A DNA stretch of 41,511 nucleotides from Woeseiaceae bacterium (lineage in GTDB: Bacteria > Pseudomonadota > Gammaproteobacteria > Steroidobacterales > Woeseiaceae): contig JASJBG010000060.1 in assembly GCA_030066625.1 (NCBI GenBank), positions 1 through 41,511 of the forward strand, given 5' to 3'. Within the stretch, counting starts at the first letter, position 1. Each line of letters opens with the position of its first letter. The notes beneath the pieces were generated by a model. That model saw only the letters and a program-made list of their open reading frames with translations, ran no database searches and was not told the origin of the DNA. Position numbers and translations under genes: made by a program. Below are positions 1-41,511 of the stretch, piece by piece.

Positions 1-414
1 TGCATGAAGGTGCTCATGGACTGCAACGACGTACTGATGGAGATCTGTCGCTACAACGGTTCGACCATGTGGGACCGTGAGGACTGGATTCGATTCAGGT
101 CGGAGCGGCTTCCGCGCTGGCTGGCGATATTCGAGGAATCGTTGAAGCGCCGCTTTATCGGCAAGGACACCGTGAGCTTCGCCGACATCGGAACCTACGC
201 GCTGTTCGGCAATATGATCCGATGCCTGCCGGAACTCGAACCCGATCTTCTCAACAACGCACCCGGCATTCATTCCCTGTGCAAGCGAATCGGCTCTGAG
301 CCCTCACTCGCGAGCTACGTCGCCGCCGAGGAACAGCGATATGGCAGTCTCTACTGCGGCGGCTATATCGAAGAATCGATTCGCAAGATGCTGGAGCTGG
401 ATGCCACACCTTGA
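1..414 (+). CDS. glutathione S-transferase, C-terminal part (5' truncated by window edge)
   Basis: The reading frame is open to the first base, so the true start lies outside the window and only the last 137 residues are visible. The visible part resembles the all-helical C-terminal domain of cytosolic glutathione S-transferases: an arginine-rich helix, then a VSFADIGTYALFG segment equivalent to the conserved N-capping box/hydrophobic staple helix (usually S/T-x-x-D), then a GIHSLCKRIGSEPSLASYV stretch like the final helices. The N-terminal thioredoxin-like domain that binds glutathione is not visible, so substrate class cannot be assigned. Such enzymes conjugate or reduce electrophiles with glutathione in the cytoplasm. 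It ends 38 bp before the convergent SUKH gene. The family call is fairly safe; the subclass is unknown. Confidence 0.7.
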   Translation, partial: CMKVLMDCNDVLMEICRYNGSTMWDREDWIRFRSERLPRWLAIFEESLKRRFIGKDTVSFADIGTYALFGNMIRCLPELEPDLLNNAPGIHSLCKRIGSEPSLASYVAAEEQRYGSLYCGGYIEESIRKMLELDATP

Positions 415-452
415 TCGATCGAGTAGCTCAGGTCGTACGGCATTCGCTCGGT

Positions 453-932
453 TCATCGAGTAGTAAACGGCTCAAAGTCGCGATCCGCGAAGGGCTCCGT
501 TAACTCTCCGGAGTCGCACAGCCACTCGATAGCGCTCGGCAGTCCATCGCCAGCAACAAATATCTTCTCGGAGTAGCGAGGCAGTACAAGAACGCGCTCG
601 GGATTTTCAGGCTGAACGACGAGCTCATCCCCGTTGACAGTGTCTCCGATAATGACTGACAGGAGTGCGTCTGATTTCGTCAGAACATCATGTCCGTCGT
701 CCCAGAGCCAGAAAGCGTCAATTCGTTCACGCCACATTTGCAGGTCCCGCAGAATGCGATGCGGAGGATAGATTCGGACGAAGCAGCCACCCAGGACACC
801 TTCGCCGAACGTGGATACGTAGGCTCTGTATCCGGATGGAAAAGCAATTCCCAGCTGCTGCTCTGCCGCGTCGACCTCTTCGTCAGTCGACAGAAACGGT
901 GCATCGCCAATCATTTTGTAGTTTTCAAACAT
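453..932 (-). CDS. SUKH (SMI1/KNR4) family protein
   Basis: The 159-residue protein has the SUKH fold signature: an N-terminal helix with acidic spacing (DEEVDAAEQQLGIAFPSGYRAYVSTFGEG), the LGIxFPxxYRxY core, and a later WLWDDG / GDTVNGDELVVQPENP / VLPRYSEKIF series of strands. SUKH proteins are known mainly as immunity proteins against contact-dependent or polymorphic toxins, though many orphan copies have no known role. No signal peptide or membrane segment is present, so it should be cytoplasmic. No toxin gene lies beside it: the neighbours are a glutathione S-transferase and a membrane protein. The start ATG at 932 has only a weak AGG upstream; no better start is seen. The fold is likely, but an immunity role is not shown here. 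Confidence 0.75.
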   Translation of the reverse strand: MFENYKMIGDAPFLSTDEEVDAAEQQLGIAFPSGYRAYVSTFGEGVLGGCFVRIYPPHRILRDLQMWRERIDAFWLWDDGHDVLTKSDALLSVIIGDTVNGDELVVQPENPERVLVLPRYSEKIFVAGDGLPSAIEWLCDSGELTEPFADRDFEPFTTR

Positions 933-977
933 CGCGAACCTGCGTCTGTTAATGGTTACTACAGGATTTGCCAGCGG

Positions 978-1862
978 TTACGAACCGAAATTCTGCCGGC
1001 CGGTAGCAAGTATGCCCCTGAGCGTCAGCTGTTCGAGAAAATGCGACGGATTGTCCAACGAGATCGCTGCCTTCTTCGCGCGCCGCTCAAGGAGCCATGG
1101 CCCGGAAAAACGGACCGGGGCCTCGAACTCCAGCAGCACGTTCCTTGTCGAACCCAGCGGTGACAGAAACAGACCATCCCCGACAAGCACCTCCGAGGCG
1201 TCAATACTGCGCGCCCGCCTGATCTCCCCCAGCGGAATCTCAGCTGTCCATATCAGCCCGAATCGGTATTTCAAATGGGCGTCCGTCAACTCAATCGGCC
1301 GAAGTCTGGCCGCTTCGACCTGGGCCAGGTACCAGACGACCGACCATAGGGTGAGAAACGAAACCGCCCAGGCGGGGCCGGGTCCTTTCGCGTACTCGAG
1401 AAAGACGTGTATGAATGGCAGAAACGGAAGCTGCGACAATGCCACAAACAAGAAGACGTCGTGCGCATTGCTCGACCTCGTGTAGCTGAACCTGGTGTCG
1501 TTGTTCACGTCGCCACCTGGTTCGAACTTTGCGAAGAAGGCGTAGTACAGCGTGAGCAGTTCCGTTTCCAGGAGCTTCGCAAGACGCGGCGACCTTACCG
1601 TCGCTAACAGGGCCGCCTGGAGCGCCGGATCATGTGCGCATCCAGCCGCCTTCCGCGCTCGATAGGCGGTCAGAAACTGACCAAGCTTCAGGTAGTCGAA
1701 GCCCAGTGCCGCCAGGGTCACCAGCGCGAGGGCCGCGACTTCGTAGCCAGTCAGCTGTTGTTGCCGCAAGGCCGAGTAGTACAGGAGCAGGATTGCCAGC
1801 CCCACACCGAGGCAAAACATCAGTCTCGCTCGTGTCAGAGGCCTTCGCTGGGTCGCTATCAA
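978..1862 (-). CDS. multi-pass membrane protein of unknown function
   Basis: I do not recognise this 294-residue protein. It has two N-terminal hydrophobic segments (about residues 14-30 and 38-56), a charged loop (about 60-125), two more hydrophobic segments around residues 135-185, and then a soluble C-terminal third rich in beta-strand-like sequence (GLIWTAEIPLGEIRRARSI and onward). That layout, membrane helices followed by a strand-rich tail containing an I-P-L-x-x-I-x-x-A motif, is reminiscent of bacterial PH-like membrane proteins, but this is only a resemblance. It starts 115 bp before the Nudix gene, which is divergent, and ends 45 bp upstream of the SUKH gene on the same strand. Confidence 0.6.
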   Translation of the reverse strand: MIATQRRPLTRARLMFCLGVGLAILLLYYSALRQQQLTGYEVAALALVTLAALGFDYLKLGQFLTAYRARKAAGCAHDPALQAALLATVRSPRLAKLLETELLTLYYAFFAKFEPGGDVNNDTRFSYTRSSNAHDVFLFVALSQLPFLPFIHVFLEYAKGPGPAWAVSFLTLWSVVWYLAQVEAARLRPIELTDAHLKYRFGLIWTAEIPLGEIRRARSIDASEVLVGDGLFLSPLGSTRNVLLEFEAPVRFSGPWLLERRAKKAAISLDNPSHFLEQLTLRGILATGRQNFGS

Positions 1863-1962
1863 AACAAACCTCTCTGATCAGGAACTCACATGCCTGAACA
1901 TTGTACCGCCATGACTTATCATTCAGCGGATTTTGAGGGAATTGAGGCGATCGTCTCGCCAA

Positions 1963-2451
1963 ATGATCGAAGAGGTTATCGATTGGCCGACCGGTCCCGT
2001 AAGAATAGCGTGGAATGGAACCAACAAGCCTGCGCTGCCGCTGACCGGAGCGCACGGCTTCTGTTTCCACCGGGGCGAGGTCCTTGTCTGCGATATTCGT
2101 GGCCGCGGGCTGACCATTCCTGGTGGTCACCTCGATGAGCATGAAAGCGCGACTGACTGCCTGAAAAGGGAGGCGTCGGAGGAGGCCGGCGTCCGCCTGA
2201 CAAACATTGCGCTCGTTGGCTTTATCGAAGTGGACCATCGCAACAACGAGCATTTCGACGGTCGTTACCCGCTCCGATCGATACTGGCGATCTATCGGGC
2301 AGACGTGTCGGAAGCGGGCGAGTTCAAGCCCCGCCACGAATCGACCGACAGGCGATTCGTCCCTATCGACCAGCTTCCTTCAGTTCACCATGAGTGGAAT
2401 GCCGTACTCGGGGAGGCGCTGCGCGTTGCGGGCAGTATGAATCCCCGCTGA
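1963..2451 (+). CDS. Nudix hydrolase
   Basis: The protein carries a perfect Nudix box (G-x5-E-x7-R-E-U-x-E-E-x-G-U), readable as GHLDEHE followed by seven residues and REASEEAGV. These residues bind the divalent metal and position water for cleavage of a nucleoside diphosphate linked to another group. The ORF can be extended to a TTG at 1933, but ATG at 1963 is preferred because it gives a normal 162-residue Nudix protein; neither start has a strong ribosome-binding site. No signal peptide or extra domain is seen, so it should be cytoplasmic. The substrate cannot be inferred. A tract upstream of the box (HGFCFHRGEVLVCDIRGRG) fits the first strands of the fold. It is followed by a terminator facing the next, convergent gene. 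Confidence 0.88.
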   Translation: MIEEVIDWPTGPVRIAWNGTNKPALPLTGAHGFCFHRGEVLVCDIRGRGLTIPGGHLDEHESATDCLKREASEEAGVRLTNIALVGFIEVDHRNNEHFDGRYPLRSILAIYRADVSEAGEFKPRHESTDRRFVPIDQLPSVHHEWNAVLGEALRVAGSMNPR

Positions 2452-2496
2452 CGACAAGAATGCGACCTGATGATCCGACCTTCCGAACCACAAAAA

Positions 2497-2517
2497 AGCC
2501 CCGCGCTCGGCGGGGCT
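2497..2517 (-). terminator. Rho-independent terminator for the PEP-CTERM gene
   Basis: Eight-bp stem (AGCCCCGC / GCGGGGCT) with a five-base loop. On the minus strand it is followed by six T residues (plus-strand A-run 2492-2497, whose last A also closes the stem), just downstream of the PEP-CTERM stop at 2536. On the plus strand the trailing bases are only CTT, so activity for the Nudix gene would be weaker. Confidence 0.85.
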
Positions 2518-2535
2518 CTTGGTCATCGATCGTCC

Positions 2536-3105
2536 TTAAGCTTTTCTGCGGCGTCTCGCAAAGCCCATCCCGGCAAGACCGATGCCCAGGAGTAGAAGCG
2601 TGCCGGGTTCAGGAACGTCCGTATGAGTGAAGGTAAGGAAAACGTCAATGAAAGTCCCAATCGGCGCGTTGAGGTTGCCGAACCCGAGGTGTACGAAATC
2701 GTCCCCGAATATCACGCGTGAGAAGTCGAAATCGGGGATATCCGTGACAATTTCGATGGCGGAAATGAACGCAGTCGGATCACCCACCCAGTCCATATCG
2801 TCAACCTGGATGATGTGTTCGAAAGGATCAAACGGCCCGCCACTGGATTGGTTGGGCCCGAATATGAAGCGCACCACGTCCGCATCCACATCGACGAACA
2901 GGTTGTTGCCCGTCGACACGGCCGTGCTGTCTCCATTACCTTCCTCGACAACGACATCGAAAGGTCCGCAGCAATTACCGTCACCTATGACTTCACCGTT
3001 TATGTAACGACCAATCGTCACCGTATCTCCGATGAGATCGGCCTGCGCCATCGGTGAGAGCAGGATCGCAAGTAGAGTCAAATATGCACTTTTTGTTCTG
3101 GTCAT
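2536..3105 (-). CDS. PEP-CTERM sorting-domain protein
   Basis: The 189-residue protein starts at ATG 3105, preceded by TCCAGGAATA as ribosome-binding site; an upstream in-frame extension to 3264 lacks signal-peptide logic. It has an N-terminal Sec signal (MTRTKSAYLTLLAILLSPMAQA) and ends with a VPEPG motif, a hydrophobic helix (TLLLLGIGLAGMGFA) and RRRRKA. This is the PEP-CTERM tripartite tail recognised by exosortases, which process such proteins for export to the cell surface or extracellular matrix. The middle is Asp- and Gly-rich with beta-type sequence and no recognised domain. The exosortase itself is not in the window. Such proteins usually accompany exopolysaccharide/biofilm systems. 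A second, different PEP-CTERM protein lies at 24118-24672. Confidence 0.9.
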   Translation of the reverse strand: MTRTKSAYLTLLAILLSPMAQADLIGDTVTIGRYINGEVIGDGNCCGPFDVVVEEGNGDSTAVSTGNNLFVDVDADVVRFIFGPNQSSGGPFDPFEHIIQVDDMDWVGDPTAFISAIEIVTDIPDFDFSRVIFGDDFVHLGFGNLNAPIGTFIDVFLTFTHTDVPEPGTLLLLGIGLAGMGFARRRRKA

Positions 3106-3381
3106 CGCACTATTCCTGGACAGAATTGTTACTCCAATCAAAAAAAGCAAAATTTGTACCAGACAGAAAAACCCAGCAATTTCAGGCATTTCATCCCGGA
3201 CGCGCGGAGCGCGTGCAAGAAACTGTAAAGCCTGTCGACACCGTACCTCGGGAGAAGCTCGCACCCGGGATGCCGTCCTCGGCGGAGCACGGCCCGCGCT
3301 GCCGGACTCTCATGGGGCTCGTTTTCGAGGTCGCTGCTGTAGTAGGTTTACCGGGAATACCAATCCTGAGGTGGTTGCTCT

Positions 3382-4425
3382 ATGAGAATTCTGAAATGCT
3401 GGATACTGACTGCGATGGCTCTATCGCTGGCTGCGTGCGGCGAGACAACACCAGAGTCAGGCGACGCTGCGGAAGACGTTGACGCTGCGGAAGGCACCGA
3501 AGTAGCGGAAAACACCGCGATGACCAAGCGCCCATTCGAGCCGATGCTGGATGGCGAATGGATCGGCAACGGCATTTCATACGGCGCCTACCGGGATGGC
3601 GAAGGACCGGGCGAGGCACTGACGTCGAAAGAGAACATCCTCGAGGACCTGACGATCGTGGCGGACCGGTGGAACCTGATCCGCCTCTACGGCGCGGACC
3701 CGCAGTCGCTGAACATTCTCGAGGTGATCGAGGAGAACGACCTGCCAATTCGGGTCATGCAGGGCATCTGGCTCGATGCGCACAAATCCGCGGAAGAGAA
3801 TGAAGAACAGGTTCGGCTTGCAATCGAATACGCCAATCGCTTCCCCGACATCATCGTTGCGGTCAACGTCGGCAACGAAATCCTGGTTGATTGGTCGTAC
3901 CATCGGATCGATGACATAGACAGCGTCATTGAGAAGATCAGGCAGGTTCGTGGGAACATCGAACAGCCGGTTACCGTGGCCGACGACTACAACTTCTGGA
4001 ACAAGCCGCAGGCACAACAGGTTGCCGCTGAACTGGATTTCATCTGCCTGCACGCGTACGCATTCTGGAACGACAAGACGCTGGAGGTCGCCATGGAGTG
4101 GACGGAGTCGATCTACAACGATATCCAGAGCCGCCATCCCGACCACGAGATTGCCTACTGCGAAACCGGCTGGCCAACTAGTCGAGTCTATGATGACGGT
4201 AGCTACGAAGGTGGCTTGATCGGCGTAGCCGGCGAAGCCGAGCAGGAGGTGTTCTTCAATCAGTACGATCCGTGGGTGGAAGAGAACGACGTCATTTCGT
4301 TCTACTTCACGTCATTCGACGAGCAGTGGAAAGGCGGCTTCGACGGTGACAACCCGATGGACAAAGCGGAAAAGCACTGGGGGCTGTACTACAGCGACCG
4401 AACCCCGAAGCAGGTCCTGCAGTAA
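3382..4425 (+). CDS. glycoside hydrolase family 17-like lipoprotein (beta-1,3-glucanase-like)
   Basis: A 347-residue lipoprotein. The signal peptide ends in LAAC with the lipidated cysteine at residue 19, then an acidic linker (about 21-47). The catalytic part starts with a strand like ISYGAYRDGEGPG and contains VNVGNEIL (Glu166, predicted acid/base) and YCETGWPT (Glu261, predicted nucleophile), the two hallmark GH17 motifs. GH17 enzymes cleave or rearrange beta-1,3-glucans such as laminarin, or act as glucan-transferring enzymes. The protein should sit on the inner or outer membrane facing the periplasm or outside. It stands alone with a 276-bp upstream gap shared with the divergent PEP-CTERM gene. 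No transporter or other glucan gene is nearby, so the exact substrate is uncertain. Confidence 0.85.
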   Translation: MRILKCWILTAMALSLAACGETTPESGDAAEDVDAAEGTEVAENTAMTKRPFEPMLDGEWIGNGISYGAYRDGEGPGEALTSKENILEDLTIVADRWNLIRLYGADPQSLNILEVIEENDLPIRVMQGIWLDAHKSAEENEEQVRLAIEYANRFPDIIVAVNVGNEILVDWSYHRIDDIDSVIEKIRQVRGNIEQPVTVADDYNFWNKPQAQQVAAELDFICLHAYAFWNDKTLEVAMEWTESIYNDIQSRHPDHEIAYCETGWPTSRVYDDGSYEGGLIGVAGEAEQEVFFNQYDPWVEENDVISFYFTSFDEQWKGGFDGDNPMDKAEKHWGLYYSDRTPKQVLQ

Positions 4426-4457
4426 GCGGGAGTGTAGACCTCGTCGGCCGCACAGAC

Positions 4458-5243
4458 TCATTCCGCCTCCCGGGCGCTCCTCGCCAAGTCGACGGTGTGG
4501 CTCAACAACTCGCGTCCGCCTGGAGATCCATGGCTGGGTATGACCACCATTGCACCCGGGAACTGCCGAACCACGCTATCCGCGGCGGCCTCCCAGTTGT
4601 CTATTGACGCATCGGCGGTATTCCCGAGCGAAACAGATCCCGCGGGACGTACAAGGCAGCCCCCGAAAAGGACGCCCGTCCCCGTCGCAAGCGCGACGAT
4701 GTTGTCCGCGGTGTGACCCGGGCCCGGGTAGTAGATCTGAAGAAGTGAGAGATTTCCATTCGATTCAGCCGGCGCGCTCGCAGTGCCGTCCGCGGCAATA
4801 ACCAGATCGAACTCGGCGGGCATGAGCCCGTTGATTGGCGCGAGCAGGTTCGATTGCGGATGGGCATAGGTCGGTATGCCCGCTGCTCTGAGGGCCTCAA
4901 CACCGCCCATCTTGTCGTCATGCGCGTGCGTGAAGACGGCGGAAGAAATCGAAACGCCGAGCGCTTGCTGCGCCCAATCGATAATTGCTTCGGTTTGTCG
5001 ATTGTTCCAGGCAGTATCGACGAGAACCGCGCCCTTCCCGCCAACGACAACTATCCCGTTTGAGCGGACCGGCCCCCAGGGTTCAATCGTGGCGTAGGAA
5101 GTGTGCATCCAGACCGACTCATCGATCCGGGTGAAGCGGACGCCATCGTGCTCGTCGTCCCATCCTTCACTCACCGTCGGCGACTCAGCGCATGACGCGA
5201 GCATTGCGCCGACAATCAGCAGACAGCGGATACTAGGGATCAT
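4458..5243 (-). CDS. subclass B1 metallo-beta-lactamase, NDM-like lipoprotein
   Basis: A 261-residue exported enzyme with all B1 zinc ligands visible: H106-x-H108-x-D110 in THAHDDKMGG, H177 in GPGHTADN, C196 in FGGCLVRP and H238 in PSHG. The DKMGG, PGPGHT-DN, GGCL and SLGN segments closely match, from memory, NDM-type enzymes; the zinc-2 asparagine equivalent (SLGN, N208) is also kept. The residue aligned with the substrate-carboxylate-binding Lys224 is Arg199. The signal peptide has a lipobox (LASC, Cys18), like NDM-1. The start ATG at 5243 overlaps the stop of the upstream gene by 11 bp, implying translational coupling. B1 enzymes hydrolyse penicillins, cephalosporins and carbapenems in the periplasm; activity of this one is predicted, not shown. 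It converges on the GH17 gene with 32 bp between stops. Confidence 0.9.
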   Translation of the reverse strand: MIPSIRCLLIVGAMLASCAESPTVSEGWDDEHDGVRFTRIDESVWMHTSYATIEPWGPVRSNGIVVVGGKGAVLVDTAWNNRQTEAIIDWAQQALGVSISSAVFTHAHDDKMGGVEALRAAGIPTYAHPQSNLLAPINGLMPAEFDLVIAADGTASAPAESNGNLSLLQIYYPGPGHTADNIVALATGTGVLFGGCLVRPAGSVSLGNTADASIDNWEAAADSVVRQFPGAMVVIPSHGSPGGRELLSHTVDLARSAREAE

Positions 5244-6030
5244 CGTCCAGGGTCTTGAGGATCGTCGGACTGCTGACCCGGGCAAGCTTTTCTACGCGCC
5301 CGTCGCCGAAGGTCATCGTCAGTTCGTCATTCGAAATCCGGAATGCCGCCTCGACCTCGTGAATTCGTATGCGGTCCTCGTCCAACCACTCCAGGGCGAC
5401 GGCCTCAGGCTCACGATACAGCTCGAAGGTGACGAACCGATCGTCGATCGTAAACTGCATGACGGCTTCCTTGTCCCCCCATAACCAGTATCCTAAGAGC
5501 TCTTTGCCGTCCGGTCGGCTGCCGGCCATGAGTTCATCCTCATCGGGCCACAAGGGAAACGGGTCGTCTTCGCCGATGAATCCGGGGAAATGCTCCTTCA
5601 GGGCCTCGGGCAGCAGTGCAAGCCAGTCGTTGACCTTTCGTTCGACCTTTTCTCCATAGCCCTTGACGTCGGACATGTCGCCATCCTGGTCATACCAAAA
5701 GGCGAATCGCTCACCGTCGCCGGTCAATGCGTAGTAGCCGGACGTACCGTACTCGTCGTCGGTACGTGCGTAATACTCGATGCCGTCGGCCTGCTCGACG
5801 AACAACTCCGAGAACGCGCGCCAGTCGGCACAGTCGTATTCGATCAGGACATAGCCATGCCAAACACGCAGTTTCTTCGTGCTCAGAATCAGGTCTTTTA
5901 TCCTGTCGAGACTCATTCCGGCTGCAGAAACCAGTAACTCTGCAGGGTCCTCGACTGTATCAGGCTCCTCGAAACCACCCTGAAACTTGTCAGACACCCT
6001 GAAAATAACGGTTCCGTATTCTTCCGCCAA
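5233..6030 (-). CDS. conserved acidic protein of unknown function, upstream partner of the B1 beta-lactamase gene
   Basis: I do not recognise this 265-residue, acidic, aromatic-rich protein. The start is TTG at 6030, supported by an AGAGGAAAGAGA ribosome-binding site directly upstream. There is no signal peptide or membrane helix, so it is predicted to be cytoplasmic. Two parts can be seen: residues 1-150, mixed with a YYARTDDEYGTSGYYALTGDG strand region, and a C-terminal half with repeated short beta strands (VMQFTIDDRFVTFELYREPE and RIRIHEVEAAFRISNDELTMTFGDGRVE). Its last codons contain the ATG of the metallo-beta-lactamase gene, so the two are almost certainly one transcript. Whether it has anything to do with beta-lactam response is unknown. 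Confidence 0.7.
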   Translation of the reverse strand: MAEEYGTVIFRVSDKFQGGFEEPDTVEDPAELLVSAAGMSLDRIKDLILSTKKLRVWHGYVLIEYDCADWRAFSELFVEQADGIEYYARTDDEYGTSGYYALTGDGERFAFWYDQDGDMSDVKGYGEKVERKVNDWLALLPEALKEHFPGFIGEDDPFPLWPDEDELMAGSRPDGKELLGYWLWGDKEAVMQFTIDDRFVTFELYREPEAVALEWLDEDRIRIHEVEAAFRISNDELTMTFGDGRVEKLARVSSPTILKTLDDDP

Positions 6031-6090
6031 TCTCTTTCCTCTGCTATGTTCGCTCGCCTACAGCCAGCATTCCTGGCTGTCGTGATAACC

Positions 6091-6546
6091 CTATTCGACG
6101 GTGACGGTGACGGTCAGCGTCAGGGTAGCGGACTCAAAACTGAACTTTGCGTCCCTGAACCTGGGTGGTCCAAGCCTGGACGGAGGGTCATTGGATGCAC
6201 CCGTCGGCTCTTTTGGTTTTCCATACCAATGCCGTTCCATCTTGCCGCTCGCATCTACGTCGTGGTGTACAAGGACAGCGTATGTCCCAAACGGGAGTTC
6301 CTCAACGATCCACGTACCTTGCTGGTCCTCGATTTCGACAACCCCGGCCCGAACAGGACGTTTCAGGAAGTCCTTCTTTGAATCGAACAAGACGAATCGG
6401 AGGTTGCCGTCATTCGACGCCAGGCCCAGCGCGTGGACCGTCAATGTTCCGGTCAGGTCGTCGTCCCCGGCGGCGACTGCATCCACGGGAGCGAATACCG
6501 AAATGACCAGCGCTGCGACAACGAAATACCCGCAACGTAACCGCAT
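6091..6546 (-). CDS. DUF2141 family secreted protein
   Basis: The 151-residue protein begins at ATG 6546 with a textbook AAGGAGT ribosome-binding site; the frame upstream to 6606 lacks this and breaks the signal peptide. Residues 1-26 are a Sec signal (hydrophobic VVAALVISVF, then DAVAA before GDDD). The mature part, with GNLRFVLFDSKKDFLKRPVRAG, VEELPFGTYAVLVHHDVDASGKMER and GAS-x-DPPSRLGPPRFRDAKF, fits the DUF2141 family, a predicted periplasmic or surface beta-sandwich of unknown function; the pattern D-x-N-x-x-x-D near a GxP-x-EPxG segment is typical. The C-terminus is a run of alternating Thr/Leu/Val strands. It lies 60 bp upstream of the unknown gene at 5233-6030 on the same strand and may be co-transcribed. 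A repeat shared with 8796-8846 sits just upstream. Confidence 0.8.
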   Translation of the reverse strand: MRLRCGYFVVAALVISVFAPVDAVAAGDDDLTGTLTVHALGLASNDGNLRFVLFDSKKDFLKRPVRAGVVEIEDQQGTWIVEELPFGTYAVLVHHDVDASGKMERHWYGKPKEPTGASNDPPSRLGPPRFRDAKFSFESATLTLTVTVTVE

Positions 6547-6570
6547 TTGGCGGTGACTCCTTTGTGTTGC

Positions 6571-6621
6571 GAACCGCCAGTTTACCCCACAGAGCCTGAC
6601 AGGCACCTGGGTCTAACAGCG
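6571..6621 (-). repeat. copy A of a ~50-bp imperfect repeat upstream of the DUF2141 gene
   Basis: Shares the 13-bp string CCGCCAGTTTACC and flanking AGAGC, GACAGGC and CGGAC blocks, in the same order and spacing, with 8796-8846. It lies 25 bp before the DUF2141 start codon. On the minus strand it includes GCCTGTCAGGC, a short palindrome, and GTTAGAC. Confidence 0.6.
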
Positions 6622-6752
6622 GACAACGACGTCTGGCTTCCGCGACAAAACACTCGTCACTTGTCCCGGCTTACCGAACGTGGAAGTAACGCAGCTTTGG
6701 CCTCTGTTTGCTGGTACATTCAGGCGATCTTGTCCAGAGAGGGTCGCGGCCA

Positions 6753-7205
6753 ATGCCAACCCCTGATCAACTATTCGGGTGGGCCGGTCAAGCCGCTATG
6801 GTGGGGTGGCTGATTCTGGTGCTCCTTCCCCGGCGGTGGTCCTGGTTGCTTGCCGTCCCGCGCTACATCATTCCCTTCGGCCTATCGCTGCTGTACGCGG
6901 GACTTGCGATGACGCATTTCTTCACCGTGGACGGTGGAGGATACGGGTCTCTTTCCGAGGTCAGGACATTACTTTCCAAAGAGGAAATGCTACTTGCTGG
7001 CTGGGTGCATTACCTCGCCTTCGACCTCTTTATTGGCGGCTGGATTGCGGTCAACGCTGACAGAATGCGGCTCAGCCGACTGGTGCAGGCCCCAATTTTG
7101 ATCGCTACCTTTATGTTTGGGCCGGTAGGGCTCGCAATCTTCCTCGCAATACGTGCCGGCTACTTTCGCATAGCGCCCGGTGAGCCGCTGGAGGCAACTG
7201 CGTGA
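6753..7205 (+). CDS. ABA4-like (DUF4281) membrane protein
   Basis: A 150-residue integral membrane protein starting at ATG 6753, with AGAGGG about ten bases upstream; an upstream extension to 6708 adds no hydrophobic sequence. Four hydrophobic segments are seen (about residues 9-26, 31-52, 80-98, 108-132). The pattern WLILVLLPRR, then a GG-x-GSLSEVRTLL loop, GWVHYLAFDLFIGGWI and APILIATFMFGPVGLAIFLA is that of the ABA4-like family, named after a plant protein needed for neoxanthin formation. The HYLAFDLFIG motif is the most conserved part. In bacteria its function is not established, and no carotenoid gene is in this window. Its stop overlaps the start of the next gene (GTGA), so the two are translationally coupled. 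Confidence 0.8.
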   Translation: MPTPDQLFGWAGQAAMVGWLILVLLPRRWSWLLAVPRYIIPFGLSLLYAGLAMTHFFTVDGGGYGSLSEVRTLLSKEEMLLAGWVHYLAFDLFIGGWIAVNADRMRLSRLVQAPILIATFMFGPVGLAIFLAIRAGYFRIAPGEPLEATA

Positions 7206-8026
7206 ACAGGCTGAGACCTGTCGAAGGGATGCCGCTCTTCAAGTGGCTCGATGACGATCATGTGACCCGACTCTACGTGTCGCTGGGGTTATTCATGATT
7301 GCGAGCCTCGTCGTCTTCATTCCTGCCATGATCCTCGATCAACGCATGCTCGACAGTTCGCCTGTCTGGATCAAGCCGCAGAAATTCAATCTCTCGCTGG
7401 CTCTCCATGCCCTGACACTGGCTGTATTGGTTCAACTCGTGCCGCGCGACGTCCGCAACGGCTGGGCATTGATGGTCTTCAGCTATCTCGCAGCCGCTGC
7501 TTTGATCTTCGAGTATCTCGTCATAACGATTCAGGCTGGACGGGCGCGTCGTTCGCATTTCAATTTTGAAACACAGATCGAGGCGTTGGTTTACGCCGCG
7601 ATGGGTATCGGCGCCGTGCTGCTGGTCCTGGTGGCCCTGGTGCTGGCAATCCAGATCTGGCGCAAGGGCGACCGATCTCGCCCAGGCGTTTGGCTTGGCT
7701 CTATTATCGGATTGTCGCTTGGCTTCGCAGTTACGCTCGTTTTCGCGAGTTACATGTCGAATACCGGGAGGTATGTGGGTGGCCCGCTGGAAGGCGGCGG
7801 TGCTGTTATTCCACTCTTCGGCTGGAGCCGCGAATACGGGGATTTACGGCCAGCGCATTTCGTCAGCCTGCACATGATGCAGACCGTCCCATTCGCTGGA
7901 TGGCTCGCCGACCGGAAAAACTGGAACGCGAAGCTGGTCGTGCTGAGCGTTGCGGGCGTACAGGTGGCGCTGGCAACGTTCCTGTTCTTCCAGGCGCGGG
8001 CTGGGCAGCCGATCTGGCCTGTTTGA
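7202..8026 (+). CDS. seven-helix-type membrane protein, coupled to the ABA4-like gene
   Basis: A 274-residue membrane protein starting with GTG at 7202, whose GTGA overlaps the upstream stop codon by four bases. About seven hydrophobic segments are visible (roughly residues 25-45, 62-82, 88-108, 132-152, 163-185, 215-235 by weak hydrophobicity, and 245-265). Polar motifs between them include WIKPQKFNLSLALHALT, FNFET and FGWSREYGDLRPAHFVSLHMMQTVP; His/Met clusters such as HFVSLHMMQ could bind metal or haem, but that is speculation. I do not recognise a named family. Its tight coupling to the ABA4-like protein suggests a two-component membrane unit. The region after it (8027-8305) has no gene but holds a palindromic repeat. 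Confidence 0.7.
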   Translation: MNRLRPVEGMPLFKWLDDDHVTRLYVSLGLFMIASLVVFIPAMILDQRMLDSSPVWIKPQKFNLSLALHALTLAVLVQLVPRDVRNGWALMVFSYLAAAALIFEYLVITIQAGRARRSHFNFETQIEALVYAAMGIGAVLLVLVALVLAIQIWRKGDRSRPGVWLGSIIGLSLGFAVTLVFASYMSNTGRYVGGPLEGGGAVIPLFGWSREYGDLRPAHFVSLHMMQTVPFAGWLADRKNWNAKLVVLSVAGVQVALATFLFFQARAGQPIWPV

Positions 8027-8162
8027 TGGTTATAGGCTGCCTGTGTCTTGAAGCGTGACTCTATGTAAATCGGCCTGACCGACGCCCGCCGGCGAAAAGC
8101 GGACATCCTTGTCGCTTGCGACGCTTGCGCCTTCCGCCCAGAAGCGGCTCTTCGATTTCCTC

Positions 8163-8208
8163 GTAGGAGCGGCTTCCAGCCGCGATCGCGGCAAGATGCC
8201 GCTCCTAC
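8163..8208. repeat. short interspersed palindromic repeat (GTAGGAGCGGC type)
   Basis: Perfect 11-bp inverted arms GTAGGAGCGGC (8163-8173) and GCCGCTCCTAC (8198-8208) enclose a second perfect palindrome, GCCGCGATCGCGGC (8179-8192). This is the well-known kind of intergenic palindrome found in many copies in Pseudomonas and Xanthomonadales genomes. Only one copy is in this window. The rest of the gap 8027-8305 holds nothing else I can identify. Confidence 0.85.
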
Positions 8209-8305
8209 GGCGTGAACGATTGACCTGCTGCAAAGGGTCATCAGTCGTCTTTGTATCCAAGAGCGCCTCAGCGGCTGGTTCCGGCCAGTAGCTGACATCG
8301 AGAGT

Positions 8306-8776
8306 TCAGTTGCTACTACCTAGAACCGCTTCATCGCGACCGCCTTGCAGCAACTCACGCAAACCGCTTCCAAATTGCTCGAGTGACGACGTATCTGTAA
8401 CCACTTCGAGCATTACGCTCGGGCACTGCTCTATGCGCTCTCTATCGAAAAGCCCGCGCCGCAGGGCCACCTGAACGCCGAAATGGCCCAATGAGTCGAT
8501 TGGGTAAGCTCGGATGTCCAGGCAATACTCGCCCGGCATGCTCGCGCCCACGGGACCTCCCAGCAGTCTTGCTTCCTTTTTGGCGAAACTCGCGACGCTC
8601 AATAACCCGCTTGCGAACTCAAGTATCTCCGTATCTGAGAACCAGCCAGAGCCTTGGCCGGAAAACCCTTCGCTGTCTACCCAGGCGGAGAGTTCGTAGT
8701 TCTTGTAGTCATCTGGACTAAGCCGGACTCGTAGCAAGATTGTCTCCTCGATTCGTTCGGTAAGGTGCACGAGCAC
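8306..8776 (-). CDS. hypothetical protein
   Basis: I do not recognise this 156-residue cytoplasmic protein. The start is taken as GTG at 8776; a second GTG two codons on is equally possible, and neither has a clear ribosome-binding site. Visible sequence includes ILLRVRLSPDDYKNYELSAWVDSEGFSGQG, an FASGLLSVASFAKKEARLLGG segment, and GEYCLDIRAYPIDSLGHFGVQVALRRG strands, consistent with a small alpha/beta domain. Small proteins of this size and style are common as orphan immunity proteins, but I cannot support that here. It lies between a palindromic repeat and a copy of the ~50-bp repeat shared with the DUF2141 gene. Confidence 0.6.
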   Translation of the reverse strand: MLVHLTERIEETILLRVRLSPDDYKNYELSAWVDSEGFSGQGSGWFSDTEILEFASGLLSVASFAKKEARLLGGPVGASMPGEYCLDIRAYPIDSLGHFGVQVALRRGLFDRERIEQCPSVMLEVVTDTSSLEQFGSGLRELLQGGRDEAVLGSSN

Positions 8777-8795
8777 CAGACTGCTAACGGGCTAT

Positions 8796-8846
8796 GAGCC
8801 GCCAGTTTACCTCAGAGCACCCGACAGGCGCCTTGCGGCCACAACC
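8796..8846 (-). repeat. copy B of the ~50-bp imperfect repeat, upstream of the hypothetical gene at 8306-8776
   Basis: Matches copy A (6571-6621) in CCGCCAGTTTACC (8799-8811), AGAGC, GACAGGC and CGGAC blocks with small indels. It begins 20 bp before the start codon of the neighbouring minus-strand gene, the same position relative to the gene as copy A. The short hairpin GCGCC/GGGTGC is retained with changed bases. Confidence 0.6.
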
Positions 8847-8852
8847 GGACGG

Positions 8853-9065
8853 TCACCGGAGCCGCTTATACATCAGCGGAAAGGCTATCGACATGTTCAA
8901 TGGGATCAGCCATGAAACGATGTCAAATGGAAATGGGGCCTGTTCCCAGTACTGGTGCAATGGAAACCAGAGTACGAGCTGAATGAGGAATAAAGCGACT
9001 GCCGCCGCGTAGCACGCGAACATGCACTTAATCCACCATTTCCAGTTTCTTCTAGATTCAGGCAA
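8853..9065 (-). CDS. small membrane protein or frameshifted C-terminal part of the upstream ORF
   Basis: This 70-residue ORF can start at TTG 9065, overlapping the end of the upstream ORF by eight bases. It has a basic N-terminus (PESRRNWKWWIKC), then two hydrophobic segments (about residues 14-33 and 45-62). The frame is open without a stop back to 9209, so a -1 type frameshift joining it to the upstream protein is equally possible. No family is recognised. The pair sits in lower-GC sequence. Confidence 0.4.
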   Translation of the reverse strand: MPESRRNWKWWIKCMFACYAAAVALFLIQLVLWFPLHQYWEQAPFPFDIVSWLIPLNMSIAFPLMYKRLR

Positions 9066-9405
9066 GCCAAATAATGCGGGAAATGATGGATAGCATCGGA
9101 CTGAATGCAGCAACGAGGCCAAGAAACAAAGGCCATTGGTCAGAATCATCGAATTCTGCCGCGGCCATCTTTGCGGGCTTCCACCAGAACGCAAAAATCC
9201 CTGCATCATCGGCCTGAAACGCTGTTCTGTGATCGAAGATAACTAAGACCAAAAGTCCGATGACGATCATGTAGATGCCGACTGACTCGAACGGTGGTGG
9301 CATCCAAGCACTTCCAAAACCTGCAATTGCGGCGACTATCGTCAGGCTAACGTATATCGATCTGCGCATATCGCGTTCAAATTCCGGATGTCGCCTTTGG
9401 GTCAT
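9058..9405 (-). CDS. small membrane protein of unknown function
   Basis: A 115-residue protein with hydrophobic segments at about residues 16-35, 42-60 and 90-112, the last two separated by an acidic, tryptophan-rich loop (GIFAFWWKPAKMAAAEFDDSDQW). The start is uncertain: ATG 9405 and ATG 9369 (MRRSIYVSLTIV) are both possible, with weak ribosome-binding sites. It ends by overlapping the next ORF in another frame, which may be a separate coupled gene or the continuation of this one after a frameshift. No family is recognised. Confidence 0.5.
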   Translation of the reverse strand: MTQRRHPEFERDMRRSIYVSLTIVAAIAGFGSAWMPPPFESVGIYMIVIGLLVLVIFDHRTAFQADDAGIFAFWWKPAKMAAAEFDDSDQWPLFLGLVAAFSPMLSIISRIIWLA

Positions 9406-9483
9406 AATCTGCCGCTTGTTCTATGCTGAAGACGGAGGTTCGAACGGCTGCTGAACCGCTCAAAGCAGACGGTTGTCCATAGC

Positions 9484-10299
9484 TCACGCAACGAAGGCTC
9501 TCAGGTACAGGCGTACTGCAACGAACACAAGAAACGCCCCGAACAGCAGGCTGAGCTTCCGCTCCGAAAAAGCATGTGCGATTCGAGCGCCGACAGGCGC
9601 CATCAGCACGGTCGCCGGCGCGATCAGCGCAAAGCCGATCAAGCTCACGTAGCCGAGGTTCCCGGGCGGCACCCGCGGATCATTCAGCCCGGTAGCAATA
9701 AAGCCTATGGTCCCAGGCAATGCGATCGCGAGGCCGAACAGCGACGCCGTCCCGACCGACTTGTGGATCGATGCACCGAACAGCGACAGCGTCATGACCA
9801 TGAATACGCCGCCGCCGATGCCCATCATGCTCGAGACGCAGCCGATACCGGCTGGAATGAACGGCACCCAGAACTTACGGGGAATGCCGTCGAAAAGATT
9901 CGGGCTCTTCGGCATGAGCACCATGCGAGCCGCGACGAACAGCGCCACGGTTGCGAAAACGAAGGCGAGCGTGCGGCTGTGGACCTGCGAGGCTATCCAT
10001 GCGCCCAGCAAGGCGCCGACCAGCACGAAGATCGCCCATCGTTTAACCACGCTGACGTCGACAGCACCACGACGATGGTGAGCGCGAGCTGACGATATCG
10101 AGGTCGGGATAATGGTCGCGAGTGACGTCGCGACCGCTATCTGCATACGGATGGCGGGGTCAACGCCGAGAAAGCCCAGCGTCGCCTCGAGGACCGGCAC
10201 AATGACGACGCCACCGCCAATGCCGAACAGCCCGGCCAGCACACCGGCGACGCAACCCGTCGCCAGCATGGCGGCGCCGAGTAACAGCCATTCCTGCAT
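9484..10299 (-). CDS. TauE/SafE family sulfite/organoanion permease
   Basis: A 271-residue polytopic inner-membrane protein with two homologous halves, each opening with a glycine-rich motif: GVLAGLFGIGGGVVIVPVL (about residues 18-36) and GCVSSMMGIGGGVFMVMTL (about 153-171). This internal duplication and the F/M-GIGGG motif define the TauE/SafE (DUF81) family, which exports or imports sulfite, sulfoacetate and other small organic or sulfur anions. About eight membrane helices are expected. The gene begins 15 bp after the S-formylglutathione hydrolase gene on the same strand, so they probably share a transcript. The substrate cannot be told from sequence; the pairing gives only a weak hint of C1 or glutathione-linked metabolism. 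Confidence 0.92.
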   Translation of the reverse strand: MQEWLLLGAAMLATGCVAGVLAGLFGIGGGVVIVPVLEATLGFLGVDPAIRMQIAVATSLATIIPTSISSARAHHRRGAVDVSVVKRWAIFVLVGALLGAWIASQVHSRTLAFVFATVALFVAARMVLMPKSPNLFDGIPRKFWVPFIPAGIGCVSSMMGIGGGVFMVMTLSLFGASIHKSVGTASLFGLAIALPGTIGFIATGLNDPRVPPGNLGYVSLIGFALIAPATVLMAPVGARIAHAFSERKLSLLFGAFLVFVAVRLYLRAFVA

Positions 10300-10314
10300 A
10301 CGGCGGCGGCTGCC

Positions 10315-11166
10315 TTAGCGGCCGAGCTCCGCGAAATGGAAGCGCAGGTGTTCCTCGATGAAGGTCGAGATGAAGTAGTAGCCGTGGTCGTAGCCGTCGT
10401 GGATACGCAATTCGAGCGGCAGGCCGCTTTCCTTGCACGCCGCCTCGAGCAGCTCCGGCTTGAGCTGCTCCGCGAGGTACGGGTCTTCGGCGCCCTGGTC
10501 GACCAAGATCTTCGAATAGCGATCCGTCGGCATCGTACGCGCCACCTCGGCGGCGTCGTAGATCTTCCAGGTCTCCTGATCGTCGCCCATGTAGTAGCCG
10601 AGCGCCTTCTGTCCCCATGGCGAATGCAAGGTCGTACAAATAGGTGCAAAAGCCGACAGCGAACGGAACATGTCCGTGTTGCGCAGGCCGATTGTCAGCG
10701 CACCATGGCCGCCCATCGAATGCCCCGTCAGGCCGTGGCGGTCCCGATCGCCCGGGAAGTTGTCGAACACGATGTCCTGCAGCTCGCCCGTTACGTAGTC
10801 GTACATGTGGTAGTGCGTGGACCAGGGCGGCTGGGTAGCGTTCAGGTAGAAACCGGCCGCCAGGCCAAAGTCGTAGTCTCGGTCCGGGTCGTCGGGAACA
10901 TCATCCCCGCGCGGGCTCGTGTCGGGCGACACGAGCATGAGCCCGAGCTCGGCCGCGACGCGCTGGGCACCGCTCTTCACCATGAAGTTCTCTTCGGTGC
11001 AGGTCAGGCCAGACAGGAAGGTGAGCACGGGCACCGGTCCGTCTGCCGCCTGCGGCGGGACGAAAACCGAGAACTGCATATTGCAGTGATTGGCCGACGA
11101 CGCGTGCCGGTAGAAGCCGATGCGACCGCCGAAGCAGTTCGTCTCGCTCAAGGTTTCGAGTGTCAT
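10315..11166 (-). CDS. fghA: S-formylglutathione hydrolase
   Basis: The 283-residue alpha/beta hydrolase has the nucleophile elbow GHSMGG (Ser150), the esterase D signature GLTCTEENF (with Cys56) and a late YDHGYYF motif carrying the predicted catalytic His. These match S-formylglutathione hydrolase (esterase D), which splits S-formylglutathione to formate and glutathione, the second step of glutathione-dependent formaldehyde removal in the cytoplasm. Length is normal for the family. The partner enzyme, glutathione-dependent formaldehyde dehydrogenase (class III alcohol dehydrogenase), is not in this window, which is unusual but not rare. It is followed at 15 bp by a TauE/SafE permease and preceded by fabB 40 bp upstream on the same strand. 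Confidence 0.94.
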   Translation of the reverse strand: MTLETLSETNCFGGRIGFYRHASSANHCNMQFSVFVPPQAADGPVPVLTFLSGLTCTEENFMVKSGAQRVAAELGLMLVSPDTSPRGDDVPDDPDRDYDFGLAAGFYLNATQPPWSTHYHMYDYVTGELQDIVFDNFPGDRDRHGLTGHSMGGHGALTIGLRNTDMFRSLSAFAPICTTLHSPWGQKALGYYMGDDQETWKIYDAAEVARTMPTDRYSKILVDQGAEDPYLAEQLKPELLEAACKESGLPLELRIHDGYDHGYYFISTFIEEHLRFHFAELGR

Positions 11167-11206
11167 GGGCGGGCATTATGGACAAACGCCGCGCCCAAGT
11201 CAGCCG

Positions 11207-12418
11207 TTACACTTTCTGGAATACGAGCGTCGCGTTGGTGCCGCCGAAACCGAAGCTGTTGGTCATCGCCGTCTCGAGACCCGCGGACTCGATCGTCTCG
11301 GTCACGAGCGGCAGGTCGCCAACGGCCGGGTCCGGGTCGACGACGTTGATCGACGGGGCGATGAAATCTTCGTTCAGCATCATGATGCAGTGCATTGCTT
11401 CCTGTGCGCCCGTGGCGCCGAGCGAATGGCCGCACATGGACTTTGACGAGCTGAACCGCGGCACGTCGTCGCCGAACACGTCGCGCATTGCCTCGAGTTC
11501 CTTGACGTCGCCGACCGGGGTACTGGTGCCGTGGGTGTTGATGTAGTCGATCTTCGGCCCGACGGTCGCCCTCGCGAGATTCATGCAGCGCGCCGCGCCC
11601 TCGCCCGACGGCGCCACCATGTCGAAGCCGTCCGAATTGGCGCCGTAGCCGACCAGCTCGGCGTAGATCTTCGCTCCGCGTGCCTTTGCGTGCTCGTACT
11701 CCTCGACCACGAACATCGCCGAACCCGCGGAACTCACGAAGCCGTCGCGATTGACGTCGTAGGGCCGCGAAGCAAGCCCGGGCGTGTCGTTGTACTGGGT
11801 CGACAGCGCGCCCATCGCGTCAAACATGCTCGACAGGTTCCAGTGCTCCTCCTCGCCGCCGCCGGCGAACACGATGTCCTGCTTGTTCAGCTGGATCTGC
11901 TCGGCGGCAGCACCGATGCAGTGCGCGCTGGTCGCGCAGGCCGACGTGATCGAGTAGTTGACGCCCTTGATCTTGAACGGCGTCGCGAGACAGGCGGACA
12001 CGGAGCTCGACATCGATCGGGGCACCATGTACGGGCCGATCTTGCGGACGCCGCGATTGCGCAGCGTATCCGAGCTGGTGATGATGTTCTCGCTCGACGC
12101 ACCGCCGGACGACGCTATGAGGCCCGAGCGCGGATTCGAGACGTCGCTTTCCTCGAGGCCCGCGTCCTCGATGGAGCGCTGCATCGCGATGTAGGCGTAC
12201 GCGGCGGCGTCGCCCATGAAGCGGCGCACCTTGCGGTCGATGTGCTCCTTGATGTCGATGTCGACGCTGCCAGATACCTGGCTGCGGAGCCCCATTTCCT
12301 TGAATGTCTCGTTGGCGACGATGCCCGAGCGACCCGCCTTCAGCGACTCGACGATGGATTCGTAGGTATTACCAATACACGTAATCGCACCGATACCGGT
12401 GATCACAACACGACGCAT
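11207..12418 (-). CDS. fabB: 3-oxoacyl-ACP synthase I (FabB)
   Basis: The 403-residue thiolase-fold condensing enzyme has the full Cys-His-His catalytic set: Cys161 in [12 protein letters not shown], His296 in [12 protein letters not shown] and His331 in [12 protein letters not shown]. The N-terminal [17 protein letters not shown] and the overall length fit FabB rather than FabF. FabB adds malonyl units to acyl-ACP and is needed to extend the cis-3-decenoyl-ACP made by FabA, so it commits carbon to unsaturated fatty acids. It lies 11 bp downstream of fabA, the usual fabA-fabB operon. FadR/FabR-type control is common for this pair, but no clear operator of that kind was recognised here. Confidence 0.95.
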
Positions 12419-12429
12419 TGTTGTCCTTC

Positions 12430-12978
12430 TTAGAAGTTGTCTGTCGAGGTAAACAGGCCGACGCGAAGATCCTCGGCCGTGTAAATCTCACGACCGTCGA
12501 CGCTCATCGAAGCATCGGCAATCGCCATAGTGAGTTTGCGCGAGATTACACGCTTGATGTCGATCTGGTAAGTCACCAGCTTGGCCTTCGGCAGCACCTG
12601 GCCGAAAAACTTGACCTTGCCGCTGCCGAGCGCGCGGCCGCGGCCGGGGTAGCCCGACCAGACCAGGTGGAACCCGACGAGCTGCCACATGGCATCGAGG
12701 CCCAGGCAGCCGGGCATGACCGGATCGCCTTCGAAGTGGCACTTGAAGAACCAGAGGTCCGGGTTGATGTCGAGTTCGGCCTTGATCTCGCCTTTGCCGT
12801 ACTTGCCGGTGTCGGACGTAATCAGCGGGATACGGTCGAGCATTAGCATGGGTGGCAACGGCAGCTTGCCGTTTTCCATGCCGAAGATCTCACCGTGGCC
12901 ACAGCGGATCAGCTCGTCGTAGTTGTAGGAGTTCTGTTGAGCCGGCAGCTCGGTGGCTGTGTTGCTTGCGTTACTCAT
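12430..12978 (-). CDS. fabA: 3-hydroxydecanoyl-ACP dehydratase/isomerase (FabA)
   Basis: A 182-residue hotdog-fold enzyme starting at ATG 12978 after a GGAGAG ribosome-binding site; a longer frame exists to 13023 but lacks such a signal. The catalytic pair is visible: His81 in [13 protein letters not shown] and Asp95 in LGLDAMWQL. The length is close to the usual 170-180 residues. FabA dehydrates 3-hydroxydecanoyl-ACP and isomerises the product to cis-3-decenoyl-ACP, the branch point for unsaturated fatty acids. The downstream fabB is in the same operon. The leader of about 110 bp separates it from paaE, which ends upstream on the same strand; read-through from the paa operon is possible. Confidence 0.96.
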
Positions 12979-12998
12979 GCGCTCTCCGGAGCGAAATT

Positions 12999-13010
12999 GC
13001 GGGCGCCCGC
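12999..13010. repeat. 12-bp perfect palindrome in the fabA leader
   Basis: GCGGGCGCCCGC is a perfect palindrome 21-32 bp before the fabA start codon. It could form a small hairpin in the leader or simply reflect the high GC content. Confidence 0.3.
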
Positions 13011-13054
13011 AGGACGCGGGCACACTTCAGGCCTCTGATTTTACGCCTGGCCAA

Positions 13055-13071
13055 TTCTCAAGGCTTTTGAA
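13055..13071. promoter_or_regulatory. candidate operator palindrome between paaE and fabA
   Basis: TTCTCAAGGCTTTTGAA is a 17-bp inverted repeat (TTC--AAG-CTT--GAA), 77 bp upstream of the fabA start and 17 bp past the paaE stop. Size and position fit a dimeric repressor site, but it does not match a FabR or FadR site that I know. The regulator is unknown. Confidence 0.35.
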
Positions 13072-13087
13072 TTTGCGCCATCCGGCG

Positions 13088-14155
13088 TCAGGTCTTGTCA
13101 TAGTCGAGCACGAGTTCGGCGCTGACGGGGCGGGACTGGCAGGCCAGGACGAAGCCGGCCTCGACCTCCCAGGGCTCGAGGCCATAGTTGGTCGCCATCA
13201 CGACCTCACCCTCGCGTACGTGGCAGCGGCAGGTGGCGCAGACGCCACCCTTGCAGGAATACGGCAGCTCGATGCCGTGCTCTGCCGCGGCGTCGACGAC
13301 GTTGTCGTCGCTCGGATCCATGTCGAAATGCTTGCGATGGCCGTCCATGACGACCGTGACGGCGGCGCCCGTTGTTTCGGCGGCTTTCTCGGGCGCGGAC
13401 CCCTTCGTTTTGCGCGGCACGCCGAAGCGTTCGGAATGTACGGCCTCCGGCGGCAGCCCGAGCTCGACGAGCGCCGCGGAGACGGCATCGATCATCGTGT
13501 CCGGCCCACAGACAAAGGCCTCGTCCGCGGGCGTGCCGCGACAGAATGCCGTGTAGAGGTCGCGGACCTTGTCGGCGTCCAGCCGTCCCGCGGCGATCGG
13601 GAACTCCTGGTCCTCCTGGCTGAACACGAACTGCAGCTGCAGGCGATCGGGGTAGCGATTCTTCAGCGCGAACAGCTCGTCAATGAACATCGTCGTGGAC
13701 TGGCGGCGGTTGCCATAGAACAGCGCGAAACGGCTGTCCGGTTCGTCGCGCAGTATCGTCGCCATGATCGACAGGACGGGCGTGATGCCGCTGCCCGCCG
13801 CAAATCCGAGGTAGGTCTTCGCCTTGCCGGCGTCCGGCTCGGCGTGGAACTGGCCACCCGGCGGCATGACCAGGATCTCGTCACCGACAGCGAGCTCGTC
13901 GGCCGCGTACTCGGAGAACGCGCCGCCCGCTTGTACCCGAACCCCGATCTCGAGGGGCCAGTCGCCGGGCACCGAGCAGATGCTGTAGGTGCGTCGGAGC
14001 GTCTTGCCGTCGCGCTTGACGGAAACTGGCAGGTGTTGACCGGCCTGGAAGCTGAATTCGTCCTGCAGTTCGGCGGGCACCTCGAGTGCGATGCGCACCG
14101 AGTCCCGCGTCTCCGGGCGTTTGGCGGCAACCGTCAGTGGATGGTATTGCTTCAC
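13088..14155 (-). CDS. paaE: phenylacetyl-CoA epoxidase reductase subunit PaaE
   Basis: The 355-residue flavo-iron-sulfur reductase starts at GTG 14155, one base after the paaD stop (TGA-C-GTG), and has the usual PaaE length. Domain order is FAD-binding ferredoxin-reductase type (RTYS at 55-58), NAD(P)-binding (GSGITP at 121-126), then a C-terminal plant-type 2Fe-2S ferredoxin with Cys301, Cys306, Cys309 and Cys339 (CKGGVCATC and LAC). It passes electrons from NADPH to the PaaABC di-iron oxygenase that epoxidises phenylacetyl-CoA in the cytoplasm. It is the last gene of the paaXIABCDE series. The frame is open far upstream to 14425, but that part overlaps paaD and is not used. Confidence 0.96.
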   Translation of the reverse strand: MKQYHPLTVAAKRPETRDSVRIALEVPAELQDEFSFQAGQHLPVSVKRDGKTLRRTYSICSVPGDWPLEIGVRVQAGGAFSEYAADELAVGDEILVMPPGGQFHAEPDAGKAKTYLGFAAGSGITPVLSIMATILRDEPDSRFALFYGNRRQSTTMFIDELFALKNRYPDRLQLQFVFSQEDQEFPIAAGRLDADKVRDLYTAFCRGTPADEAFVCGPDTMIDAVSAALVELGLPPEAVHSERFGVPRKTKGSAPEKAAETTGAAVTVVMDGHRKHFDMDPSDDNVVDAAAEHGIELPYSCKGGVCATCRCHVREGEVVMATNYGLEPWEVEAGFVLACQSRPVSAELVLDYDKT

Positions 14156-14156
14156 G

Positions 14157-14654
14157 TCAGATGCACTTGAAGTATTCGAAGGGTTCGAGGCATTCGTCAC
14201 AGCGGTACGACGCCTTGCAGGCGGTCGAACCGAATTCGCTGACCAGCGACGTGGCGAGCGAGTCGCAGCGCGGGCAAGCGATCGCGCGACCGCCGCGCAA
14301 AAGCGCGCGCTTGCCGGCGCCCTCGGCGGGTGGCGCGATGCCGTAGGCCTTGAGCTTCTCGCGTCCTTCGTCGCTGATCCAGTCGGTGGTCCACGGCGGT
14401 GACAGCCGCCGCTCGATGGCGACATCGTCGAGGCCGTGTTCGCCCAGCGCGTCGACCACGCTTTGTTCTATCGCCTCGGTGGCCGGGCAGCCGGAATACG
14501 TCGGCGCGAGCGCGACGGTAACGGCGCCGCCGGACTCGTCGACGCGGACTTCGCGAACGATGCCGAGGTCGGTAATCGTCAGCACCGGGATTTCGGGGTC
14601 CGGCACCTCGTCCAGCCAGTGCATGACCTGCTCGGACGTGACGGCCGTGTTCAC
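14157..14654 (-). CDS. paaD: phenylacetyl-CoA epoxidase assembly protein PaaD
   Basis: A 165-residue protein, the standard PaaD size, starting at GTG 14654 inside the end of paaC (the GTGA overlap reuses the paaC stop). The N-terminal MIP18/DUF59 domain shows DPEIPVLTITDLGIVR and APTYSGCPATEAIEQ; the C-terminus adds a zinc-ribbon-like set of cysteines (ACPRC and later CKASYRCDEC, ending FKC). PaaD is thought to mature the metal site of the epoxidase or its reductase rather than catalyse. Overlap with paaC and one-base spacing to paaE show tight co-translation. A much longer frame reading to 14912 overlaps paaC and is rejected. Confidence 0.95.
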   Translation of the reverse strand: MNTAVTSEQVMHWLDEVPDPEIPVLTITDLGIVREVRVDESGGAVTVALAPTYSGCPATEAIEQSVVDALGEHGLDDVAIERRLSPPWTTDWISDEGREKLKAYGIAPPAEGAGKRALLRGGRAIACPRCDSLATSLVSEFGSTACKASYRCDECLEPFEYFKCI

Positions 14655-15409
14655 CAGGACGCTCCGGGATATGCGCGCTGCAGATGCTGCATCTCCGCGA
14701 TCAGGAAGCCCAGGTGCTCGGTGTGTAGCCCTTGCCTGCCACCCGTCGCCATGAAGGTCTCGCCAGGGACCGCGAGCGTCGCCTCCTCGAGGACTTCCGT
14801 CACGTTGGCCAGCCACTGCTCGCGGAGCGCGTCGAGATCGGGACCGCGAAACTCGCTCTGAAGGATCGAGTCGACCTCGTCGCCGGCGAAGAACTCGCCC
14901 GTGTAGCGCCACTGTTCGGCCAGCGACCTGGCTACCCTGGCATGGCTCTCGTCGGTTCCGTCACCCAGTCGTACGAGCCACTGCGCCGCATGCCGGAGGT
15001 GGTAACGAATCTCCTTCTCGGCGCGCGCCGCGATCTCGGCGAGCCGCTTGTCGCGACTGTCGGCGAGCGCTTCGAGCTGCAGCAGGTAGAAGGACTCGAA
15101 CAGGAACTGGCGGACGATGGCATCACCGAAGTGACCGTTCGGCTGCTCGGCGAGCAGGAAGTTGCGAAACTCCTGGGTGTCGCGGAGGTAGGCGAAGTCG
15201 TCTTCGCTGCGGCCCTCGCCTTCGAGCTCGCCCGCATACGTGTACAGCATGCGCGCCTGGCCGATGTAGTCGAGCGCAAAGTTGGCGTTGGCCAGCTCTT
15301 CCTCCAGCTCGGCTTCACCCGCGACCCGCTCGATCATGCGCTGACCCGTGATCAGCGCGTTGTCGGCTACCCGCAGGACGTAGGTCAGCAGCGCTTCGTC
15401 CGCGTTCAC
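14651..15409 (-). CDS. paaC: phenylacetyl-CoA epoxidase structural subunit PaaC
   Basis: The 252-residue ferritin-like protein starts at GTG 15409, overlapping the paaB stop by four bases (GTGA). Long amphipathic helices with LLTYVLRVADNALITGQRMIE, FALDYIGQARMLYTYAGELEG and RYHLRHAAQWLVRLGDGTDESH segments match PaaC, the non-catalytic partner that forms the PaaAC core of the oxygenase. It stabilises PaaA and helps position phenylacetyl-CoA. The end overlaps the start of paaD. The length is typical. The whole unit acts in the cytoplasm. Confidence 0.96.
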   Translation of the reverse strand: MNADEALLTYVLRVADNALITGQRMIERVAGEAELEEELANANFALDYIGQARMLYTYAGELEGEGRSEDDFAYLRDTQEFRNFLLAEQPNGHFGDAIVRQFLFESFYLLQLEALADSRDKRLAEIAARAEKEIRYHLRHAAQWLVRLGDGTDESHARVARSLAEQWRYTGEFFAGDEVDSILQSEFRGPDLDALREQWLANVTEVLEEATLAVPGETFMATGGRQGLHTEHLGFLIAEMQHLQRAYPGASW

Positions 15410-15690
15410 AGGTTCTCGACTCCGTCAGGCACCTCGTAGAACGTCGGGTGCCGGTAGATCTTGTCCTCGGCCGGTTCGAAGAATGCAGAGGTCTCTGCCG
15501 GATCCGACGCCACGATCTGGTCGGAGCGCACGACCCAGAGGCTCACGCCCTCCATGCGCCGCGTGTAGGTATCGCGCGCGTGATCGAGCGCCATCTGGTC
15601 GTCCGCCGCGTGCACGCTGCCCGCGTGTTTGTGCGACAGCCCCGAACGGCTGCGAATGAAGACTTCGTAGAGCGGCCATTCCTTGTTCAT
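15406..15690 (-). CDS. paaB: phenylacetyl-CoA epoxidase subunit PaaB
   Basis: The 94-residue protein reads WPLYEVFIRSRSGLSHKHAGSVHAADDQMALDHARDTYTRR and ends with FFEPAEDKIYRHPTFYEVPDGVENL, the usual PaaB sequence and size. A GAGGAGA ribosome-binding site precedes ATG 15690, which lies 11 bp after the paaA stop. PaaB bridges two PaaAC units and is needed for a stable active epoxidase complex. Its stop codon overlaps the paaC start. Confidence 0.96.
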   Translation of the reverse strand: MNKEWPLYEVFIRSRSGLSHKHAGSVHAADDQMALDHARDTYTRRMEGVSLWVVRSDQIVASDPAETSAFFEPAEDKIYRHPTFYEVPDGVENL

Positions 15691-15701
15691 CGTGATTCTC
15701 C

Positions 15702-16691
15702 TCAGGCGGCCTTCGCGGCCTGCTTGGCGGCATACGCCTGCGCGGCCTCACGCACCCAGGCACCGTCGTCGTGTGCGCCCTGGCGCTTGGCCATGCGCTG
15801 GCGGTTGCAGGGACCGTTGCCGGCGAGCACGTCGTAGAACTCCTGCCAGTCGATATCGCCGTATCGATAGTGGCCACTGGCCTCGTCGAGCTCGAGATCG
15901 TCGTCCGGCACCTTGAGGCCCAGGAACTCGGCCTGCGGCACTGTCACGTCAACGAATTTCTGGCGCAGCTCATCGTTCGAGAAGCGCTTGATCTTCCAGG
16001 CCATCGATTGTGCCGAGTGCTTCGAGTCCTTGTCGGACGGTCCGAACATCATCAGCGACGGCCACCACCAGCGAGTCAGCGCGTCCTGTGCCATGGCTTT
16101 CTGTTCGTCACTGCCGCGGGTGAGCTCGAGCATGATCTCGAAGCCCTGGCGCTGGTGAAAACTCTCTTCCTTGCAGATACGCACCATGGCGCGCGCGTAC
16201 GGACCGTAGGAGCAGCGGCACAGCGGAATCTGGTTCATGATCGCGGCGCCGTCGACGAGCCAGCCGATCGCACCGATGTCCGCCCAGGTCAGCGTCGGGT
16301 AATTGAAGATACTCGAGTACTTGGCCTTGCCCGCCAGCAGGTCGGCAACCATCTGGTCACGCGACACCCCGAGTGTCTCGGCCGCGCTGTACAGGTACAG
16401 ACCGTGACCGGCCTCGTCCTGGACCTTCGCGAGCAGGATGGCCTTGCGCTTCAGCGACGGCGCGCGCGTCAGCCAGTTGCCTTCGGGCTGCATGCCGATG
16501 ATCTCGGAATGCGCGTGTTGCGAGATCTGCCGAACCAGCGTTCGCCGGTAAGCCTCCGGCATCCAGTCCTTGGCCTCGATTTTTTCTTCGGCGTCGATCC
16601 GCGCCTGGAACGCGGCGAGCTGCTCGGCACTCTCTTCGACCGCCGCCGGTTTCGACGTTTGTCCTTTCTGGTCAAGACCTTGCGTGTACAT
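15702..16691 (-). CDS. paaA: phenylacetyl-CoA epoxidase catalytic subunit PaaA
   Basis: The 329-residue di-iron oxygenase subunit starts at ATG 16691 after a GAGGA site. It carries the ferritin-like metal-binding helices with [16 protein letters not shown] (E-x-x-H) and [15 protein letters not shown] (E-x-x-x-H region), plus the early [32 protein letters not shown] segment typical of PaaA. With PaaB, PaaC and PaaE it converts phenylacetyl-CoA, O2 and NADPH to ring-1,2-epoxyphenylacetyl-CoA in the cytoplasm. It lies 42 bp downstream of paaI, the largest gap inside the operon, so a secondary promoter there cannot be excluded. Confidence 0.97.
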
Positions 16692-16733
16692 AGGCGGATC
16701 CTCGGGCGTGCCGCTTCGTGGATCGCTAATGTG

Positions 16734-17192
16734 TCACGCTTTGTCGCCAGATTCAAGAGATTCTGTATCGCTTTGTAGGAGGCCCTCCGCCCGGCTGGCG
16801 GAGCGGCCGCGAAACAGGGCCACGCGTTCGTCGTCCTGGTTCAGGACCTCGACGGAGTACACGCCCGACCGACCACCGCGGTGCTCTTCGACCGCGGTGG
16901 CCGTCAAAACGTCGTCGCGGCGCGCGGGCTTCAAAAACTCGATGTTGGCGGCGGCGGCCACCGTAAGGCGATCGTAGGCGTTGCAGGCAAACGCAAACGC
17001 GGTGTCGGCGAGCGTGAAGATCAGGCCGCCGTGGCAAACGTCGAAGCCGTTCACCATGTCGTCGCGCACGCGCATGCTCGCGATCGCCTGCCCGGCCTTT
17101 GGAATCTCGATGTCGATTCCCAGCGCGCGCGATGCGGCATCGGCCGCGTACATCGTGTCCGCACAGCGCCGCGCGGTGTCGAGGTCACTCAT
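16734..17192 (-). CDS. paaI: hydroxyphenylacetyl-CoA thioesterase PaaI
   Basis: A 152-residue hotdog thioesterase. The catalytic segment NGFDVCHGGLIFTLADTAFAFACN has the N-x-x-x-x-x-H-G-G-x-x-x-x-L-x-D layout of PaaI, with the Asp on the central helix. PaaI hydrolyses CoA esters of phenylacetyl and ring-hydroxylated phenylacetyl groups; it is thought to rescue CoA when pathway intermediates stall. The ATG at 17192 overlaps the paaX stop (ATGA). In E. coli paaI lies further along the main operon; here it is placed directly after the regulator. Confidence 0.94.
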   Translation of the reverse strand: MSDLDTARRCADTMYAADAASRALGIDIEIPKAGQAIASMRVRDDMVNGFDVCHGGLIFTLADTAFAFACNAYDRLTVAAAANIEFLKPARRDDVLTATAVEEHRGGRSGVYSVEVLNQDDERVALFRGRSASRAEGLLQSDTESLESGDKA

Positions 17193-18127
17193 TTCTTGCC
17201 TCCAAGGCCGCCGAAGCGATCAAGATACTCACGATCCGGCGGCGGCAGCGCGCCGTCTGCGTTCTGCATCGTCGCCGTGAGGTACGCGTCGCAGGGTTTC
17301 GAGAGGCGCCGATACAGCCTGCGGCAGATTTGGTACGCCTCGGCCCCGTGCCAGTCATTCGGCAGAAGCTCGTCCGGCATCTGCGGATCGCGCAGCAGGA
17401 TCTTTCGATACTCCTGTATCAGCAGTGTGCGAATGAGGAACGCCGTCTTCGGCAGGACCACCGTGTCGTCGGCCAGGGCATCGTGCGCCGGCCGAAAGCG
17501 CTGCACGAATTCAGCATAGCGTTCGTCGAGTTCGCCGAGCTTCCAGGAGTCGGTGGCCAGCGCACGCATCGCCTCGTCGCTGTGCACGGTGTGGCCCGTA
17601 ACGACGACGACCTCTGCCGCCACGCCGAGGCGACTCAGGGTCTTGTCGAGATCCTCGCGATTCGGTGCCGGGTGCGCGATCACGTTGGTGCTCAGCGCTC
17701 CGAAACCGAGCCAGCCGCACTCCCGCTTGACCAGGTCACGGGTCACGGCATTGAGCTGCGGCAGCAGCACGAAACACCAGTAGCCGTCCCAATCGCCTGA
17801 CGGCTTGCCGTAGATCCGGTGCGTCGCACTCTTGAAGCGCTCGCGGCCATCCTCGGTCAGGCTGTAGTAGGAACGTCTTCCCTGCTGTACGGACTTGAGC
17901 CAGCCGTCGCGGGCGAGCCGGAACACCGAGGTCCGGACCAGCCGCTCGTTGATGCCGAAATCGGCCATGGCCGTGATCAGGCTGCCGAGCCAGACGGTGC
18001 CGCCGCGCGGCGCGATCGAATCGCCGAACACGGTTGTGATCAGCGAACCCGCGCGGATCGTCGGCCGCGACTGGAACTCGTCGACGAGGGCCGCGCAGGC
18101 ATCATCAATGGTCTTGCTTGCTTTCAC
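17189..18127 (-). CDS. paaX: phenylacetyl-CoA-responsive repressor PaaX
   Basis: A 312-residue regulator beginning with GTG 18127; a ribosome-binding site is not obvious, which fits low expression. Recognisable PaaX blocks are GSLITTVFGDSIAPRGGTVWLGSLI, the winged-helix part INERLVRTSVFRLARDGWLKSVQQGRRSYYSLT, IYGKPSGDWDGYW, and a C-terminal LLLRDPQMPDELLP-NDWHGAEAYQICRRLYR region. PaaX is a GntR-like repressor released from DNA by phenylacetyl-CoA. It heads the operon it presumably controls and is divergent from paaZ, with a predicted operator in the shared 96-bp gap, so it probably represses itself and both transcripts. Confidence 0.96.
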   Translation of the reverse strand: MKASKTIDDACAALVDEFQSRPTIRAGSLITTVFGDSIAPRGGTVWLGSLITAMADFGINERLVRTSVFRLARDGWLKSVQQGRRSYYSLTEDGRERFKSATHRIYGKPSGDWDGYWCFVLLPQLNAVTRDLVKRECGWLGFGALSTNVIAHPAPNREDLDKTLSRLGVAAEVVVVTGHTVHSDEAMRALATDSWKLGELDERYAEFVQRFRPAHDALADDTVVLPKTAFLIRTLLIQEYRKILLRDPQMPDELLPNDWHGAEAYQICRRLYRRLSKPCDAYLTATMQNADGALPPPDREYLDRFGGLGGKK

Positions 18128-18146
18128 TTCGGCCCAACGTACAATT

Positions 18147-18185
18147 TGATACGGAATTATTCAATTTCCTGATTATTTTGTATCT
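18147..18185. promoter_or_regulatory. predicted PaaX operator in the paaX-paaZ divergent gap
   Basis: TGATAC (18147-18152) and GTATCT (18180-18185) form an inverted repeat (GATAC/GTATC exact) separated by exactly 27 bases of AT-rich sequence. The published E. coli PaaX site, as I recall it, is TGATTC-N27-GAATCA, so half-site start and spacing agree, with one base per arm changed in a symmetric way. Its location between paaX and paaZ is what an operator for both would need. Inferred, not tested. Confidence 0.7.
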
Positions 18186-18223
18186 TTCCGGCTGTTCAAC
18201 CGCCGCCACCAGGAGCCCCCGCC

Positions 18224-20272
18224 ATGAAGCTCGGTAATCTCGTTTTGGACCGCTGGATCGAAGGCGACGGCGACGGCAAACCGCTGGCGAGCGCTGTCGA
18301 CGGCGAGACCGTCGCCAACATCACCAGCGCCGGCCTCGACTTCGGCGCGATGCTGGAGCACGCACGCAGCGTCGGCGGGACAAACTTAAGGCAGCTGACC
18401 TTCCACGAGCGTGGCGAGATGTTGAAGGCACTCGCCAAGTACCTGATGGACCGGAAAAGCGAGTTCTATGGGTTATCGACCCGCACCGGTGCGACACGTG
18501 CCGACAGCTGGATCGATATCGACGGTGGCATCTCGACGCTGTTCGTTTTCTCGAGCAAGGGCCGCCGCGAGATGCCGAACGATCATATTTATCTCGACGG
18601 CCCTCCGGAACCGCTGTCGCGTAACGGCACTTTCGTCGGCCAGCATATCTATACGTCGAAGCTCGGCGCCGCTGTGCATATCAATGCCTTCAACTTCCCG
18701 GTCTGGGGCATGCTCGAGAAACTCGCGCCGACGCTGCTCGCTGGCGTGCCCGCCATCGTCAAGCCGGCGTCGAGCACCGCCTATCTGACGGAGCTCGTCG
18801 TCCGCGCGATCATCGAGTCAGAGATACTGCCGGCCGGTTCGCTGCAGCTGATCTGCGGCGGTGTCGGCGACCTGTTCGATCACCTGAATTGTCAGGACAC
18901 GATCGCGTTCACCGGATCAAAGTCGACGGCAGAGATGCTGCAGCAGCACCCGCGCGTGATTGCGGAGTCGGTTGCATTCACGGCCGAGACCGACTCGCTG
19001 AATGCCTCGATCCTCGGTCCCGATGCCGTGTCCGGTACGCCGGAGTTCGACCTGTACGTCAACGAGGTCGTGCGCGAGATGACCGTCAAGGCTGGCCAGA
19101 AGTGCACGGCGATTCGCCGCGTGATCGCGCCGTCGGCGATTGCCGCCGACCTCGTTCGTGCGCTGTCGGAGAAGCTGGGCGAAGTACGGATTGGAGATCC
19201 CGGTTCGAAAGAAGTCGATATGGGTGCGCTCGCAAGCCAGGGCCAGCGCTCCGAGGTTCGCGAACGCGTCGACGAGCTGGCCAGCGAAGCAGCCATCGTG
19301 CACGGCGGCAGCGACGACTTCGACGTCGTCGACGCGGATGCGAAACGCGGTGCCTTCTTCATGCCGACGCTGCTGCACTGCGAGAAACCGCTCGGTGCCG
19401 CGGCCGTGCACTCGGTCGAAGCCTTCGGCCCGGTCAGCACGGTGCTGCCCTATGACAATCTCGATGAAGCCATCGAACTGGCCCGCCTGGGCGAAGGCAG
19501 CCTCGCAGGCTCCGTGGTTACCAACGACAACGCGGTGGCGCGAGAACTGATTCTCGGCACCGCTGCCTATCACGGCCGCATGCTGGTCATTAACCGCCAC
19601 TGCGCGGCCGAATCCACGGGCCACGGCTCGCCGCTGCCGCACCTCGTGCATGGCGGCCCGGGACGTGCGGGCGGCGGCGAAGAAATGGGCGGCGTCCGCG
19701 GCGTCAAGCACTACATGCAGCGCACGGCCATCCAGGGCTCGCCCGAGACGCTGAGCGTCATCGGCAATCGCTGGATTCGCGGCGCCGACCAACGTGAATC
19801 GGAAACGCACCCGTTCCGCAAGACCTTCGAGCAAATCGCAATCGGCGACACGCTCGTGACGGAATCGCGCGAGGTCACGCTCGAAGACATTAATCACTTC
19901 GCCGACTTCACGGGCGACACCTTCTACGCGCACACGGACGAGGACGCGGCGAAAAAGAACCCGTTCTTCGAGGGCCGGGTTGCGCACGGCTACCTGATCG
20001 TGTCCTTCGCGGCAGGCCTGTTCGTCGACCCGGATTTCGGTCCGGTACTCGCCAACTACGGTATCGACGACCTCCGCTTCCTGACCCCGCTCAACTACGG
20101 CGACTCGATGCGTGTTCGCCTGGCCTGCAAGCAGAAGACCCTGCGCGGCGACTCCGGCTACGGCGAGGTGCGCTGGGACACGGAAGTCACGAACCAGGAC
20201 GGCGAGATCGTCGCGCAGTACGACGTTCTGACGATGGTCGCGACCGACGCACATTGGGCATCGGTGCAGTAA
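18224..20272 (+). CDS. paaZ: bifunctional oxepin-CoA hydrolase / 3-oxo-5,6-dehydrosuberyl-CoA semialdehyde dehydrogenase PaaZ
   Basis: The 682-residue fusion starts at ATG 18224 after AGGAG. Residues 1 to about 520 are an aldehyde dehydrogenase with general base Glu255 (FTAETDSLN) and nucleophile Cys294 (GQKCTAI). The rest is an (R)-specific enoyl-CoA hydratase (MaoC-like) domain with Asp565 and His570 in GDTFYAHTDED. Both active sites are intact. PaaZ opens the oxepin-CoA ring hydrolytically and oxidises the resulting aldehyde with NADP+, the ring-cleavage step of the pathway. It is divergent from the paaX operon. The isomerase PaaG, which makes oxepin-CoA, and the beta-oxidation enzymes PaaF, PaaH and PaaJ are not in the window. 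Confidence 0.97.
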   Translation: MKLGNLVLDRWIEGDGDGKPLASAVDGETVANITSAGLDFGAMLEHARSVGGTNLRQLTFHERGEMLKALAKYLMDRKSEFYGLSTRTGATRADSWIDIDGGISTLFVFSSKGRREMPNDHIYLDGPPEPLSRNGTFVGQHIYTSKLGAAVHINAFNFPVWGMLEKLAPTLLAGVPAIVKPASSTAYLTELVVRAIIESEILPAGSLQLICGGVGDLFDHLNCQDTIAFTGSKSTAEMLQQHPRVIAESVAFTAETDSLNASILGPDAVSGTPEFDLYVNEVVREMTVKAGQKCTAIRRVIAPSAIAADLVRALSEKLGEVRIGDPGSKEVDMGALASQGQRSEVRERVDELASEAAIVHGGSDDFDVVDADAKRGAFFMPTLLHCEKPLGAAAVHSVEAFGPVSTVLPYDNLDEAIELARLGEGSLAGSVVTNDNAVARELILGTAAYHGRMLVINRHCAAESTGHGSPLPHLVHGGPGRAGGGEEMGGVRGVKHYMQRTAIQGSPETLSVIGNRWIRGADQRESETHPFRKTFEQIAIGDTLVTESREVTLEDINHFADFTGDTFYAHTDEDAAKKNPFFEGRVAHGYLIVSFAAGLFVDPDFGPVLANYGIDDLRFLTPLNYGDSMRVRLACKQKTLRGDSGYGEVRWDTEVTNQDGEIVAQYDVLTMVATDAHWASVQ

Positions 20273-20275
20273 GGA

Positions 20276-21880
20276 TCAGGCGCTGTCGCGCGACGCCTCG
20301 CGTGCTTCGAGACTCTCCAGCAGGGCAAGGTAGCGCGGCTCCTCCCTGAGATTGGCGAGGTCTTCGTCGTTGCGCATCCAGTCTGCGCTGATCATGCCCA
20401 CGCGCGCGGCGCGTTCGAGATAGTCCAGTGATTCGTCGGCGTCACCCATCGTCGCGAAGTTACAGGCTACGTTGTACAACAGGATGGAATCATCCGGATC
20501 AAGTTCCAGCGCGCGTCGCAGCCAGCGCCTCGCCCGTTCCAGGTCTCCGAGTACAACGAGCGAACCTGCGCCGAGGTGATATGCGCGAGCATCGTCCGGG
20601 TTCCACTCGAGGTTCTTTTCGAGAATCGCGACGGCTTGCCTGGCTTCGTTCCTCGCTTCGTCGATCCTGCCCGTCCCACGGAGGATCTGTACCCGCAGAC
20701 AGCGCGACTGGTACTCGCTGGGATCGCATTCGGCTGCCTTCGCGAACAGTTCCGCTGCTTTGTCCACATCACCCTGGTGAAAGCAGGTTCGGGCAAAGTA
20801 ATAGTAAGCCTCGTACAGGTTCGGGTTGAGCTCCAGCGCGTTGCGAAACTCCCTCTCGGCGGCGTCGAAGTCCCTCGAAACGAGACTCGCGAGGCCGCGA
20901 GATGCGTGTGCCTCGGCAAGCTCTGGTGCGAGTGAGAGAGCCCGGTCGCTGGCATCCCTCGCCGTCGCCGCGTAATCGGGATCCGGATCGGCATACATCA
21001 GGAGGAAAGAGTGGCAGTCGGCGAATCCAGCCCAGGCCAGAGCAAAACGGGGGTCCCGTTCGATCGCGCGCCGGAACATCGCACGCGCGTGCTCGATGTC
21101 GACCTTGTGAAAGCGGCGGAAAAACTGTCGGCCCCGAAGATAATAGTCGTAGGCGTCAACGTCGGCATGCGGCCGGGCCCTGAGCGCTTGCTTCGTGCTT
21201 TTTGGCAAAGTCTCGAGCAGCGCCTCGGCAATGCTCATCGCGATTTCGTCCTGGATCGCGAATACGTCCTGGACCGGCTCGTCGAACGACCTCGACCAAT
21301 GGTCGTATCCGCCGGAAACGTCGACGAGTTGTGCCGTCACGCGCAGCCTGTCTTCGGACTTGCGAACACTGCCTTCGAGTACCGCATCGACTCCCAGCGA
21401 CCTACCGATCTCCTGGGCGTCTCTGCCGTCGCCGGAATGGCGGAACGACATCGACCTTGCAGCGACGCGCAAGCCATCGATACCGGCCAGAGTGTTCAGT
21501 ATCTCCTCCGCGACTCCCTCACAGAAGTACGCCTGGTCGCCCTCGGCGCTCATATCCACGAACGGCAGTACGGCGACCGACGAGCGCCCTTCAGCTGCGA
21601 GTGAGCCATCGTCCACATCGGGCGTGCGGCGTACTCCGAGCGGCGTGATGTCGTACGTCCACGCAACGACGACGGCCAGTGGAAAACCGGCAACGACCAG
21701 CACGATAAGTCCGACCATCGCCACGTCGGGAAGACCGAGCGGTTCGAACGTTACTTCGGCAACCTGCAGGGCGATCCAGCTGACGACGGCATATGCGGCG
21801 ACGACGGGATAGACCCGGCGCCGCCGTAATTCAGCCGTCAACGCGGACCAGGATGACTTGCGGCGATTGCTCATGGGCAT
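20276..21880 (-). CDS. membrane-anchored TPR protein with FlgO/TolB-N-like domain
   Basis: A 534-residue protein; ATG 21880 and ATG 21874 are both possible starts. A short basic N-terminus is followed by two membrane helices (about residues 24-44 and 52-74) and the YDITPLGVRRT linker. Residues ~98-240 form a domain with SVAVLPFVDMSAEGDQAYFCEGVAEEILNTLAGIDGLRVAARSMSF and GSVRKSEDRLRVTAQLVDVSGGYDHWSRSFD, the FlgO-like/adenylate-cyclase-associated pattern. The remainder holds at least six tetratricopeptide repeats (A-x-x-x-F-x-x-A-x-x-x-x-P style). Similar proteins often carry an N-terminal DNA-binding or cyclase domain, absent here. It is probably a scaffold or sensor; the role is unknown. Its stop lies four bases from that of paaZ, tail to tail. 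Confidence 0.85.
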   Translation of the reverse strand: MPMSNRRKSSWSALTAELRRRRVYPVVAAYAVVSWIALQVAEVTFEPLGLPDVAMVGLIVLVVAGFPLAVVVAWTYDITPLGVRRTPDVDDGSLAAEGRSSVAVLPFVDMSAEGDQAYFCEGVAEEILNTLAGIDGLRVAARSMSFRHSGDGRDAQEIGRSLGVDAVLEGSVRKSEDRLRVTAQLVDVSGGYDHWSRSFDEPVQDVFAIQDEIAMSIAEALLETLPKSTKQALRARPHADVDAYDYYLRGRQFFRRFHKVDIEHARAMFRRAIERDPRFALAWAGFADCHSFLLMYADPDPDYAATARDASDRALSLAPELAEAHASRGLASLVSRDFDAAEREFRNALELNPNLYEAYYYFARTCFHQGDVDKAAELFAKAAECDPSEYQSRCLRVQILRGTGRIDEARNEARQAVAILEKNLEWNPDDARAYHLGAGSLVVLGDLERARRWLRRALELDPDDSILLYNVACNFATMGDADESLDYLERAARVGMISADWMRNDEDLANLREEPRYLALLESLEAREASRDSA

Positions 21881-22070
21881 CTGAATAAGATCCAGACCAG
21901 TATAGCGAAACGCCCCTTTGCATTGGCCGGGCCATCGGAATGTACGTACGCGCCTGATTGAGGCGGTCCAGCAATTTCGTCACTATTTGTTTCCTTGTCA
22001 TGCGGCTGACACGTACTGCATCTAGACTAATGCGTTGATAAAAAGAACGCCCTTCAGAGAGGAGCCCCGG

Positions 22071-24104
22071 ATGCACTGCCGCAAAACGCTGGCCTGCCTC
22101 GCCGTCCTGTCGGCGCTGCACGCCGGACCGTCGCTTGCCCACGATGGCGAGCATGATGCCGTCGACGAGGTCGTCGTCTACGGGCGGGCTCAATCCCTGC
22201 TTGGCACAGCACAGTCGGCGTCAGAAGGCCTGGTCGGCTATGCGGACCTCGAGCTCGCGCCGCTGCTCCGGGTCGGCGAGCTCGTCGAGGCCGTCCCCGG
22301 CATGGTGGCCACGCAGCACTCGGGCACCGGCAAGGCCAACCAGTATTTCCTGCGTGGCTTCAACCTGGACCACGGCACCGACTTCTCCGCCAGCGTCGAC
22401 GGGGTGCCGGTCAACATGCGAACGCACGGTCACGGCCAGGGTTACCTCGACCTCAACTTTCTGATCCCGGAGCTCGTCGAGTCGGTCACCTATCGAAAGG
22501 GCCCGTACAGCGCGAAAGCCGGGGACTTCTCGTCGGCGGGCAGCGCCGCATTCGAGCTCTATGGCGAACTGGACGAGAACACCGTGCGCGTGTCCGTTGG
22601 CGAGTTCCAGCACATGCGCGGGCTCGCTGCCGGCTCCTTCGAACTCGGCGCCGCGGCGGTTACGGGTGCCTTGGACGTAACGAGCTATTCCGGCCCGTGG
22701 GAGATTGACGAGGATCTCGAGCAGTTGAGACTGCATCTCGGCGTTGCCACGCCGTTTCTCGGGCTCGTCGGCAAGCTAACGCTGCAAGGCTACTCGGGCA
22801 CCTGGAATTCCACCGACCAGGTACCGCGCCGTGCCGTCGACGCCGGACTCATTGACCGCCTCGGCTTCATCGACCCCGACCTCGGCGGCTCGACGGACCG
22901 CTACAGCCTGACCGGTTCGATCAGCTCCGAAACCTGGACGGCGACGCTGTACGTCGTCGATTATGATTTCTCGCTGTTCTCGAACTTCACCTACCTGCTC
23001 GAAGATCCGGATGGCGGCGACCAGTTCGAACAGGTGGACAATCGACAGATTTACGGCGCGAAGCTCGACGGTCACTACCACTGGGCAAACCTCGCGTTGC
23101 CGACAACGCTGCGCTGGGGCGGCGACGTCCGCATCGACGACATCGAAGAGGTCGGCCTGTTCACGACGACGGCCCGCCAGCGTACCGGTGTTGTCCGCCA
23201 GGATGCCGTGGATCAGCGCTCGGCCAGCGCGTATGCAGAGCTCACTGTCGCAGTCACGGATCGCCTGCGAACCTCGATTGGCACGCGCATCGACTACTTC
23301 GACTGGGACGTCGATGCACGTCTGGCCGAGAACAGCGGTTCCGGCGACGACGCGCTGACGAGCCCCGGTATCAGCGTCGCCTGGCGCGTTTCCGAGTCGA
23401 CCGAGCTGTACGCAAACTGGGGCCGCGGCTTTCACTCGAACGACGTTCGCGGCACGACGATCAGCATCGACCCGCGGAGCGGCGATCCCGCGAGCCGCGT
23501 AGCGGCGCTCGTCGCCTCCGAGGGCGCCGAAATCGGTGCGAGGATCGAGCCCAGCGAACGCTTCAGCGCGACGGCAACGCTATTCCAGCTCGACCTCGAT
23601 TCGGAACTCGTATTCGTAGGCGACGGCGGCGCGACGGAGCCGAACGCCGCGAGCGAACGCGTCGGCCTCGAACTAGCGACCTTCGTGCAGGCGAATGACT
23701 GGCTCGCCGCCAACCTCGAGTACACGCGCGTCAACGCGGAGTTCGTATCGGGCGAGGAGATCCCGGGTGCGGTCGAAGAAACCTTGTCGCTGGGGCTGAA
23801 TGCGGCCTTTGACAATCGCGTGTTTGCGAGCGCGCGACTGCGCTATCTCGGCGACGCGCCGTTGATCGAAGACGGTTCGGTTCGTTCGGACGATTCGCTG
23901 CTGGTGAATGCCAGCCTCGGCTACCGCTGGGATCGCGCCGAGCTGCGACTCGACGCGTTCAACCTGCTGGACTCGAACGACGACGACATTGCCTATTACT
24001 ACGCGTCACGGCTAGCGGGCGAATCGGCCGCAGGTATCGAGGACGTGCACTTCCACCCGCTGGAGCCGCGCTCGCTCAGGCTGTCGCTCGCCTACCGCTG
24101 GTAG
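22071..24104 (+). CDS. TonB-dependent outer-membrane receptor
   Basis: A 677-residue protein starting at ATG 22071 behind GAGAGGAG. A signal peptide (to about residue 23, ASLAHDG region) precedes a TonB-box-like DEVVVYGR. The plug domain shows VGELVEAVPGMVATQHSGTGKANQYFLRGFNLDHGTDFSASVDGVPVNMRTHGHGQGYLDLNFL, with the FLRGFN and DGVPV motifs of receptors. The barrel ends in the aromatic C-terminus LSLAYRW required for outer-membrane insertion. Compact plug motifs and the HGHGQGY loop place it in a receptor group of unassigned ligand. No TonB/ExbBD or inner-membrane transporter is adjacent, so the substrate (metal chelate, sugar or aromatic) cannot be named. Confidence 0.93.
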   Translation: MHCRKTLACLAVLSALHAGPSLAHDGEHDAVDEVVVYGRAQSLLGTAQSASEGLVGYADLELAPLLRVGELVEAVPGMVATQHSGTGKANQYFLRGFNLDHGTDFSASVDGVPVNMRTHGHGQGYLDLNFLIPELVESVTYRKGPYSAKAGDFSSAGSAAFELYGELDENTVRVSVGEFQHMRGLAAGSFELGAAAVTGALDVTSYSGPWEIDEDLEQLRLHLGVATPFLGLVGKLTLQGYSGTWNSTDQVPRRAVDAGLIDRLGFIDPDLGGSTDRYSLTGSISSETWTATLYVVDYDFSLFSNFTYLLEDPDGGDQFEQVDNRQIYGAKLDGHYHWANLALPTTLRWGGDVRIDDIEEVGLFTTTARQRTGVVRQDAVDQRSASAYAELTVAVTDRLRTSIGTRIDYFDWDVDARLAENSGSGDDALTSPGISVAWRVSESTELYANWGRGFHSNDVRGTTISIDPRSGDPASRVAALVASEGAEIGARIEPSERFSATATLFQLDLDSELVFVGDGGATEPNAASERVGLELATFVQANDWLAANLEYTRVNAEFVSGEEIPGAVEETLSLGLNAAFDNRVFASARLRYLGDAPLIEDGSVRSDDSLLVNASLGYRWDRAELRLDAFNLLDSNDDDIAYYYASRLAGESAAGIEDVHFHPLEPRSLRLSLAYRW

Positions 24105-24124
24105 GCGCTGACTGGCGTCAGCGC
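24105..24124. terminator. hairpin between convergent genes, possible terminator
   Basis: GCGCTGAC / GTCAGCGC stem of eight bp with a TGGC loop directly after the TonB receptor stop and reaching into the end of the convergent PEP-CTERM gene. No T-run follows on either strand, so it is at most a weak or Rho-assisted terminator. Confidence 0.4.
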
Positions 24125-24672
24125 GCGCGCCGGCGCAGGAGCGCGCCGAGGAACAGCCCGATTGCCAGCAGCGGCAGGATGCCCGGCTCGGGTACTTCCT
24201 GCATCGAGAAATCCCCGCTGCCGTCAGTCTGGAACCACCAGGTGCCGTTCAGGAAGGTGTCGAAGAAACTGCCGGTCGTCGAATAGATGTCGTCGACACG
24301 CAGCACGCCGTAATAACCCGTATTAATGTTGTTCCAGACGAGGAAGGTGCCGATGCCCATCGGGTCGACGTCGGCGTCGCCGACCGGACCGACGGAGTCG
24401 GCCGTGAAGTCGAAGATTGACGCGTCGGTGATCTGGGAGATATCGGTTACGCCAGTGGCGATGGCGACATCGCTGTCGCCGGTAAAGCCGCTGCCGTAGA
24501 AAAAGCCGAAATCGAGCGTGGCGATCGACCAGAACAGCGTGACGTCGTTGATGCCGTCGCCAATCGTGATATTCGGACCGGACTCGGGCCAGTCGACAAT
24601 ATTGCCGGTAATGACGTCCGCGTTCGCCGAAAAGGGCAACGCGACCAACAGGATCGCCAGGTACTTGCGCAT
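24118..24672 (-). CDS. PEP-CTERM sorting-domain protein
   Basis: The 184-residue protein starts at ATG 24672 after AGGGAAA; the longer frame to 24711 adds an implausible leader. A signal peptide (MRKYLAILLVALPFSANA) leads to a Gly/Asp/Thr-rich beta-type body and a C-terminal VPEPG, hydrophobic helix (ILPLLAIGLFLGALL) and RRRAR tail, i.e. the exosortase-recognised PEP-CTERM signal. It is therefore expected to be exported and processed at the cell surface. The body (e.g. FFYGSGFTGDSDVAIATGVTDISQITDASIFDFTADSVGPVG) has no recognised domain, although such segments recur in other PEP-CTERM proteins. It converges on the TonB receptor gene. Confidence 0.9.
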   Translation of the reverse strand: MRKYLAILLVALPFSANADVITGNIVDWPESGPNITIGDGINDVTLFWSIATLDFGFFYGSGFTGDSDVAIATGVTDISQITDASIFDFTADSVGPVGDADVDPMGIGTFLVWNNINTGYYGVLRVDDIYSTTGSFFDTFLNGTWWFQTDGSGDFSMQEVPEPGILPLLAIGLFLGALLRRRAR

Positions 24673-24866
24673 CGCTCGTTTCCCTATGTTGTTGTTCGTT
24701 GTTCCAGCCACGGCGGGTCCGTATCTGGTCGAATCACGTTAGCAGACTCCTGCCGGCGCCGGAACGCGTTTTTACCTGTCGATTATTCTGACATCCGGCG
24801 GTCACTAACCCGAAAACCGGACCTCGGTCGCGGCACGCCCGGCGCGTGGTCGCTAGCATTGGCCGC

Positions 24867-25262
24867 ATGTCATTGATCTCTTGGGCAATTGTGCTGATTG
24901 GTGCCGGCCTTTTCATGGCCGTGCTCTGGCAGACCGCCATCGTCTACTCCATGCGCCCGGAGAACTGCAGCAGCGCACGGCTGCGGTGGATGTTCGCGAC
25001 TCACGGTCTGTCAGTCGCGGCGCTCGGCCTGCTGCTGTTCCTGTACGGCGGCGGCTACCGCGCGACACCGTTCGACGACGTCTTTGGCATCCTGTTCATG
25101 GTGGCCGGCCCGCTCGTCGCAGTCGAGGCGCTGCTCGTGCCGCGTGACAAGCTCGTCAAGCGAACGCAGCTACTGACGCACGCGTGGTGGGAGGTGGACC
25201 TCTCCGACGAGACGGAAGTCTCGCCAGCCGATCGCGTTCGCAAATTGCGCAATCGCAACTAA
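24867..25262 (+). CDS. small membrane protein of unknown function
   Basis: A 131-residue protein. ATG 24867 is chosen because it places the first membrane helix (LISWAIVLIGAGLFMAVLW) at the N-terminus; a GTG at 24846 would add seven residues. No strong ribosome-binding site is visible. Three hydrophobic segments (about residues 3-24, 45-63, 72-92) are followed by a charged C-terminal tail (KRTQLLTHAWWEVDLSDETEVSPADRVRKLRNRN) expected to be cytoplasmic. Its stop overlaps that of the convergent oxidase gene. No family is recognised. The preceding gap 24673-24866 shows nothing identifiable. Confidence 0.55.
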   Translation: MSLISWAIVLIGAGLFMAVLWQTAIVYSMRPENCSSARLRWMFATHGLSVAALGLLLFLYGGGYRATPFDDVFGILFMVAGPLVAVEALLVPRDKLVKRTQLLTHAWWEVDLSDETEVSPADRVRKLRNRN

Positions 25263-26410
25263 CCGAAGCCAGCAAACAGGCTTGCGTGTGCATCGACGAT
25301 GCGCTCGGTCTCGTCGGCCTCAACGTGACGCGTGTAGTCGCCCGGCTTGAACGTACCGCCGAGCAGCAGGACGTCGGAGCGCGGGAACATATAGAGAACC
25401 CCGCTGCCACCACCAAACGTGAAGTAATCGATGGCAGGGTCCGGTGGCAGAAAAACGAGCTGCCCCTTCGCCGCTGTCAACTCTTCATCGCCGAAGAGTT
25501 CGCCGGCACCGAGACCCGTGCAGTTGAAGATCACGCCTTCGTCGAGCGACAGCACGTCGCTCAGAGTCGCGAACTCGCGAACGACGAAACGGCCACCGGC
25601 TACCTGGAAGTCCTGCACGAGCCGTCTCAGCAATACGCCCGGGTCGATCTGCATCGTCACGAAGCGCTGCGCGTACCAGTCGCCGAACGGATGCTCGCCC
25701 GGCTCGAGGTTGGCCTTGTGCGCGAACAGTGACGCGATCTCAGCCCGGCCGTCGAAACCGTCGAACGGCCGCCCGCGCAGCGTGTAGCCCTCCAGAAAGC
25801 GTATGCCGTAGTCGGGGCCCGTCAGGTTGGTGTAAGCGTGGTGCGAAACGCGCGAGGCCCAGTCGAGCTGTGACAGGAAGGCCGGAGACGCCCGCGACCC
25901 CTCGTAGACGCTGTACGGCGCCCATTCGCCCGCCGCGACGTTCGAGGTCGTGTGTCGCCAGACGTCACGCGTGTAGATGGTGACGTTCCAGCCTGCGTCC
26001 TGCAGAAGTCGCGCGCTGGTCAGTCCCATGATGCCGCTGCCGATCACCGCGACGTCGCCGGGCTGCATCCCGACAGTCTCCCGCACCGCCAGCGCCGAAG
26101 AACCCCAGGACAGGCTCAGGCCGCCGCCACCGTGGCCATAGTTGTGAACGATGGTCTTCTGATCGTAGGTTTCGCTCTTCACGACGAATCCAGAAGGCCG
26201 ATACGGACGATGGCCGACGATTGTCCGAATCACTGCTCCGCTCGACACGCGCGGTTTTGCCCAGGGTTCCCGCGAGTACGGCCGCGGGTAAGTCTTGCTT
26301 GCGACGGTTGGTACCGGCGCGCACGCGGCAACCGCCGCGCCTGCGGCAACCGAAGCAGCCGCTTTGAGTATGCTGCGACGGCTGCGCGGTTCTTGTTTTC
26401 GTTGTTTCAC
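25259..26410 (-). CDS. Tat-exported D-amino-acid oxidase-like flavoprotein with circularly permuted domain order
   Basis: A 383-residue protein. Residues 10-40 form a Tat signal (RSRRSILK, alanine-rich helix, AAC). Residues 60-110 hold VGHRPYRP and IVHNYGHGGGGLSLSWG, which in D-amino-acid and D-aspartate oxidases occur near the C-terminus. Only then comes the Rossmann motif VIGSGIMGL (122-130) that normally opens the protein, followed by AAGEWAPY, NCTGLGAGE (296-304) and LGGTFKPGD (about 350-358), and the protein stops where the Arg-x-x-Arg segment would usually follow. This is a circular permutation with all major FAD motifs kept. Substrate-carboxylate Arg (Arg71) is present. The predicted reaction is oxidative deamination of a D-amino acid to a 2-oxo acid, ammonia and H2O2, in the periplasm. 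It lies 10 bp after the Lrp-type regulator, so it is probably in that transcript. Confidence 0.85.
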   Translation of the reverse strand: MKQRKQEPRSRRSILKAAASVAAGAAVAACAPVPTVASKTYPRPYSREPWAKPRVSSGAVIRTIVGHRPYRPSGFVVKSETYDQKTIVHNYGHGGGGLSLSWGSSALAVRETVGMQPGDVAVIGSGIMGLTSARLLQDAGWNVTIYTRDVWRHTTSNVAAGEWAPYSVYEGSRASPAFLSQLDWASRVSHHAYTNLTGPDYGIRFLEGYTLRGRPFDGFDGRAEIASLFAHKANLEPGEHPFGDWYAQRFVTMQIDPGVLLRRLVQDFQVAGGRFVVREFATLSDVLSLDEGVIFNCTGLGAGELFGDEELTAAKGQLVFLPPDPAIDYFTFGGGSGVLYMFPRSDVLLLGGTFKPGDYTRHVEADETERIVDAHASLFAGFG

Positions 26411-26420
26411 TGCTTCTCCC

Positions 26421-26879
26421 TCAGGTTCGGAATGGCAGCGCCGTGTCGGTCTTGATCTCCTTCAGGATGATGTTCGACCGAACCTGCGACACACCCGGCA
26501 GACGAAAGATGAAGTCGTCGAGAAATTCATTGTACGCATCGATGTCTTCGACGACGACGCGCAGGTGGAAGTCGGCTTCGCCGCTCGTCGAGAAGCACTC
26601 CAGCACCTCGGGGTGGCGCAGGACCTCGCGGATGAACATCTCGACGTTCTTCTGCTCGTGGCGGGCGAGCGAGACGTGAACGATCGAGGACAGGCCAAAG
26701 CCGGCCTTCTTCGTGTTGACGATCACCGCGTAGCGGTCGATGACGCCCTGCGCCTCGAGCTGTTTCACGCGCCGCCAGCATGCCGAGCTGGACATGCCCA
26801 CACGCTCCGCGAGCTCCTGCATCGTCAGGCGGCTGTCGTTCTGAAGTTCGGCCAGGATGCGGCGGTCGCGAGACTCCAT
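26421..26879 (-). CDS. Lrp/AsnC family transcriptional regulator
   Basis: A 152-residue regulator. ATG 26879 (MESRDRRILAELQNDSRLTMQELAERVGMSSSACWRRVKQLE) is preferred because it gives the normal Lrp/AsnC length and follows GGGGAA; the frame is open to 27053. The N-terminal helix-turn-helix is followed by the RAM ligand-binding domain (VHVSLARHEQKNVEMFIREVLRHPEVLECFSTSGEADFHLRVVVEDIDAYNEFLDDF). Such proteins respond to amino acids and commonly control adjacent amino-acid catabolic genes. It is divergent from the indolepyruvate oxidoreductase gene, with 154 bp between starts, and upstream of the oxidase-like gene, so both are its likely targets. Confidence 0.92.
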   Translation of the reverse strand: MESRDRRILAELQNDSRLTMQELAERVGMSSSACWRRVKQLEAQGVIDRYAVIVNTKKAGFGLSSIVHVSLARHEQKNVEMFIREVLRHPEVLECFSTSGEADFHLRVVVEDIDAYNEFLDDFIFRLPGVSQVRSNIILKEIKTDTALPFRT

Positions 26880-27033
26880 CTGTTTCCCCAAGTGCGGATT
26901 TTCGGCAAATTCTATCATTTTTCCGCAATTTCTCGAATTCTGTCCCGAAATATGCCCGTCTGGTGGGAAGATAGGCATCACTTCACGGCCCGCTTCTGCG
27001 ACACTATGAAGTTCAAATGTCCCGAGCATCGCA

Positions 27034-30000
27034 ATGGCCGCCACCGCCGACACCCTGACCCGCTACCCGCTCGACAACTACGAGCTTCTGGATCGCTACC
27101 GCCGTGAGTCAGGACGTGTCTTTCTGACCGGCACGCAGGCGCTCGTGCGAATCGCGCTCATGCAGCGCACGATCGACAAGGCGGCGGGGCTCAACACGGC
27201 GGGATTCATCTCCGGCTATCGCGGCTCCCCGCTCGGTGCCGTCGACCAGGAACTCTGGCGCGCGAAGAAATTCCTCGACGAGAATCACATCGAGTTCCTG
27301 CCGGCCGTCAACGAGGACCTGGCCGCGACGGCACTGCTTGGCTCGCAGCAGGTCGAGACGGACCCGCATCGCGAGGTCGACGGTGTATTCGGCATCTGGT
27401 ACGGCAAGGGACCGGGGGTGGACCGGGCGGGCGACGCGCTGAAACACGGCAATGCGTACGGCAGCTCACCGCATGGTGGCGCGCTCGTGGTTGCCGGCGA
27501 CGACCATGGCTGCGTCTCGTCGTCGATGCCGCACCAGTCGGACGTCGCGTTCCTCACCTTCATGATGCCGCATCTGAATCCGGCCAACGTGGCCGAGTAC
27601 CTCGAGTTCGGCCTATACGGAATTGCGCTGTCGCGCTTCTCGGGCATGTGGGTCGGTTTCAAGGCGATCTCCGAAACGGTTGAGTCGGCGATGTCGGTCG
27701 AACTGCCGCCCTACCCGGAGTACGCGGCACCGGACTACACGCCGCCGGCCACAGGGCTGCACTATCGCTGGCCGGACTTCCCGGGCCCGCAGATCGAGGA
27801 ACGACTGGAAGCCAAGAAAGCGGCCACGCTGGCGTTTGCCGCGGCCAACCCGATCGACCGCAAGGTCTTCGACATCACCGACGCACGCTACGGCATCGTC
27901 ACGACGGGCAAGGCACATCTCGATCTCATGGAAGCACTGCGGCTGCTCGGCATCGACCGCCGCGAAGCCAGACGCATCGGTCTCGACGTCTACAAAGTCG
28001 GCATGGTCTGGCCGCTCGAAAACGAAGGTGCACTCGACTTCGTGCAGAGAAAGAACGAGGTGCTGGTTGTCGAGGAAAAACGCGGCATCATCGAGAGCCA
28101 GTTCAAGGAATACTTCTATGACTACCCGGGCAAAAAGCCCGAGCGGATGGTCGGCAAGGAAGACGACAACGGCGAACGGCTGGTGCCGTGGGTCGGCGAG
28201 CTCGAGCCCGTGCAGCTTGCCGGCATCGTCGCCCGGCGCCTGGACGCGGAGATGCCCGGACTCGATATGACCGCCCGCGCCGAGAAACTGCTGACGCGCG
28301 GCAGCAACATCATCGACATCCAGGGTGCGACACGCATTCCCTACTTCTGTTCGGGCTGCCCGCACAACACGTCGACGAAAGTACCCGAGGGTTCGAAAGC
28401 GCTCGCCGGCATCGGCTGTCACTTCATGGCGAGCTGGATGAAGCGCGATACCGACGGCCTGATCCAGATGGGCGGCGAAGGCGTCAACTGGGTGTCGCGG
28501 TCCAGGTTCAACGGCAACCGGCACATCTTCCAGAATCTCGGCGACGGTACCTTTTATCATTCGGGTTCGGTTGCAATCCGCCAGGCCGTCGCCGCTGGCA
28601 CGAATATCACCTTCAAGATTCTCTACAACGACGCGGTCGCAATGACCGGCGGTCAGCCCGTCGACGGCCCGATCTCCGTGCAGGCGATCGCGCACTCGAT
28701 TCGCGCCGAGGGTATCGACCGCATCGCGCTGGTCACGGACGAACCGGAGCAGTTCAGCCTGGCGGACTTCCCCGCCGGTACGACCCTGTCGCACCGCAGG
28801 GAACTCGACGCGATCCAGCGGGAGCTGCGCGACATCCCGGGCGTCACCGTGCTTATCTACGCGCAGACCTGCGCAACCGAGAAGCGCCGGCGCCGCAAGC
28901 GTGGCCTCATGGAAGACCCGAACAGGTTTGTCGTTATCAACGACCTCGTCTGCGAAGGCTGCGGCGACTGCTCCGTCGAATCGAACTGCCTGTCGGTCGT
29001 GCCGAAGGAGACGCCTTTCGGTCGCAAGCGGCAGATCGACCAGAACAGCTGCAACAAGGATTATTCGTGCGTCAACGGATTCTGTCCGAGCTTCGTTACG
29101 GTCGAGGGCGGCAAGCGGCAGGCTTTGGCCGCCGAGGTCAAAACGGCCGACGCCTCGGCACTGCCCGCACCTGACATGCTGCCGATCGACGACTGCTTCG
29201 ATCTCCTCGTCACGGGCGTCGGCGGAACGGGCGTGGTCACGGTGGGCCAGCTAATCACGATGGCGGCGCACCTCGAAGGCAAGGGCTCTTCCGTGCTCGA
29301 CTTCATGGGCTTCGCGCAGAAGTTCGGGCCGGTATTGAGCTACATTCGTATTGCGAACGAGCCGGCGGCGATCAACCAGGTGCGTATCGAGCAGGCCCGC
29401 GCCGACGCGCTGATCGGCTGCGACCTCGTCGTCAGCTCCGCGCCGAAAGCATCGACGACCTATGGCGCCTCGCGCACACAGGCCGTCGTCAACACTGCGG
29501 AAATGGCGACCGGCGACTTCGTCAGGCATCGCGACGCAAACCTGCGTGCCGACGAGCGAATCGAAGCGATCGGCCGAGCCGTGCACACGCTGTCGACCGT
29601 CGACGCGAACGCTCTTGCCGCGAAGCTCATGGGCGACACGATCTACGCAAACGTGCTGCTGCTCGGCTACGCCTGGCAGAAAGGGCTCGTGCCGGTCAGC
29701 GAAGCGGCGCTGCTGCGCGCGATCGAGCTCAACGCCGTCAAGGTCGATAACAACAAGCAGGCGTTCGGCTGGGGCCGTATCGCGGCGGCCGATCCCGACC
29801 AGCTCGACAGGGCACTCAACGGCGACGAACCGAGAATCACCGACGCGACGCTCGATGAGGTCATCGCTCGGCGGCGTGCATTCCTCGTCGACTACGACGG
29901 CGAGAACTACGCAGCCGAGTATGAGGAACTCGTCAGAGAGACGCTCGAAGATGAGCGACGGCTCGTTGACAGCGAGGAACTCACCGACGCGGTCGCACGC

Positions 30001-30495
30001 AGCTACTTCAAGCTGCTCGCGATCAAAGACGAGTACGAAGTGGCGCGGCTGCACACTCAGACCGGCTTCCTCGAATCGATACGCCGCGACTACGGCGACA
30101 ACGCGAAGGTCCGCTTCCATCTTGCACCGCCGGTCCTGAACGGCAAGCGCGACGCTCGCGGCCGGCCGCTCAAGAAGCAGTTCGGCAGCTGGATGATCCC
30201 GGTCTTCCGCGTCCTCGCTGCCATGAAGCGCCTGCGCGGCACGGCCTTCGACGTATTCGGCATGACGGCCGAGCGGCGAATGGAACGCGAACTCGTGGGC
30301 GAGTTCATCGAAACCCTCGGCTACCTGATCGACAACCTGACGGTGGACAATCACGCCACCGCCTGCGAGATCGTCCATGCGTACATGGACATTCGCGGCT
30401 ACGGACCGGTCAAGGAAGAGGCCGTCACCGAGGTGCGCGAACGCATCAAGACACTCATGAAGAGCTTCCTGCAGACGGTGCCCAAGGCCGCCTAG
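27034..30495 (+). CDS. indolepyruvate ferredoxin oxidoreductase, fused alpha-beta-gamma type
   Basis: A 1153-residue 2-oxoacid:ferredoxin oxidoreductase. The N-terminal pyrimidine-binding region has GTQALVRIALMQRTIDKAAGLNTAGFISGYRGSP; a cysteine set CSGCPHNT (about residue 450) precedes the thiamine-pyrophosphate motif GDGTFYHSGSVAIRQAVAAG with NDAVAMTGGQ (about 503-545). A ferredoxin-like CEGCGDCSVESNC cluster and CNKDYSCVNGFCPSF (about 640-690) follow, then a gamma-type domain with LLVTGVGGTGVVTVGQL (about 727). It should oxidise aryl-pyruvates (indole-, phenyl-, hydroxyphenylpyruvate) with CoA to aryl-acetyl-CoA, reducing ferredoxin. Phenylacetyl-CoA is the direct substrate of the paa enzymes encoded upstream. 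The start ATG 27034 has a weak ribosome-binding site. Confidence 0.93.
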   Translation: MAATADTLTRYPLDNYELLDRYRRESGRVFLTGTQALVRIALMQRTIDKAAGLNTAGFISGYRGSPLGAVDQELWRAKKFLDENHIEFLPAVNEDLAATALLGSQQVETDPHREVDGVFGIWYGKGPGVDRAGDALKHGNAYGSSPHGGALVVAGDDHGCVSSSMPHQSDVAFLTFMMPHLNPANVAEYLEFGLYGIALSRFSGMWVGFKAISETVESAMSVELPPYPEYAAPDYTPPATGLHYRWPDFPGPQIEERLEAKKAATLAFAAANPIDRKVFDITDARYGIVTTGKAHLDLMEALRLLGIDRREARRIGLDVYKVGMVWPLENEGALDFVQRKNEVLVVEEKRGIIESQFKEYFYDYPGKKPERMVGKEDDNGERLVPWVGELEPVQLAGIVARRLDAEMPGLDMTARAEKLLTRGSNIIDIQGATRIPYFCSGCPHNTSTKVPEGSKALAGIGCHFMASWMKRDTDGLIQMGGEGVNWVSRSRFNGNRHIFQNLGDGTFYHSGSVAIRQAVAAGTNITFKILYNDAVAMTGGQPVDGPISVQAIAHSIRAEGIDRIALVTDEPEQFSLADFPAGTTLSHRRELDAIQRELRDIPGVTVLIYAQTCATEKRRRRKRGLMEDPNRFVVINDLVCEGCGDCSVESNCLSVVPKETPFGRKRQIDQNSCNKDYSCVNGFCPSFVTVEGGKRQALAAEVKTADASALPAPDMLPIDDCFDLLVTGVGGTGVVTVGQLITMAAHLEGKGSSVLDFMGFAQKFGPVLSYIRIANEPAAINQVRIEQARADALIGCDLVVSSAPKASTTYGASRTQAVVNTAEMATGDFVRHRDANLRADERIEAIGRAVHTLSTVDANALAAKLMGDTIYANVLLLGYAWQKGLVPVSEAALLRAIELNAVKVDNNKQAFGWGRIAAADPDQLDRALNGDEPRITDATLDEVIARRRAFLVDYDGENYAAEYEELVRETLEDERRLVDSEELTDAVARSYFKLLAIKDEYEVARLHTQTGFLESIRRDYGDNAKVRFHLAPPVLNGKRDARGRPLKKQFGSWMIPVFRVLAAMKRLRGTAFDVFGMTAERRMERELVGEFIETLGYLIDNLTVDNHATACEIVHAYMDIRGYGPVKEEAVTEVRERIKTLMKSFLQTVPKAA

Positions 30496-30554
30496 CACAG
30501 GGCCCGGCAAAGATCGACAACGCAGCCGCACGCGATCCGTGCGAGGATTCACGG

Positions 30555-31586
30555 ATGCCGCGCGCCAACATCCAGTTCGAATTCGACGCGAAACCGGAAC
30601 CCGGCACGGCCATGCCAATTGCCGACGGCGTGCACTGGCTCAGGATGCCGCTGCCATTCGCACTCGACCATATCAATCTCTGGCTTTTCGCGGACGGCGA
30701 TGGCTGGGCTATCGTCGATACGGGCGTGGGCACCGACAAGAGCAAGGAGATCTGGCGCCGGGTCTTCGATGAAACGATGCTGGGCAGGCCGGCGAATCAC
30801 ATCATCGTCACGCACCTGCACCCGGATCACGTGGGCTGCGCAGGCTGGCTGGCCGAACACTTCGACGTCGACCTTTGGATGACGCGCGACGAATACCTGC
30901 TATGCCGCATTCTCGTCGCTGACACGGGCAAGCCCGCGCCCGAGGAAGGCGTCGACTTCTATCGCGCGGCCGGCTTTCCGGACGATGCAATTGCACACTA
31001 CCGCGAGATATTCGGCTTCTTCGGACGCTACGTGTCGCCGCTGCCGGAGGCCTACAAACGGCTCTACGACGGTCTCAAGGGCCCGATCGGCGATCACGAA
31101 TGGGAAGTGGTCGTGGGCCGCGGCCATTCGCCGGAACACGCCTGCTTTTTCTCCGGGGAACTGAACCTGCTGGTCGCCGGCGACCAGGTATTACCGTCGA
31201 TCTCGGCCAACGTGAGCGTCTACCCGACCGAGCCCGAGGCCAACCCGTTGAAGGACTGGATCGACTCGCTAACGGCTATGAAGGACCGCATTCCCGCGGA
31301 CGTGCTGGTGCTGCCTGCACACGGCAAACCGTTTCGCGGCGCGCACGAGCGTATCGACCACCTGGTCGGCGAGCATCGCGTTCGGCTCGATGCGCTGCAC
31401 GACTACCTCGACGAGCCACGCCGCGCCGTCGACGTGTTCCCGGCGCTTTACCGGGCGAAAATTAGCGGTGACAATCTGATTATGGCGACGGGTGAAGCGA
31501 TTGCTCACCTGCACTACCTGCTCGCCGACGATGTCATCACGGCGGAAGCGGATGCCGACGGTGTCATCTGGTACCGGCGGGCCTGA
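30555..31586 (+). CDS. MBL-fold metallo-hydrolase
   Basis: A 343-residue cytoplasmic protein with a complete binuclear metal site: THLHPDHVG (His87, His89, Asp91, His92), GRGHSPEH, AGDQVLP and LPAHG. ATG 30555 follows GAGGATTCACGG. The extended C-terminal helical part (about 250-343) and overall length match MBL-fold hydrolases often annotated near acyl-CoA or amino-acid catabolic genes; some are thioester or lactone hydrolases. It follows the oxidoreductase by 59 bp on the same strand, so a role in handling an acyl-CoA or 2-oxoacid side product is plausible but unproven. It is unrelated in detail to the B1 beta-lactamase at 4458-5243. Confidence 0.88.
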   Translation: MPRANIQFEFDAKPEPGTAMPIADGVHWLRMPLPFALDHINLWLFADGDGWAIVDTGVGTDKSKEIWRRVFDETMLGRPANHIIVTHLHPDHVGCAGWLAEHFDVDLWMTRDEYLLCRILVADTGKPAPEEGVDFYRAAGFPDDAIAHYREIFGFFGRYVSPLPEAYKRLYDGLKGPIGDHEWEVVVGRGHSPEHACFFSGELNLLVAGDQVLPSISANVSVYPTEPEANPLKDWIDSLTAMKDRIPADVLVLPAHGKPFRGAHERIDHLVGEHRVRLDALHDYLDEPRRAVDVFPALYRAKISGDNLIMATGEAIAHLHYLLADDVITAEADADGVIWYRRA

Positions 31587-31602
31587 ATTCTAAGGACGTT
31601 TC

Positions 31603-33354
31603 GTGCTCGAACTACGCTGGACCCTGTTACTCACCCTCGTTCTGACTCTTCTTGCCGGCTGTAGCGAGCCGCCTGCCGACCCGGCGGTCGAAGCGACGGA
31701 TCCCCCGGCTGTCGAAGCGACGGAGGCCCCCGCCATCGAGCAGGCCGTCGACGAAGCCGTCGAACCGCGCGGCCCCGCCGCAGTGGCCACGCCCGATACG
31801 CAGAGTGCCCAGGTTGCCGCGGACATCCTGGCAGCCGGAGGCAACGCGGTCGACGCGTCGATCGCCGTCGGTTTCGCACTCGCCGTGACCGAGCCCGAGG
31901 CCGGCAATATCGGCGGCGGCGGCTTCATGCTGATTCACATCGACGGTGAAGCCTATTTCCTCGACTACCGTGAAACGGCGCCGCTCGCTGCGTACCGCGA
32001 CATGTATCTCGACGAGAACGGCGAGGTCATCGAAGGCGCGAGCCGCGTCGGTCACCTGTCCGTCGGTGTGCCCGGCTCGGTCGCCGGCCTATGGGCGGCG
32101 CACGAGAGATTCGGCAGCCTGCCATGGAAAGATCTCGTCATGCCGGCCGTCAAGCTGGCGCGTGACGGCTTCGTCATCCACGATAAGCTCGCCAGCATGG
32201 GCGAGAACGGCGTCCGCAAGTTCGACGGCAAGACCAACTTCGCCGACTATTTCGCCTCGATGACAGCGGGCGAGGTCTTCAAGCAGCCCGAGCTCGCGGA
32301 CGCACTCGAGCGGATCGCGAACGAGGGCCGCGACGGATTCTATATGGGCAAGACCGCCGAGCTGATGGCCGCCGAGATGGAGCGCGGCGGCGGCCTCATC
32401 ACCCGCGAGGACCTGGCCAACTACGAGGCGATCTGGCGCGAGCCGCTGCGCGTCGACTGGCGCGGCTTCGAAATCCTGTCGGCGCCGCCGCCCAGCTCGG
32501 GCGGCTTCGCAATCGTCCAGCTGCTGAAGATCAAGGACCTGCTCGCCGCCGAGTTCGAGGGACTCGGACACAATACGCCGCAGTACATTCACCTGATCGC
32601 CGAAATCCAGAAGCGCGTGTTCGCGGACCGCGCCGAATACCTCGGCGATCCGGACTTCGTCGACGTGCCGATGGAGCAGCTGCTCTCGGCCGAGTACCTG
32701 GTAGAACGCGCCGCCGAGGTGGATCCCGTACGCATCACGCCTGTCGAGGACGTGTTGCCCGGGCTCGACTCCTTCGATACGACGCACTACTCCATCGTCG
32801 ACGGCAATGGCAACGCCGTGTCGACGACGACAACACTGAACCTCAGCTTCGGCAGTGGCGTCGTCGTCGAGGGCGCGGGCTTCCTGCTCAACGATGAAAT
32901 GGATGACTTCAGCGCCAAGCCTGGCGTGCCGAACGCGTTCGGCGTCGTCGGCAGCGTCGCCAACGAGATCCAGCCTGGCAAACGCATGCTGTCATCGATG
33001 TCGCCGACGATCCTGCTCAAGGACGGCGAGGTTGAGATGGTCGTTGGTACGCCGGGCGGCTCGACGATCTTCACGTCCGTATTCCAGACGATGGTCAACC
33101 TGCTCGATCACGGCAAAGAACCACTCGACGCCGTCGGCTCGACGCGCTTCCATCATCAGCTGCTGCCGGCGAACGTCATCATGTACAGCCGCGGCGTACC
33201 GCTGGATGACGAAGTACTCGCGGCACTGGCCGAGCGCGGCTACAGGACTGTGCCGCGCCAGTTCGGCGACGTCATGGTCATCGTCCGCGACGGCGACGGC
33301 TGGGCCGCCGCGGCGGATCCTCGCAATCGCGGCGAGTCCCGCATTCTCGAGTGA
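31603..33354 (+). CDS. ggt: gamma-glutamyltransferase, lipoprotein form
   Basis: A 583-residue Ntn-hydrolase precursor. It begins with GTG 31603 after AAGGA and has a lipobox (LLAGC, Cys20), then an acidic Pro/Glu/Ala linker. The large-subunit part shows GGNAVDASIAVGFALAVTEPEAGNIGGGGFML; autocleavage is predicted before the catalytic Thr of DTTHYSIVD (Thr391 or Thr392), giving a small subunit with LNDEMDDFS and SSMSPTI motifs. The enzyme cleaves gamma-glutamyl bonds of glutathione and gamma-glutamyl amino acids in the periplasm. Most Gram-negative GGTs are soluble; membrane anchoring is notable. The gene is 16 bp after the MBL hydrolase and overlaps the DUF2341 gene. Confidence 0.95.
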   Translation: MLELRWTLLLTLVLTLLAGCSEPPADPAVEATDPPAVEATEAPAIEQAVDEAVEPRGPAAVATPDTQSAQVAADILAAGGNAVDASIAVGFALAVTEPEAGNIGGGGFMLIHIDGEAYFLDYRETAPLAAYRDMYLDENGEVIEGASRVGHLSVGVPGSVAGLWAAHERFGSLPWKDLVMPAVKLARDGFVIHDKLASMGENGVRKFDGKTNFADYFASMTAGEVFKQPELADALERIANEGRDGFYMGKTAELMAAEMERGGGLITREDLANYEAIWREPLRVDWRGFEILSAPPPSSGGFAIVQLLKIKDLLAAEFEGLGHNTPQYIHLIAEIQKRVFADRAEYLGDPDFVDVPMEQLLSAEYLVERAAEVDPVRITPVEDVLPGLDSFDTTHYSIVDGNGNAVSTTTTLNLSFGSGVVVEGAGFLLNDEMDDFSAKPGVPNAFGVVGSVANEIQPGKRMLSSMSPTILLKDGEVEMVVGTPGGSTIFTSVFQTMVNLLDHGKEPLDAVGSTRFHHQLLPANVIMYSRGVPLDDEVLAALAERGYRTVPRQFGDVMVIVRDGDGWAAAADPRNRGESRILE

Positions 33355-34949
33355 CCAGTCGGCGGGCATCGCTTGTTGCGGCAGCGCTCGCGCTGCTGCT
33401 CGCCGCTGCCACCGCCGGCGCAGCGACCAGTCTCTGGTGGGACACGAGCTACGCACGGCGCTTCAACGTCACCGTCGCCACCGGGCCGAATCTGCCCGAC
33501 CGCGGCTACCAGGCTTACACGGCACGCGTCGCGACGCTCGACACGCAGTCGCTCATCGCCGCCGGAGAACTGCAGCCTGACTGCGACGACCTGCGGGTGC
33601 TGTACTACGACGGCATAGGCTGGCAGGAGCTTCCGCGCCACGTCATCGACTGTGATTCCGCCAGCACGGATATTCGCTTCGCGCTCGCCGCCGACATTCC
33701 GGCGAACAGCAGCGATACGAACTACTACCTCTACTATGGCAACCCGTCGGCCGGCGCACCCGCAAGCCTGAGCCCCACCAACGTCTACCTGTGGTTCGAC
33801 GATGCGAGCGTCGACCGGCAGGGCGACTACACGCGCGGCCGGGTCGATGCGTGGCACGGCACCGGCTGGGACAACTCGCTCACGTGGAACCCGTCTGGCT
33901 ACTACACCTACGACACGGGCGACAACTTCACGAGCGGCTATCGGCGCGCGATCGACGAGCGCGATGTCTACGTCGAAGCCGAGTTCTTTCACACCGGCTG
34001 CTACCAGCTCAACCAGACAACCGGCCTGCTGGTACGCGGCATCATCCAGGGCGGCTCCGCCGGCAGCGAGCGTTCGAACCACTACTACGCCAGCAATCGC
34101 GGCCACTATCCCGGCTGCCAGGCGAACGGTTACACGCACGACGGCGACATTGTCAGGAACCAGCGCACGGTAACCGCCGTCAACGGGCCAAACCCGCCGC
34201 CCGTCGTTCCCAATACGTGGCGACGCCAGGGGGTCGCCGCCTGGCTCACGTCGCCGACGCGGCTCGCGTTTTGGGACGAGGACTCGACCGCGAGCTGGAG
34301 CGCGCTCGGCTGGCCGTCGAATGCGAACCTGCAGATCTCGGGCTCGGATGCCAACGACAACCCGGGCCGCGGTTTCGCGGCGATCATGACCGCGCAGGAC
34401 CGTGCCCGCGTACGCAACGTCCTGATGCGGCGCTACGTGGCACCCGAACCCGTGCTGACGCTGTCGGCGGAGACGCAGCCGCCCGTCATCGTGCTGCAGA
34501 AATCCGTCAACGCGGTTTACGACCCCGTCAACAACACGAGCAACGCGAAGGCCATACCGGGCTCGTGGGTCGAGTACACCTTCGTCGCGACCAACTCGGG
34601 ATCCGGGAGCATTGACTCGGAATCCCTGCTGGTAACCGACCCGCTGGCCGCTAACGTCGAGCTGTTTGTCGGCGACCTCGGTTTGCCGGGCAGCGGACCC
34701 GTCGAGTTCACGGATGGCATCGGCCCGGCCGCAAGCGGCCTGAGCTTCACGTACGGCGGCCTAAACGACCCCGGAGATGACGTCGAGTTCTCGACGGACG
34801 GTACCGACTGGAGCTATGTGCCGACGCCGGATGGCGCCGGTTTCGACCCGGCAGTTCGCTATGTGCGCATTAATCCGGGCGGCAGTTTCGCGGGCGCCTC
34901 GGGAACGCCCACCGAATTCCGGCTGCGCATGCGCGTCAGGGTGCGGTGA
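33351..34949 (+). CDS. secreted DUF2341-domain protein
   Basis: A 532-residue protein starting at GTG 33351, overlapping the gamma-glutamyltransferase stop by four bases. The signal peptide (LVAAALALLLAAATAGA) is followed by WWDTSYARRFNVTVAT, a typical DUF2341 opening, and NNYYLYYGNPSAGAP-type strands (residues ~25-150); a middle region of aromatic beta sequence has cysteine pairs; and the C-terminal part (about 385-530) resembles DUF11-like repeats with PGSWVEYTFVATNSGSGSIDSESLLVTDPL. Such proteins are secreted or surface-attached and thought to bind carbohydrate or act as adhesins. No C-terminal sorting helix is visible, so how it is retained is not clear. Its link to the enzyme upstream is only genetic. 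Confidence 0.8.
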   Translation: MTSRRASLVAAALALLLAAATAGAATSLWWDTSYARRFNVTVATGPNLPDRGYQAYTARVATLDTQSLIAAGELQPDCDDLRVLYYDGIGWQELPRHVIDCDSASTDIRFALAADIPANSSDTNYYLYYGNPSAGAPASLSPTNVYLWFDDASVDRQGDYTRGRVDAWHGTGWDNSLTWNPSGYYTYDTGDNFTSGYRRAIDERDVYVEAEFFHTGCYQLNQTTGLLVRGIIQGGSAGSERSNHYYASNRGHYPGCQANGYTHDGDIVRNQRTVTAVNGPNPPPVVPNTWRRQGVAAWLTSPTRLAFWDEDSTASWSALGWPSNANLQISGSDANDNPGRGFAAIMTAQDRARVRNVLMRRYVAPEPVLTLSAETQPPVIVLQKSVNAVYDPVNNTSNAKAIPGSWVEYTFVATNSGSGSIDSESLLVTDPLAANVELFVGDLGLPGSGPVEFTDGIGPAASGLSFTYGGLNDPGDDVEFSTDGTDWSYVPTPDGAGFDPAVRYVRINPGGSFAGASGTPTEFRLRMRVRVR

Positions 34950-34952
34950 GGA

Positions 34953-36359
34953 TCAACTCGTAAAGCCAACCGCATCACCCAGGTGAATACTCAGCACGAG
35001 GAACACTCCCGCAAGCGCGAATATCTTGATCAGCAGCGGACCCACGAAACGTACCCAGGCCGTATAGGGGATCTTGCCTAGCGCCAGCGCACCCATGACC
35101 AGCGCGCTCGTGGGCACGATCATATTCGTAAAGCCATCGCCGAACTGAAACGCCAGCACGGCCGTCTGCTGCGGCACGTCGGTCAACGTCGCCAGCGGCG
35201 ACATGATTGGCATCGTGACGTAGGCCTGGCCGCTGCCTGACGGAATGAACAGGTTACAGACCGTCTGCACGAGTAGCATGCCGAGCGCGGACACTTCGGC
35301 GCCGGTGCCCTCGAGTGACTGCGCGATGTAGTGAATGATCGTGTCCATGATGTGGCCTTCGGACAGCACGACCTCGATCGTTCTTGCAAAGCCGACAATC
35401 AGCGCCGCGGCCGTCATGCCCGCTGCGCCGCGGATGAACGCGCGGCTCGTATCGCCCGCGGACAATCCGCCGATAGCGGCACCAACGAGGCCGATGCCGA
35501 AAAATACGGCGTTGAGCTCGGCAATGTACCAGCCGTAGTTTTTCGAACCCCAGACGAACAGGACGATGCCGAGCACGAATACGACCAGCACGCCGATGCG
35601 GCGGCCGTTCAGATCGTCGTCGTCCGGCGACTCGAAGCCGGTCGTGTAGTCGACGTCGGCGACGAGGCTCTGACTGGGATCCTTCCGGACGCGCATCGCG
35701 TAGCGATAGATGTGATGGAAGGCGAGCGCGAGAAAGACGAACATCATCGCGAGCCGCGCGCCGGAGCCGGACATCAGCGGCACACCGGCGATGTTCTGCG
35801 CGATGATGACGCCGAACGGATTGGTGCCGGCGCAGGCCCAGCCGATGCCGTACGGCACCCAGACCATGCCCATCGCAACAATCGCGTCCATGCGCATCGC
35901 CAGGCTCATGGACACGAGGATGGGTATCAACGGCACGTATTCCTCGCCCATGCCGATCGTGTAAGACGCGATGCTGAACAGCAACAGACAGCCCGCAATC
36001 AGGATCCACGGTCGGCCCCCAAGCCGGGCCACTGCACGGTGCAGACCCGCATCGATCGCGCCGGTCTCGCGCAGGATTTCGATGATGCCGCCGACGATGA
36101 AGATCAAAAAGATGATCTCCTGCGCCGACTCGAAGCCCTTGGTTAGCGATAGCAGGAATTGCCACGGCGCCATCGTGACCTTCGACTCGGCATCGGCCGG
36201 GTCGTAGGTGCCGGCAACCACCTGCATCCGGTTCGGATTGTCGGCAGACGGTTCACGATCGAACTGCCCCTGCGGGACGACGTAGCTCAACAGCTGAGCG
36301 ACGATAATGATCGAGAAGATGAGCACGAGCGAGTCGATGGACCAACCGCGCGATTTCAT
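34953..36359 (-). CDS. YfcC family (anaerobic C4-dicarboxylate carrier-like) membrane transporter
   Basis: A 468-residue inner-membrane carrier with about 12 hydrophobic segments. Motifs include SYVVPQGQFDRE, EIIFLIFIVGGIIEILRETGAI, GMGEEYVPLIPILVSMSLAMRMD, GTNPFGVIIAQNIAGVPLMSGSGARLAMMF, and FIPSGSGQAYVTMPIMSPLATLTDVPQQTAVLAFQFGDGFTNMIVPTS, the pattern of the YfcC/ArcD-like (ion transporter superfamily) group. Such proteins move amino acids or dicarboxylates. It ends convergent with the DUF2341 gene, 3 bp apart. Given its neighbours, uptake of amino acids or peptides produced by the gamma-glutamyltransferase is an appealing but unsupported idea. The start ATG 36359 is clear. Confidence 0.88.
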   Translation of the reverse strand: MKSRGWSIDSLVLIFSIIIVAQLLSYVVPQGQFDREPSADNPNRMQVVAGTYDPADAESKVTMAPWQFLLSLTKGFESAQEIIFLIFIVGGIIEILRETGAIDAGLHRAVARLGGRPWILIAGCLLLFSIASYTIGMGEEYVPLIPILVSMSLAMRMDAIVAMGMVWVPYGIGWACAGTNPFGVIIAQNIAGVPLMSGSGARLAMMFVFLALAFHHIYRYAMRVRKDPSQSLVADVDYTTGFESPDDDDLNGRRIGVLVVFVLGIVLFVWGSKNYGWYIAELNAVFFGIGLVGAAIGGLSAGDTSRAFIRGAAGMTAAALIVGFARTIEVVLSEGHIMDTIIHYIAQSLEGTGAEVSALGMLLVQTVCNLFIPSGSGQAYVTMPIMSPLATLTDVPQQTAVLAFQFGDGFTNMIVPTSALVMGALALGKIPYTAWVRFVGPLLIKIFALAGVFLVLSIHLGDAVGFTS

Positions 36360-36427
36360 AGGCTGCCTTTATTGTTCTTGTCTGCGGCCAAAGACTAGCG
36401 CAGCACCGCAGGATTCGCACATAAAAA

Positions 36428-36448
36428 AGCCGGCGCGTAGCGCCGGCT
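36428..36448 (-). terminator. Rho-independent terminator for the repeat-protein gene
   Basis: Nine-bp stem AGCCGGCGC / GCGCCGGCT with a GTA loop, followed on the minus strand by a T-run (plus-strand A-run 36423-36427, adjoining the stem A). It lies 38 bp downstream of the stop of the minus-strand gene at 36487-36840. Confidence 0.88.
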
Positions 36449-36486
36449 CAGGTTCGTCAGGAGGCGTGTGCGGGGGGAGATAAAGC

Positions 36487-36840
36487 CTATTGACGATTTT
36501 GTCTGCGATCCGTGCGTCGGTCGAGCTTGCGATTCGCGCGCTCGCCGCGGCGATCGTTGCGCGCATCGGCCCGGTCGCCCTTGCTGTCGAGTCGACGGTC
36601 GACGCGGTCGCCGGTTCGCTCGAGGCGGTTTGCCGCTCGCTCGTAACCGGCCGCCTCGGCACGGTCCGACTTGCGGTCCAGGCGGTTCTCGATTCGGTCG
36701 CCGCGATTGTCGAGATGCGTTTCGATCCGGTCACCGCGGTCGTCGAAGCGCTCCTCGACGCGGTCGCCGGCGTCGGCGAATGCCGCGTCTATGCAAAACA
36801 GCAGGCCGATGACGATGAGGATTCCCTTCTTGATGTCCAT
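36487..36840 (-). CDS. secreted protein made of 11-residue charged repeats
   Basis: A 117-residue protein: a signal peptide (KKGILIVIGLLFCIDAAFA) and then repeats of 11 residues beginning G-D-R-(I/V)-E, seen as GDRVEERFDDR, GDRIETHLDNR, GDRIENRLDRK, a diverged section, GDRVDRRLDSK, GDRADARNDRR and GERANRKLDRR. About eight units cover residues 25-116. Eleven-residue periodicity with hydrophobic i/i+4 positions suggests a continuous charged amphipathic helix (hendecad coil). Similar GDRI-repeat proteins occur as hypotheticals in related bacteria; no function is established. A strong terminator follows, so it forms its own transcription unit, 131 bp from the divergent DUF502 gene. Confidence 0.8.
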   Translation of the reverse strand: MDIKKGILIVIGLLFCIDAAFADAGDRVEERFDDRGDRIETHLDNRGDRIENRLDRKSDRAEAAGYERAANRLERTGDRVDRRLDSKGDRADARNDRRGERANRKLDRRTDRRQNRQ

Positions 36841-36971
36841 ATCCTTAACTCCTTGAAAATTCGGGCAGATTCACTAGCTGTTCGGTACTATCAACGCGCG
36901 CGGTCGGCATCGGTTGACGCGGGAGCCGGCAAAATGTGCGCATTATGTAAATCCGCTGGACGGAGGATGCC

Positions 36972-37592
36972 GTGAGACGATTCCTGGGATTCATCAAGAC
37001 GACCGCGCTCGGCGGACTGCTCGTCATCATTCCCATTTCCATCGTGCTGTTCGTGTTGGGGCAGCTGTTCTGGGGCCTGTACGGGGTTTCCACGGCGATT
37101 ATCGAGTCTCCTGCCGTGCAGCGATTCGACCTGGGACTCGATGACGCTGCCATCATCGTCGGCGTCACTCTCGCCGCCCTGATCGGTCTCTGCTTCTTCA
37201 CCGGGCTCGTGGTCAGAACCCGCCTGGGCGAAGCGCTCAAAGGCTGGTTCGGCCGCAATGTTGCACCGAAGATTCCGTTGTACCGGGCCCTGTCGAACCT
37301 GACCAAGCGCGTAGCCGGCGTCGAGGGTCACGAGTTCGCGCCCGTTGAGATCGACCTGTACGGCTCATCGGCGCGGGCGCTGGGTTTTCTCGTCGAGGAG
37401 ATCGACGCGGACCGCTGCGCCGTCTTCGTACCGACCGCACCCGTAGCCACGGTCGGCAACGTGTTCATCGTCGCGCGCGAACGGGTGACTTTTCTCGAGG
37501 CGAGCGTCTCCGACGCGGTGGGGATCATCACGCAGTGGGGCGTCGACGCGCAGGATCTGTACAGAAAGAGAAAGGCAGCGCCCGCGTCGTAG
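36972..37592 (+). CDS. DUF502 membrane protein
   Basis: A 206-residue protein starting at GTG 36972 after GGAGG. Two membrane helices (about residues 10-35 and 58-82) are followed by RTRLGEALKGWFGRNVAPKIPLYRALSNLTKRV, the DUF502 core, and a soluble domain with LVEEIDADRCAVFVPTAPVATVGNVFIVARERVTFLEASVSDAVGIITQWG. Family function is unknown; it is a widespread integral inner-membrane protein. The end lies 15 bp before a bidirectional terminator shared with the convergent stress-protein gene. Confidence 0.9.
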   Translation: MRRFLGFIKTTALGGLLVIIPISIVLFVLGQLFWGLYGVSTAIIESPAVQRFDLGLDDAAIIVGVTLAALIGLCFFTGLVVRTRLGEALKGWFGRNVAPKIPLYRALSNLTKRVAGVEGHEFAPVEIDLYGSSARALGFLVEEIDADRCAVFVPTAPVATVGNVFIVARERVTFLEASVSDAVGIITQWGVDAQDLYRKRKAAPAS

Positions 37593-37606
37593 ATGCCCGA
37601 TATGAA

Positions 37607-37629
37607 AACGCGGGCTCGAGGCCCGCGTT
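37607..37629. terminator. bidirectional terminator between DUF502 and universal stress protein genes
   Basis: Nine-bp stem AACGCGGGC / GCCCGCGTT with a TCGAG loop. On the minus strand it continues into TTTTCATA and would stop the stress-protein transcript; on the plus strand it follows the DUF502 stop by 15 bp, without a clear T-run. Confidence 0.75.
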
Positions 37630-37652
37630 GCCACCGATTCGCCGGACGAGCC

Positions 37653-38480
37653 CTAGCTGTGTAGTGTAAAGACCGGGATTTTCGCCTCCCGCAACAGGTA
37701 CTCGGTCGTGCCGCCAAACACCTTCTCGCGCCAGCGGCTGCGCGAGTATGCGCCGGAGACGAGCATGTCGGCACCGACGTCCCTGTAGGCGCCCATGAGC
37801 TCCGCCTCGATGTCGCGGCCGCGCGTGTCGACACGATCGGCCTTCACGCCCCAGTGCTTGAGGTAGGTCGCGACCTGCGTCGACTTGGGACCGGGCCGAT
37901 CCTCGGAACCGCAGGTGATGATCGTGACCTCGTCCGCGGTGGTCAGCAACGGCAATGCCGCCCGAACCGCTCGTGCCGCCTCCGAGCTCTGGTTCCAGCC
38001 GATGGCGATTCGCCGACCGATACGCCGGCGAGACGCCTGCGGCAGTATCAGCACGGGACTGGCCGACTCGAGCAGCGCCGCGCTCAGAAACATGTCCGCA
38101 ACAGTCCCGGACTTCGCCGGCCGTGAAACGACCACCAGGTCGGATACGGGACCGACGATGCCCATCAGGATCTCGGGCGAGCCCACCTTCTCCTGCCAGA
38201 GTGCACCGGGTTCGACACGCGCACGCTTGATCAGGTCATAGCCGTGCTGCTCAGCGACGCCCTGGTACAGGCTCTTCGCCGCGTCAGGTGCCTTCTTGGT
38301 GCTTTTCTTGCGCCACGCTGCGTCCGCGAACGCCGTTCCCAGCGATACCTCCGAGTAGCGATGGGGGCGCATATGGCAGCCGCTGACGCAGGCGCCGACT
38401 CGCTTGCCGATATCGAACGCCGTCGCGAGCGCGCGGGCGCACTCGGGTCGGTCAGCGACAGGTACCAGGATAACTCGCAT
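37653..38480 (-). CDS. tandem universal stress protein (UspA family)
   Basis: A 275-residue cytoplasmic protein of two Usp-like halves. The first (MRVILVPVADRPECARALATAFDIGKRV to about residue 145) is degenerate. The second starts at IGRRIAIGWNQSSEAARAVRAALPLL and ends with GADMLVSGAYSRSRWREKVFGGTTEYLLREAKIPVFTLHS, where the G-x-x-x-R-x-x-x-x-x-G-x-x-T-x-x-x-L pattern resembles the ATP-binding glycine motif of Usp proteins. Such proteins are linked to stress survival and often bind ATP. No regulator is adjacent. It is transcribed from 38480 toward a terminator at 37607-37629. Confidence 0.88.
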   Translation of the reverse strand: MRVILVPVADRPECARALATAFDIGKRVGACVSGCHMRPHRYSEVSLGTAFADAAWRKKSTKKAPDAAKSLYQGVAEQHGYDLIKRARVEPGALWQEKVGSPEILMGIVGPVSDLVVVSRPAKSGTVADMFLSAALLESASPVLILPQASRRRIGRRIAIGWNQSSEAARAVRAALPLLTTADEVTIITCGSEDRPGPKSTQVATYLKHWGVKADRVDTRGRDIEAELMGAYRDVGADMLVSGAYSRSRWREKVFGGTTEYLLREAKIPVFTLHS

Positions 38481-38498
38481 GATCAGGCCTCCGGGGGC

Positions 38499-39491
38499 TT
38501 AGTTTTCAATTTCACCTTCACGAACGATAACCGAGAAATCGCCGAAGTCGTATTCGCGGTTGCCGTCGGTTTGAACGTAGTCACCACTACCGGCAGCAAT
38601 GGTGTCGAACGCAGCGTCGAGTTCGGCCAGGTAGTCGCTCGACACAACTGGCACGTTGTGCGCGGTCATCACCGTATCGACGTCCGCCGCCAGCGCGGCG
38701 AGTCGTGCGGCCGTATCGGCGTAGGCCGAATAGTCCGATCCCTCGATATGCGTGTACAGCGGTGCAAGGTAGAACGTATCGCCGACGAACAACAGCCGGT
38801 TGCCGCGATCGATCAGGCACAGCGCGTCGGGCGCGTGGCCGGGCGTCAGGAGCACCTCGAGCGTCCGCCCGCCGAGATCGATCGTGTCGCCCTCGCCGAC
38901 GATCGTCGAGATGTCGAACGGCCTGATTCGATACGTGTCGGCGTCGAAACCCTCTGGCAGGTCTTTCCAGACCCAGCCCGGGCTCAGGAACTCGGCGACA
39001 GTGGCCGTATCGGTGCCCGCGGCGCGAGCCTTTGTGTACCCGGTATCGCGACCGTAGATGGAATCGAACTGGTAGTTGCCGCCGATGTGATCGTAGTGGG
39101 TGTGTGAATTGAGGACCGCCACGTCGAGGTCGGTCAGCTCGTCGACGACAGCGCCGATGTCGCCGATGCCGAGGCCGGTATCGAACAACAGCGCCCGCTC
39201 GTCGCCCTCGATCAGGAAGGAAATGACTTCCTCGAACTGCCCCGGCTCGTAGATCGCGTAAACCCGGTCACGCACGCGGTAGACCTCGAACCAGTGGCCG
39301 GCCACATCGATGCGTTCGAACGCCGACCATTCGGGCCGCGGCAGCGCATTCCACCAATCGTCTTTGCCGGCGCCGCGGTTCTCGACCTGATCGTTGTCGA
39401 CGACTGCGGCGGGACCGGAAGCCGGCGACGGATCATCGGACTGGCAGGCCATGCAAGTGAGCATGATCAGCAGCATCAGGGGCATTCGCAT
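38499..39491 (-). CDS. MBL-fold metallo-hydrolase, exported lipoprotein-like
   Basis: A 330-residue protein with an N-terminal signal (MRMPLMLLIMLTCMAC, candidate lipid Cys16, although the lipobox is imperfect) and an acidic linker. The metal site is complete: NSHTHYDHIGG (His130, His132, Asp134, His135), TPGHAPD, FVGDTFY and AHN. The extra C-terminal segment includes a long acidic/aromatic tail. It resembles general periplasmic MBL-fold hydrolases rather than beta-lactamases: no B1 Cys ligand motif (GGCL) is present. The substrate is unknown. It starts 50 bp from the divergent glycosyltransferase gene and ends 18 bp from the stress-protein gene on the same strand. Confidence 0.85.
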   Translation of the reverse strand: MRMPLMLLIMLTCMACQSDDPSPASGPAAVVDNDQVENRGAGKDDWWNALPRPEWSAFERIDVAGHWFEVYRVRDRVYAIYEPGQFEEVISFLIEGDERALLFDTGLGIGDIGAVVDELTDLDVAVLNSHTHYDHIGGNYQFDSIYGRDTGYTKARAAGTDTATVAEFLSPGWVWKDLPEGFDADTYRIRPFDISTIVGEGDTIDLGGRTLEVLLTPGHAPDALCLIDRGNRLLFVGDTFYLAPLYTHIEGSDYSAYADTAARLAALAADVDTVMTAHNVPVVSSDYLAELDAAFDTIAAGSGDYVQTDGNREYDFGDFSVIVREGEIEN

Positions 39492-39541
39492 GCAGCGGAC
39501 TTTAGCAGATAGCGTCCGCGGCTGTGGTAGATTGGCGCGCC

Positions 39542-40639
39542 ATGAGTATTCGATCGCTATGCATCACCGAGGGCGCCGACCGGCCGACAACCGCTACGTT
39601 CATCGGCATGCACGAGGCCGGTATCGGGGTCACGGTCGTGTGTCCCGAAGATCATCCGAACTACCGGATACTCAGCGATGCCGGCGTACCGGTTATCGAC
39701 ATCCGGCTGACAAAGAACTTCGACGCTGAGGGTGCACGGGCACTGCGCGAGGAACTGGAGCGCGGCGGCTACCACCTGATACACACTTTCAACAGCCGAG
39801 CGCTGACCAACGGCCTGCGAGCTGCCAAAGGACTGCCCGTCAAGGTCATCGCCTACCGCGGCATCGTCGGCAACCTGAGCTTTCTCGACCCGATGTCGTG
39901 GAAGCGCTACCTGAACCCGCGCATCGACCGTATCGTGTGCGTCTGTGAAGCAATCCGGCGCTGGTTTCTCGAGATGCAACCGGCATTCCTGCGCATGCCC
40001 GAGACGCGCCCGGTCACCATCCACAAGGGGCACAAGCTCGAGTGGTACACCGATGCACCGGCCGACCTGGCGAGCGCCGGCATTCCGGACGGCGCGTTCA
40101 CGATCGGCTGCACGGCGGCGTACCGTCCGCGCAAGGGCATCGAGTACCTGATCGAGGCGTTGGAGGCGCTGCCTGACGAGATCCCCGCGCACCTCGTGCT
40201 GATCGGCAACATGGATGCCGACAAGCTGACGAAACGTATCGAGCGAAGCCCGGCGAAGACCCGTATCCATCGCGTCGGCTTCAAGAGCAACGCACCGGCC
40301 TGGACCGCAGCCTGCGACGCATTCTGCCTGCCGTCGACGAAGCGCGAGGGACTCGCGCGCGCGATTATCGAGGCGATGGCCTACCGCGTACCGCCGGTAG
40401 TGACCAACAGTGGCGGCAGCCCGGAACTCGTCGTCGACGGTGAATGCGGCTACGTCGTGCCGATCAAGGACGCCGCCGCACTTGCCGAAGCGTTCGAGAA
40501 GCTCTACAGCAATCCCGATCTGCGGCGGCGGATGGGCGACGCGGCGCGCGAACGCATCGCGACGCACTTCCGCAACGAGGACACGGTCGCGAAGACGATC
40601 GCGCTGTACAAAGAGCTCGTGCCGGAGCCGGGTACCTAG
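39542..40639 (+). CDS. GT4-type glycosyltransferase
   Basis: A 365-residue protein starting at ATG 39542. It has the two-domain GT-B layout: an N-terminal part with LIHTFNSRALTNGLRAAKGLPVKVIAYRG, then IPDGAFTIGCTAAYRPRKGIEYLIEALEAL and the C-terminal nucleotide-sugar-binding pattern FCLPSTKREGLARAIIEAMAYRVPPVVTNSGGSPELVVDGECGYVVP (with the E-x7-E-like segment), typical of GT family 4. It transfers a sugar from a nucleotide donor, probably in envelope polysaccharide or glycolipid assembly; the acceptor is not identifiable. It is isolated from other glycan genes. Its stop overlaps that of the convergent reductase gene. Confidence 0.9.
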   Translation: MSIRSLCITEGADRPTTATFIGMHEAGIGVTVVCPEDHPNYRILSDAGVPVIDIRLTKNFDAEGARALREELERGGYHLIHTFNSRALTNGLRAAKGLPVKVIAYRGIVGNLSFLDPMSWKRYLNPRIDRIVCVCEAIRRWFLEMQPAFLRMPETRPVTIHKGHKLEWYTDAPADLASAGIPDGAFTIGCTAAYRPRKGIEYLIEALEALPDEIPAHLVLIGNMDADKLTKRIERSPAKTRIHRVGFKSNAPAWTAACDAFCLPSTKREGLARAIIEAMAYRVPPVVTNSGGSPELVVDGECGYVVPIKDAAALAEAFEKLYSNPDLRRRMGDAARERIATHFRNEDTVAKTIALYKELVPEPGT

Positions 40640-41400
40640 AGCCTGAGAGCGCCGTCGACCTCGATGCAGCGGCCACTTACGTAGTCATTCTCCAGGATGA
40701 ACTGGACGGCGTGCGCGATCTCGTCCGGATTGCCGACCCGGCCGGCCGGGATCATCGAGGTCAGTTTGTCGCGGGCCTCGGGCTTCATGGCCATGACCAT
40801 CTCGGTGCCGATGAAGCCTGGCGCAACCGACGCCGCACGTATTCCATAGCGCGCCAGTTCCTTGGCCCAGACAACGGCCATTGCTTCGACGCCGGCCTTG
40901 GTTGCCGAGTAGTTGGTCTGCCCCATGTTGCCGGCGCGTGAAATCGACGCGATGTTGATGATGCAGCCGCGGCGGCCGGCCTCGATCATTTTCGCCGCCA
41001 CTTCGCGGCCGCAAAGAAATACGCCGGTCAGGTTGATATCCATGACCGTCTGCCACTGTTCGAGTGTCATCTTCGACAGCTGCTCGCCATCCCGGTATTT
41101 GACGAGCAGCGCATCGCGGGTCACGCCCGCATTGTTCACGAGCCCGTGCGGCGCACCCTGCGCCTCGACGATGGCATCGAACAACGCTTCGACTTCGGCT
41201 TCAACGGCGACGTTGGCCACGTAGGTCTGCACGCCTGCGGCGCCCTCCTCGCGGCATCTCGCCGCGGTTTCCGCCAGCGCGGCCTCATCGAGATCGACGA
41301 GTGCCAGATCAGCGCCGGCCGCCGCGAGCCGCGTCGCCATTGCGGCACCGAGTCCACGTGCACCGCCCGTGATGACGATGTTTTTTCCCTTGATATTCAT
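40636..41400 (-). CDS. FabG-like short-chain dehydrogenase/reductase
   Basis: A 254-residue Rossmann enzyme starting at ATG 41400 (an upstream in-frame start at 41430 adds ten residues). The dinucleotide motif ITGGARGLGAA, the NNAG motif (LVNNAGVT), and the catalytic Ser-Tyr-Lys set (ASISRAG, then NYSATKAGVE) are present, as is PGFIGTEM after it. It resembles 3-oxoacyl-[ACP] reductases and related 3-hydroxyacyl-CoA dehydrogenases. As the main FabG is usually beside fabD/acpP, this copy is more likely an accessory acyl or alcohol dehydrogenase. The C-terminal tail ends YVSGRCIEVDGALRL, as in FabG. Confidence 0.92.
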   Translation of the reverse strand: MNIKGKNIVITGGARGLGAAMATRLAAAGADLALVDLDEAALAETAARCREEGAAGVQTYVANVAVEAEVEALFDAIVEAQGAPHGLVNNAGVTRDALLVKYRDGEQLSKMTLEQWQTVMDINLTGVFLCGREVAAKMIEAGRRGCIINIASISRAGNMGQTNYSATKAGVEAMAVVWAKELARYGIRAASVAPGFIGTEMVMAMKPEARDKLTSMIPAGRVGNPDEIAHAVQFILENDYVSGRCIEVDGALRL

Positions 41401-41498
41401 GGCGCCATTATGAACCCATCTCGAGGTCACGCATACGTATCCTCCGACATTGCGAATAGACAGCGGATGTTCGAGGATCGCAGTGGGGGGTACCGCAT

Positions 41499-41511
41499 AT
41501 GACGGAAGAAA
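41499..41511 (+). CDS. possible start of the next gene (truncated by window edge)
   Basis: ATG ACG GAA GAA preceded by a GGGGGG run six bases upstream could be the start of a plus-strand gene divergent from the FabG-like gene. Only four codons are visible, so no identity is possible. Confidence 0.25.

Follow-up and report, generated by a model that had tools for sequence, protein, structure and literature searches.

The closest described relatives of the protein reported here are pig and human D-amino acid oxidase (DAO; EC 1.4.3.3; PDB entries 1kif and 2du8) and human D-aspartate oxidase (DASPO; 6rkf). In pig DAO we take R283 to be the arginine that binds the substrate carboxylate, and G313 and Y228 to be substrate residues; in DASPO, R216 and R237 are presumably the arginines that hold the side chain of D-Asp. 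DAO also carries what we take to be a peroxisomal tail, which is absent from the protein reported here.

Canonical bacterial DAOs, as found in Streptomyces, Streptantibioticus, Nocardia, Tsukamurella, Burkholderia glumae and Vibrio, have the same motifs as this protein, with the FAD-binding GxGxxG motif first and YGHG last. According to the available part of PMC9844085, only three bacterial DAOs have been cloned and described and just over ten bacterial DAO genes are known, all in 'Acinetobacteria' (as printed; probably Actinobacteria); its main text, to the extent available, mentions neither a permutation nor a signal. The accessible portions of PMC4699246 and PMC6131576 do not mention permutation, and in that of PMC4432964 the term 'circular permutation' is present and 'amino acid oxidase' absent. 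No earlier description of a permuted DAO was found in the titles and abstract beginnings of the open-licence literature, which is weak evidence.

The window, that is, the whole stretch of DNA analyzed, comprises 41,511 nucleotides from a Woeseiaceae bacterium (contig JASJBG010000060.1). A gene on its minus strand (positions 25259..26410; GTG start, stop codon at 25259-25261) codes for a DAO-like flavoprotein of 383 aa. The original prediction held that the motif order of this protein is inverted relative to known DAOs, and the translation bears this out: R68-P-Y-R71 (26198..26209, minus strand), HNYGHGG at residues 89-95 (26126..26146, minus strand) and W102 all precede the GxGxxG FAD motif at residues 124-129 (26024..26041, minus strand). 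A second copy of the motifs further downstream was absent, YGHG occurring once in the translation. The canonical order, FAD motif first and HNYGHGG last, is thus reversed, and we therefore class the protein as a permuted form of DAO rather than among the ordinary enzymes of the family.

The motifs are strongly conserved. In an alignment of 76 proteins (alignment A2, with L018, L020, L025, L043 and L062 left out), R68 and R71, the residues H89, N90, Y91, H93 and G95, and the glycines G124, G126 and G129 were each found in 76/76. All 76 proteins matched the Pfam DAO profile (PF01266) at E <= 0.001. The window protein matched it in two stretches (E 1.4e-28; 100.9 bits, cut-off 27.9), the best of which placed residues 119-380 on profile positions 1-298 of 353. 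A search of its own genome with the same profile gave 18 rows; the window protein ended at profile position 300, and 5 of the 17 others extended to position 351-353.

Among the 25 best NCBIfam models listed for the protein, none reached its cut-off. The best by E-value was glycine oxidase ThiO (TIGR02352; 48.4 bits, cut-off 250.8). A DadA-type D-amino-acid dehydrogenase model (NF001933; 24.7 bits, cut-off 383) has the FAD-binding start, residues 120-165, in common with the window protein.

Human DASPO was the best match by sequence, and its alignment fell into two blocks in swapped order: residues 114-373 on positions 9-265 of 6rkf (i-E 4.6e-18) and residues 52-110 on positions 271-332 (i-E 6.5e-6). 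Two stretches were obtained from 16 of the 17 DAO/DASPO PDB sequences found at E < 0.001 (stretch threshold E 10). When the front block was put at the end of the chain, 15 of the 17 gave a single stretch that spanned almost the complete protein; the total score for 6rkf barely altered (97.1 to 97.3 bits), the two stretches having become one. In a control cut at residue 200, the best 6rkf stretch spanned only positions 141-332 (89.0 bits).

Behind the signal, three parts of the chain can be distinguished, all on the minus strand: a moved block (residues 53-110; 26081..26254), which is C-terminal in canonical DAO (about 268-327 of pig DAO) and N-terminal here; a linker (residues 111-117; 26060..26080), which, by the DSSP assignment of the model described below, bridges the helix that was formerly C-terminal and the strand that was formerly N-terminal; and an FAD and substrate domain (residues 118-383; 25262..26059), equivalent to pig DAO 1-269. 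By sequence alignment residue 53 lies opposite pig DAO 268, and in the superposed model residue 381 pairs with 269, so that the C-terminus of the window protein falls within 1-2 residues of the point where the block begins, just as had been claimed. Hence both blocks are significant, swapped and together nearly of whole length, and the new ends are adjacent at the break.

An AlphaFold2 model of the window protein, built from 76 sequences, reached a pLDDT of 91.0 and a pTM of 0.85 for the whole chain, with residues 51-110 at pLDDT 96-99. In the model the moved block consists of strands 62-70, 76-82 and 85-91 and helix 94-110, and about 7 residues (111-117) link this helix to strand 119-123. VIA-align, which covers Foldseek candidates only and in which Z rows within 1 of each other count as ties, superposed model residues 118-381 on pig DAO 1-269 (1kif; Z 22.7, 2.2 A, 252 residues) and residues 115-382 on DASPO 1-264 (Z 23.3, 2.3 A, 256 residues), the highest Z of all. 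The shared fold of residues 118-381 gave a Z of 22.4 with human DAO (2du8), and ThiO, a related fold, scored lower (16.9-18.0) than the DAO/DASPO entries (20.8-23.3). Foldseek and VIA-align matched only the ordered part of the model; the proposed position of residues 60-110, in the place of the canonical C-terminal segment, rests on the sequence alignment and on the high confidence of these residues within the full model.

The N-terminal block folded by itself (45 sequences) gave a weak model (pLDDT 69.8, pTM 0.41). A structural search with the lone block yielded nothing at E <= 0.001; second in rank was D-aspartate oxidase 9vpf, with E 2.1. This result could be taken to mean that a truncated DAO has been fused behind an unrelated domain which merely resembles the C-terminal segment of DAO. 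We consider such a fusion highly improbable: the block matches the genuine C-terminal segment at the significance given above, R68, R71 and HNYGH are invariant in the 76 proteins, and the same residues that fold weakly alone are modeled with very high confidence in the whole chain. A weak fold of the lone block is as expected of a piece which is not itself a domain, and is no proof.

The distribution of the gene was analyzed in several sets of genomes. The window's own genome showed no second gene of this kind, the next best match having an E of 0.0235. In a first set, 8/60 genomes matched, the window's own included; of the seven others, five had full-length proteins at 53-74% identity, one was truncated where its contig ends and another matched only around the FAD motif. 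Species genomes were also scanned, and of the 568 relatives detected the best 80 all had the permuted order (80/80), the best segment of each passing through both motifs in sequence. As the ranking was by resemblance to a query that was itself permuted, the proportion is biased and uninformative on the frequency of canonical genes. YGHG occurs once in each of the 80, and the spacing from YGHG to GxGxxG is 33 in 71/79 measurable relatives of this set. Scored by regular expression, the permuted order was found in 76/80: L064, L081 and L089 are without the GxGxxG expression and L068 has an extra match in its signal. All four are in alignment A2, in which the three FAD-motif glycines are invariant.

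These best 80 of 568 include Gammaproteobacteria (Woeseiaceae, Alteromonas, Dokdonella), Alphaproteobacteria (Sphingomonas, Sphingopyxis, Blastomonas, Hyphomonas), Acidobacteriota, Gemmatimonadota, Bacteroidota (Ekhidna lutea), Verrucomicrobiota (Luteolibacter), Zixiibacteriota and others, and among them are the named strains Blastomonas natatoria DSM 3183 and Ekhidna lutea DSM 19307. Searches with a permuted profile gave matches in 35/296 genomes of the window's own order and 20/398 of its phylum (the window's own genome counted in both) and in 15/289 of one other class, four of which are also in the phylum set; strict E-values were used and few candidates were scored per genome, so these counts may miss canonical genes. 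The matches in the other class include a canonical protein (L152) and a long-branched permuted one (L153). The latter is a very divergent permuted DAO with a different leader, from a genome of 1.9 Mb. On plasmid pOM4 of Mesorhizobium onobrychidis (L132:2735-3798) the gene is split between two annotated CDS and is possibly a decayed copy. Among the viral contigs searched for relatives, 2 stretches fitted a pattern and none was confirmed.

That the permuted order is a one-off, produced by the assembly or by gene calling, can be rejected. The source assembly consists of 236 contigs and no support for an artefact was found; the same order recurs throughout the 80 relatives, in many assemblies and in the two named strains, and this explanation is refuted. 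Sequence comparison, near-coincident breakpoints, a confident model and the occurrence in other genomes together support the claim of the original prediction that the ORF is intact and its permutation a truly circular one.

For phylogenetic analysis, 70 permuted proteins, put back in canonical order, were combined with 11 canonical ones after L153 (long branch) and L142 (a near-copy of L141) had been dropped; the permuted rows are a chosen subset and the canonical rows are few. In this unrooted tree of 81 rows, permuted and canonical proteins were split on one branch with support of 100/99, found in 100% of 200 bootstrap trees. A quicker unrooted tree of 83 rows (71 permuted, L153 among them, and 12 canonical), drawn from a selection of the same kind, showed the same split with an SH-aLRT of 99, and L153 at the end of a branch of 4.59. 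Canonical bacterial DAOs fall on the opposite side of the split; ten of them (L128-L131, L138-L142 and L152) were aligned by the family HMM in stretches that are separate and swapped in order. The single split is as expected of one ancient permutation, which is the simplest reading and not a demonstrated one, since both trees are unrooted.

The N-terminal 30 residues of the window protein (26321..26410, minus strand) form a predicted Tat lipoprotein signal, with RR at residues 11-12 in the stretch SRRSILK and a lipobox V-A-A-C30. A signal of the twin-arginine type had been proposed and is confirmed; the lipobox cysteine at its end was not part of that description. In alignment A2, RR is present in 75/76 and C30 in 71/76 proteins. 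A [RK]R pair together with a hydrophobic stretch was found in 80/81 proteins, Luteolibacter L057 being the sole exception, and a lipobox was recognized by regular expression in 71, a figure that overlooks cysteines visible by eye in L043, L065 and L068 (in L068 the best twin-arginine candidate lies further along the chain). On these sequence features the family members are probably Tat lipoproteins.

The Pfam TAT_signal profile scored the window protein at 16.9 bits, below its cut-off of 22.7, and was matched at E <= 1 by 14/76 members. Together with the existence of signal-less permuted relatives, this would favor a cytoplasmic protein whose twin-arginine segment is not an export signal. In view of the near-universal RR pair, the cysteine in 71/76 and the hydrophobic stretch in all proteins except one, we find a cytoplasmic location improbable, and export by the Tat pathway remains the preferred reading.

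Inspection by eye revealed four permuted proteins with neither twin arginines nor a hydrophobic stretch: L123 (Rhizobium ruizarguesonis), L127 (Bradyrhizobium elkanii), L126 (Nonomuraea gerenzanensis) and L120. In the 81-row tree these four and L122, which has a twin-arginine signal, form a clade at 100/100, and the four by themselves form one only weakly (84/13); a branch supported at 99/99 divides these five and the canonical rows from the remaining 65 permuted rows. Since some permuted relatives lack a signal, permutation can be separated from export. A strict link between the two is thereby rejected, and the proposal that the permutation may have 'allowed' a Tat signal to be placed on the protein is not supported as the only reason for it.

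By alignment, R68, G95 and Y340 of the window protein are the equivalents of pig DAO R283, G313 and Y228, so that all three substrate positions of the pig and human enzymes are kept; in the rearranged-sequence alignment pig Y224 has no counterpart. R68 and G95 are present in 76/76 proteins of alignment A2. Residue 340 is Tyr in 55/76, the window protein included, and His in 18/76, and the substrates may therefore vary; His at this position may mark a subgroup with another substrate. R344, opposite Gly 232 of pig DAO, is invariant (76/76).

The two DASPO side-chain arginines, R216 and R237, lie opposite G333 and F354, and position 354 is R in only 4/76 proteins of alignment A2. The sequence GGTF is common to the window protein and the pig and human DAOs where DASPO has GGTR. 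With both arginines replaced, a neutral or aromatic D-amino acid is a likelier substrate than D-Asp. The window protein thus differs from human DASPO in these two positions and in being permuted, and from pig and human DAO in being permuted and in carrying a twin-arginine/lipobox signal.

The genes around the DAO gene suggest aromatic D-amino acids as substrates. Directly upstream is an Lrp/AsnC-type regulator (26421..27053, minus strand; Pfam AsnC_trans_reg, 3.8e-22); as called, this ORF overlaps the divergent gene at 27034-30495, and its start is probably internal, because the domain matches begin at residue 60. The divergent gene (27034..30495, plus strand) codes for a protein of 1153 aa with the domains POR (1.4e-16) and DUF6537 (2.4e-62), an architecture which we take to be that of the indolepyruvate ferredoxin oxidoreductase (IOR) type. 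Phenylacetate-degradation genes, identified by Pfam matches (PaaE-like, PaaA/PaaC family, PaaX and PaaZ-like, where PaaE-like and PaaZ-like are names we assigned from domain make-up), lie at 13088..20272, and further neighbors, also by Pfam, are a TonB receptor, a gamma-glutamyltranspeptidase (GGT) and a DcuC carrier. The region 13088-36359 of the window appears as an aromatic-acid island (Paa, IOR-like, GGT, DcuC, TonB receptor) enclosing the DAO gene. A protein with a PEP-CTERM motif is encoded at 24118-24711, between the TonB receptor and the DAO gene.

This organization is not a general feature. In one relative (genome G021, locus L157) the DAO gene is surrounded by homologues of DcuC, GGT, the IOR-like protein, Lrp, the TonB receptor, PaaZ, PaaX and PaaA/C; this was 1/16 relatives with wider flanks, several of these stretches being cut by contig ends. 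Homologues of two other window genes (10315-11166 and 11207-12418) are present in L167. No conserved operon partner was detected in flanks of up to 6 kb, the largest recurrent neighbor family being found in 7/81 loci. With the paa/IOR cluster in 1/16 relatives and no neighbor family in more than 7/81 loci, an aromatic role is at best local. For the local use, the gene content suggests a route from a D-aromatic amino acid through an arylpyruvate and an arylacetyl-CoA to ring cleavage.

Two rhizobia of different genera have another arrangement (L123:2482-6708 and L127:2363-6690; plasmid), in which the signal-less permuted DAO is flanked on one side by a berberine-bridge-type FAD oxidase and on the other by a TPP enzyme, which is possibly a user of 2-oxo acids. 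On a plasmid of Kozakia baliensis (L125:2839-4499) a cytochrome c gene lies directly 3' of the permuted DAO and might code for an electron acceptor.

Production of H2O2 in the periplasm would be costly. This cost, the cytochrome c gene downstream of the Kozakia relative, His at position 340 in 18/76 proteins and the invariant R344 could mean that the permutation is real and the enzyme is no longer a DAO, having become either a dehydrogenase with a cytochrome or quinone as electron acceptor or an enzyme for another amine. This alternative is, in our judgment, less likely than not, since the carboxylate arginine, HNYGH and the equivalent of G313 are invariant in 76/76, and no neighbor family of any kind occurs in more than 7/81 loci (cytochromes were not sought by name).

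We favor, with a probability of roughly 0.7, the reading that the window protein is a naturally circularly permuted member of the DAO family, exported by the Tat pathway, anchored by lipid and oxidizing D-amino acids. The alignments show that the chain was opened between the equivalents of pig DAO 268 and 269. About 7 residues now connect the former C-terminal helix with what was the first FAD strand, and a Tat signal with a lipobox precedes the new N-terminus in most relatives. The permuted form most simply arose once, judging from the unrooted trees, and now occurs in several Gram-negative phyla. Most likely the protein takes up FAD as it folds in the cytoplasm, crosses the membrane by the Tat pathway and is held in the periplasm by lipid on Cys30. 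There it would act on D-amino acids with neutral or aromatic side chains, converting them to 2-oxo acids by means of the equivalents of R283, Y228 and G313. In this species an arylpyruvate may then pass to the neighboring indolepyruvate-type oxidoreductase and the phenylacetyl-CoA pathway, a step suggested by the gene cluster and the weakest of the scheme.

A wider reading, which we offer tentatively and at somewhat less than even odds, is that a single ancient permutation founded a whole branch of DAOs, the main DAO form of Gram-negative phyla, most members of which would be lipid-anchored on the periplasmic side. This branch may have been overlooked because homology matches are broken up when the order is reversed. 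Its 2-oxo acid products might, in some lineages, carry the carbon of D-amino acids on to thiamine-pyrophosphate-type enzymes (IOR/Paa in this species, the TPP enzyme in rhizobia).

DAO is a textbook flavoenzyme, and a natural permutation that keeps its catalytic blocks across phyla is a rare experiment on the order of the parts of a fold. The recurrence of the rearrangement across phyla may partly explain the apparent rarity of bacterial DAOs. The presence of permuted DAOs in Pseudomonadota, Acidobacteriota and Gemmatimonadota would alter the picture of bacterial DAOs given in the available part of PMC9844085. On the strength of its predicted signals, the family would also offer candidate secreted DAOs for testing.
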